In this document: positions 1-64,000 of the stretch, piece by piece
Position numbering within the stretch: position 1 is the stretch's first letter
Layout: the number at the start of each line of letters is the position of its first letter
Origin: Clostridiales bacterium
Lineage (GTDB): Bacteria > Bacillota > Clostridia > Peptostreptococcales > Acidaminobacteraceae
NCBI GenBank assembly: GCA_016933835.1
Contig: JAFGAC010000194.1
Location: 1-64,000, forward strand
Length of the DNA: 64,000 bases
Direction: 5' to 3'
Position numbers and translations under genes: made by a program
Notes under the pieces: model-generated
The model's database searches: none
Told to the model about the DNA's origin: nothing
Seen by the model: the letters and a program-made list of their open reading frames with translations, nothing else

Positions 1-27
1 ATACCATGTTTAAGAATAACTGCAAGA

Positions 28-75
28 CCGTCGTCTTACATCCCCATGGCTAAAGCGAGGGGCTTTTCGACGACA
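28..75. mobile_element. possible right end of an IS200/IS605-type element (structured remnant)
   Basis: A two-level hairpin is visible: outer arms gtcgtc (30-35) and gacgac (69-74), inner arms CCCC (42-45) and GGGG (59-62), and a central GC-taaa-GC. The core 'atggctaaagc' flanked by C and G runs resembles the hairpins at the right ends of IS200/IS605 (TnpA/TnpB) elements, where the omega-RNA scaffold ends. Any transposase gene would lie before position 1, so this cannot be confirmed. A Rho-independent terminator of the preceding gene, with a short TTTT at 64-67, is the main alternative. Confidence 0.35.
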
Positions 76-77
76 TT

Positions 78-130
78 TGGTAAAATAAATGATCAATTTC
101 ACAATCAGAGCTTGTGTCAAATGAATCATT
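78..130 (+). promoter_or_regulatory. possible extended -10 promoter and leader hairpin before the UPF0182 gene
   Basis: TGGTAAAAT at 78-86 looks like an extended -10 element, with no good -35 at 17 bp. It is followed by an interrupted hairpin: outer arms aatgat (88-93) and atcatt (125-130), inner arms cacaa (100-104) and ttgtg (112-116). The hairpin could form in the leader RNA or on DNA. Only the sequence pattern supports this. Confidence 0.3.
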
Positions 131-162
131 AAAGGGTATTAGTTAGTTGTGGGGGTGATAAT

Positions 163-2865
163 ATGAAAATCAAAGAAAATTTTAAAAGGAAGCTGTACAT
201 TCTTTTAACTGTTTTACTCATTTTGTTGGTTTTTTCTAAATCGATTGTAAATTTTATTACCAATTATATCTGGTTTAAGAATGTTGGATTTTTGAGTGTA
301 TTTACTGTACAAGTAATAACAAAACTTATTTTATTCATACCAATCATCGTATTTATATTTATCGGTATGAAAATTTACCTCAACAGGCTTTCTAGAAAAT
401 ATATAAAACTTGGACAAGTGATATTAACTGAAAAACAAATTGCAAATAACAAAAAGATTTTTATGTGGTTTTCACTAATTATTTCGAGTTATGTTTCTTT
501 GATAACGACACAGGATTTATGGTTTAAAACATTGCAGTTCATTAATCGTACTTCCTTTAATCAAATGGATCCAATTTTTAATAAAGATATCAGCTTTTAC
601 GTTTTCACGTTGCCGTTTTTACACAGTTTATTGATTAGTGCAATAACAATTGTTGCAATATTTATTGTTGTGACGCTATTGTTCTATATTGCAATGATGA
701 GACTCTATCCACCTGCTGAAGGAAGTCTATATGATTTTAATGAAATTACATCAAGACCTAATTTCAAATCTATTTTCAGAAAAGAATTAGCTCAATATGG
801 TTTGAGAAAAGTAGCAGTTTTTGGTTTTTTGTTTTTTGTATTTTTGAGCTATTATTTTTATTTGAAAGGTTTTTATCTAATGTATTCAGCACGTGGCGTA
901 GCATATGGTGCGAGTTATACTGACATCAATGTCACTTTACTTGGATACAGAATCATTACGATAATTTCTTTGATTGGGGCACCAATATTTTCTTACAGTA
1001 TTTTAAAAAACAAGAAAATTTTAATGTTAGTTGCACCAGTTTCTATCTTGATTATGATACTGGGAATGTCGGGAATCGCAATTTTTGTACAACAACTTGT
1101 TGTTGAGCCAGATGAAATAACAAAGGAAAAAGAATTTTTAGAATACAATATTTTTCATACTCAATATGGATTTAATTTACAGAATGTCGAGACAGTCGAT
1201 TATGAAGTCAAACAATCAATTACGTATGAGGATATATTGAGCAATTCAGAAACAATCAGTAACATAAGAATTAATGATGCACGACCACTGAAACAAACTT
1301 TCAACCAAATTCAGGTCATTAGATTGTATTATGATTTCAATGATGTTGATATTGATCGCTACAATATCAATGGAAAATATACAGAAGTCTTTATTTCTGC
1401 TCGGGAATTGAATCCTGAAAAGCTGATAGATTCTGCCCAAACTTGGATCAATATGCATCTGAAGTATACACATGGTTACGGAATTGTCATGGCACCAGTC
1501 AATAAAGTAACAAATGAAGGACAACCTGAGTTGATATTTAAAAATATACCGCCAATAACTACAACAGGTTTAGTAATTAATCAACCTGAAATATATTTTG
1601 GAGAACTAGCAAATGGCTATATTATTGTGAACTCAAAAGAAAAAGAATTTGATTATCCAAGTGGTTCTGATAATAAAGAAACCATGTATTCAGGAACAGC
1701 AGGCATTACTTTAGGTGCGGTTAATAGAACATTGTTTTCAATAAGAGAAAACAGCATGAAACTATTGTTCTCAACGAATATTACAAATGAGAGTAAAATA
1801 ATCATCAATAGAAATATCAAGGACAGAGTAAATAAATTGGCACCATTTATAATTTTCGATGAAAATCCTTACATTGTTTTGGATGAAATAACAGGACGGC
1901 TTTATTGGATTATTGACGGATATTCAGTTACAAATCAATATCCATATTCACAAACTTATTCATTCAATGGTTTTCCTACAAACTATATAAGAAATTCTGT
2001 AAAAGCAGTAGTTGATGCCTACAATGGTGATGTGAGTTTTTATGTGTATGATGTTGAAGATCCATTAATAAAAACATATTCAAAAATATTTGAAGGTGTA
2101 TTTAAGAACAAAGCTTTAATGCCGGATTCTTTGAAAAATCACGTTAAATATCCTCAAGATTACTTTGATTTACAAGGGGAGGTATATAGAGAATATCATG
2201 TTGTAAATCCGATGGTTTTCTATAATGGCGAAGATGTTTGGGATATTTCCAATGAAAAATTTATGGAAAATATTCAAAAAATAGAATCGAATTATGTTAT
2301 GTTTAAATTACCAGAGGAAGACAAAGCTGAATTCTCAGTAATACTGCCTTATACACCTAGAGAAAAACCAAATATGGCATCATTATTGGTTGGACGAAGC
2401 GATTATGAAAACTATGGTAAATTGTTGATATATAGACTGCCTAAAGATAAGACAATCGATGGTCCTATGATGATTGAATCTAGAATAGATCAAGACTCCA
2501 CTATTTCACCTCAATTTACTCTCTGGGGACAAGAAGGATCAAGTGTTTTAAGAGGCAATGTCATTGTGGTACCAATTGATGGCTCGCTTTTATATGTGGA
2601 ACCAATTTATATTCAAGCAGATAATAAGAATTCTATTCCAGAAATGAAAAGAGTCATTATAGCCTATGAAAATAAAATTGTTATGGAAAACAATCTTGAA
2701 GATGCTTTGAAAGTACTGTTTAATCAATCTATAGAGGAAAATCAAGTTGAGTACAATACAGATAATACTGTTTTGAATGAATTGCTCAGACGTTATAATG
2801 AGCTTAAAAATTATGTTGATGAATTGGAAACAATTATTAATGAACTAATTGATCAATATGAATAA
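163..2865 (+). CDS. UPF0182 family (COG1615) large membrane protein
   Basis: This 900-residue protein matches the UPF0182/COG1615 layout: an N-terminal membrane domain followed by a large outward-facing domain. Seven hydrophobic segments can be seen at about residues 10-35, 43-68, 98-116, 150-180, 215-237, 258-278 and 284-312. The rest is soluble, rich in beta-type sequence, and ends in an acidic, coiled-coil-like tail (about 865-900). The family is found in Clostridia, Actinobacteria and Cyanobacteria and has no established biochemical function that I know of. The ATG is preceded by a strong GGGGGTG (151-157). The gene stands alone: a terminator follows it directly, and structured, possibly mobile DNA lies upstream. 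Family assignment is fairly secure; the function is unknown. Confidence 0.85.
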   Translation: MKIKENFKRKLYILLTVLLILLVFSKSIVNFITNYIWFKNVGFLSVFTVQVITKLILFIPIIVFIFIGMKIYLNRLSRKYIKLGQVILTEKQIANNKKIFMWFSLIISSYVSLITTQDLWFKTLQFINRTSFNQMDPIFNKDISFYVFTLPFLHSLLISAITIVAIFIVVTLLFYIAMMRLYPPAEGSLYDFNEITSRPNFKSIFRKELAQYGLRKVAVFGFLFFVFLSYYFYLKGFYLMYSARGVAYGASYTDINVTLLGYRIITIISLIGAPIFSYSILKNKKILMLVAPVSILIMILGMSGIAIFVQQLVVEPDEITKEKEFLEYNIFHTQYGFNLQNVETVDYEVKQSITYEDILSNSETISNIRINDARPLKQTFNQIQVIRLYYDFNDVDIDRYNINGKYTEVFISARELNPEKLIDSAQTWINMHLKYTHGYGIVMAPVNKVTNEGQPELIFKNIPPITTTGLVINQPEIYFGELANGYIIVNSKEKEFDYPSGSDNKETMYSGTAGITLGAVNRTLFSIRENSMKLLFSTNITNESKIIINRNIKDRVNKLAPFIIFDENPYIVLDEITGRLYWIIDGYSVTNQYPYSQTYSFNGFPTNYIRNSVKAVVDAYNGDVSFYVYDVEDPLIKTYSKIFEGVFKNKALMPDSLKNHVKYPQDYFDLQGEVYREYHVVNPMVFYNGEDVWDISNEKFMENIQKIESNYVMFKLPEEDKAEFSVILPYTPREKPNMASLLVGRSDYENYGKLLIYRLPKDKTIDGPMMIESRIDQDSTISPQFTLWGQEGSSVLRGNVIVVPIDGSLLYVEPIYIQADNKNSIPEMKRVIIAYENKIVMENNLEDALKVLFNQSIEENQVEYNTDNTVLNELLRRYNELKNYVDELETIINELIDQYE

Positions 2866-2891
2866 AGAGAGTTGTTGTCAACTCTCTTTTT
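2866..2891 (+). terminator. Rho-independent terminator after the UPF0182 gene
   Basis: A perfect 9-bp stem, agagagttg (2866-2874) with caactctct (2879-2887), has a 4-nt loop and a T-rich tail. It begins at the base after the stop codon. Confidence 0.85.
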
Positions 2892-2926
2892 CTATATAAT
2901 GAATTATAGATTGATGGGGGTTCGGC

Positions 2927-4453
2927 ATGAGACATATGAAAAAATATCAAATTTATATATTTATAATCAGTATTTTGACTAGTATTTTTATTTTTGAGAA
3001 TGTGATTTTCGATAGAACCAGTGAAGCTTATACAGAAAGCTATTACTATTCTGTGCAATCGAATCTATTAGAGGTTGAAACACTTGCAATAGAAATGTAT
3101 AAGAATACTTCTTTAATTATATATAATGGGATTGTTGGTGAAAGTATTGCTGAAATCATTAACCAAGCTAATGATTCAAATGATGAGAAAAAGGATTTGT
3201 TGCGCAAGGAGCTTTTTTCTACATTGAATAATTGGTATCTAAATATGGATTTAAATAATTTTAGGCAATTTCATTTTCACCTTTTAAATGGTGATAGTTT
3301 TTTAAGGTTTCATAGACCAGATAAATATGGAGACAATTTGCTCGAAGTAAGAGAATCTGTTAAAAGAGTTTTAGAGACAGGTGAATTTATAGAAGGTTTT
3401 GAAGAAGGTAAAATTTTCAATGGGTATCGGTTCGTGTATCCTGTAAAATATCAAGAAGAGTTAGTCGGAAGCGTTGAATTGAGTATCTCCTATAAAACGG
3501 TATCAGAACTAATCAGAAAATTTTCTGATTATGATGTCCTTTTTTTAATAAATAAAGAAGTAGTTGAAAGCAAGCTATTTGAGGATGAAATCTCAAATTA
3601 CATAAAAAACGAATCTTTTCCAGATTACTATTTAGAATCGTATGTGCATTTCAATCAATTGAATCAAACAATAGGAATATCTGAAGATGAATTCAATAAA
3701 ATCAACTTACAGATTAATGGAATGATTCATGAAAACACATATAATAAATGGACCTTCAATATACATGAATTTAAAGAGTATACAATTTTTACTTTTATCA
3801 ATCCAGTTTACAATTTAAAAAATGAATTAGTTGGATATTCTGTTTATTATGGGAGCGAGCCACTATTTCACTTGAACAGCAAAATAGAAAATGGGCACAA
3901 TATTGTTTTTTATCTACTGAATACGCTTATTTTGTTCGCGATTGCTTTTATTGTTTATCTGTATATTCAAGCAAGAGAAAAATCATATAGAGATAAATTG
4001 ACATCTTTGTTTAATAGAACTTATTTCAATAAAAAAGTAGTAGAAACAATCAAAAAAAGTAAAGTATCATCAATTATAATGATGGATATTGATGATTTTA
4101 AAAAAAACAATGATGTATTTGGCCACAACGAAGGGGATATTGTATTAACAATAGTTAGTGAAATAATTCAAAAATGTATCAGAATATCTGATTTGCCATT
4201 CAGATGGGGTGGTGAAGAATTTGCAGTGATTCTACCTGAAACAAATATAGAAAATGCTGTTAATATAGCAGAGAGAATTAGAATAACAATAACCCTTGAA
4301 AAACATACTTTTGAAAAATATAATATAACTGCAAGTTTTGGTGTGGCTGAATATATATCAAAAGAAGATATTATAGAGTTTTTTAGGCGTGTCGATGAAA
4401 ATCTATATGAAGCAAAAGCACAAGGTAAAAATCGCACAATATATAAAATTTAA
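2927..4453 (+). CDS. membrane sensor diguanylate cyclase (Cache-like domain plus GGEEF)
   Basis: Predicted to make cyclic di-GMP from two GTP in response to an external signal. The 508 residues comprise an N-terminal membrane helix (about 8-26), an extracellular region (about 30-325), a second membrane helix (about 328-348) and a GGEEF domain (about 355-508). The sensor region contains a segment typical of double-Cache sensors (FHFHLLNGDSFLRFHRPDKY). The intact GGEEF signature is at residues 428-432. An RxxD product-inhibition site (RISD) lies five residues before it, and a metal-binding DIDDFKKNND stretch is present. The cyclase therefore looks active and feedback-regulated. No EAL or HD-GYP domain is fused. 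The ATG at 2927 lies 6 nt after GGGGG (2916-2920). The gene sits between a terminator and the methylthioadenosine operon. The signal sensed is unknown. Confidence 0.9.
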   Translation: MRHMKKYQIYIFIISILTSIFIFENVIFDRTSEAYTESYYYSVQSNLLEVETLAIEMYKNTSLIIYNGIVGESIAEIINQANDSNDEKKDLLRKELFSTLNNWYLNMDLNNFRQFHFHLLNGDSFLRFHRPDKYGDNLLEVRESVKRVLETGEFIEGFEEGKIFNGYRFVYPVKYQEELVGSVELSISYKTVSELIRKFSDYDVLFLINKEVVESKLFEDEISNYIKNESFPDYYLESYVHFNQLNQTIGISEDEFNKINLQINGMIHENTYNKWTFNIHEFKEYTIFTFINPVYNLKNELVGYSVYYGSEPLFHLNSKIENGHNIVFYLLNTLILFAIAFIVYLYIQAREKSYRDKLTSLFNRTYFNKKVVETIKKSKVSSIIMMDIDDFKKNNDVFGHNEGDIVLTIVSEIIQKCIRISDLPFRWGGEEFAVILPETNIENAVNIAERIRITITLEKHTFEKYNITASFGVAEYISKEDIIEFFRRVDENLYEAKAQGKNRTIYKI

Positions 4454-4499
4454 GTAAGGTTGAGATTACCTTTCTTGTTTTACGATTAAGGAGGATAAT

Positions 4500-5786
4500 A
4501 TGTCAATTTTAATAAAAAACACAAATATTTTAACAATGGTTGAAAACACAATAGTTAAAGGAAATATTTTAGTTGAAGATAATTTAATAACTAGAATAGG
4601 TGAATTTGATTTTGAAGCAGATGAAATAATAGATGGGTCGAATTTCATTACAATGCCAGGAATTGTAAATGCACATACACACATTGCCATGTCATTGCTG
4701 CGCAATTACGCGGATGATTTACCTTTTTGGCCATGGTTGACAGAAAAAATATGGCCGGCAGAAGCAAATTTAAATGAAGAAAGTGTCTACTGGGGATCGA
4801 TGTTGAGTATTGCAGAAATGATTGCTTCAGGAACAACAACATTCTGCGATATGTATTTTTTTACAGAAGAGACAATTAAAGCTGTTAAAGAAACAGGCAT
4901 TAGGGCTAATCTATCACGTGGCTTAGTTTCAGGAGAAGAAGAAGGAGAAAAATTGCAGAATGCAATTAATCTGCATAATGAATTTCATCTAAAAGATGAG
5001 GGCAGAATCAGGATTGATTTAGGACCTCATGCACCATATACTTGCTCGGATGATTATCTTAAAAAAATTGCTGGTGAGGCTGGTAAAAGGGATACTAATA
5101 TACACATTCATCTGTCTGAAAGCAAGAAAGAAATTGAAGATTCTATAGAAAAAAATGGAAATACACCTATAGAACATGTTAACAGCCTTGGATTATTTGA
5201 CCATCCAACAATTGCCGCACACTGCGTCAACGTAAACGATGATGATATTCAAATTCTTGCAGATAAAAAAGTCAATGTAGTCAATAATCCTTCAAGTAAT
5301 TTGAAGCTTGCAAACGGATTTGCACCTGTAAATGAGATGATGAAAAAAGGAATCAATGTTGCGCTGGGAACAGATGGACCGTCTAGCAACAATAATCAAG
5401 ATATGTTTGAGGAAATGCATTTGGCAGCACTGGTCAATAAAGTCATATCCAATGATACTACTGTTCTACCTGCATATGAAGTTTTGAAAATGGCGACAGT
5501 CAATGGCGCAAAAGCATTAAGAGTCGATAATATAGTTGGAACATTAGAAGTCGGAAAACATGCTGATATTATTTTAGTTGATATCCATAATCCCCATATG
5601 TACCCTCATCATGACCTCATTGCATCTCTTGTTTATTCTGCAAGCAGTTCTGATGTAGATACTGTTATTGTTGATGGTAAAATACTGTATCAAAATAAAA
5701 AGTTTTTAACAATTGATATAGAAACAGTTTATAAAAAGGCTCAGAAGGCAAGTGAAAGATTGACAGGTGATAAAAATGAAATTTAA
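4500..5786 (+). CDS. mtaD: 5'-methylthioadenosine / S-adenosylhomocysteine deaminase (MtaD)
   Basis: A metal-dependent amidohydrolase that removes the 6-amino group from adenosyl thioethers, giving for example 5'-methylthioinosine and ammonia. Metal ligands expected for the family are visible: HTH in NAHTHIAMS (about residues 59-61), the histidines in HLSES and AHCVN, and the aspartate in GTDGPSSNN. The length, 428 residues, is normal for MtaD/TrzN-type deaminases. A strong AAGGAGG lies 7 nt before the ATG. This is the first gene of a compact operon, overlapping mtnA by 11 nt. Deamination at the first step means the next enzyme must accept an inosine-type nucleoside, which fits the phosphorylase two genes on. 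It could also act on S-adenosylhomocysteine or 5'-deoxyadenosine; the sequence does not separate these substrates. Confidence 0.88.
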   Translation: MSILIKNTNILTMVENTIVKGNILVEDNLITRIGEFDFEADEIIDGSNFITMPGIVNAHTHIAMSLLRNYADDLPFWPWLTEKIWPAEANLNEESVYWGSMLSIAEMIASGTTTFCDMYFFTEETIKAVKETGIRANLSRGLVSGEEEGEKLQNAINLHNEFHLKDEGRIRIDLGPHAPYTCSDDYLKKIAGEAGKRDTNIHIHLSESKKEIEDSIEKNGNTPIEHVNSLGLFDHPTIAAHCVNVNDDDIQILADKKVNVVNNPSSNLKLANGFAPVNEMMKKGINVALGTDGPSSNNNQDMFEEMHLAALVNKVISNDTTVLPAYEVLKMATVNGAKALRVDNIVGTLEVGKHADIILVDIHNPHMYPHHDLIASLVYSASSSDVDTVIVDGKILYQNKKFLTIDIETVYKKAQKASERLTGDKNEI

Positions 5787-6783
5787 ATCAATTGAATTTA
5801 AAAATGATGAGTTGTTTCTGTTAGATCAGAGATTGCTTCCAGAAAATGAAGAATATTATGTTTGTAGAACGTATATGGATGTCGAATATGCCATTAGAGA
5901 GATGGTTGTCAGAGGAGCGCCAGCAATAGGATCAGTTGCCGCCTATGGCATCGCTTTTGCTGCGGCAGATAACCCGACAGAAGATGAATTTATCAGTAGA
6001 TGTAATTTTATCATGCAATCAAGACCAACAGCTGTCAATCTGTTTTGGGCAGTCAAGAGAATGATGGATGTAGTCGAGTTGTCTAAACAAATTGATTATA
6101 GTGAATTATTACTTCATGCAAAATTGATTTATGATGAAGATATTGCAACAAACAAACGTATGGCAGAAATAGGAAATGAAATTGTAAAAGAAAATGCGAC
6201 TATATTGACTCATTGCAATACAGGTGCTTTAGCAACTGTTGCTTATGGAACAGCTCTTGGTGTTATTAGAGAAGCGCATTACAGTGGTAAAAATATTCAT
6301 GTATATGCAGATGAAACCAGACCAAGATTACAAGGCGCAAGATTAACAGCATGGGAATTAGTAAAAGAAGGTATTCCTAGCACGTTGATTGCTGATAATG
6401 TTGCTGCTACCTTAATTCGAGACAATAAGATCGATTTGATTTTAGTAGGAGCAGATCGGATTGCTTTAAATGGCGATACCGCAAATAAGATTGGAACATT
6501 CATGCTGTCAGCTTTAGCAAAAGTTTACAATATACCGTTTTATATTGTCGCGCCAATGACTACAATTGATTTTGATATTGAAAAAGGCGAAAAAATTGAA
6601 ATTGAAGAGAGAAGTGCAGACGAAGTAAGAATGGTGGGTAATTCTCGAGTGGCACCTTTAGAAATAAATGTTTTTAACCCAGCATTTGACGTTACACCTA
6701 ATGAAAATATTACAGGAATAATCACAGAAAAAGGAATTGTGTATCCGCCTTTCAAAGAAAATATTTTAAAGATTAAGGAGTAA
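5776..6783 (+). CDS. mtnA: S-methyl-5-thioribose-1-phosphate isomerase
   Basis: Isomerises 5-methylthioribose 1-phosphate, and in some organisms 5-deoxyribose 1-phosphate, to the ribulose 1-phosphate. The family landmarks are present: RGAPAIG near residue 50, the catalytic cysteine in THCNTGALATVAYG, and the catalytic aspartate in GADRIALNGDTANKIGT. It belongs to the eIF2B-like MtnA family rather than the translation factors because it carries this Cys/Asp pair. I place the start at the ATG at 5776, 5 nt after AGGTGA, rather than at the in-frame GTG at 5767. The start lies inside the end of mtaD, so translation is probably coupled. The product is 335 residues. Confidence 0.92.
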   Translation: MKFKSIEFKNDELFLLDQRLLPENEEYYVCRTYMDVEYAIREMVVRGAPAIGSVAAYGIAFAAADNPTEDEFISRCNFIMQSRPTAVNLFWAVKRMMDVVELSKQIDYSELLLHAKLIYDEDIATNKRMAEIGNEIVKENATILTHCNTGALATVAYGTALGVIREAHYSGKNIHVYADETRPRLQGARLTAWELVKEGIPSTLIADNVAATLIRDNKIDLILVGADRIALNGDTANKIGTFMLSALAKVYNIPFYIVAPMTTIDFDIEKGEKIEIEERSADEVRMVGNSRVAPLEINVFNPAFDVTPNENITGIITEKGIVYPPFKENILKIKE

Positions 6784-6786
6784 GCC

Positions 6787-7551
6787 ATGTATGCAATTAT
6801 AGGAGGTACGGGTGTTTATGAATTAAACACTTCTCTTGAAAACATTGAAGTCAATACAGAATATGGATCAGTAGAAGTAGATTTCTTAGAAATTGAAAGC
6901 GGGGAGAAAATTTATTTTCTATCAAGACATGGTAAAAAGCATTCAAAACCACCTCATTTGGTGAATTATAGAGCAAATATTATGGCGCTTAATATTCTTG
7001 GAGTAAAATATATTTATTCCACAGCTGCTGTAGGATCTATGAATGAAAAATACGAACCGGGAGATCTAGTTATAATAGATGATTTTATTGATTTTACAAA
7101 AAGTCGAATCATGACATTCTATGAAGGTAAATCAGGTGTAAAACATGTTGATATGTCTGAACCTTATTGTTCAAATTTAATATCGATTTTTTTAAAAAAA
7201 TCAATGAATAGCAATGTTGAAATAAAAGGATCAGCAATATATGTGACAACAGAAGGACCTAGGTTTGAGACAAAAGCTGAAATTAATATGTATAAAAATT
7301 TTGGCGATGTTGTAGGCATGACCAGTGTACCTGAAGTGGTTCTGGCCAAAGAACTGGGTATGTGCTATGCAACCATAGGGATTATTACCAATTGGTGTAC
7401 TGGATTTAAAAACGAAATAAAATTCCATGACATTGAAAATTCTATGAATATGAACAAAGAAAAATTAACACAACTATTTCTTGAAATATTTAAAAATGAT
7501 AACATTGACCAAGAAAGTTGTCACTGCAACAATGCTGTAATGAATCTATAA
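6787..7551 (+). CDS. MTAP-family nucleoside phosphorylase, probably methylthioinosine-specific
   Basis: Splits a 5'-substituted nucleoside with phosphate into the free base and the sugar 1-phosphate that MtnA uses. The family is clear: N-terminal GGTGVYEL, SRHGKKHSKPPH (phosphate site), TEGPRFET and MTSVPEVVLAKE. At the base-recognition position, human MTA phosphorylase has ATDYDCW, with two aspartates reading the 6-amino group. This protein has ITNWCTG, with Asn202. An Asn there is the hallmark of 6-oxopurine enzymes such as PNP and methylthioinosine phosphorylase. With mtaD in the same operon I prefer methylthioinosine (or deoxyinosine) phosphorylase over MtnP proper. It starts 3 nt after mtnA with AAGGAG 5 nt before the ATG. 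The human comparison is from memory. Confidence 0.85.
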   Translation: MYAIIGGTGVYELNTSLENIEVNTEYGSVEVDFLEIESGEKIYFLSRHGKKHSKPPHLVNYRANIMALNILGVKYIYSTAAVGSMNEKYEPGDLVIIDDFIDFTKSRIMTFYEGKSGVKHVDMSEPYCSNLISIFLKKSMNSNVEIKGSAIYVTTEGPRFETKAEINMYKNFGDVVGMTSVPEVVLAKELGMCYATIGIITNWCTGFKNEIKFHDIENSMNMNKEKLTQLFLEIFKNDNIDQESCHCNNAVMNL

Positions 7552-7562
7552 GGAGTGAGCAT

Positions 7563-8216
7563 ATGAATATAAATATTAGGCAAGCAAGAGATGAAGTAGT
7601 AAAATGTGGTAAAACGATTCACGAATCCGCTTTAGTTGTAGGAACTTGGGGAAACATTTCAGTGCGTATACCTGATTCAGAGTATGTTGCCATTACACCA
7701 AGTGGTGTAGATTATCAGAAAACAGATGCCGAAAGTATAGTAATTGTAGATCTGGATGGCAATATTATAGATGGAGAATTAAAACCTTCAATTGAAATAA
7801 ATTTACACTTAGCAATTTATAGAGCAAGAACAGATGTCAATGCGATCATACATACACACAGCACATTTTGTACTAGTTATGCTATCGCTAGAAAAGAAAT
7901 TCCAGCAGCTGCAGAAGACTTAGCACAAATAGTTGGAGGGAATGTAAGGGTTACTGATTATTGTCTGCCGGGAACAATTGAATTAGGTAGAGAAGCAGTA
8001 GAAAAATTAGGTAATAGAAATGCTGTTTTATTATCAAATCATGGACTGCTGGCAGCTGCAAAATCATTGAACGAAGCATTAAAAGTAGCTCAAGTAGTTG
8101 AAAAAGCGGCACAATCAAGTTTAATGGCACAACTGATAGGTGGAGCAGTTGTTTTAAGTGATGATGATATAAATAGCATGAGAGAATTCTATTTGAATAA
8201 GTATGGACAAAAATAA
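7563..8216 (+). CDS. class II aldolase (fuculose-1-phosphate aldolase / Ald2 type)
   Basis: Zinc-dependent aldolase of the AraD/FucA family, 217 residues. Visible motifs are GTWGNISVR, TPSGVDY, the acidic residue in SIEINLHL, the zinc-binding HTH in AIIHTHSTF and a further His in SNHGLLAA. In this setting the likely reaction is cleavage of 5-methylthioribulose 1-phosphate (or 5-deoxyribulose 1-phosphate) into DHAP and an aldehyde, as shown for Ald2/DrdI-type enzymes in the DHAP shunt. The related dehydratase MtnB belongs to the same superfamily, but no mtnC, mtnW or mtnD gene lies nearby to continue that route. The ATG at 7563 follows AAGGAGTG; the longer frame upstream lies inside the phosphorylase gene and is not used. 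It overlaps the next gene by 14 nt. Confidence 0.82.
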   Translation: MNINIRQARDEVVKCGKTIHESALVVGTWGNISVRIPDSEYVAITPSGVDYQKTDAESIVIVDLDGNIIDGELKPSIEINLHLAIYRARTDVNAIIHTHSTFCTSYAIARKEIPAAAEDLAQIVGGNVRVTDYCLPGTIELGREAVEKLGNRNAVLLSNHGLLAAAKSLNEALKVAQVVEKAAQSSLMAQLIGGAVVLSDDDINSMREFYLNKYGQK

Positions 8217-9393
8217 TAATTATAGACTAGAAACCTTATTAGCTCACAATACTAAAGATGATCGTGAAAATCGTGCGTTAACACCACCTATTGCACAAAC
8301 TTCAACTTTTTATTTTGACAATATGGATCAAGTAAAAAAAGCTTTTAATTTTGAAACAGATGACTATGTATATACAAGAGGAAATAATCCTACTATCAGA
8401 CTGTTTGAAGAAAAAATGGCACTCATTGAAAAAGGAAATGCTGCAGTCGCCTTTGCATCAGGTATGGCAGCTATTTCCAGCGTGCTTTTTTCATTGTTAA
8501 AGCCACAGGACCAAGTTGTTTTTCATAGAACTTTGTATGGATCAACTCACACTGTAGCTAAAACATTGTTGAAAAAATACGACATAGATTCAAAATTCAT
8601 TGATTTGACCAATAGTGATAACCTAAATGCTTTAATTGATGACGCAGTAAAAGTAATATATTTTGAAACACCATCTAATCCAAATTTAGAATTGATTGAT
8701 ATTCAAAAAATTAAAAAAATAATAGGCGATAAAAATATTAAAATTGTTGTGGATAATACGTTTTTATCACCTTATTTTCAAAATCCTCTTGAAAACGGAG
8801 CGGATATTGTGCTGCACAGTGCTACAAAATATATTTCTGGCCACGGAGATGTAGTAGCAGGTGTAGTTGTATCAAAAGATATAGATTATATCCATCGCTT
8901 GAAATTTGATTATATGACTGAATTTGGTGGTGTAATAAGCCCGTTCAATGCTTGGCTATTGCTAAGAGGATTAAAGACGCTTCATATAAGAATGAAAGCA
9001 CATGAAGCAAATGCAATTAAAATTGCTGATTACCTTAATAGTCATAAGAAGGTTACCAATGTAATCTATCCAAGTCTAGAGAGTTATCCTTTTACAGAAG
9101 TAGTTTCTAAGCAAATGAGGGGTTTTGGAGCGATTATAACTTTTGAAGTTAAAGGATCAAGAGAAGATGCTGTCAATTTTATTGATCATTTGAAATTGTT
9201 TAAAATTGCGGTTAGCTTGGGTGATATTGAAAGTTTAATTGAAATGCCATCTGAAATGACTCATTTAGGCTATGACAAGAGTGAATTGGAATCTTTTGGA
9301 CTGACTGAAAAAATGATTAGAATTTCTGTAGGACTTGAAAATCACGAAGACCTTATTGCTGATTTGGAGAAATCATTGGATAGAATTAAATGA
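8203..9393 (+). CDS. Cys/Met metabolism PLP-dependent enzyme (methionine gamma-lyase / sulfhydrylase-like)
   Basis: Fold-type I PLP enzyme of the trans-sulfuration family, 396 residues. The PLP lysine is in HSATKYISGHGD (about residue 208), and ASGMAAIS and NNPTIRLFE are typical of the family. Methionine gamma-lyases usually carry YGCT at the active-site loop; here it is LYGST (about residue 122), so the exact reaction is uncertain. Candidates are methionine gamma-lyase, cystathionine gamma-lyase/synthase and O-acetylhomoserine sulfhydrylase. In the methylthioadenosine operon it could either return methanethiol to methionine or break down surplus methionine. The ATG lies inside the end of the aldolase gene without a clear Shine-Dalgarno sequence, so it probably relies on coupled translation. 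Confidence 0.8.
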   Translation: MDKNNNYRLETLLAHNTKDDRENRALTPPIAQTSTFYFDNMDQVKKAFNFETDDYVYTRGNNPTIRLFEEKMALIEKGNAAVAFASGMAAISSVLFSLLKPQDQVVFHRTLYGSTHTVAKTLLKKYDIDSKFIDLTNSDNLNALIDDAVKVIYFETPSNPNLELIDIQKIKKIIGDKNIKIVVDNTFLSPYFQNPLENGADIVLHSATKYISGHGDVVAGVVVSKDIDYIHRLKFDYMTEFGGVISPFNAWLLLRGLKTLHIRMKAHEANAIKIADYLNSHKKVTNVIYPSLESYPFTEVVSKQMRGFGAIITFEVKGSREDAVNFIDHLKLFKIAVSLGDIESLIEMPSEMTHLGYDKSELESFGLTEKMIRISVGLENHEDLIADLEKSLDRIK

Positions 9394-10259
9394 AAAAAAA
9401 TCAATATATCATGATATTGGCTGTCATTTTTTGGGCAGGTGCGTTTATAGCAGGCAAATTTACAGCCAATATTATCAACCCTGTGACAATCACTTTTTTA
9501 AGATTTTTAATTGCAAGTATTGTAATTGACTCATATTTGATTTTAATGAAAATTGATTTAAAAATCAGTAGGGCCTTATTGAAAGAGTCTTTGATTTTAG
9601 CAGTTGTTGGTATGATTGGATATCATGTATTATTTTACACGGCACTTCAATATACAAGTGCTATACATTCATCACTAATAGCTTCTATGAATCCGTTTTT
9701 TACTTATATATTATCTATTATGTTTTTAGGAAATAAAGCTAAATTAAATAAATTCGCATATATTTTGTTGGCATTGTTCAGTGTTTCAATGATTCTACTA
9801 AATTGGAATTTTAATGTGTTGTTCAATAATGGAGTCAATCCAGGGGATTTATATATGATATTGGCTGTTTTGTTATGGGCAAGCTATTCAATATTAGTAA
9901 AGATATTTATTGTCAAATACGAACCGATTGTTTTGACTGCAACTGTATTCAATATAACAGTTTTCTTGCTGATACCATTTGCAAACTACAATCAAGTCAT
10001 GCAACTTTTCACTAATGATACTGCAGTTATTTTCAGTATGTTCTATATGGGGATTTTCCCTACAGTATTCGGATATTTGATTCAACAATACTCAATCAAA
10101 TCAATTGGTCCTGATAAAACCAATATATTTATAAATTTAGTCCCAGTCTTTGCAATTGTATTATCGGTGTTAATCCTCCATGAGAATATCAATATCCTTA
10201 ATTTATTATCAGGAATCATAGTGATAGGTTCAGTCTATAAATTTAATACAGCGCGATAG
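9390..10259 (+). CDS. EamA/DMT-family membrane transporter
   Basis: An integral membrane protein of 289 residues with about ten hydrophobic segments arranged as two EamA repeats (roughly residues 5-135 and 148-285). The N-terminal motif FWAGAFIAGK and the second-repeat GIFPTVFGYLIQQ are typical. The family mostly exports amino acids and metabolites. As the last gene of the methylthioadenosine operon (ATGA overlap with the PLP enzyme gene) it may export a sulfur-containing or aldehyde-derived end product such as a methylthio alcohol, or an amino acid. That substrate is inference from context only. Confidence 0.85.
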   Translation: MKKNQYIMILAVIFWAGAFIAGKFTANIINPVTITFLRFLIASIVIDSYLILMKIDLKISRALLKESLILAVVGMIGYHVLFYTALQYTSAIHSSLIASMNPFFTYILSIMFLGNKAKLNKFAYILLALFSVSMILLNWNFNVLFNNGVNPGDLYMILAVLLWASYSILVKIFIVKYEPIVLTATVFNITVFLLIPFANYNQVMQLFTNDTAVIFSMFYMGIFPTVFGYLIQQYSIKSIGPDKTNIFINLVPVFAIVLSVLILHENINILNLLSGIIVIGSVYKFNTAR

Positions 10260-10270
10260 GGTGTGAATGC

Positions 10271-11551
10271 ATGAACTCAAAATTTAATCATTTTAAACCA
10301 TATATACTTGTAGCTTTGATAGATGCATTGACAACTCAAATGTATATAGATATATTTTCAAATAATTTCAGAATATCTATTGCAGTTTTGATTTTACCAG
10401 TGATTTATTTTTTCAACAGAAAAATAAACCCTATAATTGCTTCAGCTTTTATAGGGTTTTCAGGCATTATTTTTAGAACAATAATTGAACTAAATGAATA
10501 TGGCAGTGTATTGGCATCTTTAACTGCTGATTATCAAATATTCTTTTTTGATATTGTTTATGGTTTAATTTATTACTTTTTTTTATTTAATAAAAAAGAT
10601 TATAATATTACCACTTGGCTGTTAGTTGTTTTGTCTGGCGATTTATTGGCAAATATAGTAGAAGTTATATTAAGAATTGGAATAAATAATATTGTTGAAT
10701 TTTCTGATAAAATATATATTTTGTTTTATGTTGCCCTATTTAGGACATTTATTGCAATTGTGATGGTACTCATAATTCAGTTTTATAAGATGCTATTATT
10801 GAAAACAGAGCATAATCAAAGGTATCAAAAACTATTGATGCATATCTCAGATCTTGAATCTGAGTTGTATTTCATCAATAAGAACATGTCACATATCGAA
10901 GAAGTCATGTATAAGACTTATGATTTGTATGAAAGTGTGGATCACTTTGATAAACATAAAATAAAAAGTAAAGCACTGGTTATTGCAACAGATATTCATG
11001 AAATAAAGAAAAATTATTTAAATATCTATAATGGCATCAAAGAAATTACAGACAAAGATAAAACAATCAATGAAATACATGTTTTTGATTTGCTTAATAT
11101 TTTATTCAATAATTTGAAAAAAATGGAAAGCGCTAATGATATCAACTTGAAATTATCTATAAAAAACGACTATGTCATAAAAGACAGCTATTATTTTCTT
11201 TCTATTGTCAGGAATATATTGATGAATGGCATTGAATCGTTGAATGATAGCAGAATAAGGAATAAAAGCATTACAATGTACGAAATATCATCAAATGAAC
11301 ATTATTTATATAAGATTATTGACAACGGAAAAGGGATAAAAAAAGAAGATTTTGAAGATATTTTCAATCCTGGTTATTCAACAAAATTCAATAAAGGCAA
11401 TGGTGACTCAAATAGAGGTCTGGGACTTTTTATTGTAAAAGAATTAGTAGAAAATATATACATGGGTGAAATAAAAGTTATTTCAGAAATAGATAAGATG
11501 ACAGAGTTTACGATTATGATACCGAAGAATAAACTGGAGGTACTCCAATGA
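10271..11551 (+). CDS. GlnJ/YcbA-like membrane sensor histidine kinase (GHKL)
   Basis: A sensor kinase of 426 residues. The N-terminal half (about 1-180) is hydrophobic with about six membrane helices. A dimerisation/phosphoacceptor region follows, with DIHEIKKNY (about residues 240-248) holding the likely phosphorylated histidine, and then a GHKL ATPase domain: N-box NILMNGIES, G1 DNGKGIKK, G2 SNRGLGLFIVKEL. The layout resembles the Bacillus GlnJ (YcbA) kinase, which pairs with a YcbB-domain regulator, and such a regulator follows here with an ATGA overlap. In B. subtilis the pair controls glutamine uptake and glutaminase. Neither is adjacent here, so the signal is unknown. Confidence 0.85.
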   Translation: MNSKFNHFKPYILVALIDALTTQMYIDIFSNNFRISIAVLILPVIYFFNRKINPIIASAFIGFSGIIFRTIIELNEYGSVLASLTADYQIFFFDIVYGLIYYFFLFNKKDYNITTWLLVVLSGDLLANIVEVILRIGINNIVEFSDKIYILFYVALFRTFIAIVMVLIIQFYKMLLLKTEHNQRYQKLLMHISDLESELYFINKNMSHIEEVMYKTYDLYESVDHFDKHKIKSKALVIATDIHEIKKNYLNIYNGIKEITDKDKTINEIHVFDLLNILFNNLKKMESANDINLKLSIKNDYVIKDSYYFLSIVRNILMNGIESLNDSRIRNKSITMYEISSNEHYLYKIIDNGKGIKKEDFEDIFNPGYSTKFNKGNGDSNRGLGLFIVKELVENIYMGEIKVISEIDKMTEFTIMIPKNKLEVLQ

Positions 11552-12369
11552 AAATCTATATAGTTGATGATGATAAAAATACATGCAAGAAATTAATACA
11601 AATTATTGAAGAAGAAAAATTAGGAAACGTTATAAATTTTAGCCAAGATCCAGAAAAAAGTCTAGATGAGATACAGTACTTTGATGTTGATTTGCTGATT
11701 GTTGACTTATTGATGCCAAAATTGGATGGAATAAATTTAGTCAAAAAAATCAAAATGCAGAATAAGGACATCGAAGTAATCATGTTATCACAAGTAACCA
11801 ACAAAGAAATGATTTCAAGAGCATATGATTCAGGAATCAAATATTTCATCAATAAACCGATTAATCGAAATGAAGTTAAACATGTGATTTTAAATCTAGA
11901 AGAAGTAATTGATTTTAGAAAAAAATTCAATTATTTAGGTCAGATTTTCAATAATTTGAAAATAGATACTGGATTAGTTGATATAACCATGGAAGAAAAA
12001 GCAAAAAAAATATTGATTGAATTGGGTATATGGGGAGAAAAGGGAGCAGATGAAATTATTCAAGTCGTAACATATATTCAAGATAAAAAATTGAAAATTG
12101 TAGAATTATCATTTAAAGATATTATATGTGAAATTAGTGATAATTCACAAAATTTTGAACAGAGAATCAGAAGGGCAATTGGGAAAGGAATGTCTAATTT
12201 GGCGTACATTGGGCTGGAAGATAATCTCAATAATACTTTTATTGAGTATTCTAATACACTTTATGATTTTGAATCGATAAAAAAAGAAATGGAGTACATT
12301 AGAGGCAAGAGCAGCAGAGGTGGAAAAATTAGTTTGAAGAAATTTATCGAAAATATAATAAATATTTAA
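11548..12369 (+). CDS. GlnL/YcbB-like response regulator
   Basis: The N-terminal receiver domain (about 1-120) contains the acidic pocket DDDK, the phosphoacceptor aspartate in LLIVDLLMPKLDG (about residue 53) and the conserved lysine in FINKPINR. The C-terminal part (about 145-273) matches the YcbB-type output domain, ending in YIRGKSSRGGKISLKKF. That domain occurs in regulators of the B. subtilis GlnL type. The gene overlaps the kinase stop codon by 4 nt and has GGAGG before its ATG, so the two are made together. The nearest possible target is the NhaC gene downstream, which has its own promoter-like sequence; this link is inference. Confidence 0.86.
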   Translation: MKIYIVDDDKNTCKKLIQIIEEEKLGNVINFSQDPEKSLDEIQYFDVDLLIVDLLMPKLDGINLVKKIKMQNKDIEVIMLSQVTNKEMISRAYDSGIKYFINKPINRNEVKHVILNLEEVIDFRKKFNYLGQIFNNLKIDTGLVDITMEEKAKKILIELGIWGEKGADEIIQVVTYIQDKKLKIVELSFKDIICEISDNSQNFEQRIRRAIGKGMSNLAYIGLEDNLNNTFIEYSNTLYDFESIKKEMEYIRGKSSRGGKISLKKFIENIINI

Positions 12370-12396
12370 TATTTGTAATATTTATTTTGAAATTTC

Positions 12397-12426
12397 TTGA
12401 CTTTTTTTGACAACTATAGGTATTCT
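12397..12426 (+). promoter_or_regulatory. candidate promoter for nhaC
   Basis: TTGACT (12397-12402) and TATTCT (12421-12426) are separated by 18 bp in the gap between the response regulator and the antiporter. A second TTGACA at 12407 is too close to that -10 to use it. Confidence 0.45.
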
Positions 12427-12449
12427 GTAACAAAGGGGGTTTTTATATT

Positions 12450-13856
12450 ATGAAAGAAAAGAAACAAGCTAAATTATCACACGCACTCATTACTATCGCT
12501 TATTTAATTGTAGCATTGTACTTTGGAATGCAAGTTTGGGGCGCTGATGTACATATGCCGATCCTTTCTGCGGCTATGGTTGCTGGCGCAATTTCAATAT
12601 TTGTCCTAGGTTTTACTTGGGCAGAGCTTGAAGAAGGTATTGTAGAGACAATTAAGATGGCAATGGGAGCTATTTTAATTCTTATGATTATCGGTATGAT
12701 CATTGGTACTTGGATATTATCAGGTATCGTTCCTACTATGATTTTCTACGGATTGAAAATTATTTCACCAGGAATTTTCTTGATGGCTACATTATTGATT
12801 ACATCAGTAGTTTCTTTAGCTACAGGTAGTTCATGGACAACTGCAGGTACTGTAGGTATCGCTTTGATTGGCGTAGGTGGCGGATTTGGAATCCCACTTC
12901 CAATTGTAGCAGGTGCTATCATTTCAGGTGCATATTTTGGCGATAAAATGTCACCTCTATCTGATACAACAAATTTAGCTCCAGCTGTAGCAGGATCAAA
13001 TTTGTTTGATCATATCAGACATATGATTTTCACAACAGGTCCAAGTTATTTAATTGCTTTAGTATTATACGGAATCATTGGTATGAAATATTCAGCAGAA
13101 AATATCGATTTGACTGCTATTAATGAAATTTTATCAGGTATCAGTTCTCAATTTACAATTAATCCTTTATTACTATTAGCGCCAATTTTAGTAATTGTTA
13201 TGGTTGTTATGAAAATTCCAGCTATTCCTGGTTTAATTGGAGGCGTAATTTTAGGTGGTATATTTGCAGCAGCATTCCAAGGTGCTGGAATGGCAGATAT
13301 TATTGGTGCAGCTCATTACGGTTTTGAATCAGCTACTGGCATTGAGGCTATTGACAACCTATTATCAAGAGGCGGTTTGGATTCAATGATGTGGACAGTT
13401 TCATTAATTTTAATCGCAATGGTATTTGGTGGCATCATGGAGAAATCTGGTATGCTTAATGCATTAGCGGCAGAAATCATGAAATTTGCTACAACTACAG
13501 GTAATCTTGTACTTGCAACAATTTTAACAGTTATTGCATTCAATCTAATTGCTGGTGACCAATATTTGGCAATCGTTATACCAGGTAGAATGTACAAACC
13601 TTTGTTTGATGAAAGAGGACTTGATCCTAAAAACTTATCGAGAATACTTGAAGATTCAGGTACATTGACTTCTCCATTAGTTCCTTGGAATTCATGTGGT
13701 TTATTCATGTCAGGTACATTGGGAGTTGCAACTATTGCTTATGCTCCTTATGCTTTCTTGAATTTACTGAATCCATTAGTATCAATATTCTACGGATACA
13801 CTGGCATCACAATGACATATCTTGGTGATGAGAAAAAAGAGAAAAAGAAAAAATAA
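12450..13856 (+). CDS. nhaC: NhaC-family Na+/H+ antiporter
   Basis: A polytopic membrane protein of 468 residues with about eleven to twelve hydrophobic segments. The family signatures TGSSWTTAGTVGIALIGVG and GAYFGDKMSPLSDTTNLAP (about residues 170-190) are present. It exchanges sodium for protons across the cytoplasmic membrane; some members instead exchange organic acids or amino acids. The C-terminus is very basic and acidic (EKKEKKKK). A strong AAAGGGGG lies about 11 nt before the ATG. Base composition is slightly richer in GC than its neighbours, as in many highly expressed genes. It is a single-gene unit, with a promoter-like sequence before it and a strong terminator after it. Confidence 0.9.
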   Translation: MKEKKQAKLSHALITIAYLIVALYFGMQVWGADVHMPILSAAMVAGAISIFVLGFTWAELEEGIVETIKMAMGAILILMIIGMIIGTWILSGIVPTMIFYGLKIISPGIFLMATLLITSVVSLATGSSWTTAGTVGIALIGVGGGFGIPLPIVAGAIISGAYFGDKMSPLSDTTNLAPAVAGSNLFDHIRHMIFTTGPSYLIALVLYGIIGMKYSAENIDLTAINEILSGISSQFTINPLLLLAPILVIVMVVMKIPAIPGLIGGVILGGIFAAAFQGAGMADIIGAAHYGFESATGIEAIDNLLSRGGLDSMMWTVSLILIAMVFGGIMEKSGMLNALAAEIMKFATTTGNLVLATILTVIAFNLIAGDQYLAIVIPGRMYKPLFDERGLDPKNLSRILEDSGTLTSPLVPWNSCGLFMSGTLGVATIAYAPYAFLNLLNPLVSIFYGYTGITMTYLGDEKKEKKKK

Positions 13857-13874
13857 TTATTTGAATTTATAATG

Positions 13875-13912
13875 AGTAGAGTTGATTAATAAAATCAACT
13901 CTACTTTTTTGT
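13875..13912 (+). terminator. Rho-independent terminator after nhaC
   Basis: A perfect 13-bp stem (13875-13887 with 13893-13905), a 5-nt loop and a run of T follow the antiporter gene. Confidence 0.9.
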
Positions 13913-13928
13913 GTTTTTTTTATCTATC

Positions 13929-13958
13929 TTGTTATTTCTTTTTATGATAGTGTAGAAT
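13929..13958 (+). promoter_or_regulatory. candidate promoter for the glycyl radical enzyme gene
   Basis: TTGTTA (13929-13934) and TAGAAT (13953-13958) lie 18 bp apart between the nhaC terminator and the next start codon. The match is moderate. Confidence 0.35.
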
Positions 13959-13986
13959 ATAATTAAAAGTGAATGAAGGTGAAATG

Positions 13987-15468
13987 ATGAGTAGCAAAAG
14001 CATTATTAAAAGCAAATTTTTAACTTATGAGCAAAAGGTAATTGCATTGGCTAGAGAAGCGGAAAATTCTTTGAATGTTTTGAATATAAGTGAAGAAGTA
14101 CAAAATTTTAGAAATGAAGGCATTATCTGTGATTTATTTGAAGGTAATGCTCCGTACAGGCCGCGCTATATTGTTCCTGATTATAACGTATTTGTAAAAA
14201 ATGGAAGTTCTTTCTTAGGATTGAATCCGCCAGAAGATCTGGATGAGTTATTGAATGATTTACTTATTTTATATAAACACGTTCCTTCAATTACATCATT
14301 CCCTGTTTTTATAGGAAGATTGGACGAACTGATTGATCCGTATTTGGAGAACGTAGATGACCAGTATGCATATCGTGCAATTAAAAGATTCTTATTGCAT
14401 ATTGATAGGACAATTAGCGATTCCTTTTGTCATGCGAATATTGGACCTAAGTATTTAAGAGCCACAAAGATAATTTTAGAAGTTGAGAAAGAACTTCAAA
14501 ATACTGTTCCAAATTTAACGATAATAATAGCTGAAGATTCTCCAAAAGAAATGATCGTTCAGGCTTTGGATTCTGCAATGGTGGCATCGAAACCGAGTTT
14601 TGCACATCATGAGATATTCAAAGGTGAATTTGGTCCTGATTACGCTATTGCGAGCTGCTATAATGGGTTATACATTGGCGGTGGGAGTTATACTTTAACA
14701 CGTTTGAATTTACATTTCCTTGCAAAAAAAGCTAAAGATACATCAGATTTTTTGACTCGCTGGCTTCCGCTTGGAGTTGATTTGATGATTGAATATATGG
14801 ATGAACGTGTTAGATTTTTAGTTGATGAAAGCAATTTCTTAGAATCAAGTTTTCTGGTCAAAGAAGGTCTGGTTGATAAAAATAAATTCACTGCAATGTT
14901 TGGAATGTTTGGATTAGCTGAAGCTGTTAATTTATTCATGAGTAAAGACGAGAGATTCGGGCATGATGATTCAGCTGATAATTTAGGCGAAAAGATTATG
15001 GATACTCTCGATTCACTTGTAAAACAGCATTCAAATCCATATTTAAAAGGTACGAATGGAAAATACCTTTTACATGCTCAAGTTGGCATCGATTCAGATA
15101 AAGAATCATCACCTGGATGTCGGATACCTATTGGAGAAGAACCTGATATTCTTGATCATATTCAGCAAGCATCAAGATTTCATAAATATTTTCCAAGTGG
15201 AGTAGGGGATATCTTTCAATTTGAACCAACCTATAGAGATAATATTGATGCTCTTTATGATATTTTAAAAGGTTCTTTCAATGATGGAATGCGTTATATT
15301 TCCTTTTACGCATCGGATAGTGATGTTGTGAGAATATCTGGCTATCTTGTTAAAAAATCTGAAATTGAGAAATTGAGAAAAGGACAGGCCGTTCTGAAAG
15401 ATACCACAGAATTAGGGCTTGGAGCAGCGGATAATTTAAAAGTAATGGAAAGAAAAATAAGAAAATAA
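13987..15468 (+). CDS. yjjI: YjjI-family glycyl radical enzyme
   Basis: An oxygen-sensitive radical enzyme, 493 residues from the ATG at 13987. The C-terminal glycyl radical motif RISGY is present, with Gly at about residue 452. An upstream Cys in IASCYNGLYIGGG (about residue 224) is a good candidate for the thiyl radical residue. FGMFGLAEAVN is another family-type segment. Length and sequence fit the E. coli YjjI group (about 516 residues), whose reaction is not known to me. The gene for a radical SAM activase follows directly, which supports a working enzyme. Start choice: AAGGTGA (13976-13982) is 4 nt before 13987, while the in-frame GTG at 13969 has no ribosome site. Confidence 0.85.
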   Translation: MSSKSIIKSKFLTYEQKVIALAREAENSLNVLNISEEVQNFRNEGIICDLFEGNAPYRPRYIVPDYNVFVKNGSSFLGLNPPEDLDELLNDLLILYKHVPSITSFPVFIGRLDELIDPYLENVDDQYAYRAIKRFLLHIDRTISDSFCHANIGPKYLRATKIILEVEKELQNTVPNLTIIIAEDSPKEMIVQALDSAMVASKPSFAHHEIFKGEFGPDYAIASCYNGLYIGGGSYTLTRLNLHFLAKKAKDTSDFLTRWLPLGVDLMIEYMDERVRFLVDESNFLESSFLVKEGLVDKNKFTAMFGMFGLAEAVNLFMSKDERFGHDDSADNLGEKIMDTLDSLVKQHSNPYLKGTNGKYLLHAQVGIDSDKESSPGCRIPIGEEPDILDHIQQASRFHKYFPSGVGDIFQFEPTYRDNIDALYDILKGSFNDGMRYISFYASDSDVVRISGYLVKKSEIEKLRKGQAVLKDTTELGLGAADNLKVMERKIRK

Positions 15469-15486
15469 CCTCCATTGGAGGTTATT
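15464..15486 (+). terminator. intergenic hairpin between the radical enzyme and its activase
   Basis: A perfect 10-bp stem, aataacctcc (15464-15473) with ggaggttatt (15477-15486), has a 3-nt loop and a short T-containing tail. It starts inside the stop region of the enzyme gene. The 3' arm contains GGAGG, the only good Shine-Dalgarno sequence for the activase gene. It may therefore act as a partial terminator, an mRNA end protector or a translational switch. Confidence 0.65.
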
Positions 15487-15497
15487 TTACAGTGGTG

Positions 15498-16199
15498 ATG
15501 AAATTGGAAATGAAAATCAATAAAATAATAAATTTCAGCAGTGTGGATGGCCCAGGAAATCGCTTGGTTGTATTTTTTCAAGGTTGCAATCTTAATTGTG
15601 TATATTGTCATAATCCAGAGACAATCGATTATAACCAAGAAGGTGAATTCATAAGTGTCAATCAGTTGTTTGAAAGAATTAAAAAAGCTGAAAAATATAT
15701 CAGTGGTGTCACTTTTAGCGGTGGCGAATGCAGCCTTCAATCAGATGCTATTTTTGAAATCGGTGAAATTCTAAAAAAACATGGCATAAAGTTAATGATG
15801 GATACAAATTTTACTCAGCCTTCAATAATTTATGAGAAATTATCATCATGTGTTGATGCTTTCATAGTAGATATGAAAGCATATAATGGAAATATACATA
15901 AAGCATTGACAGGATCAGCAAATAATCAAATATTAAAGAATATACAATCATTTTATGATAAAATCTATGAAGTAAGAGTTGTTGTTGTGCCAGGGTATAA
16001 TGATGATTTTGAAGAGATTCAAAAAATATTGAGGTTTTTATATGAAATTGATGAAAATATTTTTGTTAAATTAATAAAATTTAGACCGTACGGTGTAAGA
16101 AAACCTTATAATGACATTCAAATTCCAGAAGATCACTTAATGGAAAGTTTTATCTCATTGGGCCACGAGATAGGGCTAAAAAATATATACTATAAGTAG
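15498..16199 (+). CDS. yjjW: radical SAM glycyl-radical-enzyme activase (YjjW/PflA-like)
   Basis: Uses S-adenosylmethionine and a [4Fe-4S] cluster to abstract hydrogen from the glycine of its partner enzyme, releasing 5'-deoxyadenosine and methionine. The CxxxCxxC motif is CNLNCVYC (about residues 30-37), preceded by SSVDGPGNR, typical of activases; FSGGE follows. At about 233 residues it is shorter than E. coli YjjW and lacks the extra cysteine-rich ferredoxin insert between the radical SAM motif and SGGE, so it looks like a minimal PflA-type activase. The start is uncertain: GTG 15492, GTG 15495 and ATG 15498 are all possible, with GGAGG at 15477-15481 inside a hairpin. Its partner is the gene just upstream. 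Confidence 0.87.
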   Translation: MKLEMKINKIINFSSVDGPGNRLVVFFQGCNLNCVYCHNPETIDYNQEGEFISVNQLFERIKKAEKYISGVTFSGGECSLQSDAIFEIGEILKKHGIKLMMDTNFTQPSIIYEKLSSCVDAFIVDMKAYNGNIHKALTGSANNQILKNIQSFYDKIYEVRVVVVPGYNDDFEEIQKILRFLYEIDENIFVKLIKFRPYGVRKPYNDIQIPEDHLMESFISLGHEIGLKNIYYK

Positions 16200-16206
16200 G
16201 TGCTTT

Positions 16207-16821
16207 ATGTATCATTACATTAGAGGCATGGTTGTTAAAAGAAATTTAAACAATATTATTGTCGAGAATAATGGAATCGGTTATGAGATCCAAACATCCA
16301 TGCAAACAGTAAGTGAAGTAGAAGAAAACAGTGAGGCAAAAATTTACACTAAATTGATTGTAAAAGATGAAGAGGTTATCTTAATCGGATTCTCATCAGT
16401 TTTAGAACTTGAAGTTTTTGAACTTTTAAAAACAGTTTCTGGTGTTGGAATAAAATCATCACTTAATATTCTCAGTACTATAAATTTGACTCACTTGATT
16501 AGCAGTGTAATTGACGAAGATGTTAAAATTTTAATGTCAGTATCAGGTATTGGGAAAAAATCAGCTCAGAGAATAATTATTGAGTTAAAGGATAAATTCA
16601 TTAAAAAATATCAAAATCATGTGGAAGAAAATAATGCGTCATTTACAATGAACAATGATTCACTAAATCATTCATCTAAAAGAAACGACGTTAAAATGGC
16701 ACTTGAATCATTAGGTTACAGTTCAAGTGAAATCAATCATGTTCTTCAACAACTTGATCTTGATTCAATGGATATTGAGGTATTAATAAAAGAAGGACTT
16801 AAATTACTATTGAAAGGCTAG
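16207..16821 (+). CDS. ruvA: Holliday junction DNA helicase subunit RuvA
   Basis: Binds four-way DNA junctions and recruits the RuvB motor during recombination and repair. The 204-residue length is standard. The N-terminal OB-fold region starts MYHYIRGMVV; two helix-hairpin-helix segments are visible (LKTVSGVGIKSS and LMSVSGIGKKSAQRI); a short C-terminal RuvB-binding domain (about 155-204) contains ALESLGYSSSEI. It starts 7 nt after the activase gene and its stop codon is next to ruvB, so the two subunits are co-expressed as usual. Confidence 0.96.
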   Translation: MYHYIRGMVVKRNLNNIIVENNGIGYEIQTSMQTVSEVEENSEAKIYTKLIVKDEEVILIGFSSVLELEVFELLKTVSGVGIKSSLNILSTINLTHLISSVIDEDVKILMSVSGIGKKSAQRIIIELKDKFIKKYQNHVEENNASFTMNNDSLNHSSKRNDVKMALESLGYSSSEINHVLQQLDLDSMDIEVLIKEGLKLLLKG

Positions 16822-16830
16822 GTGGAAAAC

Positions 16831-17856
16831 TTGGAGATGCGAAGAATTGTGACACCGGAATTCAAAAATCTAGATGAAAAAATAGAAAAAAGTTTGAGGC
16901 CTCAAAGATTCAGCCAATATATTGGTCAGAAAAAAACAGTTGATCAACTAAAAATTTTTATTGAAGCAGCTAAAATGAGAGATGAACAACTGGACCATGT
17001 ACTTTTATATGGTCCTCCTGGACTTGGTAAAACAACACTTTCCCATATTATTGCCAATGAAATGAATGTCAGTGTTAAGATAACATCAGGACCGGCAATA
17101 GAAAGACCAGGTGATTTAGCTGCAATCCTTACGAATTTAAAAGAAAATGATATATTATTCATTGATGAAATCCACCGACTGAATCGTTCAGTCGAAGAAA
17201 TTTTATATCCTGCCATGGAGGATTACGCAATAGATATTATTGTGGGAAAAGGGCCAGGCGCTAGAAGCGTTCGATTGGATTTATCTAAATTCACACTTAT
17301 CGGAGCGACAACGAGAGCAGGTAATTTAAGTTCGCCTCTAAGAGATCGATTTGGTGTACTGCTTAAATTGGATTTATATGATGTGGACTCATTGAAAGAA
17401 ATTGTTCTTAGATCTTCAGATATTTTAGATGTTTCAATAACAGAAAATGCGGCTGTAGAAATCGCTAGAAGATCACGAGGAACACCTAGGATTGTCAATA
17501 GAATTCTAAAAAGAGTAAGAGACTATGCACAAGTTTTTGGTGAAGGCGATATAGCTATAGAAAATGCGCAAAAAGCACTTGATATGTTGGAAATTGATGA
17601 GCTTGGACTTGATCAAGTAGACAAAAAACTTTTGACGACCATTATTGAAAATTATAATGGGGGACCTGTTGGATTAGATGCACTGGCTGCGTCTTCAGGT
17701 GAAGAGAAAACAACTATTGAAGATGTTTATGAACCTTATTTATTACAGATTGGATTTTTAAACAGGACTCCTAGAGGTCGTGTTGTAACCCAAAAAGGAT
17801 ATGAGCATTTAGGAAGAACGTTTATGGGGAATTCAAATTTTGATGCATTGGAGTGA
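16831..17856 (+). CDS. ruvB: Holliday junction branch migration ATPase RuvB
   Basis: AAA+ motor that drives branch migration with RuvA. Walker A is GPPGLGKTT, Walker B is LFIDEIHRL, and sensor/arginine-finger segments [18 protein letters not shown] are intact. The C-terminal winged-helix domain contains [12 protein letters not shown]. About 341 residues. The start is uncertain. TTG at 16831 is 5 nt after AGGTGG and gives [13 protein letters not shown] at 16822 and ATG at 16837 are also in frame. The 4-nt GTGA overlap with the next gene indicates coupled translation. Confidence 0.96.
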
Positions 17857-19352
17857 ATTATTTGTTTAAGAAAATTTATTTGATTTCAATTGTCATCTTG
17901 ATGTTTTTTTCGTTTTCAAGTTTTGCTGATGATGCAAGTTATGTTGACATTGGTTTGACTTTCAATAACGATTTATATAATAGTGGAACATTTTATGGCG
18001 ATGGATTTGAATTGAAAAAGGATGATCAAACATTAGCTATGCAATATTCTGCTATTGATTTTGAAGTTGAAAGCAATTATAGAATTCAAATTGGTGACAG
18101 TTATGATTGTTATTATGATCTTTTAGAAGCATTTCAAATTTTTGCTGCTATGGATATTCCGTTGAATTTAGGTTTTAATGGAAAATACCTGCTATATTCA
18201 AAATCTTTTGAACTTGAAAATGATGCAATCATATATAAAAATTATCTGTCGGAACTAACAAGTTTACCTGTAAAAATAATAACTCTTAATAATAAAATAA
18301 TATTGAAGAGTGATGACATTGATGTGGTTGTGTTAGATGACAATATATTTATTAAAAGCAAATCAGATAAATTTTCATATAGAGGAATTAATTATAGAGG
18401 GGATATAAAATTATACTTATACAATGAGCAAATAAGTGTGATCAATCATATCAAAATCAATGAATATTTATATGGGGTAGTGCCTAAAGAAATGACATAT
18501 GACTGGCCGTTGGAGGCGTTAAAAGCCCAAGCTGTAGTGGCTCGTTCCTATTTGGTGAAAAATATAGGTGCTTATGATATTTATGGATTTGATATATGTG
18601 GATCATTTACCTGTCAAGCATATGGTGGAATGGACGCAGAAAATATAATGACCAATAAGGCTGTCGATGATACTAATGGCAAAATTGTAACCTATGATGG
18701 CAATGTAATCGCAACATATTATCATTCAAATAGTGGTGGCTATACTGCAAATAGTGAAAATGTATGGTCGACAGCGCTGCCTTATTTAAAAGCGGTATAT
18801 GATCCTTATTCAATTGGAGAACCTTATTCATCGTGGTCATTGAAGTATACAGAGTCACAGTTGATTGACATCATTAGAAAAAATGGATACAATGGAAATT
18901 CAGTTTTAGATATCTCTGCTGATCAAAAGACATTCGATGGCAGAGTTCAAAAATTATCAATTCAGACTGATATAGATAAAATTGTATTGGACAAAGAAGA
19001 TGCTCGAAAATTTTTTGGATATACAGAACTTAAATCTATAGTTTATACAGTTCAATCTAATGATAAATTCACCATTATTTCGAAGGATACAACAGCGGAA
19101 TTAAATTTGGGGGGATTGAATGTGTTAACAAGCAATGGAGCACAGAAACTTAATGAGAGCCAATCAATAACCTTTAAAGGTAATGATTATGAAAGTACAA
19201 TGAATCAAGATGAAATACAATTTTCAATTGATGGAAAAGGCTGGGGACATGGAATAGGACTTAGCCAGTATGGTGCTAAGGTCATGGCTGAGAGAGGTTT
19301 TAACTATGAAGAAATCATTAAATTTTACTATACGAATGTAGAATTGAATTAG
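17853..19352 (+). CDS. spoIID: SpoIID/LytB domain protein
   Basis: A secreted or membrane-attached protein of 499 residues, with a signal peptide (about 1-25, ending FSSFA). The C-terminal two-thirds carry the SpoIID/LytB domain: [45 protein letters not shown] and the C-terminal [15 protein letters not shown]. In Bacillus and Clostridium SpoIID cleaves peptidoglycan glycan strands during engulfment. Some homologues modify the vegetative wall instead, so sporulation is suggested but not proven here. The start is a GTG overlapping the ruvB stop codon by 4 nt. The ruvAB-spoIID-queA order is common in Clostridia. Confidence 0.85.
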
Positions 19353-19365
19353 GTGGGGAAAGAGT

Positions 19366-21517
<2,152 letters not shown>

Positions 21518-21557
21518 GTGTAAAATATAATAGAATTAAAAAATTAGGAGGTATTAC

Positions 21558-21839
21558 ATGACTGGAACATATGGTTCATTAATTTATCTTGTAGGTCTTT
21601 TTGCAATATTTTACTTTTTACTACTAAGACCTCAACAAAAGAAAAACAAACAATTGAAAGAATTGAGAGCTAGTTTGACTGTTGGCGATCAAATTACAAC
21701 AATTGGTGGATTGGTTGGAAAAATAATTAAAGTAAATGAAGATGATATTACAGTTGAAACTGGAGCAGACAAACTAAGAATGACTTTTAAAAAGTGGGCA
21801 GTTGGAACTGTAGAACATTCAACTGAAGACGCAGAATAA
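21558..21839 (+). CDS. yajC: preprotein translocase subunit YajC
   Basis: A small accessory protein of the Sec translocon, 93 residues: one membrane helix (about 5-23), RPQQKKNK just after it, and a short cytoplasmic beta domain with LTVGDQITTIGGLVGKI. It forms a complex with SecDF, whose genes lie 3 kb downstream, separated by sfsA and the SCIFF locus. A TATAAT at 21526-21531 could give it its own promoter. GGAGG precedes the ATG and a terminator follows the gene. Confidence 0.93.
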   Translation: MTGTYGSLIYLVGLFAIFYFLLLRPQQKKNKQLKELRASLTVGDQITTIGGLVGKIIKVNEDDITVETGADKLRMTFKKWAVGTVEHSTEDAE

Positions 21840-21846
21840 ATATAGG

Positions 21847-21876
21847 CGAAGATAGAATTCTATCTTCGTTTATTTT
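21847..21876 (+). terminator. Rho-independent terminator after yajC
   Basis: A 9-bp stem cgaagatag (21847-21855) with ctatcttcg (21860-21868), a 4-nt loop and a T-rich tail. Confidence 0.85.
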
Positions 21877-21890
21877 ATTAGGAGAATAAT

Positions 21891-22580
21891 GTGAAATTAA
21901 ACTATGAATGGGTAGAAGGCAAATTTATTGAAAAGATAAATCGATTTCTTGCATGGGTTGAAATTGATGGAATACTTTATAAGAGTCATATTCCGAATAC
22001 AGGTAGATTGAATGAATTATTATTTAAGGGAAACCAAATAGTGATGTCAACACATGATGATGAAAATAGAAAGACGAATTTTTCAATCCGATTTGCATAT
22101 AAAGATGGTGAATTATTTTCCATCGATTCTCAATTGCCTAACAAAATTGTTGAAGAAGCTTTGATTAATAAAAGCATTATATATTTCAGAAGTTATGATA
22201 GCATTAAAAGTGAAAAGAAAATATTAAATAGCCGATTTGATTTTTATCTGGAGGGAAAAGGCCAAAAACCTTGTTTCATCGAAGTAAAAGGTGTCACTTT
22301 AGAGAAAGATAAAATTGCATCTTTCCCAGATGCTCCTACAAAAAGAGGGATTCGTCATATAAAAGAATTGATTGAGCTTAAATATGAAGGCTTTCGCGTC
22401 GCTATTGTTTTTCTTGTTCAATTTGAAAATGCTAAAAGTTTTCATCCAAATTATAAAGATAAAGAATTTATAGATACTCTAATAGAGGGAAAGAATAAAG
22501 GTGTAGAAATATATGCCTATAGATGTTTTGTAAATCGCGATGAGGTGTTGATTGATATTGAAATACCCGTTGAAATATGA
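21891..22580 (+). CDS. sfsA: SfsA family DNA/RNA nuclease-like protein
   Basis: Matches the SfsA family: SHIPNTGRLNELL near residue 35, SRFDFYLE, the nuclease-like FIEVKGVTLE, FPDAPTKRGIRHIKEL and FLVQFENAKSFHPN. It has been described as a sugar fermentation stimulation protein in E. coli, and has an N-terminal OB-like domain and a PD-(D/E)XK-like core. Its cellular role is not settled. Length 229 residues. The start is a GTG 6 nt after AGGAG. It sits alone between the yajC terminator and the SCIFF promoter. Confidence 0.9.
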   Translation: MKLNYEWVEGKFIEKINRFLAWVEIDGILYKSHIPNTGRLNELLFKGNQIVMSTHDDENRKTNFSIRFAYKDGELFSIDSQLPNKIVEEALINKSIIYFRSYDSIKSEKKILNSRFDFYLEGKGQKPCFIEVKGVTLEKDKIASFPDAPTKRGIRHIKELIELKYEGFRVAIVFLVQFENAKSFHPNYKDKEFIDTLIEGKNKGVEIYAYRCFVNRDEVLIDIEIPVEI

Positions 22581-22634
22581 AAAACAAAAATGTTTATATT
22601 TTAAGATAAATTAAGTTATATCTTCGTTTATATA

Positions 22635-22663
22635 TTTATTTAATATTAATATTATGCTATAAT
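22635..22663 (+). promoter_or_regulatory. strong extended -10 promoter of the SCIFF gene
   Basis: TGCTATAAT at 22655-22663 is a perfect TATAAT with an upstream TG. A weak -35 (tttatt at 22635-22640) lies 17 bp before it. The region is very AT-rich, and AAAGGAGGGGG follows just before the peptide gene, as expected of a highly expressed small gene. Confidence 0.65.
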
Positions 22664-22688
22664 ATCAATGTTAAAAGGAGGGGGAAAT

Positions 22689-22829
22689 ATGAAACATATA
22701 AAAACTTTAACTAAAGGTTCATTCAATAGAGTGGCATCAACCATGGGTTGTGGCGAATGTCAAACTTCATGCCAGTCAGCTTGTAAAACATCATGTACTG
22801 TTGGAAACCAAGCATGCGAAAATAAATAG
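22689..22829 (+). CDS. scfA: SCIFF (six-cysteine) ribosomal peptide precursor
   Basis: A 46-residue peptide beginning MKHIKTLTKG and containing six cysteines at positions 21, 24, 28, 32, 36 and 43, in the pattern CGECQTSCQSACKTSCTVG. This is the near-invariant SCIFF ('six cysteines in forty-five') peptide of Clostridia. It is a substrate of the neighbouring radical SAM enzyme, which forms thioether bridges (ranthipeptide class). It has a strong ribosome site (AAAGGAGGGGG) and its own promoter, and a terminator-like hairpin separates it from the maturase. Proposed roles include cell signalling; none is established for this organism. Confidence 0.95.
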   Translation: MKHIKTLTKGSFNRVASTMGCGECQTSCQSACKTSCTVGNQACENK

Positions 22830-22842
22830 CAAATAGGTAATG

Positions 22843-22863
22843 GCAGCTTATCAGCTGCTTTTT
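22843..22863 (+). terminator. terminator/attenuator between scfA and scfB
   Basis: A 6-bp stem gcagct (22843-22848) with agctgc (22853-22858), a 4-nt loop and five T. It would let most transcripts end after the peptide gene and only some continue into the maturase gene. Confidence 0.7.
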
Positions 22864-22891
22864 CTATGTATAGATTAATAGGAGGGTGTTT

Positions 22892-24259
22892 ATGATACAT
22901 AAGTTTAATCAAGGTGGACTATATATTGTGCTTGATGTGAATAGCGGTGCTATACATGTTATAGATGAAATGGTATATGATATTCTGGATTATTATCCAA
23001 ACGTAAATCCACAGGAAGTTACTTCAAAGTTAAAAGATAAATATTTAGAGCAAAATATACTGGAAGCAATTGAAGATGTTGATTCATTGATAGCAGAAGG
23101 GTTCTTGTTTAGTCCAGATAAATATGAAAACAATATTCATTTTAAGAGTAGAAAGCCAGTATTGAAATCGATGTGTCTTCATGTAGCGCATGATTGCAAC
23201 TTGAGATGTGGTTATTGTTTTGCTTCACAAGGAGATTTTCAAGGAACAAGGTCTCTAATGAGTGCTGAGGTTGGTAAGAAAGCTTTGCTTTATTTAGCTC
23301 AAAATTCAGAAAACAGGTATAATCTAGAAGTAGATTTTTTTGGTGGTGAACCGCTGATGAATTTTGAAGTTGTAAAAGAAGTTGCTGAATATGGTAAAAA
23401 TATCGAAAAGCTTTATAATAAGAATTTCAGATATACAATCACAACGAATGGAATGTTGCTGACTGATGAAATTACAGATTATATCAATGAACATATGGAT
23501 AATGTAGTTATGAGTTTAGATGGTACAAAAGAAACAAACGATAAAATGCGCCCGAGAGTAGGCGGAGGTGGATCTTATGATATCATCGTTCCTAAATTTC
23601 AGAATCTTGTATCTAAAAGAGGTGACAAGGATTATTTCATAAGAGGAACTTTTACAAAATTGAATTTAGATTTCGCAAAAGATATTAAACACTTTGCTGA
23701 ATTGGGATTTAAAAGTACATCAATGGAACCTGTTGTTTCAGAACCAGGACTCCCTTATACAATTGATGAATCAGATCTGCCGATAATCAACAAGCAATAT
23801 GACGATCTTGCTGAAGAAATGTTGTCACGTCATGGAAGTAAAGAAGATTTTGGGTTTTTCCATTTTAATATTGATTTAGAGCAAGGACCTTGTATTATTA
23901 AAAGATTGTCAGGATGTGGTGCAGGATCAGAATATATTGCAGTTACACCTGAAGGAGATATCTATCCATGCCATCAATTTGTCGGTCAAGAAGAAATGAA
24001 GATGGGAAGTATTTTGGACAAATCATGGGATAATGAAATGAGCACCATGTTTAAAAATGCTCATGTTTACAACAAGCCTTCATGCAAAAGCTGTTGGGCA
24101 AGATTTTATTGCAGTGGAGGTTGTCATGCAAATGCATATAACTTCAATGGTGATATCAATGTTCCTTATGAAATAGGGTGTAAGTTAGAGAAAAAAAGAT
24201 TGGAGACATCTATCTACATGCAGGCAAAAATTATGTTGATGGAGGGGAATGATGATTAG
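22892..24259 (+). CDS. scfB: SCIFF maturase, radical SAM/SPASM thioether synthase
   Basis: Forms thioether cross-links in the SCIFF peptide. Domains in order: an N-terminal peptide-recognition region (about 1-85), a radical SAM core with CNLRCGYC (about residues 101-108) and FFGGEPL, and a C-terminal SPASM domain with many cysteines (SGCGAGSEYIAVTPEG, CHQF, CKSCWARFYCSGGCH) for auxiliary Fe-S clusters. About 455 residues, as usual for the family. The ATG at 22892 is 5 nt after GGAGGG; an in-frame GTG at 22886 lies inside that ribosome site. The gene lies just after scfA and overlaps the next gene by 8 nt. Confidence 0.95.
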   Translation: MIHKFNQGGLYIVLDVNSGAIHVIDEMVYDILDYYPNVNPQEVTSKLKDKYLEQNILEAIEDVDSLIAEGFLFSPDKYENNIHFKSRKPVLKSMCLHVAHDCNLRCGYCFASQGDFQGTRSLMSAEVGKKALLYLAQNSENRYNLEVDFFGGEPLMNFEVVKEVAEYGKNIEKLYNKNFRYTITTNGMLLTDEITDYINEHMDNVVMSLDGTKETNDKMRPRVGGGGSYDIIVPKFQNLVSKRGDKDYFIRGTFTKLNLDFAKDIKHFAELGFKSTSMEPVVSEPGLPYTIDESDLPIINKQYDDLAEEMLSRHGSKEDFGFFHFNIDLEQGPCIIKRLSGCGAGSEYIAVTPEGDIYPCHQFVGQEEMKMGSILDKSWDNEMSTMFKNAHVYNKPSCKSCWARFYCSGGCHANAYNFNGDINVPYEIGCKLEKKRLETSIYMQAKIMLMEGNDD

Positions 24260-24749
24260 AAAATTCAAAGATTTTCAACCGATTGTTGACGAAGAAGCAT
24301 TTATTGCTGAGACAGCAGTCGTTATTGGTCAAGTTGAAATAAAAAAAGATGCAAACATCTGGTTTAATGCTGTTATACGTGGCGATGTAAATAAAGTCAC
24401 TATTGGAGAAAGAACCAATATACAGGATTTGACAATGATACATGTGGCTGATGATTTTGAAACTAATATTGGTGATGATGTTACAATCGGGCATAAGGCA
24501 ATGATTCATGGATGCACAATAAGCAACGGATGTCTCATTGGTATGGGTGCGATAGTATTAGATGGTGCATTTATAGAAGAAAATGTTATAATAGGTGCAG
24601 GTTCATTAGTTACACAGGGGAAAAGGATTCCTAGAAACTCTCTGGTTTTAGGTTCTCCAGGTAAAGTTGTTAGACAAATAACTGATGATGAATTGAAGTA
24701 TTTCAAAGTTTCCGCTGAAGAATACGTTAAGCTTTCAAAAGAATATTAA
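24252..24749 (+). CDS. gamma-class carbonic anhydrase-like hexapeptide protein
   Basis: A left-handed beta-helix protein of 165 residues with isoleucine-rich hexapeptide repeats. The metal-binding histidines of the gamma-carbonic anhydrase family are present in MIHVADD and IGHKAMIHGC. It probably forms trimers in the cytoplasm. Many relatives (YrdA, PaaY) have weak or no anhydrase activity, so catalysis is not certain. The start at 24252 is 4 nt after GGAGGGG; the ATG at 24249 is too close. It overlaps scfB and precedes secD by 14 nt, so it may be co-transcribed with both. Confidence 0.88.
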   Translation: MIRKFKDFQPIVDEEAFIAETAVVIGQVEIKKDANIWFNAVIRGDVNKVTIGERTNIQDLTMIHVADDFETNIGDDVTIGHKAMIHGCTISNGCLIGMGAIVLDGAFIEENVIIGAGSLVTQGKRIPRNSLVLGSPGKVVRQITDDELKYFKVSAEEYVKLSKEY

Positions 24750-24763
24750 ATGGGGGTTATATT

Positions 24764-26053
24764 ATGATGAGAAATGGAAAGTTATTCTCAATCATTGCCT
24801 TAGTTATTATTGCAATCTTTGCATATACGGCAGTGTATGGCTTAGGTCCAATAAAATCAGTTTCTGAAAGCATCAAACTTGGTCTTGATATTGAGGGTGG
24901 TGTTGTTGTCGTTTATGAAGCACAGACAGAAGCAACAGGTGATGATTTAGCAAAAATTATGACACAAACTAAAGGAGTTCTAGCCAAGAGAGTCGATCAA
25001 TTGGGTTTAACTGAACCTAATATTGCAATTCAAGGGGATGACAGAATCAGAATTGAGTTGCCTGGTGTCAAAAATGTTCAAGAAGCTGTTGATTTAATTG
25101 GAAAAACTGCACAGTTGAAATTTGTGAGAGTACTTGAAGATTCATTTGCTTACCCAGAAATGACGATAAATGATTTTAAAGGCGAGTTGATTTTAACTGG
25201 TGAGAATGTTAAAGATGCAGGTATCTCATCTGATCAGTACGGTAATCCGGCAGTATCATTAGAATTTGACAGTGAGGGCACTGTGTTATTTAGAGATGCG
25301 ACAATTGCTGTTGTAAATTATACAGCTAAAAAAGGTCAGATAGCAATATTGCTTGATGATATAGTTATATCGGCACCTGCGACAGACGAAATTATTCCAA
25401 GTGGTCAGGCAATTATCTCGGGAAGTTTTGATTTTCAATACGCACAAGATCTTTCTTCACTAATTCGTGGAGGTGCTCTTCCTGTTAATTTAACGGAAGT
25501 TCAAACTTCTTTGATTGGGCCGACACTAGGTAAAGATGCTTTGCAATACAGTGTTTATGCTGCAGGAATAGGATTTGCACTTGTTGTGTTATTTATGATT
25601 GGCTATTACAGACTTCCAGGAGTAATTGCGAGTTTAACGTTAGTACTTTACTCATCAATAGTAATGTTTATACTTGTAGGTTTAAATGCAACATTGACTT
25701 TGCCGGGAATGGCAGGTCTTGTATTATCTGTCGGCATGGCGGTTGATGCCAATGTCATTATCTATGAGAGAATAAAAGAAGAAATAAAATTAGGTAAAAC
25801 CATCCGAGCATCTATTGACTCTGGGTTTAAACGTGCACTTCGCACGATAATGGATTCTAATGTTACAACGTTGATAGCAGCAGTAGTATTGTATTACTTT
25901 GGAGAAGGACCTATTCAGGGCTTCGCAGTTACATTGATGATAGGTATTGGAACAAGTATGTTCACTGCTATTGTTATTACAAGACTATTCCTCAAAAATA
26001 TTGCGTTGATTAAAGCGTTCAACAATAAAAAATTATTCGGTGTAAAGGGGTGA
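24764..26053 (+). CDS. secD: protein translocase subunit SecD
   Basis: Membrane component that uses the proton gradient to assist late stages of Sec export. 429 residues: an N-terminal helix (about 8-28), a large external P1 domain with GLDIEGGVVVVYE and RVDQLGLTEPNIAIQG, then five helices from about residue 250 with GMAVDANVIIYERIKEE and RTIMDSNVTT. It is shorter than E. coli SecD, as is usual in Clostridia. TGGGGG precedes the ATG. secF follows after 4 nt. Confidence 0.95.
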   Translation: MMRNGKLFSIIALVIIAIFAYTAVYGLGPIKSVSESIKLGLDIEGGVVVVYEAQTEATGDDLAKIMTQTKGVLAKRVDQLGLTEPNIAIQGDDRIRIELPGVKNVQEAVDLIGKTAQLKFVRVLEDSFAYPEMTINDFKGELILTGENVKDAGISSDQYGNPAVSLEFDSEGTVLFRDATIAVVNYTAKKGQIAILLDDIVISAPATDEIIPSGQAIISGSFDFQYAQDLSSLIRGGALPVNLTEVQTSLIGPTLGKDALQYSVYAAGIGFALVVLFMIGYYRLPGVIASLTLVLYSSIVMFILVGLNATLTLPGMAGLVLSVGMAVDANVIIYERIKEEIKLGKTIRASIDSGFKRALRTIMDSNVTTLIAAVVLYYFGEGPIQGFAVTLMIGIGTSMFTAIVITRLFLKNIALIKAFNNKKLFGVKG

Positions 26054-26057
26054 TAAA

Positions 26058-26936
26058 ATGAAATTTGCTAAGAACCTTAAAATTTGGAGTCTGATTTCAT
26101 TATCTATCATCGTAATCGGACTTGTAATGGCTATGGTAAATGGTGTTAATCTTGGAATAGATTTTACAGGCGGTACAATGATGCACTTTGAAATGAATCA
26201 AGTAGTTGAAGTGGATCAAGTAAAAGATGCAATTGCGCAATATAATATCAATCCTGATATTATACATGCGGGTGTTGGTAAAACAGAGATAATTGTCAAA
26301 ACAAAGGAATCTCTTGATAATACTCAGAGAGTTGAAATATTCAACACATTAAAAACAGAGTTCAATTTGAATGATGATTCATTTTTAGAAGCTGCTCAAT
26401 TTGGTCCGACAATAGGGGCTGAAATTCAAAGCAAAGCATTGACATCTATTCTAATTGCTTCAATTGGTATGTTGATATACATTACGCTTAGATTTGAAAT
26501 AATTTACGGTATTTCATCAATCATCGCATTGATTCATGATGTGCTAATTTTATTAGCAGTTTATTCTATTTTCAATATTCCAATCAATTCATCATTTATT
26601 GCTGCAGTTCTTACGATAGTTGGATATTCTATCAATGATACAATTGTTGTTTTTGACCGTGTTAGAGAAAATGTTAAATTGATGAAAAAAAGCACCTATT
26701 CAGAAATCGCAGATACAAGTATCAGACAAACGCTTACACGAAGCATCAACACTTCATTTACTACACTTCTAGTTATAGGAAGTTTATATGTTTTAGGGGT
26801 AGATTCTATTAGAGAGTTCGCGTTTCCTCTCATGACGGGCATTATTGTAGGAACGTATTCTTCAATTTTCATAGCAAGTCCTATTTGGGCTACAATAAAA
26901 GATCGTTCTAAAAAAGTTAGTTACAAGAAAGCGTAG
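26058..26936 (+). CDS. secF: protein translocase subunit SecF
   Basis: Partner of SecD, 292 residues: one N-terminal helix, an external domain with NLGIDFTGGTMMHFEM, and five C-terminal helices with SINDTIVVFDRVREN and RSINTSFTTLLVI. All family landmarks are intact. It is co-transcribed with secD, with AAGGGGTGATAAA before its ATG. Confidence 0.95.
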   Translation: MKFAKNLKIWSLISLSIIVIGLVMAMVNGVNLGIDFTGGTMMHFEMNQVVEVDQVKDAIAQYNINPDIIHAGVGKTEIIVKTKESLDNTQRVEIFNTLKTEFNLNDDSFLEAAQFGPTIGAEIQSKALTSILIASIGMLIYITLRFEIIYGISSIIALIHDVLILLAVYSIFNIPINSSFIAAVLTIVGYSINDTIVVFDRVRENVKLMKKSTYSEIADTSIRQTLTRSINTSFTTLLVIGSLYVLGVDSIREFAFPLMTGIIVGTYSSIFIASPIWATIKDRSKKVSYKKA

Positions 26937-26945
26937 GTGAATAAA

Positions 26946-27305
26946 ATGCAAATTACGTTTATCTTATCAATGATGTTTGCTGTAATTATTTCAGTCTTTG
27001 CACTGGCCAATTCGGCACCTGTAACAATCAGTTTCATATTTACAACTTTTGAATTGTCACAAGCTGTTGTTATATTGGTTTCAGCAGTAATCGGAGCTGT
27101 TGTTGTATTTTTCCTGAATCTGTTTTCAAAAGCAAAATCAGCCATGAAAACAAAAGGTTTAACAAAACAGGCAAAAGAAATGGAATCAAAATTTCAGACT
27201 TGTCAAACACAACTTCAAACATGTCAGACACAACTTGAGTTGTATAAAAAAAATGAACTTGATTTGAATGAAAAAAAGAATGAGAACAGTGAAACGGTGA
27301 AATAA
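26946..27305 (+). CDS. LapA-domain (DUF1049) small membrane protein
   Basis: A 119-residue protein with two membrane helices (about 3-25 and 38-62), the FALANSAPVTISFIF segment typical of LapA domains, and a hydrophilic, coiled-coil-prone tail. The tail contains a 7-residue duplication of the type TCQTQL-Q/E. LapA/LapB in Enterobacteria act in lipopolysaccharide control; Gram-positive homologues have no known role. The ATG at 26946 is 5 nt after AGGTGA; the GTG at 26937 lies inside that site. It follows secF closely and overlaps recJ by 1 nt. Confidence 0.75.
   Translation: MQITFILSMMFAVIISVFALANSAPVTISFIFTTFELSQAVVILVSAVIGAVVVFFLNLFSKAKSAMKTKGLTKQAKEMESKFQTCQTQLQTCQTQLELYKKNELDLNEKKNENSETVK
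27198..27239 (+). repeat. two tandem 21-bp units inside the LapA-domain gene
   Basis: Units 27198-27218 and 27219-27239 differ at only a few bases and encode TCQTQLQ and TCQTQLE. The repeat extends a helical, Cys- and Gln-rich tail. Confidence 0.8.
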
Positions 27306-29449
27306 TGAATTTCCACAAAAATATTTGGATAGAAAAAAAAATAAATCAAAGCACGTCTAAAAATTTGGCCCAAGAATTGGGCCTGTTTTTGCCTGTAAGT
27401 GATATTTTAGTCAGCAAGAATATTCTGAGTAGCCAGTCTGCTGAAAAGTTTCTATATCCTAAGTATCAAGATTTAGAAGTGATGAAATTATTTACAGGTA
27501 TTGATGATGCAGCACTGTTGATAAAACGAAGTATAGAAGAAAATAAAAGAATAATGATTTATGGTGATTATGATGTTGACGGCATTACAAGTACAGTTAT
27601 TTTGTATGATTACTTAAGTAAATCATGTGATAATGTTAAATATTTTGTACCAAACAGACATGATGATGGATATGGACTCAATAGAGAAGCGCTAGATACA
27701 ATTATTGATGATTTTGATGTGCTTATAACTGTGGATTGTGGTATTACTTCTGTTTCAGAAGTTGAGTATCTGCTTTCTCGGGATAAAGTGATAATAATTA
27801 CAGATCATCATGAACCTAAGGAATCGGTACCGCGAACCTTACTTGTCAATCCAAAATTAGACATGGATTCATTTCAATATTATGCAGGTGTAGGTGTCGT
27901 CTATAGACTGCTGCAGGAACTTTCGAAACTTGATGGAATCACTTTAGATACTGATTATTTGGTTTTTGCAGCACTTGGTACAATTGCAGATTTGATGCCT
28001 CTTATTGAAGACAATCGAACAATCGTAAAATTGGGTCTTGAAAGCATGCCCGAACTTAAGAACATTGGGCTCAAATCTTTGATTGAACATTCTAATTTAA
28101 AGTTGATTAATATTACTGCTGGAGATATTGCTTTTAAAATTGCGCCAAAGATCAATGCTTCAGGTCGCTTGACTTCTGCAATGGCAGCGATTGAATTGTT
28201 TTTGACAAAAGATGTTGAACGAGCTGATAATATTGCCACAGAGCTTGGCATCCTCAATGAAGAAAGAAAAAAAATAGAGATTGAAAGGCTTGAAGATGCA
28301 AAAAAACAAGTAGATTCAAATGACGCCTGCATTATAGTTAAAAATAAAGATTGGAATGACGGTGTTATAGGAATAGTTGCATCTCGATTGACTGAATTCT
28401 ATAGAAAACCAGCTATTGTATTTACTCAAAATGGAAGAATATTAAAAGGTTCAGGAAGAAGCATTGGGGAGTTTAATCTTCTTGAAGCACTGGATTCAAC
28501 TAACGAGTATATATCTAAATATGGCGGGCATCAATATGCTGCTGGTTTGAGTCTTGAAGCTGATCAATTTGAAAATTTTAAACAATCCTTGAACAGCCAC
28601 ACCAAAAATTTTCTAAAATACGAAGACCGACTTATTAAATTGACTTATACAAGTGATATTGGATCAAAAATGATCAATAGAAATTTTCTTGATCAAATAA
28701 ATTTGCTTTCACCTTTTGGAATAGGAAACAGTAAACCGATGTTTCTAATCAAGAATGTACAAGTAGACAATACCAAGTTGATGGGGAAAAGCGCAGATCA
28801 TCTGAAAATGCATTTGAATATTGACAACCGAGTTGTTGATGGCATCATGTTCAATGCTAAAGAAGAATATAAAAAAGTTAAAAAAGGTGATAAAATTGAT
28901 ATTATTGCTACTTTAGACAAGAATATTTTTTTGGGGATAGAATATATTAATCTATATATAAAAGATTTTAAAAAAACAAATGATAATTCTGTTGATATCA
29001 ATCAAATTATAGCTATTGTAAATAATTATCATCAAATTAAGAATAAAGAAAATAATATATATATAAATCTTATATTGAATAATATTAAAAATACGAATAA
29101 ACTAGGGTATGCGGATAAAATCTTTAATGAAAAATCACTTAAGAATTTTATTGTTGAAAATTTACCTGTTAGAGAAAATTTAGTTCGAAACTATAACTTG
29201 CTATTAAATAAAAAAGAAGTTAATATTCAAAAATTTTTTTTAGATTTAGAAAAAATCAGAATAGATTTATTGCTGATTTTCAGTTTTCTAATTTTTGAAG
29301 AGTTAGGTTTTGCAGTTGTTAGTGAAAAAGATAATTATTTTATAATTAAAATGATGGATCATAATGTCAATAAAAAAATGAATCTTAATGATTCAGTAAT
29401 TTATAGAAATATTAATAAAATTAAGGAGGACTGGAATGAATTTAGATAG
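27305..29449 (+). CDS. recJ: single-stranded-DNA 5'-3' exonuclease RecJ
   Basis: Degrades single-stranded DNA from the 5' end in recombination and mismatch repair. The DHH phosphoesterase motifs are visible: IYGDYDVDGITST, TVDCGIT, ITDHHEP and LGTIADLMPL; the DHHA1 domain contains GIVASRLTEFYRKPAIV and GSGRSIGEFNLLEAL with SKYGGHQYAAG; an OB-like domain follows (about 460-560). The C-terminal 150 residues are unusually rich in Asn, Lys and Ile and match no motif I recognise, apart from being an extension common in longer Firmicutes RecJ proteins. 714 residues. It starts on the last base of the previous stop and overlaps apt by 14 nt. Confidence 0.95.
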   Translation: MNFHKNIWIEKKINQSTSKNLAQELGLFLPVSDILVSKNILSSQSAEKFLYPKYQDLEVMKLFTGIDDAALLIKRSIEENKRIMIYGDYDVDGITSTVILYDYLSKSCDNVKYFVPNRHDDGYGLNREALDTIIDDFDVLITVDCGITSVSEVEYLLSRDKVIIITDHHEPKESVPRTLLVNPKLDMDSFQYYAGVGVVYRLLQELSKLDGITLDTDYLVFAALGTIADLMPLIEDNRTIVKLGLESMPELKNIGLKSLIEHSNLKLINITAGDIAFKIAPKINASGRLTSAMAAIELFLTKDVERADNIATELGILNEERKKIEIERLEDAKKQVDSNDACIIVKNKDWNDGVIGIVASRLTEFYRKPAIVFTQNGRILKGSGRSIGEFNLLEALDSTNEYISKYGGHQYAAGLSLEADQFENFKQSLNSHTKNFLKYEDRLIKLTYTSDIGSKMINRNFLDQINLLSPFGIGNSKPMFLIKNVQVDNTKLMGKSADHLKMHLNIDNRVVDGIMFNAKEEYKKVKKGDKIDIIATLDKNIFLGIEYINLYIKDFKKTNDNSVDINQIIAIVNNYHQIKNKENNIYINLILNNIKNTNKLGYADKIFNEKSLKNFIVENLPVRENLVRNYNLLLNKKEVNIQKFFLDLEKIRIDLLLIFSFLIFEELGFAVVSEKDNYFIIKMMDHNVNKKMNLNDSVIYRNINKIKEDWNEFR

Positions 29450-29948
29450 TAAAATAAGAGTAATTGAAAATTTTCCAGTAGAAGGAATCAGTTTTAAAGA
29501 TATTACTACACTGATTGCAGATGGAGAAGCTTACCATTACAGTATTGAAGAAATGATTAAGGTTTTCAATGATCTGCAATATAATATTATTGTGGCTCCT
29601 GAAGCTAGAGGTTTTTTATTTGGAGCACCAATGGCGGTCTTGACAAAAAAATCTTTTGTTCCAATTAGAAAAAAAGGTAAACTTCCTTTTGAAACACTTG
29701 CATATGAATATGAACTCGAATATGGAACTGATATCTTAGAAGTTCACCAAGATGCAATCAAACCAGGAGATAAAGTGCTTATAATTGACGACTTATTGGC
29801 TACTGGAGGTACAGTGAGTGCAATAGTTGAAATGGTAAAAAAACTTGGTGGAGAAGTTGTTGGAATTGGATTTTTAATTGAGCTGACATTCCTTAATGGA
29901 AGAGAATTATTGAATGATTATCGCATTGAAACTTTAATTCAGTATTAG
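29436..29948 (+). CDS. apt: adenine phosphoribosyltransferase
   Basis: Salvages adenine to AMP with PRPP. The PRPP-binding motif VLIIDDLLATGGT (about residues 115-127) and the N-terminal PVEGISFKDITTL are clear. 170 residues is standard. AAGGAGG lies before the ATG, within recJ. The recJ-apt-rel order is common in Gram-positive bacteria. Adenine is a product of nucleosidases acting on methylthioadenosine and S-adenosylhomocysteine, so this enzyme could also serve sulfur nucleoside recycling. Confidence 0.96.
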   Translation: MNLDSKIRVIENFPVEGISFKDITTLIADGEAYHYSIEEMIKVFNDLQYNIIVAPEARGFLFGAPMAVLTKKSFVPIRKKGKLPFETLAYEYELEYGTDILEVHQDAIKPGDKVLIIDDLLATGGTVSAIVEMVKKLGGEVVGIGFLIELTFLNGRELLNDYRIETLIQY

Positions 29949-29950
29949 CA

Positions 29951-29985
29951 ACAAACCTTCTATATATTATAGAAGGTTTGTTTTA
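29951..29985 (+). terminator. Rho-independent terminator after apt
   Basis: A perfect stem 29951-29964 with 29968-29981, a small loop and TTTT. It isolates rel from the recJ-apt unit. Confidence 0.88.
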
Positions 29986-30005
29986 TACATTTTTTATATT
30001 ATAAT
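29977..30005 (+). promoter_or_regulatory. candidate promoter for rel
   Basis: TATAAT at 30000-30005 with TTTGTT at 29977-29982 and a 17-bp spacer. The -35 overlaps the 3' arm of the apt terminator. Confidence 0.45.
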
Positions 30006-30032
30006 AGTATATATTTATAAGAAGGTGTTACT

Positions 30033-32192
30033 ATGAATCTTGAATCGTATATTGATCAATTGCAACAATTTAATCCCAATTATGATATGACCAATATCAT
30101 CAAGGCTTTCAATTTTTCTGAAGAAGCACACAGAGGACAATTCAGAAAATCTGGAGAACGTTATTTTATACATCCTGTTCATGTTTCGCTTATCATAGCG
30201 GAATTGGAACTTGATGAAGTATCGATAATAGCGGGCTTGCTTCATGATGTCATAGAAGACACTGAATACACTTATGACGACATTTCAAAAATGTTTGGGA
30301 AAGTGATTGCAGATATAGTGGATGGTGTTACTAAACTGGGTCAAATCAGCTTTGATTCAAAAGAAGAACAGCAAGTTGAAAATTTAAGAAAAATGTTTCT
30401 TGCCATGGCAAAAGATATTCGAGTAATTCTTATAAAATTGGCTGATCGACTTCATAACATGAGAACGCTCAAATTTATGTCTGAGGAAAAGAAAAAAGAA
30501 AAAGCTGAAGAAACATTAGAAATCTATGCACCAATCGCACATCGATTAGGTATCAGCAAAGTTAAATGGGAGCTTGAAGATCTTGCATTGCTTTATATTG
30601 ATCCGGAAAAATATTATGAATTAATTGCAAAAGTAAATAAAAAGCGAACAGAACGGGAATCTTTGATAGAAAATGTAATTAAAAAGATTAGATTTGAAGT
30701 TAAAGATGCAGAGATTCCAGCTGATATAAATGGCAGGCCAAAACATTTTTACAGTATCTATCGCAAGATGATGTATCAAAATAAGAATTTCGATGAAATT
30801 TTTGACTTAACAGCTATTAGAGTTGTTGTTGACAATGTAAAAGATTGTTATGGTGTATTAGGTATTGTTCACACTTTATGGAAACCTATACCTGGAAGAT
30901 TTAAGGATTATATTGCCATGCCAAAACCCAATATGTATCAATCGCTGCATACAACAGTTATCGGTGATAATGGTGAGCCCTTTGAAATTCAAATACGTAC
31001 TCACGAAATGCATAAAATTGCTGAGTTCGGTATTGCAGCACATTGGATGTATAAAGAAAAGAAAGAAACTGATGATTTAGGCGATAAATTGACATGGATT
31101 CGTCAGATGATGGAATGGGAAAGAGATATAGAAAATCCAAGTGAGTTCATGGAATCCTTGCGTTTAGACGTTTTTAGCAATCAGGTGTATGTCTTTACTC
31201 CAAATGGGGAAGTTGTAGAATTGCCTGATGGAGCAACACCAGTTGATTTCGCTTACAAAATTCACTCGGCTGTAGGTAATAAATGTGTTGGCTCTAAAGT
31301 AGATGGACGGATAGTGCCCCTTAACTACAAATTGCAAAATGGCAATATCATAGAAATTATGACATCAAAAAATTCTACCGGTCCAAGTAGAGATTGGTTA
31401 AACTTTGTAAAAAGCACTCAAGCAAGGAGTAAGATAAAACAGTTTTTCAAAAAAGAAAGACGCAGTGAAAATATTGAGAATGGCAAGGAAATTCTTGAAA
31501 GAGAAATTAAACGACAAGGAATGATTCCTAAAAAAGTCCTTGCTCCAGAATATGTTCAGGGTTTACTTAGAAGGCTAAGTTGTAAAGATGTTGATGATCT
31601 TTATGCAGCTATTGGATATGGTGGAATTGCTACTAATCAAGTCGTACCAAAATTAAAAGAGCGATACGCAGAATTGAATAAAAAAGAAATTGAAGAACAA
31701 AAAGAAATAATCATTGCACCTAAAGAAGAAAAACACAAAATAAATAAACAAGGTGTAAGTGTTGAAGGTATAGATGATGTCTTGATTCGATTTGCAAAAT
31801 GCTGCAATCCGGTTCCTGGAGATCAAATTATCGGATTTATTACAAGAGGTAGAGGTGTTACAATCCATAAATCTGATTGTACAAATTTTGAAAAGACGAA
31901 CGATTCAAAAGAACGATATATTGAAGTGGAATGGATTCAGGATAAAACTTCTACCTATTCCAGTGAAATTCAAATTATTTCACCTGATAGGAGAGGTCTC
32001 CTTTCAGAAATAACAGCTATTATTTCTGAACAAAATTTAATTGTTAAAGGTTTAAATGCTCGAGTAAATGAAGATGAAATTGCAACAATCAATGTAACAG
32101 TAGAAATTTCGGATACAAAACAATTAAATAAATTGATGAATAAAATGAAAATGTTGAGTGAAGTGTTTGATGTAAAAAGAGTGAGGTCCTAG
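30033..32192 (+). CDS. rel: bifunctional (p)ppGpp synthetase/hydrolase (Rel)
   Basis: Makes and degrades the stringent-response alarmone. Domains in order: HD hydrolase (about 30-180, with HPVHVSLI and LLHDVIEDT), synthetase (about 220-370, with [10 protein letters not shown] and [11 protein letters not shown]), TGS (about 390-450, [20 protein letters not shown]), a helical and zinc-finger-type region with [11 protein letters not shown], and a C-terminal ACT domain (about 645-719). The HD residues are intact, so both activities are likely. 719 residues, as usual for long Rel enzymes. GAAGGTG precedes the ATG. dtd follows after 8 nt. Confidence 0.96.
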
Positions 32193-32200
32193 GAGGAATT

Positions 32201-32650
32201 ATGAGAGCGGTAGTTCAAAGAGTGAATTATTCAAAAGTGGCCGTACATGATAAATTATTCAGTGAAATCAATAAAGGATTATTGGTTTTATTGGGTGTTG
32301 GAAATGATGACACATTTGAAGATGTTGAATATATGGTAGAAAAAGTTATTAATCTAAGAATATTTGAAGATGAAAATGAAAAGATGAACTTATCATTATC
32401 GGATATAGAAGGAGAATTAATGGTTGTTTCACAATTTACTTTATATGGTGATGCAAGAAAGGGAAGAAGACCGAGCTTTATTGATGCAGCACGTCCAGAA
32501 CTCGGAAATGAACTTTATGAAAAGTTTGTATCTTATGCCAACGAAAAAGGGTTTAATGTAAAAACTGGAAAGTTTCAACATCATATGATGGTAGAACTTG
32601 AAAACGATGGACCAGTAACAATTTTGATAGATAGTAAAAAAGAATTTTAG
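32201..32650 (+). CDS. dtd: D-aminoacyl-tRNA deacylase
   Basis: Removes D-amino acids wrongly attached to tRNA. The active-site signatures [17 protein letters not shown] (about residues 78-94) and the Gly-cis-Pro loop in ENDGPVTI (about residues 137-144) are present. 149 residues is standard. It lies directly after rel, as in many Firmicutes, with AGGAGG before the ATG. Confidence 0.96.
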
Positions 32651-32662
32651 GGTGATGAATAT

Positions 32663-33292
32663 ATGATAAGAAAATTTATTTCTGGCAATTATAGCGTGAA
32701 TCAATATATAGTTTATGATGAGACAAGAAAAATTGCCGCGATTATAGATCCTGCCACCTTTGATGCAGAAGTCATTAAATTTATTGAAAAGTTAAAATTA
32801 AATGTAGAATATATTATTTTAACGCATGGGCATGGTGACCATATTTTAGGAATAGAGCAATACAAAAAAAAGTATGATGCTAAAATAATTGCTCATGCAT
32901 CAGAAAAAAAACTACTTAGTGACAGTGATTTGAATTTCACTATGAAAATGTCAGGAAAAGCTGTTATAGTTACACCTGATTTATGGTTGAAAGATAATGA
33001 AACAATAAAAATTGGCGATATAAATCTCAAAGTTTTACATACGCCTGGGCATACAAAAGGTGGAATTTGTCTTTTAAATGATGATTATGTTATTACAGGG
33101 GATACTTTATTTTACGAGGCTATAGGAAGATATGATTTATATGGTGGAAATTTTGAAACATTGATGCACTCAATAAAGAGTAAATTGATGATATTGCATG
33201 ATGATTTAATGGTATATCCTGGGCATGGAAAAGAAACTTCGATAGGGTATGAACGAAAAAATAATCCTTTTCTCAATGGAGACCAGCTATGA
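32663..33292 (+). CDS. metallo-beta-lactamase-fold hydrolase (glyoxalase II-like)
   Basis: A zinc hydrolase of 209 residues. The metal ligands THGHGDH (about residues 53-59), the His in HTPGHTKGG, the Asp in ITGDTLF and the His in VYPGHGKET are all visible. Similar small MBL proteins are annotated as hydroxyacylglutathione hydrolase-like, but they lack its C-terminal domain and Clostridia usually lack glutathione, so the substrate is unknown. Conserved position between dtd and hemZ; overlaps hemZ by 4 nt. Confidence 0.88.
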   Translation: MIRKFISGNYSVNQYIVYDETRKIAAIIDPATFDAEVIKFIEKLKLNVEYIILTHGHGDHILGIEQYKKKYDAKIIAHASEKKLLSDSDLNFTMKMSGKAVIVTPDLWLKDNETIKIGDINLKVLHTPGHTKGGICLLNDDYVITGDTLFYEAIGRYDLYGGNFETLMHSIKSKLMILHDDLMVYPGHGKETSIGYERKNNPFLNGDQL

Positions 33293-34704
33293 TTAAACTC
33301 ATTCAAATTCCAAAAGAAATGCAATATGATTTTACTCACATTGCAAGAATATTTTTTGATGAAGTACAAAATACCATTCAAATTGACAATGAAGGATATG
33401 AATTGTATTATTCATCAGTGGATAATGAAACGAAAGTTTCATTATTTTTTGATGGCGAAATGATGAATGAATCTGTGTCTGAAAATGAAAAAATGTCAGT
33501 GAAAAAGTCCCTTTATGATTTGTTGAGTACTGTAAAAAAAAGTAAAAGCCAATATGGTATTTTAGTTGGCGTAAGACCTGTCAAAGTTGTACATAAGTTG
33601 CTTGATGAAAACAAATCTGTTTTGGAAGCTAAAGAGATAATGATGGAGAAATTCAGAGTGGATCCAATTAAAGCAGATTTATTGATTGATGTAGCGATAA
33701 CTGAACGAAAACTTATATTTAAAGATTATGATGCCATCAGTCTATATATTGGAATTCCGTTTTGCCCATCTATTTGCACGTATTGCAGTTTTCCTTCAAA
33801 TGATATAAATAAAAAATCTAATCTAGTCGATCCATATATGGAAATGCTGTTGGAAGAAATTAAAACAACTTTTAAATTATTGAATATGACTAATAAGAAA
33901 GTGGATAATATTTATATAGGTGGTGGTACACCCACATCTATTTCTGCCCAACAATTAGAAACTTTGCTTAAAACACTAGATGATTATGTGGATATTGAAA
34001 TGGTTGGTGAATATACTGTAGAAGCCGGAAGACCAGATACTATTACTGATGAAAAATTGAAAATAATGAAGAATTACGGTGTCAATAGAATTTGTATAAA
34101 TCCACAAAGCATGAATAATGAAGTTCTAAAAGTAATAGGAAGAAATCATACAAAAGAAGATATATTCAGTGCATATAAAATGATTGAACATTATAATTTT
34201 AATGCCATCAATATGGATTTGATTGTGGGCTTGCCTGAAGATACAATTGAAAGTCTAAAAGAGACGGTTAAAGAAGTCCTGATACTTCAACCCGATAATA
34301 TAACAGTTCACACATTAGCAATAAAAAAAGCATCTCATATTAAAAACAATCCAGAACAATACCATTTACTCAACAGTCAAAAAATATCTGAAATGTTAAA
34401 ATATATTGAAATCAGCATGAAAGAAAATGGGTATAAACCATATTATCTTTATAGGCAAAAAAATATTTTAGGTAATTTTGAGAATGTAGGATATGCACTT
34501 GATGGAAAAGAATCGATTTATAATATGAGAATTATTGAAGAAAAGCATAATATACTGGCTTTAGGTGTTGGAGGTGTATCAAAAAAAATTGTTGGAGAAA
34601 ATCATTTTAATCGAATACCTAATTTTAGATCAGTGGAAGACTATATACATCGATTTGATGAAATGATTAGTAGAAAGAGAACATTCTTGAACTTGACAGA
34701 ATAA
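33289..34704 (+). CDS. hemZ: oxygen-independent coproporphyrinogen III oxidase-like protein HemZ
   Basis: A radical SAM protein of 471 residues. The CxxxCxxC cluster is CPSICTYC (about residues 161-168), followed by SFPSND; YIGGGTPTSI and NPQSMNNEVLKVIGR are HemN/HemZ-type signatures. The N-terminal 150 residues match the HemZ subgroup. It may convert coproporphyrinogen to protoporphyrinogen, but many members of this group in non-haem-making anaerobes have another or unknown role, and no other haem genes are in the window. It overlaps the MBL gene by 4 nt and is followed by the T-box leader. Confidence 0.9.
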   Translation: MIKLIQIPKEMQYDFTHIARIFFDEVQNTIQIDNEGYELYYSSVDNETKVSLFFDGEMMNESVSENEKMSVKKSLYDLLSTVKKSKSQYGILVGVRPVKVVHKLLDENKSVLEAKEIMMEKFRVDPIKADLLIDVAITERKLIFKDYDAISLYIGIPFCPSICTYCSFPSNDINKKSNLVDPYMEMLLEEIKTTFKLLNMTNKKVDNIYIGGGTPTSISAQQLETLLKTLDDYVDIEMVGEYTVEAGRPDTITDEKLKIMKNYGVNRICINPQSMNNEVLKVIGRNHTKEDIFSAYKMIEHYNFNAINMDLIVGLPEDTIESLKETVKEVLILQPDNITVHTLAIKKASHIKNNPEQYHLLNSQKISEMLKYIEISMKENGYKPYYLYRQKNILGNFENVGYALDGKESIYNMRIIEEKHNILALGVGGVSKKIVGENHFNRIPNFRSVEDYIHRFDEMISRKRTFLNLTE

Positions 34705-34738
34705 AAGATATAATTTATTATCTAAATAATAGAATAAA

Positions 34739-34913
34739 TTGGTCGAGGAATAGTAGTAGAATTGATAAACATAAAGAGATTCAAGCATTTGGTGGAAGCT
34801 TGATTGTTTGAAATTTACGAAGACATCTCACGAAGACTTTCCAAAATGAGAGGGTTTTACCAATTAGGGTGGCACCGCGAGTCATATCGTCCCTAAGTTT
34901 AGGGGCGTTTTTT
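34739..34913 (+). promoter_or_regulatory. T-box riboswitch before hisS-aspS, apparently tRNA-Asp type
   Basis: The conserved T-box AGGGTGGCACCGCG lies at 34866-34879. Stem I contains AGTA (34752-34755), a lower helix GGAA (34747-34750) with TTCC (34839-34842), and a distal hairpin TCAAGC (34781-34786) with GCTTGA (34798-34803). By alignment with the alaS leader the specifier is GAC (34835-34837, Asp). The tRNA-end-pairing bulge is TGGC (34870-34873), which fits discriminator G73 of tRNA-Asp, not C73 of tRNA-His. An alternative reading is CAC (34829-34831, His). The terminator follows at 34888. Confidence 0.93.
34888..34913 (+). terminator. T-box-controlled terminator before hisS
   Basis: CGTCCCTA (34888-34895) pairs with TAGGGGCG (34900-34907), followed by six T. 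The 5' arm can alternatively pair with AGGG of the T-box to form the antiterminator. Confidence 0.9.
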
Positions 34914-34931
34914 ATTTATAAGGAGGCTATT

Positions 34932-36236
34932 ATGATTAATAAACCTAAAGGAACCATGGATAAACTTCCGAAAGAAGTAGCAAAATGGCGTTATGTCGAA
35001 GAAAAATTCAGAGATGTTTGCCAGCGTTTTGGTTTTAATGAAATTAGAACCCCTCTCTTTGAATATACAAAATTGTTTAAAAGAGGTGTAGGTGAAACAA
35101 CAGACATAGTTCAAAAAGAAATGTTTACTGTGATTAGTGACGCAAATTTAAAAAAATACAATGCAGGGCATTTTGATTTAGATAAAAAAGGATTTACATT
35201 AAAACCGGAAGGAACAGCTCCTGTCGTAAGAAGTTTTGTTGAAAACAAATTATATGCTGATTCACAACCAACAAAATTGTTTTATATTACACCTTGTTAC
35301 AGAAATGAGAATCCTCAAGCAGGTAGACTAAGAGAGTTTCACCAATTTGGCATTGAAACATTCAGTTCAATCAGTGCAATGACAGATGCTGAAATTATTG
35401 CTGTAGCAATGCAGTTTTTTAAAGAACTGGGTCTAAAGGATTTAAAATTAAAAATAAATAGTGTCGGATGTAAAGAATGCAGACCTGTATATAATCAGAA
35501 ATTGAAAGAATATATAGAACCTAAGCTAGATCATTTTTGCGATACTTGCCAAGGAAGATATGATACTAATCCATTGAGAATATTAGATTGTAAGATTGAT
35601 TCCTGTCAGGAAGAATTGATAACAGTACCTATTATTACAGATAATCTTTGTGACAATTGTCAAACACACTTTAATGAACTAAAAAAATCACTTGAGGCAT
35701 TTTCTATAGAATATGAAATAGACCATAAAATAGTAAGGGGTCTGGATTATTACACTAAAACAGCTTTTGAAATTATATCTGAAAATATTGGCTCACAATC
35801 AACTGTCTGTGGAGGAGGCCGATATGACGGTCTCGTTCAGGAAGTAGGTGGCCCGGAAATACCTGGTGTTGGTTTTGGAATGGGTATTGAAAGGCTTATA
35901 ATGACTTTAGAAGGTGAAAATGTTCCTTTTCCGGAAGATAATACTTTAGATGTGTTTATTATTACTTTAGGGGAAGAATCTAAGTATGAAGGATTAAAAA
36001 TAGCTAATGAATTAAGGAAAAATGGTATTTCTTCAGATTTTGACCATATTGATAGAAGTCTAAAGGCTCAAATGCGATATGCTGATAAAATGAACGTGAA
36101 ATTCACCATTATTCTGGGAGAAAATGAAATAAAAAATTCTAGTGTCAATATCAAAAACATGATTACAGGAGTTCAAACTGAAGCAAATATCAATGATATT
36201 TCTAAGAGAATAACTGAATTATTAGGAGGAAAATAA
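34932..36236 (+). CDS. hisS: histidyl-tRNA synthetase
   Basis: Class II synthetase that charges tRNA-His. 434 residues from the ATG at 34932, which has AAGGAGG before it; a longer frame extends upstream into the T-box leader and is not used. Visible motifs are TPLFEYTKLFKRGVGETTDIV (motif 1 region), LREFHQFGIE (motif 2), the histidine-binding VRGLDYYTKTAFEI and the motif 3 GVGFGMGIERL. A short insert with CxxC pairs (CKEC, CDTC, CDNC) lies in the middle. aspS follows without a gap. Confidence 0.95.
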   Translation: MINKPKGTMDKLPKEVAKWRYVEEKFRDVCQRFGFNEIRTPLFEYTKLFKRGVGETTDIVQKEMFTVISDANLKKYNAGHFDLDKKGFTLKPEGTAPVVRSFVENKLYADSQPTKLFYITPCYRNENPQAGRLREFHQFGIETFSSISAMTDAEIIAVAMQFFKELGLKDLKLKINSVGCKECRPVYNQKLKEYIEPKLDHFCDTCQGRYDTNPLRILDCKIDSCQEELITVPIITDNLCDNCQTHFNELKKSLEAFSIEYEIDHKIVRGLDYYTKTAFEIISENIGSQSTVCGGGRYDGLVQEVGGPEIPGVGFGMGIERLIMTLEGENVPFPEDNTLDVFIITLGEESKYEGLKIANELRKNGISSDFDHIDRSLKAQMRYADKMNVKFTIILGENEIKNSSVNIKNMITGVQTEANINDISKRITELLGGK

Positions 36237-38018
36237 ATGGCTGAAGCATTAATAAATATGAAAAGAACACATTACTGTGGTGTTCTAAGAGAGACTGATA
36301 TCGATAAAAAAGTAATTTTAATGGGTTGGGTTCAGAAAAAGAGAAATCTTGGAGGCTTAATTTTTGTTGATTTGAGGGATCGTGAAGGTATTGTCCAAAT
36401 AGTTTTTGACTCTGAAATTTCTCAAGAAATTTTTGATAAAGCAAATGGTATCAAAGGTGAGTATGTCATTGCTGTTGAAGGTATTGTAAAAATGAGGGAA
36501 TCAGTCAACAATAATATTCCTACTGGTAAAATTGAAGTATTTGCAAGTTTGCTGAAAATTCTATCTGAATCAGAAATTCCCCCTATACACATTAACGATG
36601 ATGATAATGCTGGTGAAAATTTAAGATTGAAATACAGATATTTAGATCTAAGAAAGCCTAAGATGCAGCAAAAACTGATTTTTCGTAATAAAGTTGCCAA
36701 ATCCATTAGAGATTTCTTTGATAAAGAAGGATTTGTTGATATTGAGACACCTTTTTTGAATAAACCTACACCAGAAGGTGCTAGGGATTATCTCGTACCT
36801 TCAAGAGTTAATCCTGGACATTTTTATGCATTGCCGCAATCACCTCAAATATTTAAACAATTATTGATGGTATCTGGAATGGATAGGTATTATCAAATTA
36901 CTAAATGTTTCAGGGATGAAGATTTAAGAGCAGACAGACAACCTGAATTTACACAGATAGATGTTGAAATGTCTTTTATTGATATGGAAGATATATTGGA
37001 AATTAATGAAAAAATGTTGAAAGACGTTTTCAAGAAAACCATGGACATTGAATTGAAAATACCATTTAATAGAATGACTTATGATATTGCCATGGAGAAT
37101 TATGGAAGTGATAAACCGGATCTTAGATTTGGTTTTGAATTGAAATCAATCGATTCTTTAGCTGCAAATTCTTCTTTCCAAGTTTTCAGTTCAACAATAG
37201 AAAGTGGGGGAACTGTCAGAGGAATCAATGTAAAAGGATATGAATCAAAATTTACTCGTAAAGATATAGCGAAATTAGAAGAATATGCTAAAATCGTTGG
37301 AGCAAAAGGATTAGCTTGGATGAAATTTAAAGATGGTGAAGTCAGTTCACCTATTGCTAAGTTTTTCAATGAGTCAGAACTTGAAGAATTGAAGAATATA
37401 TTTGATGCTTCTGATGGAGACTTGCTGTTATTTGTTGCCGACAAGAAAAATGTCGTTTTAACTGCACTTGGGGCATTAAGAGTAGAATTAGCAAAACAAC
37501 TTGATTTGCTTGATTCCAAGAATTTGAATTTTGTATGGATTACAGAATTCCCATTGTTTGAGTATGATGAGGAAGAAGACCGCTATGTTGCTAAACATCA
37601 TCCATTTACTTCACCAATCGATTCAGATATGGAACTATTGGAAAGCGCACCTCATTTAGTCAAGGCAAAAGCTTATGATATTGTCTTGAATGGTGTTGAA
37701 ATTGGAGGAGGAAGCATTCGAATTCATCAGTCAAATTTACAGAATCGCATGTTTAAAGCACTGGGACTAGGTGAAGAAGAAGTCAATGAGAAATTTGGAT
37801 TTCTAATAGAAGCTTTTAAATATGGAACTCCACCACACGGTGGAATTGCTTATGGATTAGATAGAATGGTCATGTTGATGACAGGTTCTGACAGTATACG
37901 AGAAGTGATTGCATTTCCTAAAACTCAAAATGCTACATGTTTAATGACAAATGCTCCTGGATTTGCTGAGGAAAAACAACTTGTCGAGTTGAGTATTAAA
38001 TTGGATTTAGGTGAATGA
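36237..38018 (+). CDS. aspS: aspartyl-tRNA synthetase
   Basis: Class II synthetase charging tRNA-Asp, 593 residues. It has an N-terminal OB-type anticodon-binding domain (GWVQKKRNLGGLIFVDLRDR), motif 2 FRDEDLRADRQPEFTQIDVE, the bacterial GAD insert (about 300-420) and motif 3 GIAYGLDRMVMLM. It begins immediately after the hisS stop codon with GGAGG upstream, so both enzymes depend on the T-box. Whether it is discriminating (Asp only) or also charges tRNA-Asn cannot be read from the sequence by eye; no gatCAB genes are in the window. Confidence 0.96.
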   Translation: MAEALINMKRTHYCGVLRETDIDKKVILMGWVQKKRNLGGLIFVDLRDREGIVQIVFDSEISQEIFDKANGIKGEYVIAVEGIVKMRESVNNNIPTGKIEVFASLLKILSESEIPPIHINDDDNAGENLRLKYRYLDLRKPKMQQKLIFRNKVAKSIRDFFDKEGFVDIETPFLNKPTPEGARDYLVPSRVNPGHFYALPQSPQIFKQLLMVSGMDRYYQITKCFRDEDLRADRQPEFTQIDVEMSFIDMEDILEINEKMLKDVFKKTMDIELKIPFNRMTYDIAMENYGSDKPDLRFGFELKSIDSLAANSSFQVFSSTIESGGTVRGINVKGYESKFTRKDIAKLEEYAKIVGAKGLAWMKFKDGEVSSPIAKFFNESELEELKNIFDASDGDLLLFVADKKNVVLTALGALRVELAKQLDLLDSKNLNFVWITEFPLFEYDEEEDRYVAKHHPFTSPIDSDMELLESAPHLVKAKAYDIVLNGVEIGGGSIRIHQSNLQNRMFKALGLGEEEVNEKFGFLIEAFKYGTPPHGGIAYGLDRMVMLMTGSDSIREVIAFPKTQNATCLMTNAPGFAEEKQLVELSIKLDLGE

Positions 38019-38019
38019 T

Positions 38020-38481
38020 ATGCCGATGATGGGAAAAATAATAAATATAAATGATGATATAGCTGAAATTTCAATGCAAGCGAATGCTGCTTGCGGTGAT
38101 TGCAATGCATGTAGTCATGGCACAAATGATAGTAAACATAATGTTGAAGCAATTAATTCTATAGATGCTAAACTAGGTGATACTGTTGAATTTGATTTAG
38201 AAGTGCCATCAATGCTAGGTGCTGCTTTCATCGCATATACAATTCCTTTGATAACAATGGTAGGCAGTATCGCCATATCATTGTTCATATTTAAAAATAT
38301 GGGAAATGATTTCAATGGAGAATTATATGCTTCTTTAATAGGATTTACAACACTGATTTTGACATTAGGCATTATAAAATTATTTGATAAAAAAATGAAG
38401 GATAGTAAGAGGTTCATGGCGAAAATAACAAAAGTAGTCATAAATTCTAATCAGGAGGTATTTTTTAATGTTAAGAAATGA
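38020..38481 (+). CDS. SoxR-reducing/RseC-family membrane protein
   Basis: A 153-residue protein with an N-terminal cysteine motif [12 protein letters not shown] and two membrane helices (about 67-90 and 100-122), the RseC/SoxR_RseC arrangement. In Gammaproteobacteria RseC works with the Rnf complex to reduce SoxR; in Clostridia the role is not established. The ATG at 38020 is about 6 nt after AGGTGA; the GTG at 38011 is upstream of that. It is wedged between aspS (1 nt gap) and glyA (14-nt overlap) rather than with rnf genes. Confidence 0.82.
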
Positions 38482-39706
38482 ATGCAATAATCTTAAATCT
38501 TGCGATTTAGAAGTTTTTGAGGCGATTCAAAATGAATATGAACGTCAAGTAAATGGCATCGAACTAATCGCGTCTGAAAATATTGTTTCACCAGCAGTGT
38601 TGGAAGCAATGGGAAGTGTTTTCACAAATAAATATGCTGAAGGTTATCCATCTAAACGATATTATGGTGGTTGTGAATATGCTGATGTAGTAGAAAATTT
38701 GGCTATTGACAGAATAAAAGAATTATTTGGTGCAGAACACGCAAACGTTCAACCTCATTCAGGATCACAAGCTAATATGGCTGTATATCTTGCAGTGCTT
38801 GAGCATGGCGATACTGTATTAGGTATGAGTTTGACTCATGGCGGACATTTGACTCATGGTTCACCTGTAAATTTTTCAGGTAAATTATTTAATTTTGTCT
38901 CATATGGTGTAAATGAAGACTCAGGTTACATTGATTATGAAGAAGTGAGAAGAATGGCACATGAACATAAACCTAAGATGATTGTTGCAGGTGCGAGTGC
39001 TTATTCAAGAATTATAGATTTTAAATTATTCAAAGAAATTGCAGACGAAGTAGATGCTTATTTTATGGTTGATATGGCTCATATAGCTGGCCTTGTAGCA
39101 GCCGGCCATCATCCAAATCCGGTTGAATTTGCTGATTTTGTCACTACAACTACTCATAAGACTTTAAGAGGTCCAAGAGGAGGTGCAATTCTTTGTAAAG
39201 CAGAATTTGCAAAAGCAGTGGATAAATCAATTTTTCCTGGAATTCAAGGAGGACCACTTATTCACGTTATTGCTGCAAAAGCTGTAAGCTTCAAAGAAGC
39301 TTTAACTGATGAATTTAAAGATTATCAGAGAAAAGTCATAGATAATACACAAGCAATTTGTCATGCACTGATAGATTTAGATTACAACATTGTTTCAGGT
39401 GGTACAGATAATCATGTTTTTCTTATTGATTTAAGAAACAAAGGGATTACTGGTAAAGAAGCTGAGAGACTTCTAGGTGAAGTACATATTACAGTCAACA
39501 AAAATACTGTACCTAAAGAAACAGCATCGCCTTTTGTTACAAGTGGTATCAGAGTAGGTACTGCTGCGTTGACTACTAGAGGTATGAATGTTGCAGATAT
39601 GATTGAAATTGCAGAAATCATAGATTTGACATTGACTAAAAAAGTTGATATTGAAGAACTTGGAAACAGAGTAAATCAATTAGCTAAAAAATATCCATTA
39701 TATTAA
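38468..39706 (+). CDS. glyA: serine hydroxymethyltransferase
   Basis: PLP enzyme interconverting serine and glycine with tetrahydrofolate, the main source of one-carbon units. The PLP lysine is in [14 protein letters not shown] (about residue 231). [30 protein letters not shown] and FPGIQGGP are family signatures. 412 residues is standard. AGGAGG precedes the ATG, which lies inside the RseC-like gene. A terminator follows. Confidence 0.97.
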
Positions 39707-39712
39707 AAAAAT

Positions 39713-39736
39713 ACTGGCCTTGTGCCAGTTATTTTT
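39713..39736 (+). terminator. Rho-independent terminator after glyA
   Basis: ACTGGC (39713-39718) pairs with GCCAGT (39724-39729), with a 5-nt loop and TATTTTT. Confidence 0.82.
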
Positions 39737-39771
39737 AAAACATTATGTTAAAATATTCACAGGAGGTATTT

Positions 39772-40266
39772 ATGAATACAAAAAAATTAGTACAAACGGC
39801 ATTATTTTTAAGTATCACGTTATTATTTCAAATCGGTCTTGGTCCTTTTTCACAAGCGATGGTTGGACCTGCTGTCAATATGATGTTAATTATAAGCACT
39901 TTATTGATAGGTCCTTCATATGCTGTGATCATTGGCACATTGACGCCTATTGTCGCATTAATGGTAGGGATAATTAAATTGCCAGTTCTCATACCGATTA
40001 TTGTAATAGGAAATGCTTTGATTATAGTTGTTTTTAGTTTATCAAAGGATAAAGATATATATTCGAAAATCGCTTTTTTAGTTGCTGCTTCAATTGCGAA
40101 ATTTTCATTTCTTGCATTGGGGGCGAGATATATTTTAAAACTATTTTTACCTAATGTACCACCAGCGATAATTGTAACTTTTACTTGGCCCCAATTAACT
40201 AATGCACTCATAGGTGGTTCAATTGCTCTGGCGATATACATGGCATTGCCTAAAAATATCAAATAA
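39772..40266 (+). CDS. ECF-type transporter S component (substrate unknown)
   Basis: A very hydrophobic 164-residue protein with about five to six membrane helices and the N-terminal TALFLSITLLFQIGLGP style of small vitamin-binding S components of ECF transporters. No ATPase or T component lies nearby, so it would use a shared module encoded elsewhere. The substrate cannot be told from sequence. The start is the ATG at 39772, directly after AGGAGGTATTT. A TGTTAAAAT (39746-39754) upstream may be its own extended -10 promoter, and a terminator follows, so it is a single-gene unit. Confidence 0.65.
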   Translation: MNTKKLVQTALFLSITLLFQIGLGPFSQAMVGPAVNMMLIISTLLIGPSYAVIIGTLTPIVALMVGIIKLPVLIPIIVIGNALIIVVFSLSKDKDIYSKIAFLVAASIAKFSFLALGARYILKLFLPNVPPAIIVTFTWPQLTNALIGGSIALAIYMALPKNIK

Positions 40267-40271
40267 GCCTT

Positions 40272-40297
40272 AAAAACTTGCTTTTGCAAGTTTTTTT
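40272..40297 (+). terminator. Rho-independent terminator after the S-component gene
   Basis: AAAACTTGC (40273-40281) pairs with GCAAGTTTT (40286-40294) with a 4-nt loop, followed by T. Confidence 0.88.
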
Positions 40298-40369
40298 AAT
40301 TTATTTGTAATATTAAATTACTGAATTCAGATATACAATGAAAATAGAAAATAACAAGGAGTTGGCTGT

Positions 40370-40834
40370 ATGTTCAGAGAATTGAGAAGAATCAAGAAAA
40401 AAATGGAACCCGAGATTTTAGAATCAATTTTAAATAATGCAGATTATGGCACTATGGCTTGCCATGGCGACATGGGATATGCATATGCTGTTCCATTAAA
40501 TTATTATTATGACGGGGAATGCATTTATTTTCACTCAGCTTTATCTGGTCATAAAATTGATGCGATTACGAACAATTCTAAAGTTACTTTCAGTATTGTC
40601 AACAGCTATAAAATATTGCCCGAATCTTTGAACACACATTTTGAAAGTGTCATTGTTTTTGGGAAAGCATCTTTATTAGATGAATCATTAAAAAAAGACA
40701 TTTTATATAGATTGGGAATGAAATATGCTTATAATTTTGAGGATAATGTCAATAAAGGGATAAATAAAGAAACTACAGTTACTGCAATTGTGAAAATACA
40801 GATAGAACACAAAGAAGGGAAAATATCCAATTAG
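40370..40834 (+). CDS. pyridoxamine 5'-phosphate oxidase-fold flavoprotein (NimA-like)
   Basis: A 154-residue protein of the PPOX split-barrel family, beginning MFRELRR and containing DYGTMACHGDMGYAYAVPLNYYYD and YFHSALSGHKIDAI, the usual flavin-binding segments. Relatives are annotated as flavin-nucleotide-binding or 5-nitroimidazole-resistance (Nim) proteins. Most carriers are not known to be resistant, so I do not call it a resistance gene. AAGGAG precedes the ATG. It is followed after 8 nt by the WG-repeat lipoprotein. Confidence 0.85.
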   Translation: MFRELRRIKKKMEPEILESILNNADYGTMACHGDMGYAYAVPLNYYYDGECIYFHSALSGHKIDAITNNSKVTFSIVNSYKILPESLNTHFESVIVFGKASLLDESLKKDILYRLGMKYAYNFEDNVNKGINKETTVTAIVKIQIEHKEGKISN

Positions 40835-40842
40835 GTGAATTT

Positions 40843-42612
40843 ATGAAAAAAGCTACATTTTTTACATTAATAATTTTTTTGATACTTTTCGCAGGATGCA
40901 GCCAAAAGATTGATATAAATGCTGATAGTATTGAAGAAACCGCGGACGCTATAGAAAGTCATGTTTCAGAGAATCCGATTATTGAGGATACTATTGAAAA
41001 CATATTTTTTGATAGCGAAAATTCTTTAATTATTCAAATTGACAACATGGAAAATGCGTTATTGGAATACACTGCATTTGATAATTCGAATTCCATAATT
41101 ATTTCTATTATTAATTTCAATAAAAATAATGCCCAATTGACAGATGAATTTTATCAAGTTGCAACTCAGTTGAATGATATATTTATATTTGGATATAATA
41201 TGAAATCACCATCTTCTGTAGAAGTTGTAAAAATAGATGAAGGATATAAGATGATATTTACTGCTACAGAAGAGTTTAAAAACAACTATGGTATTATCAG
41301 TTATCCTTTTGAATACAATGATGATTTAGCTAATAAAGAAGCGGTTTACAAGACTCTATTAGCAATGGATGCTATTCATCAGATAAAAATTGAGGATCAG
41401 TATTATTTATTTTTCAATAGTTTTACGGAAATTTCAGAACTGATGAAGTTTATAGATGAATTGAATTTGAAAAATATTGAATACAATGTAATTACAAATC
41501 ATGAAATAAGCGAAAAATCAGATCCATATTGGGATGAAAAATATGATGCCATGGGTTACAAAAGTGAATCTGGTGAAATAATCTATCCACCTATATATAA
41601 ATTTGCATCAAATTTTACTAATGAAAACGCAGTAGTGAATTTTAAAAACAAGTATGGTGTTATCAATCCAAAAGGCGTTTTTAAAATTTTGCCTACTTAC
41701 GAAAATATTAGATGGTATTTTGCTGACAAGTATATTTATTTAGAAAATGGAAAATATGGTATTATAAATATCGATGAAGAAAAAGTACTTGAAGCAATTT
41801 ATGATGAGATTTATAAATACGGAGAAGGATACGGAATATTTAGATTCAAAGGCAATTTAGGATATTTAGACGAGAACGGAAAAATTGCAATAACAGCGCA
41901 ATTTGACACTGCTACAATGTTCACCAATGGAAAAGCAGTTGTAACAATTGGTGGAAGGACAGGTACTATAGATCTTGATGGCAATATTTTATGGGACCAA
42001 AAAATCGATACATTTGATGAAGTATATTTGGAAAAAATAGATGAATCTGAAAAAGATGAATCTTTAAATGAATTTATAACTTATTTCAAACAAATAATTA
42101 TTGATAAGGATTCAGAAAAGTTAATTGATGTCATATATGATAATATCAAGTTTTCTTTTAGATTAGATAGTGGAAAAGATTCATTTATAAAATACTGGAA
42201 ATTGGATATTGATCCTGAAAACTCTAAGATATGGAAGGAACTTTCTGATGCGATTGAATTAGGTGGAGTTTTACAAAGTGAAAAGCAATATATCTTTCCG
42301 TCAATTTTTGTAACCTTTCCAAGCAAATATGATCCTTTTACCTATGGTGTCATTATAAATCAAAATACTGTTGTAAGAAAATCAACTGAAAAAAACAGTG
42401 AAATTATAAAAACAGTTGATAATATAATTGTCATGGTTTTATATTATCAACCAATCAAAGCTGAATCAGGAAACTATATTAAAATTGGCTTACCTGATGG
42501 TACAAGAGGATATGTATTAGAGAATGAAGTAAGAGCACCTATTGATTATAGAGGATTCTTTGAAAAAACAAATGATACTTGGAAACTGACATTATTTATA
42601 GCAGGTGATTAA
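40843..42612 (+). CDS. WG-repeat lipoprotein with C-terminal SH3-like domain
   Basis: A 589-residue predicted lipoprotein with signal peptide and lipobox LFAG|C (Cys19), so it should be attached to the outer face of the membrane. The N-terminal third (about 25-220) matches nothing I recognise. About residues 230-390 hold four or five WG/KWG-type repeats (GYKSESGEIIYPPIYK, KYGVINPKG, KYGIINIDEEKVLEAIYDEI, GYLDENGKIAITAQF, RTGTIDLDG). The last about 90 residues look like a bacterial SH3 domain (VVRKSTEKNSEIIKTV, GTRGYVLENEVR). Such proteins are often linked to the cell envelope. The partner gene downstream starts 3 nt later. Confidence 0.78.
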   Translation: MKKATFFTLIIFLILFAGCSQKIDINADSIEETADAIESHVSENPIIEDTIENIFFDSENSLIIQIDNMENALLEYTAFDNSNSIIISIINFNKNNAQLTDEFYQVATQLNDIFIFGYNMKSPSSVEVVKIDEGYKMIFTATEEFKNNYGIISYPFEYNDDLANKEAVYKTLLAMDAIHQIKIEDQYYLFFNSFTEISELMKFIDELNLKNIEYNVITNHEISEKSDPYWDEKYDAMGYKSESGEIIYPPIYKFASNFTNENAVVNFKNKYGVINPKGVFKILPTYENIRWYFADKYIYLENGKYGIINIDEEKVLEAIYDEIYKYGEGYGIFRFKGNLGYLDENGKIAITAQFDTATMFTNGKAVVTIGGRTGTIDLDGNILWDQKIDTFDEVYLEKIDESEKDESLNEFITYFKQIIIDKDSEKLIDVIYDNIKFSFRLDSGKDSFIKYWKLDIDPENSKIWKELSDAIELGGVLQSEKQYIFPSIFVTFPSKYDPFTYGVIINQNTVVRKSTEKNSEIIKTVDNIIVMVLYYQPIKAESGNYIKIGLPDGTRGYVLENEVRAPIDYRGFFEKTNDTWKLTLFIAGD

Positions 42613-42615
42613 ACT

Positions 42616-43143
42616 TTGAAAAAAGTATTGATAGCATTAATGTATATTTTTATATTTAATATTGCATTATATATTACATTTGCAGATAACTATTGTAATT
42701 TTAATGATCAGCCAGTTGAAAAAATAGTTGCCAGTGAAACAAATGGTAATCTATTACGAGTATATAGGTTAAATGATAATTTTGAAGATGTAATAAAATC
42801 ACATGAATCAAATTTTGAAGAAGCGTTATTTATGAACGCTTCTAAATCTTTTGAAAAAATTGAAGGTATAGTACAGGGGAATAATCTAGTTTCCTTTCTA
42901 CGCGAAAAAAACATCTTGAATGCATCATACATAAAACTCGTTGCAAATAAAGAAGAATATTTTTATTATATAAAAAATAAAAACGCTATTTATTATTTAG
43001 ATGCAATGACACTGGAATTGAATTTGTTTTCAACAATTGTTGAAAATCATAGGAATGAAAATTTCTTAGCTTTGAGTTCAGGCGTTTTAAGCATACTTGT
43101 AATAACATATATTTATGATAGAAAGAAAAGAGTGAAGTATTAA
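42616..43143 (+). CDS. hypothetical membrane-anchored extracellular protein
   Basis: I do not recognise this 175-residue protein. It has an N-terminal signal segment (about 1-23, MKKVLIALMYIFIFNIALY), an extracellular region (about 24-145) and one C-terminal membrane helix (about 149-167) followed by RKKRVKY facing the cytoplasm. The start is a TTG, 7 nt after AGGTGAT; the first ATG (42640) would destroy the signal peptide. It is tightly linked to the WG-repeat lipoprotein upstream and shares its stop/start TAATG with rarA, so it is co-expressed with both. Confidence 0.7.
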   Translation: MKKVLIALMYIFIFNIALYITFADNYCNFNDQPVEKIVASETNGNLLRVYRLNDNFEDVIKSHESNFEEALFMNASKSFEKIEGIVQGNNLVSFLREKNILNASYIKLVANKEEYFYYIKNKNAIYYLDAMTLELNLFSTIVENHRNENFLALSSGVLSILVITYIYDRKKRVKY

Positions 43144-44474
43144 TGGATATGTTTGAAATGGTTAGAAATAATAATTTGCATGATAAAAAACCGTTAGCTG
43201 ACCGAATGAAACCTCAAAATCTTGATCAGGTGATGGGGCAAGACCATGTTTTGGGTCAAGGAAAGCTATTGAGAAGAAGTATTGAAGCAGATCGTGTTCA
43301 ATCTATGATACTTCATGGTCCTGCTGGAGTAGGCAAAACAAGTATTGCAAAATTAGTATCCACCTTGACTCAGTCGAGATTTGTAATACTTAATGCAGTC
43401 ACCTCAGGGGTAAAAGATATCAAGTCTGTAGTTGAAACAGCTAAAAGAAATCTGGAATTTGAAAACGTTAAAACAATTTTATTTGTTGATGAAATTCATC
43501 GTTTCAATAAATTACAGCAAGATGCATTATTACCGTACGTAGAAAATGGTATTATTACTTTAATAGGCGCTACAACAGAAAATCCTTACTTTGAAGTCAA
43601 TCAAGCATTAATATCTAGATCTCTCGTTTTTGAGTTATATAAACTGAAAGAAAGAGATTTAGTTGAAGTTATTGAACAGGCAATAGCGAATGATATATTT
43701 CTCAATAAAAAAAACATTCAATTAACTGATAATGCTTTGAATTTTTTAGCTCAGAAAAGTAATGGTGATGCACGGCAGGCACTGAATGCATTAGAACTTG
43801 CAGTATTGACAACAACTGAAACAGATGGAATTATTTTCATAGATGAATCAATCATAGGTGAATGCATACAAAAAAAATACATCAGTTATGATAAAAGTGG
43901 TGACAGTCATTACGATGTAATATCTGCCTTCATAAAAAGTATGAGAGGTTCAGATCCCGATGCAACACTTCATTATCTGGCAAAGATGATTATAGCTGGA
44001 GAAGATCCTAAATTTATTGCCAGACGAATTTTGATAGCAGCCTCAGAAGATGTAGGTCTAGCAAATTCCAATGCGCTGAATTTAGCAGTAAATACCATGC
44101 AAACAGTTCAATTCATAGGTTTTCCAGAAGCTAGAATAACATTGGCCCATGCAGCTTTATATGTTGCACTTTCTCCAAAATCTAATACTGCATACATTGG
44201 GATTGATGCAGCACTAAAAGACGCAGAAGAAATAACTAGTGGAGTACCAGGATATTTGAAAGACGCTACAAATAAAAAAATGAAGAAAATTTCTGAAGAA
44301 TATCAATATCCACACTCAAATAAAAGTGGATATGCGGTACAGACTTATTTGCCTGATGAATTGAGAGAAAAAAAATACTATCATTCTAAAATGATAGGTG
44401 ACGAAAAAAGATTGAATGAATTTCTTGACAAAGTAATTGAATATGAAAAAACAAAACACTTGGCCACAAAATGA
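43143..44474 (+). CDS. rarA: replication-associated recombination protein A (MgsA/RarA AAA ATPase)
   Basis: AAA+ ATPase acting at stalled replication forks. 443 residues: Walker A GPAGVGKTS, Walker B LFVDEIHRFNK, sensor GATTENPYFEVNQALISRS, and a C-terminal tetramerisation domain with YDVISAFIKSMRGSDPDATLHYLA and RIIL-type RRILIAASEDVG. Length and order match MgsA/RarA/WRNIP1. It shares a base with the preceding stop codon. The final codons form part of a bidirectional terminator. Confidence 0.93.
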   Translation: MDMFEMVRNNNLHDKKPLADRMKPQNLDQVMGQDHVLGQGKLLRRSIEADRVQSMILHGPAGVGKTSIAKLVSTLTQSRFVILNAVTSGVKDIKSVVETAKRNLEFENVKTILFVDEIHRFNKLQQDALLPYVENGIITLIGATTENPYFEVNQALISRSLVFELYKLKERDLVEVIEQAIANDIFLNKKNIQLTDNALNFLAQKSNGDARQALNALELAVLTTTETDGIIFIDESIIGECIQKKYISYDKSGDSHYDVISAFIKSMRGSDPDATLHYLAKMIIAGEDPKFIARRILIAASEDVGLANSNALNLAVNTMQTVQFIGFPEARITLAHAALYVALSPKSNTAYIGIDAALKDAEEITSGVPGYLKDATNKKMKKISEEYQYPHSNKSGYAVQTYLPDELREKKYYHSKMIGDEKRLNEFLDKVIEYEKTKHLATK

Positions 44475-44487
44475 CCAAGTGTTTTTT
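44453..44487. terminator. bidirectional terminator between rarA and ilvE
   Basis: AAAACACTTGG (44453-44463) pairs with CCAAGTGTTTT (44475-44485). The T-run on one side and the A-run on the other serve both convergent genes. The 5' arm overlaps the end of rarA. Confidence 0.88.
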
Positions 44488-44492
44488 GATGC

Positions 44493-45515
44493 TTATTCAA
44501 CTTTGTAAATCCATCCTTCAGGAGCTTCTACTTCTCCAAATTGAATACCAGTAAGTGTTTCGTACAGTTTTTTTGTAACAGGTCCAACTTCTGTTTCACT
44601 ATGGAATATATGAAGCTTGTCATTATAGAATATGCCACCGATTGGTGTAATTACAGCAGCAGTACCACAGGCACCCGCTTCGATAAATTCATCAAGTTTG
44701 TCGATATAGACATCACTTTCTTTTACTTTTAAATCTAAATAATTTTCAGCTAGGTACATCAAGGAATATTTTGTTATGCTTGGTAATATTGAAGGTGAAG
44801 CGGGTGTAACAAATTCATTGTTATTAGTAATTCCAAAGAAATTAGCTGCGCCTACTTCTTCGATCTTTTTATGTGTCATAGGATCCAAGTAAATACAATC
44901 AGCATAACCATTGTTGACAGCTTCTTGATGAGGCATTAGACTTCCTGCATAATTACCACCAACTTTTGCTGCACCAGTTCCATAAGGTGCTGCACGATCA
45001 TAACCTGATACACTGAAATTAACTGGTATCATACCACCTTTAAAGTAAGGTCCAACAGGCATGCAAAAAACACCAAATAAATATTCTGGAGCTGGCTTTA
45101 CGCCGATATTGTCTCCTACACCTATGAGGTATGGTCTAACATATAAAGTTGCACCTGTGCCATAAGGAGGAACATAAGTCTCGTTTGCTTTAACGACTCT
45201 CATGACGGCTTCAATAAATTTCTCAACAGGCACTTCAGGCATTAGAATTCTATGTGCGCTTCTAATCATTCTTTTAGCATTTTCATCTGGTCTGAATAAT
45301 TGAATAGACCCGTCTTTTGTTCTATAAGCCTTGAGTCCTTCAAAACATTGCTGACCATAATGCAGTGCTGATGAAGATTCACTAATGCATATTTTATTTT
45401 CAGTTACTAAATTACCTTCATCCCATTTACCATCTTTCCAATAAGAAACATAACTATAGTCTGTTTTCATATAATTAAAACCAAGTTCGTTCCAATTGAT
45501 ATTTACTTTATTCAA
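44493..45515 (-). CDS. ilvE: branched-chain amino acid aminotransferase
   Basis: Class IV PLP aminotransferase exchanging amino groups between leucine, isoleucine or valine and 2-oxoglutarate. Signatures: HYGQQCFEGLKAYR, the PLP lysine in GTGAAKVGGNYAGS, DPMTHKKIEEVGAANFF and EAGACGTAAVITPIG. About 340 residues. On the - strand the TTG at 45515 lies 5 nt after GGTGA and gives MNKVNINWNEL; the ATG at 45527 overlaps that site and is less likely. It is the only - strand gene in the window and converges on rarA, with a shared terminator. In anaerobic fermenters it may act in either synthesis or breakdown. Confidence 0.94.
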   Translation of the reverse strand: MNKVNINWNELGFNYMKTDYSYVSYWKDGKWDEGNLVTENKICISESSSALHYGQQCFEGLKAYRTKDGSIQLFRPDENAKRMIRSAHRILMPEVPVEKFIEAVMRVVKANETYVPPYGTGATLYVRPYLIGVGDNIGVKPAPEYLFGVFCMPVGPYFKGGMIPVNFSVSGYDRAAPYGTGAAKVGGNYAGSLMPHQEAVNNGYADCIYLDPMTHKKIEEVGAANFFGITNNNEFVTPASPSILPSITKYSLMYLAENYLDLKVKESDVYIDKLDEFIEAGACGTAAVITPIGGIFYNDKLHIFHSETEVGPVTKKLYETLTGIQFGEVEAPEGWIYKVE

Positions 45516-45575
45516 ATAAATCACCATCCTTATGAATATTATAACATTAAATCAAGATTATAATTTCACAAAATA

Positions 45576-45605
45576 TTACAAAATCGAATTGTAAAAGTTT
45601 ATAAT
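45576..45605 (+). promoter_or_regulatory. candidate promoter for the GNAT-like gene
   Basis: TTACAA (45576-45581) and TATAAT (45600-45605) with an 18-bp spacer, in the divergent gap with ilvE. Confidence 0.5.
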
Positions 45606-45627
45606 TTAATTAGGAGAGGTGAGTCAA

Positions 45628-46746
45628 ATGAAGATTGTTGAAGTTACAAATAAACAAATGCTGAAAGATTTTATAGTATTCCCAATTAAAATGTATCATG
45701 AATGTTCAAATTACATTCCAGGAATCATAAAAGATGATATGGAGAATTTTATGATTGATAAAAATCCGGCATTTGATTTTTGTGAATCTAAACAATGGCT
45801 TGCTTATGATGATTTTGGAAATATAATAGGAAGAATTGCTGCGATAATTAATTATGAATCCATTGAGAAGTTCGGTGAAAAAAGAGGGCGTTTTGGTTAT
45901 ATTGATTCAATAGATCAAATTGAAATATTTGAAGGGTTATTCGAAGTTGCTGAGAATTGGCTCAAAGAAAAGGGTATGTCAATTATTCAAGGGCCGCTTG
46001 GCTTCAGCGATCTAGATGAAGAAGGAATGCTAATTGAAGGATTTAATGAAAAAGGTACTATGACAACAATTTACAATTATTCATATTATCCTGATAATCT
46101 AAAACTATTGGGTTATGAAATTGATGCTGTATGGTATGAATATGAACTGATGATTCCAAAATCAATAGACAGCAAAATAGCAAAGCTTTCTGAGAATGTA
46201 CTGCAAAAATATGATTTAAAAATACTTAAAGCTAAATCATCAAAAGGTTTCGAACCATATATTCATGATATATTTGACTTGATTAATATTTCTTATAAAG
46301 ATTTATACAATATTACTACATTAACTGAAAGACAAATGGAATACTATAAGAAAAAATATTTTTCATTTATCCATCCTGATTTTGTAAAACTGATTTTAGA
46401 TAGAGATAATAAAGTAATTGCCTTTGGTATAGGTTTTCCATCATTGTCAAAAGCTTTAAATAAGGCTAAAGGCAAGCTTTTTCCAATAGGGATATTCTAT
46501 ATTCTAAAAGCTTTTAAATTTAATGACCGAGTTGAATTAGCGCTGATTGCTGTAGATCCTAAATATCAAAGAAAAGGCATACCAGCGATTTTGTTCAATG
46601 AAATTTTTAAATCATTAATTAAAAATAAAATACAATTAGCGGACCTGAATCCGCAATTGGAAGATAATACTGCAGTGAGGTCACATTGGAAAAATTTTGA
46701 TATAAGACAGCATAAAAAAAGAGCAAGTTTTAGAAAAAAATTATGA
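45628..46746 (+). CDS. GNAT-like acetyltransferase-fold protein, function unknown
   Basis: A 372-residue protein. The last about 120 residues resemble a GNAT N-acetyltransferase fold: VELALIAVDPKYQRKGIPAILFNEI fits motif A (acetyl-CoA binding), and HPDFVKLILDRDNKVIAFGIGFP an earlier strand. The N-terminal part (about 1-190) has a second GNAT-like stretch, WLAYDDFGNIIGRIAAI, suggesting a tandem-domain protein. The acceptor is unknown. The ATG at 45628 follows GAGGTG by 6 nt; the GTG at 45619 lies in that site. It stands alone with its own promoter-like sequence. Confidence 0.7.
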   Translation: MKIVEVTNKQMLKDFIVFPIKMYHECSNYIPGIIKDDMENFMIDKNPAFDFCESKQWLAYDDFGNIIGRIAAIINYESIEKFGEKRGRFGYIDSIDQIEIFEGLFEVAENWLKEKGMSIIQGPLGFSDLDEEGMLIEGFNEKGTMTTIYNYSYYPDNLKLLGYEIDAVWYEYELMIPKSIDSKIAKLSENVLQKYDLKILKAKSSKGFEPYIHDIFDLINISYKDLYNITTLTERQMEYYKKKYFSFIHPDFVKLILDRDNKVIAFGIGFPSLSKALNKAKGKLFPIGIFYILKAFKFNDRVELALIAVDPKYQRKGIPAILFNEIFKSLIKNKIQLADLNPQLEDNTAVRSHWKNFDIRQHKKRASFRKKL

Positions 46747-46755
46747 TTTAGAATC

Positions 46756-46784
46756 TTGACAATAATACTAGGATATATTATACT
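46756..46784 (+). promoter_or_regulatory. promoter of the iscR-iscS-iscU operon
   Basis: TTGACA (46756-46761), a 17-bp spacer and TATACT (46779-46784). This is the best sigma-A-type promoter in the window. Confidence 0.8.
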
Positions 46785-46801
46785 TTAATCGAATTCCTAG
46801 T
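46767..46801. promoter_or_regulatory. inverted repeat spanning the iscR promoter (possible operator)
   Basis: ACTAGGA (46767-46773, in the -35/-10 spacer) and its exact reverse complement TCCTAGT (46795-46801, just past the likely start of transcription). The arms are 21 bp apart and could be two half-sites or a leader hairpin; the downstream gene encodes an Rrf2-type repressor. Confidence 0.5.
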
Positions 46802-46828
46802 TAAGCAGTTGGGATTGAGGTGAAAAAA

Positions 46829-47278
46829 TTGAAATTATCTACAAAAGGCAGATATGGATTAAAAGCCATGTTTGATTTAGCATTGCATTTCGGTAGTGGA
46901 CCCGTCTCATTAGCTCATATTTCTGAAAGGCAAGATATTTCCATGAGTTATCTTGAACAACTTATAGCCACACTTAGAAAAGCTGGTTTGGTTTATAGCA
47001 TTAGAGGATCTCAAGGTGGATATGAACTTAATTTTAGTCCGAGTGAAATAACAGTTGGTGATATTCTAGAAGTATTAGAGGGACAGTTGGCACCAGTTTC
47101 TTGTGTAAAAAGCAATGATACAGAACACTGTTCTAAATCCGGTGAATGTGTCACAAGAGCTGTATGGCAACAAATCCATGACAGTATAACAGATGTAGTC
47201 GATTCAATTACACTTCAGGATATGGTGAACGATTACATGCCTAAGACAAATGTAATGATCAATCGAAAGGAGTATTAA
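46829..47278 (+). CDS. iscR: Rrf2-family regulator (IscR-like)
   Basis: A DNA-binding regulator of 149 residues: winged helix (about 1-80, MKLSTKGRYGLKAMFDLA, MSYLEQLIATLRKAGLV, GSQGGYEL) and three cysteines (CVKSNDTEHCSKSGEC) placed as in IscR for a [2Fe-2S] cluster. It probably senses Fe-S status and controls the Fe-S genes behind it. The start is a TTG at 46829, 6 nt after GAGGTG, which gives the family's usual first residues. The GTG at 46820 is inside that ribosome site. Confidence 0.9.
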   Translation: MKLSTKGRYGLKAMFDLALHFGSGPVSLAHISERQDISMSYLEQLIATLRKAGLVYSIRGSQGGYELNFSPSEITVGDILEVLEGQLAPVSCVKSNDTEHCSKSGECVTRAVWQQIHDSITDVVDSITLQDMVNDYMPKTNVMINRKEY

Positions 47279-47279
47279 C

Positions 47280-48464
47280 ATGAAAAGAATATATTTAGAT
47301 TATTCAGCGACAACTCCAGTTAAAAAAGAAATTTTAGAGGAAATGTTACCATATTTTACAGAAAAATTTGGTAATCCCTCTAGTATTCATAAATTTGGAA
47401 GAGATGCAAAAGCAAAAGTGAACGAAGCAAGAGAAAAAGTTGCAAAGTTGATTGGTGCAAATGTCAATGAAATATATTTCACAGCAGGTGGCACTGAATC
47501 AGACAACTGGGCATTGAAAGCCACTGCATATGATATGCGTAATAGAAATAAAAAAAATCATATTATTACTTCGAAGATTGAACATCATGCTATTTTACAC
47601 ACATGTGAAGTTCTTGAAAAAGATGGTTTTGAAGTGACTTATTTAGATGTAGATAAATACGGCTCAATCAATCTTGAAGATTTAAAAAACAGTATAAAAG
47701 AAAATACATTTATGATTTCTATTATGTTTGTTAATAATGAGATTGGAACAATACAGCCTGTAAAGGAAATTGGAAAAATAGCTAAGGAAAATGGTATTCT
47801 TTTTCATACTGATGCAGTACAGGCAGTAGGAAATGTACACATAGATGTGAATGATTTGAATATTGACATGCTTTCAATGTCATCACACAAAATTTACGGT
47901 CCTAAAGGTGTGGGCGCTTTATTTGTAAGAAAAGGGACAAGAATTACTCCTTTTATTCACGGCGGTGCTCAAGAAAAACAGAGAAGAGCAGGAACTGAAA
48001 ATGTTCCATCAATAATCGGTTTTGGAAAAGCTGCTGAAATTGCCCTTGAAAACTTAGACATGCATATTGATAAATTGACATATTTAAGAGAAAAGTTGAA
48101 AGATGGAATTATGAATAATGTGTCGCATGTTATTTATAATGGACATCCTGAAAAAAGACATCCGGGAAATGTAAATCTTTGCTTTCAATTTATTGAAGGT
48201 GAGGCTATGTTGCTAAGTTTAGACATTGTAGGAGTTGCAGCTTCAAGTGGATCAGCTTGTACATCTGGTTCTCTAGATCCATCACATGTTTTGATGGCTT
48301 TGGGCTTAGGACATGAATATACAAATGGTTCGTTGCGTTTGACTGTTGGTGATTTCACAACTGAAGAAGATATTGATTATGTTCTCGAAAAAATGCCTGT
48401 AATAATAGATCGGTTGAGACAAATGTCTCCACTGTATGAACAAATCGAGGGAGGAAATAATTAA
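47280..48464 (+). CDS. iscS: cysteine desulfurase (IscS/NifS)
   Basis: PLP enzyme that takes sulfur from cysteine for Fe-S clusters and tRNA thiolation. The PLP lysine is in SMSSHKIYGPKG (about residue 204) and the catalytic cysteine loop is SSGSACTSGSLDPSHVL (about residue 325). N-terminal YLDYSATTPV is typical. 394 residues. It starts one base after iscR with AAAGGAG upstream and overlaps iscU by one base. It also serves MnmA downstream. Confidence 0.96.
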   Translation: MKRIYLDYSATTPVKKEILEEMLPYFTEKFGNPSSIHKFGRDAKAKVNEAREKVAKLIGANVNEIYFTAGGTESDNWALKATAYDMRNRNKKNHIITSKIEHHAILHTCEVLEKDGFEVTYLDVDKYGSINLEDLKNSIKENTFMISIMFVNNEIGTIQPVKEIGKIAKENGILFHTDAVQAVGNVHIDVNDLNIDMLSMSSHKIYGPKGVGALFVRKGTRITPFIHGGAQEKQRRAGTENVPSIIGFGKAAEIALENLDMHIDKLTYLREKLKDGIMNNVSHVIYNGHPEKRHPGNVNLCFQFIEGEAMLLSLDIVGVAASSGSACTSGSLDPSHVLMALGLGHEYTNGSLRLTVGDFTTEEDIDYVLEKMPVIIDRLRQMSPLYEQIEGGNN

Positions 48465-48910
48465 TGTATAATGATAAAGTAATGGATCACTTTATGAATC
48501 CTAGAAATGTTGGTGTCATTGAGAACCCCAGTGGTGTTGGTGAAGTAGGAAATGTCTCGTGTGGTGACATTATGAAAATATACCTTTTGATTGACGATAA
48601 TGATGTTATAGTAGATATTAAATTTAAAACTTTTGGATGTGGAAGTGCGATTGCATCTTCAAGTATTGCTACAGTAATGATTAAGGGTAAAACAGTATCT
48701 GAAGCTCTTAAATTAACCAACAAAGATGTTTTAGATGAACTTGGAGGATTACCTGCTGTTAAGATTCATTGTTCAGTACTAGCTGAACAAGCTCTTAAAG
48801 CTGCAGTCCTTGATTATGCAAATAAAACAGGAAAACATTATCCTGAACTTGATGGATTTGAACCTGATGATGGACATGATGACCATGGTTTAGTACAAAT
48901 AGAATTTTAG
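48464..48910 (+). CDS. iscU: Fe-S cluster scaffold protein IscU/NifU-like
   Basis: Scaffold on which Fe-S clusters are built. The three ligand cysteines are present: VSCGD, FGCGSAIASSS and KIHCSVLAE. 148 residues, with a longer His/Asp-rich C-terminal tail (PDDGHDDHGLVQIEF) than E. coli IscU, as in other Clostridia. GGAGG precedes the ATG, which shares a base with the iscS stop codon. Confidence 0.95.
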   Translation: MYNDKVMDHFMNPRNVGVIENPSGVGEVGNVSCGDIMKIYLLIDDNDVIVDIKFKTFGCGSAIASSSIATVMIKGKTVSEALKLTNKDVLDELGGLPAVKIHCSVLAEQALKAAVLDYANKTGKHYPELDGFEPDDGHDDHGLVQIEF

Positions 48911-48931
48911 CCCTGTTTCAGGGCTTCTTTT
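48909..48931 (+). terminator. weak terminator/attenuator between iscU and mnmA
   Basis: AGCCCTG (48909-48915) pairs with CAGGGCT (48919-48925) with a 3-nt loop and a T-rich tail. The downstream mnmA has no clear promoter, so partial read-through is likely. Confidence 0.75.
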
Positions 48932-48944
48932 ATAGAGGTGAAAT

Positions 48945-50006
48945 ATGTTGGATAAAAATAAGGTAGTTGTTGCCATGAGTGGTGGAGTTGATTCTTCAGC
49001 TGTTGCTTGCATGTTGAAAGAAAAAGGCATGGAAGTTATCGGACTTCATATGAAAGTATGGGGAACAGTTGATGAAGAATCAGAAAGAGATTTTATATCT
49101 ATTTGTGAAAAACTTGAGATACCATATCATATTATTGACTTGAGTCAAAAATTTAAAAAGCATGTCATTGATTACTTTATTCTAGAGTATCAAAAAGGGA
49201 GAACGCCTAATCCATGTGTTGCGTGCAATAAATATATCAAGTTTGGTGCAATGTTAGAAGAAGCTTATAAATTGGGAGCTTTTTATTTAGCAACAGGCCA
49301 TTATGCTAAAATTGTATATGATGGAAAAGGTGAATATACTATTGAAAAAGCAAATTCAGAAAGTAAAGACCAGACATATATGTTTTATAATTTGACACAG
49401 GATATATTACAACATGTTCTGATGCCACTTGGAGAGATGAATTCTAAAGAAGATGTGAGAGAAATTGTATCATTGCTCGATTTAGAACTGCATAAGAAAA
49501 AAGATTCTCAGGAAATTTGTTTTATTCCAGATGATGATTATGTGAATTTTTTGAATCAACAGGGAATTATCAGTAAACCTGGGGATTTCATCGATAAAGA
49601 TGAGAAAATATTGGGTCGGCATGAGGGCATTATTAAATACACAATAGGTCAAAGAAAAGGTTTAGGTGTCACTTTTGGCAAACCAATGTACGTTATTGAT
49701 ATCAAGTCAAAAAAGAAGCAGGTAATTCTTGGAGATAATTCAGATTTGATGTCTGATACTTTGATTGTTAAAAAATATAATTTCATTTCAAATTCTTTTC
49801 TTAAATTAAATGAAATTTCTGCTAAAGCAAAAATAAGATATAGTGCGCATGAGGAATCTTGCATAATTCAGATACTGAATGAACATGAATTGCAAGTTGT
49901 TTTTGAAAATCCTCTTAGAGCAATAACACCTGGCCAATCAATCGTTTTTTATATTGATAGCAAAATGATAGGCGGAGGCATAATTGAAAAAACAGTACAC
50001 AATTAA
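48945..50006 (+). CDS. mnmA: tRNA-specific 2-thiouridylase
   Basis: Puts sulfur on wobble U34 of tRNA-Lys, -Glu and -Gln using sulfur relayed from the cysteine desulfurase. The PP-loop SGGVDSS, catalytic TPNPCVACN (about residue 91) and SQEICFIPD (about residue 187) are intact. 353 residues. It sits behind iscS-iscU, the usual sulfur-supply arrangement in Firmicutes. GAGGTG precedes the ATG. Confidence 0.96.
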   Translation: MLDKNKVVVAMSGGVDSSAVACMLKEKGMEVIGLHMKVWGTVDEESERDFISICEKLEIPYHIIDLSQKFKKHVIDYFILEYQKGRTPNPCVACNKYIKFGAMLEEAYKLGAFYLATGHYAKIVYDGKGEYTIEKANSESKDQTYMFYNLTQDILQHVLMPLGEMNSKEDVREIVSLLDLELHKKKDSQEICFIPDDDYVNFLNQQGIISKPGDFIDKDEKILGRHEGIIKYTIGQRKGLGVTFGKPMYVIDIKSKKKQVILGDNSDLMSDTLIVKKYNFISNSFLKLNEISAKAKIRYSAHEESCIIQILNEHELQVVFENPLRAITPGQSIVFYIDSKMIGGGIIEKTVHN

Positions 50007-50040
50007 TTGATTTTTTGTTATAATGAAAAAAATATATAAT

Positions 50041-50240
50041 ACTGCGTTGATAGAGCTAAGTAAATTGCCTTTGTTAAGAGAGAAAGATCTAGGCTGAAAA
50101 TCTTTCGTTGTGATTGAAGCTACTCTTGAGTACCGATCCTAATAAGATCGGCGTTGGTTGCGTTAAAGACCTTTTTTCCTCTAAAGAGACTGTCTGTTGG
50201 CAGTAAGTAGGGTGGTACCGCGGTAATTCGCCCCTATATA
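50041..50240 (+). promoter_or_regulatory. T-box riboswitch before alaS (tRNA-Ala)
   Basis: The conserved T-box AGGGTGGTACCGCGG is at 50209-50223. Stem I has AGTA (50059-50062), a lower helix AGAG (50052-50055) with CTCT (50123-50126), and a specifier GCT (50119-50121, Ala) followed by A. The TGGT bulge (50213-50216) fits discriminator A73 of tRNA-Ala. The 3' arm CGCCCCT (50229-50235) can form the antiterminator with AGGG. I see no terminator hairpin with a T-run before alaS. TATAAT sequences at 50019 and 50035 are candidate -10 boxes. Confidence 0.93.
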
Positions 50241-50286
50241 TTCGTTTATCTTTGGAGGTTTATTTATTTTAGGGAGGAAGTAGATT

Positions 50287-52920
50287 ATGAAAAATATGGG
50301 ATTGAATGAAATTAGAAGTGCGTTTTTAGAATTTTTTGAGTCAAAAGGTCATTTAGTGGAAAGTAGTTACTCACTGGTTCCACAGGATGATAAAAGTTTG
50401 CTGTTGGTTAATGCTGGTATGGCACCACTGAAAAATTATTTTACTGGTGCTGAGGTTCCTCCACAAAATAGAATGGCGACTTGTCAAAAATGCATAAGAA
50501 CGGGTGATATAGAGAACGTTGGTAAAACTGCGCGTCATGCAACTTTTTTCGAAATGCTCGGGAATTTTTCTTTCGGAGATTATTTTAAAAAAGAATCTCT
50601 TGAATGGGGTTGGGAATTTGTAACAGAAGTATTGGAAATTCCTGTTGATAAATTATGGGCGACTGTTTATCTAGAGGACGATGAAGCCTATGAGATTTGG
50701 AAAAATGATGTAAAGATTCCGGAGGATCGTATTATAAGACTGGGAAAAGCTGATAACTTTTGGGAAATTGGCAATGGACCATGCGGACCAAGCTCTGAAA
50801 TATATTTTGATCGTGGTGAACGCTTTGGTTGTGGAGATTCTGACCATAAACCAGGGTGTGAATGTGATCAATTTCTTGAATTCTGGAATCATGTATTTAC
50901 ACAATTCAATAAAAATGAAGATGGCACATATAAACCACTTGCAAAGAAAAATATTGACACAGGAATGGGTCTAGAGAGAATTGCTGCAATTATGCAAAAC
51001 GTTGATTCAATATTTGAAGTTGATACGATTAAACGTGTACTTGATAAAGTAGTTGAAATTTCAGGGCGACCTTATAATGACAATGTGAAAGATGATATTT
51101 CAATTCGTATCATTACAGATCATATCAGAGCTGTCACTTTTTTAGTAAGTGATGGTGTTTTGCCAAATAATGAAGGTAGAGGATATGTTCTAAGAAGGCT
51201 GCTGAGAAGAGCCGCTCGACATGGCAAACTATTAGGAATCAATGGACTTTTTTTAAGAGATATTGTCAACGTTGTCATTGAAGAATCTGGTGCAGCTTAT
51301 CCTAATCTTGTAGAAAAACAAGAATTTATTAAAAAGGTCATTTCTATTGAAGAAGAGCGATTTTATTTAACGATTGATCAAGGAATGGAAATTCTTAACG
51401 GTTATATTGAAATTTTCAGAAAGTCAGGAGTACTACCTGGACCTGAAGCTTTCAAATTATATGATACTTATGGTTTTCCTCTTGATTTGACAAGAGAAAT
51501 TCTTGAAGAAATCAACATGACGATAGATGAAGATAGTTTCAACGAAGAAATGGAAAAACAAAGAGACCGCGCACGACAAGCGAGAGAAAATGAAAGTGAA
51601 GTAGGTTGGGAAGAAGGGAAAGGAAGTATTTTAAGTGCTTTTGAACCTACTCAGTTTGTTGGATACAATCAATTGCATAGTGATGCAGTTTGTTTAGGAA
51701 TCATAAAAGATTTAAAATCAGTTGAAAATGCAACTATTGGTGATGAAGTTGAAATTTTCTTTGATAAGACACCTTTTTATGCTGAATCAGGTGGTCAAGT
51801 CGGCGACAAAGGTGTTGTCTGTAACGATGAATCTGAAATTCATATACTTGATTGTACTAAATCCAAAAATGGTGTCTTTCTTCACAAAGGAATTATCAAA
51901 AAAGGAACTATTCAGGTGAATCAATCGTATTCATTATCAGTCAATGCAAATTTACGATCAGATACAGCAAAAAATCACACAACAACACATTTGCTGCATA
52001 AAGCCCTAAGAATGGTTTTAGGGGAGCATGTAGAGCAAGCAGGATCGTTTGTAGATTCAAAACGATTGAGATTTGACTTCACCCATTTCAATGCTTTGTC
52101 ACATGAAGAATTAAAAAAGGTTGAAACCATTGTAAATAAAGAAATATTGAATGCACTACCTGTGGATGTTTCGATTTCAAGTTTAGATGATGCAAAGTCT
52201 ATGGGTGCCACAGCTTTGTTCAATGAAAAATACGGCAAAGAAGTGCGCGTTGTTAAAATTGGTGATTTCTCTATGGAACTTTGTGGGGGAACACATTTGA
52301 CTAATTCTTCTCAGGCTGGTTTGTTTAAAATAATTTCTGAAGGAGGCGTAGCAGCGGGTGTCAGAAGAATTGAAGCGCTAACTGGACTTAACGCACTTAA
52401 TTATTTCGAAAATATGGAAGAAACACTTAACAAAGTGCTGGAGATCATAAAATCAAATAAAGAAGATATTGTCAGTAAATCATCATCAATTGTAGAAGAT
52501 ATGAGAAAAATGATGAAAGAAAATGAAATTTTAAAATCCAAGATTGCATCTAGCAATATTGATGAAGTCAAGGATAAGAGTATTGTGCTTGACGGCATTA
52601 CAATAGTCAAATATGGTTATAAAAATGCAGATTCAAATATTATAAGAGAAATAGCTGATAGAATTAAAGATCAACTGAATGAATATTTGATTGTTCTAGC
52701 TTCTACGATAGATGATAAAGTTATTTTTGTTACAATGGCATCGGAAGGCGCAATAAAAAAAGGTCTTCATGCTGGTAATATAATCCGTGAAGTAGCGAAA
52801 ATTGCTGGAGGCAACGGGGGTGGAAGACCTAACATGGCACAAGCCGGCGGGAACGATCCTGAAAAAATGGAATTTGCCCTTGATAATGTTGAACAAATTG
52901 CTAAAAGTATGCTTAAATAA
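50287..52920 (+). CDS. alaS: alanyl-tRNA synthetase
   Basis: Class II synthetase charging tRNA-Ala, 877 residues. Order of domains: catalytic core (about 1-240) with FLEFFESKGH and RTGDIENVGKTARHATFFEMLGNFS-type signatures, tRNA-recognition domain (about 250-460), editing domain with zinc ligands in TTHLLHKALR and ELCGGTHLTNSSQAG (about 560-680), and a C-terminal DHHA1-type domain ending with GGNGGGRPNMAQAGGNDPEK. All editing residues look intact. AGGGAGG lies about 10 nt before the ATG. Expression is controlled by the T-box. Confidence 0.97.
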   Translation: MKNMGLNEIRSAFLEFFESKGHLVESSYSLVPQDDKSLLLVNAGMAPLKNYFTGAEVPPQNRMATCQKCIRTGDIENVGKTARHATFFEMLGNFSFGDYFKKESLEWGWEFVTEVLEIPVDKLWATVYLEDDEAYEIWKNDVKIPEDRIIRLGKADNFWEIGNGPCGPSSEIYFDRGERFGCGDSDHKPGCECDQFLEFWNHVFTQFNKNEDGTYKPLAKKNIDTGMGLERIAAIMQNVDSIFEVDTIKRVLDKVVEISGRPYNDNVKDDISIRIITDHIRAVTFLVSDGVLPNNEGRGYVLRRLLRRAARHGKLLGINGLFLRDIVNVVIEESGAAYPNLVEKQEFIKKVISIEEERFYLTIDQGMEILNGYIEIFRKSGVLPGPEAFKLYDTYGFPLDLTREILEEINMTIDEDSFNEEMEKQRDRARQARENESEVGWEEGKGSILSAFEPTQFVGYNQLHSDAVCLGIIKDLKSVENATIGDEVEIFFDKTPFYAESGGQVGDKGVVCNDESEIHILDCTKSKNGVFLHKGIIKKGTIQVNQSYSLSVNANLRSDTAKNHTTTHLLHKALRMVLGEHVEQAGSFVDSKRLRFDFTHFNALSHEELKKVETIVNKEILNALPVDVSISSLDDAKSMGATALFNEKYGKEVRVVKIGDFSMELCGGTHLTNSSQAGLFKIISEGGVAAGVRRIEALTGLNALNYFENMEETLNKVLEIIKSNKEDIVSKSSSIVEDMRKMMKENEILKSKIASSNIDEVKDKSIVLDGITIVKYGYKNADSNIIREIADRIKDQLNEYLIVLASTIDDKVIFVTMASEGAIKKGLHAGNIIREVAKIAGGNGGGRPNMAQAGGNDPEKMEFALDNVEQIAKSMLK

Positions 52921-52962
52921 GATCAAAAGGGTATATACTTATTATAACTCGGGGGTGAAATT

Positions 52963-53214
52963 ATGAATAATCATGAAACTACAAGTTTTGATTTCGATTT
53001 TAGTAATGTTGAAGAGATAAAAAAAATATTATTGACAGTTTACAATGCACTATCTGCTAAAGGTTATGACCCTGTAAGTCAAATGACGGGTTATCTTATT
53101 TCAGGTGATCCTACTTATATTACTAGCCATCAGGATGCAAGAAAATTGATAAGAGAAGTAGATCGCGATGAAATAATCAATGAATTGATAAAATCATATA
53201 TTGAAAAGGAATAA
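52963..53214 (+). CDS. ireB: IreB family regulatory phosphoprotein (UPF0297)
   Basis: An 83-residue protein of the IreB/UPF0297 family: FDFSNVEEIKKILLTVYNAL, KGYDPVSQMTGYLISGDPTY and a C-terminal ARKLIREVDRDEIINELI. In Enterococcus it is a phosphorylated negative regulator of cephalosporin resistance downstream of the Ser/Thr kinase IreK. Its usual place between alaS and ruvX is kept except for one inserted gene. GGGGGTG precedes the ATG. Confidence 0.93.
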   Translation: MNNHETTSFDFDFSNVEEIKKILLTVYNALSAKGYDPVSQMTGYLISGDPTYITSHQDARKLIREVDRDEIINELIKSYIEKE

Positions 53215-53216
53215 TG

Positions 53217-54170
53217 ATGTTTAATAAATACAATGATTTGTTAGGTAAAAATATATCCAGGTTGTGTTACGGTACGCTTACAATTGGGCCCTTACAGAGA
53301 GGATTTGATTCCTCTTATGGGGCTTCTTTGCTGAAGAAAGCTTTTGATCTTGGCATTAATTTTTATGATACTGCAGAAATTTATGATAACTATGACCATA
53401 TAAAAAAGTTTTTACAAATGGATATCAATAGAGAAAATGTCATCATTTCGACAAAATCATATGCTTATGATGAAGCGACCGCAAAAGCGAGCTTGACAAA
53501 AGCCTTAGAAGAAATGGAAACAGATTATATTGATATGTTTTTGTTGCATGAACAAGAATCATCACATACACTAAGAGGGCATTATGAAGCCATTGAGTAT
53601 TTTCTTAAAGCAAAAGAAAAAGGATTGATAAGAGCTTTTGGAATTTCTACGCATAATTTGGAAGCTTTGGAAGCAGTATTGAAAGTAGATTATATCGATG
53701 TTGTACATGCAATTGTAAATCAAAAAGGTTTTGGAATTGTAGATGGCAGCATTGAAGAAATGTTGGATTTATTAATAAAATTAAAAGAAAAGAATATATT
53801 TATTTATGGCATGAAGCCACTTGGCGGTGGCCATCTGATAAACAGTTACAAAGAATCCATGGATTTTGTATTAAATATTGATGAGCTTGATTCAATTGCC
53901 ATTGGGATGCAATCTGAAAGTGAAATAAAAGCAAATGTTCTTTATGCAAGCGGAAGGGTAGTTCCTTCTGAAGTATTTGAGGATATTGAATCAATTGATC
54001 GAAAATTATTAATTCATGATTGGTGCATAGGGTGCGGCAAATGTGTTGAGAGATGCCAACAACATGCATTAAAACTTGTAAATGAAAAGGCGACTGTTGA
54101 TCAGAGTAAATGCGTTATGTGTGGCTATTGTGCTGCTACTTGCCCTGAATTATGTATTAAGGTGATTTAA
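53217..54170 (+). CDS. aldo/keto reductase with C-terminal 2x[4Fe-4S] ferredoxin domain
   Basis: A TIM-barrel reductase (about 1-255) with the catalytic tetrad seen in FYDTAEIYDNY (Asp, Tyr), STKSY (Lys) and FLLHEQ (His). It is followed by a ferredoxin-like domain (about 265-317) with two cluster motifs, CIGCGKCVERC and CVMCGYCAATC. Such fusions are common in anaerobes, where the electron donor could be ferredoxin as well as NAD(P)H; the substrate is unknown. The ATG at 53217 is 6 nt after AAAGGA; the ATG at 53214 is in the ireB stop. It is inserted between ireB and ruvX and shares a base with the ruvX start. Confidence 0.87.
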   Translation: MFNKYNDLLGKNISRLCYGTLTIGPLQRGFDSSYGASLLKKAFDLGINFYDTAEIYDNYDHIKKFLQMDINRENVIISTKSYAYDEATAKASLTKALEEMETDYIDMFLLHEQESSHTLRGHYEAIEYFLKAKEKGLIRAFGISTHNLEALEAVLKVDYIDVVHAIVNQKGFGIVDGSIEEMLDLLIKLKEKNIFIYGMKPLGGGHLINSYKESMDFVLNIDELDSIAIGMQSESEIKANVLYASGRVVPSEVFEDIESIDRKLLIHDWCIGCGKCVERCQQHALKLVNEKATVDQSKCVMCGYCAATCPELCIKVI

Positions 54171-54616
54171 TGAGTAGAATTATGGGGTTGGATGTTGGTG
54201 ATAGAACTATTGGAATTGCAATTTCTGATGAAAACAAAAGAATAGCATTGCCATATGAAAATTATTTCAGAACAAGCAATAAAAATGATGTCAATTATAT
54301 ACTTGAATTGTGCGTTGAAAAAAATGTGGTAACAATTGTATCAGGGTTACCTTATAATATGAATGGTACATTGGGACCTCAGGCTGAAAAAACTAAAAAT
54401 TTTTTAAAATTATTAGAAAAAAAGTTCAAGTATAGTGATAGAATAGAATCAACAATAAATATTATTTTATGGGATGAAAGATTGACTTCCATGGCTGCGG
54501 AAAAAGTTATGATTGCTGCCAATCTTTCACGAGAAAAAAGAAAAAAAAACATTGATAAAATTGCAGGCACATTTATTTTACAAGGGTATTTAGACTATTA
54601 TAATGGAGGAATGTAA
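54170..54616 (+). CDS. ruvX: RuvX (YqgF-family) putative pre-16S rRNA nuclease / Holliday junction resolvase-like
   Basis: A 148-residue RNase H-fold protein. The acidic residues are in MGLDVGDRTIGIAISDE and in WDERLTSMAAEK. The family is proposed to process pre-16S rRNA ends. Standard length. It overlaps the aldo/keto reductase stop codon by one base and its 3' end contains the ribosome site of the next gene. Confidence 0.93.
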   Translation: MSRIMGLDVGDRTIGIAISDENKRIALPYENYFRTSNKNDVNYILELCVEKNVVTIVSGLPYNMNGTLGPQAEKTKNFLKLLEKKFKYSDRIESTINIILWDERLTSMAAEKVMIAANLSREKRKKNIDKIAGTFILQGYLDYYNGGM

Positions 54617-54617
54617 A

Positions 54618-54911
54618 ATGTCACATGAACACAATCACGACCATCACAATCACGATCACGAAGATGAGGATCAATTCATCAATTTGACTGATGAAGAAGG
54701 CAATGTAGAGGAATTTGAAATAGTTATGTCATTTGAGCATGAAGGAATTGAATTTGCAGTTTTGTATCCAGTGGATGAATCAACTGGTGATGAAGCCTTA
54801 ATTTTTAAAATTGTCGAAAAAGAAGATGAAACACTCTTTGAAAATTTGACTGAAGAAGAATTTGAAATTGCTGCAAAGGTTTACGAAGAACTTGTTAATG
54901 AAAATGAATAG
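54618..54911 (+). CDS. DUF1292 (YrzB-like) protein with His-rich N-terminus
   Basis: A 97-residue acidic protein. Residues about 3-15 are almost all His with Asp/Asn/Glu (HEHNHDHHNHDHE), a likely metal-binding tail, followed by the DUF1292 domain (FINLTDEEGNVEEFEIVMSFEHEGIEFAVLYP). Its place in the ireB-ruvX-yrzB unit is conserved in Firmicutes. The function is unknown. The ATG at 54618 is 7 nt after GGAGGA; the ATG at 54603 lies inside ruvX. fur follows 74 nt later. Confidence 0.87.
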   Translation: MSHEHNHDHHNHDHEDEDQFINLTDEEGNVEEFEIVMSFEHEGIEFAVLYPVDESTGDEALIFKIVEKEDETLFENLTEEEFEIAAKVYEELVNENE

Positions 54912-54921
54912 CATTTACAAC

Positions 54922-54950
54922 TTGTATTAAATACATCAAAGTGTTAAAAT
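54922..54950 (+). promoter_or_regulatory. fur promoter with an embedded inverted repeat
   Basis: TTGTAT (54922-54927) and TAAAAT (54945-54950), 17-bp spacer, with an upstream TG (54942-54943) for an extended -10. TGTATT-A-AATACA (54923-54935), a perfect 6-1-6 inverted repeat, overlaps the -35 and spacer, a good place for an autoregulatory operator. Confidence 0.6.
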
Positions 54951-54985
54951 ATATTAAGAGATCATTAAGATTTAGGAGATATATT

Positions 54986-55423
54986 ATGAACGATGTATAT
55001 ACAAGTATATTGCAAAAAGTAAAGATAAAAGGCTATAAATTAACGCCGCAGAGAAAAGCTGTTATCGATACTATTTTAAAAAATGATCATCGTCATTTAA
55101 ATACTGAAGAAATTTATGAAATTGTTAAAGAACTGTATCCAAACATTGGTTTGGCAACTGTTTATAGAACTTTAATAGTATTAGATGAACTGGATGTTAT
55201 TACTAAGATGAATTTTGATGATGGTTGTATTCGATATGAAATGAATTCAGAAACTCATCAGCATCATCATTTAATTTGTAGAAATTGTGGCAATGTGATT
55301 GAAGTAATGGAAGATTTACTGGATGATTTAGAGAAAACTGTTGAAAAAAAATATCAGTTTAAAATTATCGATCACAACTTGAAAATTTATGGATTATGTA
55401 AAAATTGTTTAGATAGCCAGTAA
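54986..55423 (+). CDS. fur: Fur-family metal-responsive regulator
   Basis: A 145-residue repressor: winged helix (about 1-80, KGYKLTPQRKAVIDTIL, IGLATVYRTLIVLDEL) and a dimerisation/metal domain (about 85-145) with HQHHHLICRNCG and CKNCL. The two CxxC pairs form the structural zinc site; the histidines fit the regulatory metal site. Fur, Zur and PerR cannot be separated by eye with confidence; iron-type Fur is the default. The ATG at 54986 follows TTAGGAG by 7 nt. A terminator follows the gene. Confidence 0.9.
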   Translation: MNDVYTSILQKVKIKGYKLTPQRKAVIDTILKNDHRHLNTEEIYEIVKELYPNIGLATVYRTLIVLDELDVITKMNFDDGCIRYEMNSETHQHHHLICRNCGNVIEVMEDLLDDLEKTVEKKYQFKIIDHNLKIYGLCKNCLDSQ

Positions 55424-55448
55424 ATTTAATTTACTGGTCTATTTTTTG
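55416..55448 (+). terminator. Rho-independent terminator after fur
   Basis: CCAGTAAA (55417-55424) pairs with TTTACTGG (55430-55437) with a 5-nt loop, then TCTATTTTTT. Confidence 0.85.
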
Positions 55449-55465
55449 GAATTAGGAGAGTAGAA

Positions 55466-57133
55466 ATGGATAAAAAAGAAATGAAGTTAAAAATCATTCC
55501 ACTAGGTGGAATGAACGAAATCGGGAAAAATATGACTGTATTTGAATATGGTGACGATATTCTTATTGTAGACACAGGTCTTAAATTTCCTGAAGAAGAA
55601 ATGCTAGGAATAGATATAGTTATTCCCGATATTGCATATCTTGAAAAAAACAGCGCTAAAATCAAAGGAATCGTCTATACACATGGTCATGAAGATCATA
55701 TAGGTGCTATACCTTATGTACTGAAAAAGATTGATATTCCTATGTATGGCACTAAATTAACGCTTGGATTAATTGCCAACAAACTAAAAGAACATAAAGA
55801 CATTGTCAATCCTCAATTGATATATAAAAATCCTGGAGATGTATTCAAACTGGGAGTTTTTGAAATTGAAATGATTCATGTAAGCCATAGTATTCCCGAT
55901 GCGGTTGCCTTGGCAATACGTACACCTGAAGGAATGGTTATTCACACGGGAGATTTTAAAATTGATTATACACCGATTGACGGGAAGGTAATTGATTTGG
56001 CGAGATTTGCTCAATTGGGTCATGAAGGTGTCTTGCTTTTGATGGGCGAGTCCACAAATGTCGAACGTGAAGGACATACAATGAGTGAGAGCACAGTGGG
56101 CAGTGCTTTTGAGCAAATTTTCCGACACGCAAAAGGGAGAATAGTAGTAGCTTCTTTTTCATCTAATGTTCATAGAATACAGCAGATTATTAATGCAGCT
56201 GTGTTGGAAAATAGAAAAGTAGCTATTTCAGGCAGAAGCATGCATAATGTATCAAGTGTTGCAATTGAACTAGGGTATTTAAAACTCCCTAAAGGCACTA
56301 TGATTGATGTGGAAGATATTGATAGATATCCAGACAATGAAGTTGTGTTAATCACTACCGGTTCTCAAGGAGAGCCAATGTCCGCTTTGACAAGAATGGC
56401 AAATAAAGATCATAGACTAGTTGAAATAAGAGCAAATGATACGATAGTACTTTCTTCATCACCAATTCCTGGAAATGAAAAAAGTGTTAAAAATGTTATC
56501 AATCGATTGTTAGAAACTGGAGCACAGGTTATTTATGAATCTTTAGCGGATGTGCATGTTTCGGGTCATGCTTGCAAAGAAGAATTGAAATTGATTCATA
56601 CATTAGTTAAGCCACAATATTTTATACCTATTCATGGAGAATATTCACATTTGAAACATCATGCAGAACTTGCAGAGACATTGGGATTGAATAGTCAAAA
56701 TATATTTATTTTAGAAAATGGCGATACAATGGAATTTGCAGATAAAGTAGCAACAAAGGGAAAGAAAGTATCTTCAGGAATTGTTCTTATTGATGGTCTT
56801 GGTATTGGAGATGTTGGGAATATAGTTCTTAGAGATCGTAGAATACTGTCAGAAGATGGTTTGATTATAGTTGTTTTGGCACTTGATCGAACAACTGGAC
56901 AATTGAAATCAGGACCAGATATTATTTCTAGAGGTTTTGTATATGTAAGAGAATCTGAAGATTTAATGATAAATTCAAAAATAGTGGTTACAAATGCTAT
57001 AAATAAATGTTCAGACAAAAATGTCAGAGAATGGTCAAGCATTAAAAATTCCATGAGAGATTCTTTGAGAGATTATATTTATTCTCAAACTAAAAGAAGA
57101 CCAATGATTTTACCGATTATCATGGAGGTTTAA
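55466..57133 (+). CDS. rnjA: ribonuclease J
   Basis: 5'-3' exoribonuclease and endonuclease of the metallo-beta-lactamase/beta-CASP class, central to mRNA turnover in Firmicutes. The zinc motif is YTHGHEDHIGAIPY (about residues 72-85), with HTGDFKIDYTP, GESTNVEREGHT and the beta-CASP FSSNVHRIQQI; IPIHGEYSHL is a late motif. 555 residues. It is placed downstream of fur with AGGAGAG upstream. ylbF follows after 4 nt. Confidence 0.95.
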   Translation: MDKKEMKLKIIPLGGMNEIGKNMTVFEYGDDILIVDTGLKFPEEEMLGIDIVIPDIAYLEKNSAKIKGIVYTHGHEDHIGAIPYVLKKIDIPMYGTKLTLGLIANKLKEHKDIVNPQLIYKNPGDVFKLGVFEIEMIHVSHSIPDAVALAIRTPEGMVIHTGDFKIDYTPIDGKVIDLARFAQLGHEGVLLLMGESTNVEREGHTMSESTVGSAFEQIFRHAKGRIVVASFSSNVHRIQQIINAAVLENRKVAISGRSMHNVSSVAIELGYLKLPKGTMIDVEDIDRYPDNEVVLITTGSQGEPMSALTRMANKDHRLVEIRANDTIVLSSSPIPGNEKSVKNVINRLLETGAQVIYESLADVHVSGHACKEELKLIHTLVKPQYFIPIHGEYSHLKHHAELAETLGLNSQNIFILENGDTMEFADKVATKGKKVSSGIVLIDGLGIGDVGNIVLRDRRILSEDGLIIVVLALDRTTGQLKSGPDIISRGFVYVRESEDLMINSKIVVTNAINKCSDKNVREWSSIKNSMRDSLRDYIYSQTKRRPMILPIIMEV

Positions 57134-57137
57134 TAAG

Positions 57138-57455
57138 ATGAAAATCTATGATGAAGCACATGCCTTAGTCAAAGCAATAAGAGAATCTTCCGAATATAGA
57201 CATTACAAAGAACTTTTAGAAGAAATTGAAAATAACAGCAGTCTGAAAATTATGATTGATGACTACCATAATCGTCAAATGGAAATGCAAAAAAAACAAT
57301 TGTTGAACAGTCAAATTTCGCAAGAAGATGAAGAAAAATTAAAACAATTGATAACAGTTATGTCAAAAGATCCTAAAACTTTAGAGTATTTAAATGCAGA
57401 AATGAAATTTGCACAGATTATGTCTGATGTAAGTAAGATATTATCTGAATTGTAA
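57138..57455 (+). CDS. YlbF/YmcA-family regulator
   Basis: A 105-residue all-helical protein matching the YlbF/YmcA (Com_YlbF) family: IYDEAHALVKAIRESSEYRHYKELLEEI and PKTLEYLNAEMKFAQIMSDVSKILSEL. In Bacillus, family members form a complex with RNase Y that affects RNA processing and sporulation; here it lies next to RNase J, which suits an RNA role. AGGTTTAATAAG precedes the ATG. A strong terminator follows. Confidence 0.88.
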   Translation: MKIYDEAHALVKAIRESSEYRHYKELLEEIENNSSLKIMIDDYHNRQMEMQKKQLLNSQISQEDEEKLKQLITVMSKDPKTLEYLNAEMKFAQIMSDVSKILSEL

Positions 57456-57459
57456 TAGA

Positions 57460-57488
57460 AACCCTCATTTTAATGAGGGTTATTTTAT
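57460..57488 (+). terminator. Rho-independent terminator after the ylbF-like gene
   Basis: AACCCTCATT (57460-57469) pairs with AATGAGGGTT (57472-57481) and is followed by ATTTTAT. Confidence 0.85.
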
Positions 57489-57523
57489 GGTAAAATAATT
57501 TTGAAATTTATATGAGGTGCGAT

Positions 57524-58534
57524 ATGAAAAATATTCTATTTATGTTTTTAATAATTTCATTGATTTTAATTGCTGGATGCAGTAAAACTGAATTTTTTCA
57601 AAATTTCACTGAGGCTGTTGACTCAGAAAATGATACAGTTTTTGAAATAGTGATACCGAGTGGTGCTTCGAGTGATAAAATAGCCGATATTTTGTTAGAT
57701 AATGAACTTATTACGAATAAATTGGTTTTTAAAGAAACTGCAAAAGAGATGGGTGCTGATACAAAATTTCAAGCTGGAACATATCATTTAATGCAATCAA
57801 TGGATATGAATACAATAATCGATATTATAAGCAAAGGCAAAACCTATGAAGAAATTTTGACTATTACAATTCCTGAAGGATTTGAACTGAATCAGATTGT
57901 GAAGAGAATTGAAGATTTAGGCATTGCAACTGAAGACCAGATAATGGATGTACTTAAAAATGATCAGTTTTCTTATAAATTTTTGGAGTATGTAAATAGA
58001 GATTTTTATCTAGAAGGATTTTTATTTCCAGATACTTATATTATTAAAGAAGATGCCACAGCACATGAAGTCATTGATAAGATGCTCAATAGATTTGATT
58101 CGATATTCAAAGATGACTATTACTTGAAAATGGATGAAATGAATATGACAATGAATGAAATAATCACACTTGCATCAATAATTGAACGTGAGGCTAAACT
58201 TGATTCAGAAAGAGCGATTATATCCAGCGTATTCCACAACAGATTAGATATAAACATGAAATTACAGTCATGTGCCACTATTCAATATGCGTTAGGAGAA
58301 AGAAAAGAAATTCTAACATATAATGATTTAGAAATTCAATCTGACTATAATACGTACAAATACTATGGACTACCACCTGCTCCAATTGCTTCGCCTGGAG
58401 AAAAATCAATTGTCGCTGCATTATATCCTGATGATACAGAATATTTATTTTTTGTAACGACTGAGAAAAATGACGGTTCGCATTATTTTAGCAAAACATA
58501 TGAAGAACAGATTGATAATAAAAATAAAAAGTAG
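57524..58534 (+). CDS. mltG: endolytic transglycosylase MltG, predicted lipoprotein form
   Basis: Cuts new glycan strands of peptidoglycan, setting their length. 336 residues. YceG/MltG landmarks are IPSGASSDKIADILLDN, the catalytic-type ASIIEREAKLDSERAIISSVFHNRL and PPAPIASPGEKSIVAAL. The N-terminus ends in LIAG|C (about residue 22), a lipobox, so it may be lipid-anchored rather than held by a membrane helix as in E. coli. The ATG at 57524 is 4 nt after GAGGTG. The ATG at 57512 is less likely. A conserved neighbour of trmR and trhP. Confidence 0.9.
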   Translation: MKNILFMFLIISLILIAGCSKTEFFQNFTEAVDSENDTVFEIVIPSGASSDKIADILLDNELITNKLVFKETAKEMGADTKFQAGTYHLMQSMDMNTIIDIISKGKTYEEILTITIPEGFELNQIVKRIEDLGIATEDQIMDVLKNDQFSYKFLEYVNRDFYLEGFLFPDTYIIKEDATAHEVIDKMLNRFDSIFKDDYYLKMDEMNMTMNEIITLASIIEREAKLDSERAIISSVFHNRLDINMKLQSCATIQYALGERKEILTYNDLEIQSDYNTYKYYGLPPAPIASPGEKSIVAALYPDDTEYLFFVTTEKNDGSHYFSKTYEEQIDNKNKK

Positions 58535-58541
58535 GGATAAA

Positions 58542-59204
58542 ATGATGCAGTTTATTAACGAAAATGCCCAAAAATACTTGATTTCAATGATCAAATCAAA
58601 TTCTGATGCATTGGAAGAACTTAGAGTAAAATCCGAAAATGAAAACGTTCCGATTATTCATAGGGATGTTGAAAACATGTTGAAATTATTGGTTAAGATG
58701 AATCACTCTAAATCAATTTTAGAAATTGGAACAGCCGTAGGATATTCATCTTTAATGTTTGCAGAGATTGGTGCTGATATCACAGTCACAACACTTGAAA
58801 GATATGAAAAAATGTATGAAAAAGCGATTTTCAATATTGAATTATTTAAAAAAAGCAATCAGATAAATGCTATTTTTGGAAATGCTGGAGATTTGCTGAA
58901 ATCAATGGAAAAAACTTTTGATCTAGTTTTTATTGATGCTGCAAAAAGTCATTACAGAGAATTTTTTGAATTATCCTTAAAAAATTTGAATAAAGGCGGC
59001 GTCATCATTTCTGATAATGTGCTCTTTAAAGGAAGAACTGTAAGTGATGAATATGTTGAGCGAAGAAACAAAACAATTACAAGAAATATGAGGAATTATT
59101 TGGATTTTATTAATGAACCACCATTTTTTTCTGTAATTTTACCAATAGGAGATGGATTGTCTATTACAATCATTGAGGAGGATGCAAATGAAAAAAATCA
59201 ATAG
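58542..59204 (+). CDS. trmR: tRNA 5-hydroxyuridine methyltransferase (TrmR-like)
   Basis: SAM-dependent O-methyltransferase of 220 residues: EIGTAVGYSSLMFAEIGADITVTTLER (SAM binding), DLVFIDAAKSHYREFFEL and VIISDNVLFKG. In B. subtilis the homologue YrrM (TrmR) methylates 5-hydroxyuridine at tRNA wobble position 34, and the neighbour YrrO supplies that hydroxylation; the same gene pair is here. The start at 58542 follows TAGGGAT; a longer frame starts inside mltG. It overlaps trhP by 17 nt. Confidence 0.88.
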   Translation: MMQFINENAQKYLISMIKSNSDALEELRVKSENENVPIIHRDVENMLKLLVKMNHSKSILEIGTAVGYSSLMFAEIGADITVTTLERYEKMYEKAIFNIELFKKSNQINAIFGNAGDLLKSMEKTFDLVFIDAAKSHYREFFELSLKNLNKGGVIISDNVLFKGRTVSDEYVERRNKTITRNMRNYLDFINEPPFFSVILPIGDGLSITIIEEDANEKNQ

Positions 59205-60435
59205 GGTTGAAATACTAGCGCCTGCAGGCGACTTAGATAAACTGAAATATGCCATAATTTACGGAGCGGATGCTGTGTATTTGGGTGGTCAGACATTTGG
59301 ATTAAGAGCGGCATCAAAGAATTTTACAATTGAAGAAATGAAAGAGGGAATTTCTTTTGCACATGAACGCAATGCAAAAGTATATTTGACACTTAACATT
59401 ATTCCTCACAATGAAGATATCAATGAACTCGAAGCATATTTAACACTTTTAAAGGAAGTGCCATTTGATGCTGTAATCTTATCTGATCCTGGAACTTTAA
59501 TGTATGTAAAAGAACATTTGCCAGAAATGGAAATTCATTTAAGTACTCAAGCAAACAATACAAATTTTATGAGTGCTCGATTTTGGACTACTCAGGGAGT
59601 TTCTCGCATAGTACTTGCGCGAGAAATGTCTTTGGAAGAAATTAAAGAGACAGTAGAAAAAACAAAAGATTTAAATATTGAATATGAAGTGTTTGTTCAT
59701 GGCGCCATGTGCATTTCATATTCAGGTCGTTGTCTATTATCGAATTATATGACCTCTAGAGATGCCAATAAAGGAGATTGTGCTCAGTCATGCCGTTGGA
59801 AGTACCATCTTGTTGAAGAAAAAAGACCTGGTGAGTACTATCCTGTTGTTGAAGATGAAAAAGGTACATATTTTTTCAACTCAAAAGATCTGTGTGTCAT
59901 AAACCATATCAATCAAGTTATTGAGAGTGGCGTAAAAAGCATCAAGATTGAGGGTAGAAACAAGAGCATCTATTATGTGGCAAATATCGTCAGGGCATAT
60001 AAAGCTGCTGTAGATTCTTATTACAGCACGCCAGAATTCTCTGTCGATGATAACTGGTTGAAAGAGATAAAAAAAGCAAGTCATCGCCAATTTACAACGG
60101 GTTTCTATTTTAAGAAACCAGATGAAAATGATCAGCTTTACACAACAAGTTCATATATAAGAGAATATGATTTCATAGGCATTGTATTGGAATATGATGA
60201 AGTTTCAAAAATTGCGACTGTCGAGCAAAGAAATAAATTCAGCACAGGTGAAATTATAGAAATTATGGGACCTGACTTTTTTCTTGCTGAAATGAAAATA
60301 GGAGAACTATATGATGAAAATGGCATTAAAATTTCTGAAGCTCCACACGCTAAACAAATAGTAAAACTCAAATCAGAAATTCCATTGAAACCATATTACT
60401 TATTGAGAAGAGAGAGGGATGCTAATAATGAATAG
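59188..60435 (+). CDS. trhP: U32-family tRNA hydroxylation protein (TrhP/YrrO-like)
   Basis: A peptidase-U32-family protein of 415 residues that probably uses prephenate and an Fe-S cluster to hydroxylate U34 of tRNA. It has [27 protein letters not shown] at the start and cysteines in [22 protein letters not shown], the expected cluster/active-site set. B. subtilis has two paralogues (YrrN and YrrO) side by side; only one is here. The C-terminal beta-barrel (about 330-415) is complete. The ATG at 59188 follows GAGGAGG. It overlaps udk by 8 nt. Confidence 0.87.
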
Positions 60436-61057
60436 GCCTATATTAATTGGAATTTCAGGTGGTACTGGAAGTGGCAAGACAACTGTTGCGAGAGCGATAT
60501 TTGCATCATTGCCGGAAAGTAATATCACTATAATTGCTCAAGACTCTTATTATAAAGAACAATCAAGTTTAAGCTTTGAAGAAAGAGTCAAAACAAATTA
60601 TGATCATCCTTTAGCTTTTGACAATGATTTACTTAAAAAACAGTTGATTAAATTACTTGACCATGAGCAAATTGAAATGCCAGTATATAATTTTTCAATA
60701 CATAATCGCTCAAATGAGACTATTACGGTTTTCCCTAAAGATATTATTATTTTAGAAGGCATTATGATTTTAGAAGATGAATCTCTTAGGAATCTAATGG
60801 ATATTAAAATATTTGTGGATACTGACCCTGATGTGAGAATTATCAGAAGAATTGTAAGAGACATCAATGAACGAGGAAGAACTTTGGAATCAGTAATTGA
60901 TCAGTATCTTAATACTGTGAAGCCTGCACATGAGCAATTTATTGAACCAAGCAAAAAATTTGCAGATATTATCATTCCTGAAGGTGGTTACAATAAAGTC
61001 GCTATAGATATCATGGTTGCTAAAGTTCAGTCAATCATAAAAGAAAAAATGGATTAA
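60428..61057 (+). CDS. udk: uridine kinase
   Basis: Phosphorylates uridine and cytidine. The P-loop [15 protein letters not shown] (about residues 8-22), QDSYYKEQS and [17 protein letters not shown] are clear. 209 residues. Conserved next to trhP in Firmicutes. The ATG at 60428 is about 8 nt after GAGGGA; an ATG at 60419 is too close to the ribosome site. Confidence 0.95.
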
Positions 61058-61068
61058 GGTGAACTTCA

Positions 61069-61899
61069 ATGGATAGTAATACAAATTTATTTGCTTTGAT
61101 TGGCCATCCTATTGAACATTCTCTTTCTCCGGAATTTCAGAACAAACTAATTGAATTATATGATTTGAATAGTGTCTATTTAGCTTTTGATGTTTTACCG
61201 GATAATTTGAAATATATAAAAGAAACTATTAAAAGCCTAAATATTAAAGGTTTGAATGTTACTGTACCATATAAAGAACGCATTATTCCATATTTAGATG
61301 ACATTGATGAAGGTGCTGAAAAAATTGGTGCTGTAAACACTATAATTTACGAGAATAACAGGTTGAAAGGCTTTAATACCGATATCATCGGTTTTCAAAA
61401 AATGATTGAATCATTGAATATCAATATCCATGAATATAATGTAGTTGTAATTGGATCTGGTGGTGCTTCAAAAGCAATCATCAAAGCTTTTGAGAACTTA
61501 CATGTTGAAAATATACATATATTCAATAGAACTATAAAAAACAGTGAAGAGTTGTTAAAAAAATTTGAATTTAAATCCAAAAAAATTTCTATGTTAAATG
61601 AATTTAGCATAGGAGATGATATGTTAATAATAAATACAACTTCCATTGGCTTAAAGAGCAATGAAAGCCCAGTTGAAATCAATAAAAGAGTCAAAAACTC
61701 TATTTTGATAGACATTATATATAATCCAATTGAAACAAAATTGATTAGAGATGCCAAAGAAAATGGTATATATACACTAAATGGTTTACCTATGTTGATT
61801 TATCAGGGTCAGGCATCCTTCAGCATTTGGAATAGAATTGATGACCCATATAAATATCATGAATTATTGAGACAAATTCTACTTGAAAAGTTGGTGTAA
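61069..61899 (+). CDS. aroE: shikimate 5-dehydrogenase
   Basis: Reduces 3-dehydroshikimate to shikimate with NADPH. GHPIEHSLSPEFQN (about residues 13-26), the catalytic lysine in NVTVPYKERI, the conserved AVNTI, FNTDIIGF and the Rossmann motif VIGSGGASKAI are present. 276 residues. AAGGTGAAC precedes the ATG; aroK follows after one base. Confidence 0.94.
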   Translation: MDSNTNLFALIGHPIEHSLSPEFQNKLIELYDLNSVYLAFDVLPDNLKYIKETIKSLNIKGLNVTVPYKERIIPYLDDIDEGAEKIGAVNTIIYENNRLKGFNTDIIGFQKMIESLNINIHEYNVVVIGSGGASKAIIKAFENLHVENIHIFNRTIKNSEELLKKFEFKSKKISMLNEFSIGDDMLIINTTSIGLKSNESPVEINKRVKNSILIDIIYNPIETKLIRDAKENGIYTLNGLPMLIYQGQASFSIWNRIDDPYKYHELLRQILLEKLV

Positions 61900-61900
61900 T

Positions 61901-62404
61901 ATGAAAAATATTGTTTTTATTGGAATGATGGGTTCAGGAAAATCAATAGTCGGTAAAAAATTATCTGAAACACTGGGTACATTTTTTTACGATACAGATC
62001 ATATTATTGAATCGAGAGAAGGTAAAACAATCAGTGAGATATTTGAATTGTTCGGTGAAAGTTATTTCAGAAAATTGGAAGAGGATATCGTCAAAGAAAT
62101 ATCAAATTACGAAAATTCAGTAATTTCAACAGGCGGTGGCATTATTTTGAATCCAGTGAATATTGAAAGGCTGAAGAAAAACAGTTTTATAATCTATTTA
62201 GAAAATTCGATTGATGAATTGATATCTCATTTAAATGATGAGACACAGAACAGACCTTTGCTTGCGAATGAAAATATTTATTTTAAATTGAATGAATTAT
62301 TTAAACAAAGAGAGAATCTATATAAAAAAAATGCGGATTTTATAATTGAAAATGAAAATATGGAAGATACTATAAAGAAAATTATCAATTTAGATATAAT
62401 CTAA
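61901..62404 (+). CDS. aroK: shikimate kinase
   Basis: Phosphorylates shikimate at the 3-position. P-loop GMMGSGKSIVGKKL, DTDHIIE, ESYFRKLEEDIV and STGGGIIL are intact. 167 residues. The ATG at 61901 follows a weak GGTG within the end of aroE; the longer frame from 61883 has no ribosome site. Acts directly after aroE in the pathway. Confidence 0.93.
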   Translation: MKNIVFIGMMGSGKSIVGKKLSETLGTFFYDTDHIIESREGKTISEIFELFGESYFRKLEEDIVKEISNYENSVISTGGGIILNPVNIERLKKNSFIIYLENSIDELISHLNDETQNRPLLANENIYFKLNELFKQRENLYKKNADFIIENENMEDTIKKIINLDII

Positions 62405-62422
62405 GAATAGAGGACTGAATAA

Positions 62423-62851
62423 ATGAATATATTAGTGATTAATGGTCCGAATATAAATATGCTCGGAAAAAGAGAAAAGGCTCTTTATGGGTCCATGACA
62501 TATGAGAACCTCAAAAATAATTTAGATGATTTTTCAACTAAATATAATGTTGAAATAGAATTTTTTCAAAGTTCTATAGAAGGTGAAATAGTAGATAAAA
62601 TTCATGAATTCGAAAAATTCGATGGTATTATAATTAATCCTGCAGCATATAGTCATTATTCGATTGCCATATTGGATGCTTTAAAAATACCTGATATTCC
62701 AATTATTGAAGTGCATATCAGCAATGTTCACAGTAGAGAAGATTATAGAAAAGAACTTTTAACCGCACAGGCTGCTGTAGGAGTTATCGCTGGACTAGGC
62801 TTTAAAGGATATGAATTAGCAATTGAATATATTGTAGCCACAAAGGCCTAA
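62423..62851 (+). CDS. aroQ: 3-dehydroquinate dehydratase, type II
   Basis: Dehydrates 3-dehydroquinate to 3-dehydroshikimate, the step before aroE. Type II signatures: LVINGPNINMLGKREK, the catalytic Tyr in EKALYGSMTYE, FFQSSIEGEIVDKIH, IINPAAYSHYSIA and VHISNVHSREDYRK. 142 residues. It completes an aroE-aroK-aroQ mini-cluster; the other shikimate genes are not in the window. Confidence 0.95.
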   Translation: MNILVINGPNINMLGKREKALYGSMTYENLKNNLDDFSTKYNVEIEFFQSSIEGEIVDKIHEFEKFDGIIINPAAYSHYSIAILDALKIPDIPIIEVHISNVHSREDYRKELLTAQAAVGVIAGLGFKGYELAIEYIVATKA

Positions 62852-62855
62852 TGTG

Positions 62856-62864
62856 TGGTAAAAT
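62856..62864 (+). promoter_or_regulatory. extended -10 candidate before efp
   Basis: TGGTAAAAT at 62856-62864, the same nonamer as before the first gene of the window. No convincing -35 at the usual distance. Confidence 0.4.
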
Positions 62865-62907
62865 AATATGAGACTATTTTGAGAAATTATTTACGGAGGT
62901 TTTATAC

Positions 62908-63465
62908 ATGATTTCAGCTAGTGAATTCAGAAAAGGTGTGACGTTTCAAGTTAATAATAGACCCTGTGTGGTTGTTGATTTTCAACATGTAAAACCTGGA
63001 AAAGGTGCTGCATTTGTCAGAACGAAATACAAAGATTTAATAACAGGGGCTATTAGAGATGAAGCTTTTAATCCATCTGAAAAATTCCCAAGAGCTCATA
63101 TTGAAACAAAGACAATGCAATTTTTATATAGTGACAGTGATTTATATTATTTTATGGATAATGAAACGTATGAGCAAGTACCAATATCTTTTGAATTGGT
63201 TGAAGATGCCATAAAGTTCATTAAAGAAAATGATAATGCAACACTGAAATTCTATCAAGGAAATTGTTTTATTGTTGAAGCACCAAACTTTGTTGAATTA
63301 ATTGTGACAGAAGCAGAACCGAGTGTAAAAGGTGATACGGCTTCAAATGTTACAAAAAAAGTTATTGTTGAAACAGGCGCAGAAGTGTACGTTCCTATGT
63401 TTGTAAATGAAGGGGATGTCATAAAAATCGATACAAGAACCGGTGATTACTTATCAAGAGTATAA
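62908..63465 (+). CDS. efp: translation elongation factor P
   Basis: Helps ribosomes through proline-rich stretches. Three beta-domains, 185 residues: N-terminal [12 protein letters not shown], the modification loop [16 protein letters not shown] with the tip lysine (Lys32), and the C-terminal [13 protein letters not shown]. No modification enzyme gene is nearby. ACGGAGG precedes the ATG. Confidence 0.97.
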
Positions 63466-63478
63466 AAGGAGGTAACAA

Positions 63479-63865
63479 ATGAGTTATTTAACAGAAAAAG
63501 TGGCTTACATTAGAGGTAAAGCTGATGGTATGCAAATTGACGAATCAACAAATGAAGGTAATATTATTTTAGAACTTATTGATTTATTATCAGATTTTGC
63601 TGAAGAAATTGAAGAATTAAATGAAGAAGTTGGAGAAATTGACGAATATCTTGACATTATTGACGAAGATCTTGATGATCTGGAAGATTTTGTCTATGAA
63701 GAAGACGATCTAGATTATGATTATGATGAAGTAGAATGTCCTCATTGTGGAGAAGTTATGCATGTTGATTCAGATATATTTGAAACAGGTGAATGTGAAA
63801 AAGAATTAACTTGTCCAAATTGTAATGAAACATTTATTTTAGATAATGATGAGTGTGAAGAATAA
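63479..63865 (+). CDS. CD1247-type N-terminal domain protein with zinc ribbon
   Basis: A 128-residue very acidic protein. The N-terminal part (LTEKVAYIRGKADGMQID) matches the conserved clostridial CD1247-type domain; a long Glu/Asp-rich helical middle follows (about 40-90); the C-terminal zinc ribbon has paired CPHC and CPNC. The function is unknown. AAAGGAGG precedes the ATG. It lies 13 nt after efp, so it is probably co-transcribed with it. Confidence 0.85.
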   Translation: MSYLTEKVAYIRGKADGMQIDESTNEGNIILELIDLLSDFAEEIEELNEEVGEIDEYLDIIDEDLDDLEDFVYEEDDLDYDYDEVECPHCGEVMHVDSDIFETGECEKELTCPNCNETFILDNDECEE

Positions 63866-63888
63866 CCCGTTTATCGGGTTATTTTATT
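63861..63888 (+). terminator. Rho-independent terminator after the CD1247-type gene
   Basis: AATAACCCG (63861-63869) pairs with CGGGTTATT (63875-63883), a 5-nt loop and a T-rich tail. The 5' arm overlaps the stop codon. Confidence 0.88.
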
Positions 63889-63915
63889 GTTAAACAACTG
63901 ATAGTTTGGTATAAT
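63887..63915 (+). promoter_or_regulatory. promoter of the Asp23/Gls24 gene
   Basis: TTGTTA (63887-63892), a 17-bp spacer and TATAAT (63910-63915) with an extended TGG just before it. Confidence 0.7.
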
Positions 63916-63937
63916 TTAGTTGATTGGAGGCGTTATT

Positions 63938-64000
63938 ATGTCTGATTACGTAGAAAAAGAAATTGTTGAAACAAATGAAATAGGGCAAGTTCATATATCG
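63938..64000 (+). CDS. Asp23/Gls24 family protein (5' end only)
   Basis: The first 21 codons of a gene cut off by the window edge. MSDYVEKEIVETNEIGQVHIS fits the usual N-terminus of Asp23/Gls24 envelope-stress proteins, and the gene follows efp and CD1247 in the usual clostridial order. GGAGG lies 7 nt before the ATG. The call rests on a short sequence and context. Confidence 0.7.
   Translation, partial: MSDYVEKEIVETNEIGQVHIS

Follow-up and report, generated by a model that had tools for sequence, protein, structure and literature searches.

T-box leaders upstream of hisS-aspS have been described before. According to PMC5313534, which draws on Gutierrez-Preciado 2009, T-boxes of hisS-aspS operons carry the sequence GACAC and mainly contact tRNA-Asp, and hisS would give no response to uncharged tRNA-His. 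An Asp-reading hisS-aspS T-box is thus not new in kind, and the control of hisS by Asp supply is already known from the literature. T-boxes without Stem II (Class II) have been described as glycine-specific (PMC10482949). The alaS T-box of C. acetobutylicum represents a further deletion variant and is reportedly canonical elsewhere (PMC4695836, which also describes the AGUA S-turn motif of the T-box specifier loop).

The window analyzed here, the whole stretch of 64,000 nt, contains a hisS-aspS operon preceded by a compact leader (Table 1). This leader matches the Rfam model RF00230 at 34736–34897 with 74.8 bits and an E-value of 1.4e-16 (401 bases searched; 2e-16 in a search of the whole genome) and is, by this match, a genuine member of the T-box riboswitch family. 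Its score lies below the gathering score of the model (93 bits), probably because Stem II and Stem IIA/B in the middle of the model have no counterpart in the compact leader. The T-box that the earlier note had assigned to this operon is real, given the RF00230 match, the T-box sequence AGGGUGGCACCGCG, the UGGC bulge, the terminator with its U-run, and hisS and aspS directly downstream. The antiterminator (34866–34894) and terminator (34888–34907) overlap and are mutually exclusive, and amino-acid genes follow; by energy alone, the antiterminator fold of −6.9 kcal/mol is no better than shuffled sequences. A similar promoter is present upstream of the leaders in most relatives. The only T-box in the window above the Rfam cut-off is that of alaS at 50038–50238, with a GCU specifier and UGGU.

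Table 1. Features of the hisS-aspS locus (window positions)
Feature	Position	Strand	Evidence
Sigma-70-type promoter, TTGACA - 17 - TATTAT	34693–34721	+	11/12 consensus matches; transcription start expected near 34728
Compact T-box leader with Stem I, Stem III, and antiterminator/terminator	34736–34913	+	RF00230; U-run of terminator reaching 34913
Stem I basal helix, 5′ strand GGUC, pairs with GACU 34835–34838	34741–34744	+	Compensatory variation among relatives
Helix below specifier loop, 5′ strand GAGG, partner UCUC	34745–34748	+	Rfam alignment, covariation test
AGUA of specifier-loop S-turn, opposite GAA 34819–34821	34752–34755	+	Conserved in family alignment
Stem I apex: AGAGA bulge 34775–34779, UCAAGC/GCUUGA stem, GGUGG distal loop 34791–34795	34775–34803	+	Rfam alignment
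Specifier GAC (Asp), then stacking purine A34825	34822–34824	+	Rfam alignment; GAA-(N)-GACA invariant in 12/12 family leaders
Helix below specifier loop, 3′ strand UCUC	34826–34829	+	Rfam alignment, covariation test
Non-specifier CAC: final base of UCUC and first two of bulge	34829–34831	+	Family alignment, helices
One-sided bulge ACGAA at usual K-turn place	34830–34834	+	Flanked by two covarying helices
Stem I basal helix, 3′ strand GACU, holds second GAC	34835–34838	+	Compensatory variation
Short Stem III, GGU-UUU-ACC	34853–34861	+	Rfam alignment
T-box sequence, UGGC bulge 34870–34873 for tRNA end GCCA	34866–34879	+	Sequence, Rfam alignment
Antiterminator	34866–34894	+	Open-bulge fold, −6.9 kcal/mol
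Intrinsic terminator 34888–34907 and U-run	34888–34913	+	−12 kcal/mol, z −4.5
hisS, histidyl-tRNA synthetase	34932–36236	+	ORF; full-length orthologues at most 81% identical in relatives
aspS, aspartyl-tRNA synthetase, directly 3′ of hisS	36237–38018	+	ORF; adjoins hisS in nearly all relatives

The specifier triplet sits in the internal loop of Stem I together with the AGUA/GAA S-turn. We assign it to the first GAC (34822–34824) based on the Rfam alignment, an alignment of 12 leaders from the taxonomic family of the source genome (one from Fusibacter paucivorans), and the layout of other aminoacyl-tRNA synthetase (aaRS) T-boxes in this genome. All 12 family leaders have GAA-(N)-GACA at the first site, and the second GAC site varies. 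The same layout, GAA(N)-codon-purine, is shared by the T-boxes of pheS (UUC), ileS (AUC), asnS (AAC), valS (GUA), metG (AUG), alaS (GCU), and a glycyl gene (GGC), which we take to be such genes from recognition of their protein sequences and, for asnS, also from a family match. The earlier note had placed the specifier at the second GAC, 34835–34837, which is wrong by 13 nt according to the Rfam alignment, the family alignment, and the position rule of the aaRS leaders. The letters that it had read, GAC at this site and CAC at 34829–34831, are both there, and its choice of triplet is explained by a short direct repeat, ACGAAGAC, which occurs at 34817–34824 and 34830–34837 and ends in GAC in each copy. 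This shared local context is also what would speak for the second GAC as the specifier. We consider such a reading extremely improbable because the second GAC has no purine directly 3′, pairs with GUC 34742–34744 in a covarying helix, and is swapped in relatives (UACC in L102, CGC in L124), and because the Rfam covariance model, run on the leader, matches it with the first GAC and not the second in the specifier loop.

The basal helix that contains the second GAC changes its letters and keeps its pairing among relatives, as GGUC/GACC in L020, UGGUAU/AUACCG in L102, GAUAAU/AUUAUC in L119, GCG/CGC in L124, and CGUCU/AGACG in L125. With fixed geometry and one leader per clade, the cognate score was reached by 4/5040 and 2/5040 permutations (identity included) in two sets of seven leaders; these small counts are somewhat optimistic because the helices had already been spotted by eye when the geometry was picked. 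Free-strand duplex energies of 5′ versus 3′ strands failed to distinguish cognate from non-cognate pairs (680/5040), in part through a wrong cut of the L124 5′ strand and in part because free duplexes are blind to geometry. Single-sequence folding on its own lends little support to Stem I (z +0.7). Judged from this comparative evidence, the second GAC is a structural element that closes the base of Stem I. The result settles which triplet is read and is relevant wherever T-box specificity is assigned by eye or by pattern. In the Stem I apex, the AG and GGTG columns are invariant in the 12 family leaders. The minimum-free-energy fold of the leader prefers a 7-bp helix, AAUUGGU/ACCAAUU (34737–34743/34859–34865), which would be a competitor of the Stem I basal helix as well as of Stem III. 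Three of the seven clades of the taxonomic family have this helix at equal or reduced length, and this candidate was rejected because it is lost in L119, L124, L125, and L126.

The source genome encodes a tRNA-Asp (GUC) ending in GCCA and a tRNA-His (GUG) ending in CCCA, so that the discriminators G73 and C73 given in the earlier note both hold in this genome. The UGGC bulge is complementary to GCCA, as opposed to CCCA on tRNA-His, and bulge and specifier concur on Asp, the latter through the first GAC. We further compared 56 distinct T-box hisS leaders from Clostridia (drawn from overlapping collections, with duplicates removed by sequence and kinship otherwise ignored), whose specifiers were assigned by eye from the layout rule. 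The specifier is GAC in 46 leaders and AAC in 10, with no stand-alone CAC or CAU among the 56, and the bulge is UGGC in 42, UGGU in 14, and UGGG in none. Taken from these sequence features, the leader very probably reads uncharged tRNA-Asp. A T-box responding only to tRNA-His through CAC 34829–34831 would suit an operon whose first gene is hisS, and the letters are present. Its probability appears close to nil, because this CAC, which the earlier note had itself named as the triplet that would count against its reading, lies outside the specifier loop, straddling a helix end and the adjoining bulge, varies in relatives (CUCAUAAAA, CUCAAUAA), and would leave C73 of tRNA-His mismatched with UGGC. 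In TBDB, discriminator matching is left aside for His because C73 of mature tRNA-His can be paired (PMC7778990).

The claim that the leader reads tRNA-Asp therefore stands on the specifier, UGGC, G73, and the 56 leaders; its other half, "not tRNA-His," is likely yet short of proof, since a His codon, CAU, overlaps the specifier within GACAU. Both tRNA-Asp (GAC) and tRNA-His (CAU) might thus read GACAU, with shortage of either inducing the operon. TBDB admits T-boxes with two overlapping codons (PMC7778990), and GAC or AAC is followed by A and a pyrimidine, forming CAC or CAU, in 50/56 hisS leaders, a share above that of NNC specifiers for other amino acids (16/26; Fisher p 0.006). However, NNC-A-pyrimidine is also common in pheS, ileS, and asnS leaders with UUC, AUC, or AAC (16/21, p 0.16), and such an overlap is expected from T-box architecture, in which the base after the specifier is a purine and the helix then opens with a pyrimidine. 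Six hisS leaders keep GAC or AAC and lack CAY (GACG in L153, L181, and L192; GACC in L171; AACG in L202 and L230). The triplet of the window leader, CAU, would need a wobble pair, and its U sits in a helix; UGGC is also unfit for C73, and the 56 leaders are without UGGG. Weak dual sensing is given a low but non-zero probability because the excess disappears against UUC, AUC, and AAC specifiers and the lineages are not independent. We regard induction by shortage of either tRNA as unlikely, and as more unlikely still a T-box that lacks Stem II, IIA/B, and K-turn and whose GACAU is read by tRNA-Asp and, through wobble, by tRNA-His. If dual reading were true, one leader would answer to both enzymes of its own operon.

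AAC (Asn) replaces GAC in the hisS(-aspS) leaders L076, L082, L167, L170, L178, L188, L189, L202, L230, and L231. In half of these genomes (5/10), no asnS exceeds the family cut-off, which would suit a T-box tracking a tRNA-Asn possibly charged by AspRS, and the other five carry asnS. The association between an AAC specifier and the absence of asnS is weak (5/10 against 7/40, p 0.046, with lineages that are not independent).

Combining the anatomy, helices, tRNA ends, and conservation observed directly with tRNA binding, antitermination, and induction as taken from known T-box biology, we consider it highly likely that a transcriptional T-box riboswitch controls hisS-aspS by sensing uncharged tRNA-Asp through GAC 34822–34824. 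The specifier would pair with the anticodon GUC of tRNA-Asp, and the elbow of the tRNA would be gripped by the Stem I apex. If the tRNA-Asp is uncharged, its free GCCA end would then pair with UGGC, favoring the antiterminator over the terminator, and both hisS and aspS would be transcribed. Charged tRNA-Asp would make no contact with UGGC, and transcription would end. It follows from this mechanism that hisS would be induced by lack of charged tRNA-Asp, as the earlier note had proposed, that is, by Asp and not His shortage.

Members of this taxonomic family share a compact leader in which about 45 nt separate the specifier from the T-box sequence (12 leaders), versus at least 83 nt in other hisS leaders; longer forms occur in other families of the same order (L103, L104, L106, and L107). 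Stem II and Stem IIA/B are absent from the window leader and all 12 family leaders. The window leader has no room for them, as the 41 nt that lie between A34825 and the T-box sequence also house Stem III. A K-turn (GA motif) was not found at the Stem I base of the family leaders, where tandem G-A pairs do not fit; at its place they have a one-sided bulge of 4–9 nt between two covarying helices. In the same genome, the serS (L012), leuS (L015), and glycyl (L011) T-boxes are also short between specifier and T-box sequence, and that of leuS has no obvious K-turn. In the portion of the literature covered, we found no earlier description of a compact Asp T-box lacking Stem II, IIA/B, and a canonical K-turn.

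Compared with the hisS-aspS T-box in PMC5313534, the window leader has the same operon, the same Asp triplet, and the same inference of tRNA-Asp over tRNA-His, but differs in having GACAU and no Stem II or IIA/B; GACAC itself is found in the relatives L018, L099, L101, L102, and L020. Canonical Class I T-boxes (B. subtilis tyrS type, and hisS-aspS leaders L103 and L154 of other clostridial families) share with it the specifier loop, apex, T-box sequence, antiterminator, and terminator, whereas they possess a K-turn and, between specifier and Stem III, Stem II and IIA/B. The C. acetobutylicum alaS T-box (PMC4695836) is likewise non-glycine and devoid of Stem II and IIA/B, but its specifier is GCU for Ala, and the window leader is without the canonical GA motif. 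Class II T-boxes of the B. subtilis glyQS type (PMC10482949) have in common with the window leader a long Stem I with an apex motif and the lack of Stem II and IIA/B; the window leader, however, carries signals for Asp (GAC, UGGC) rather than glycine and has a one-sided bulge instead of the K-turn. The GAC/GUC pairing consists of two G-C pairs and one A-U pair, as against the strong glycine-type pairing, and the compact form naturally puts to the test the idea that Stem II is dispensable only under the latter.
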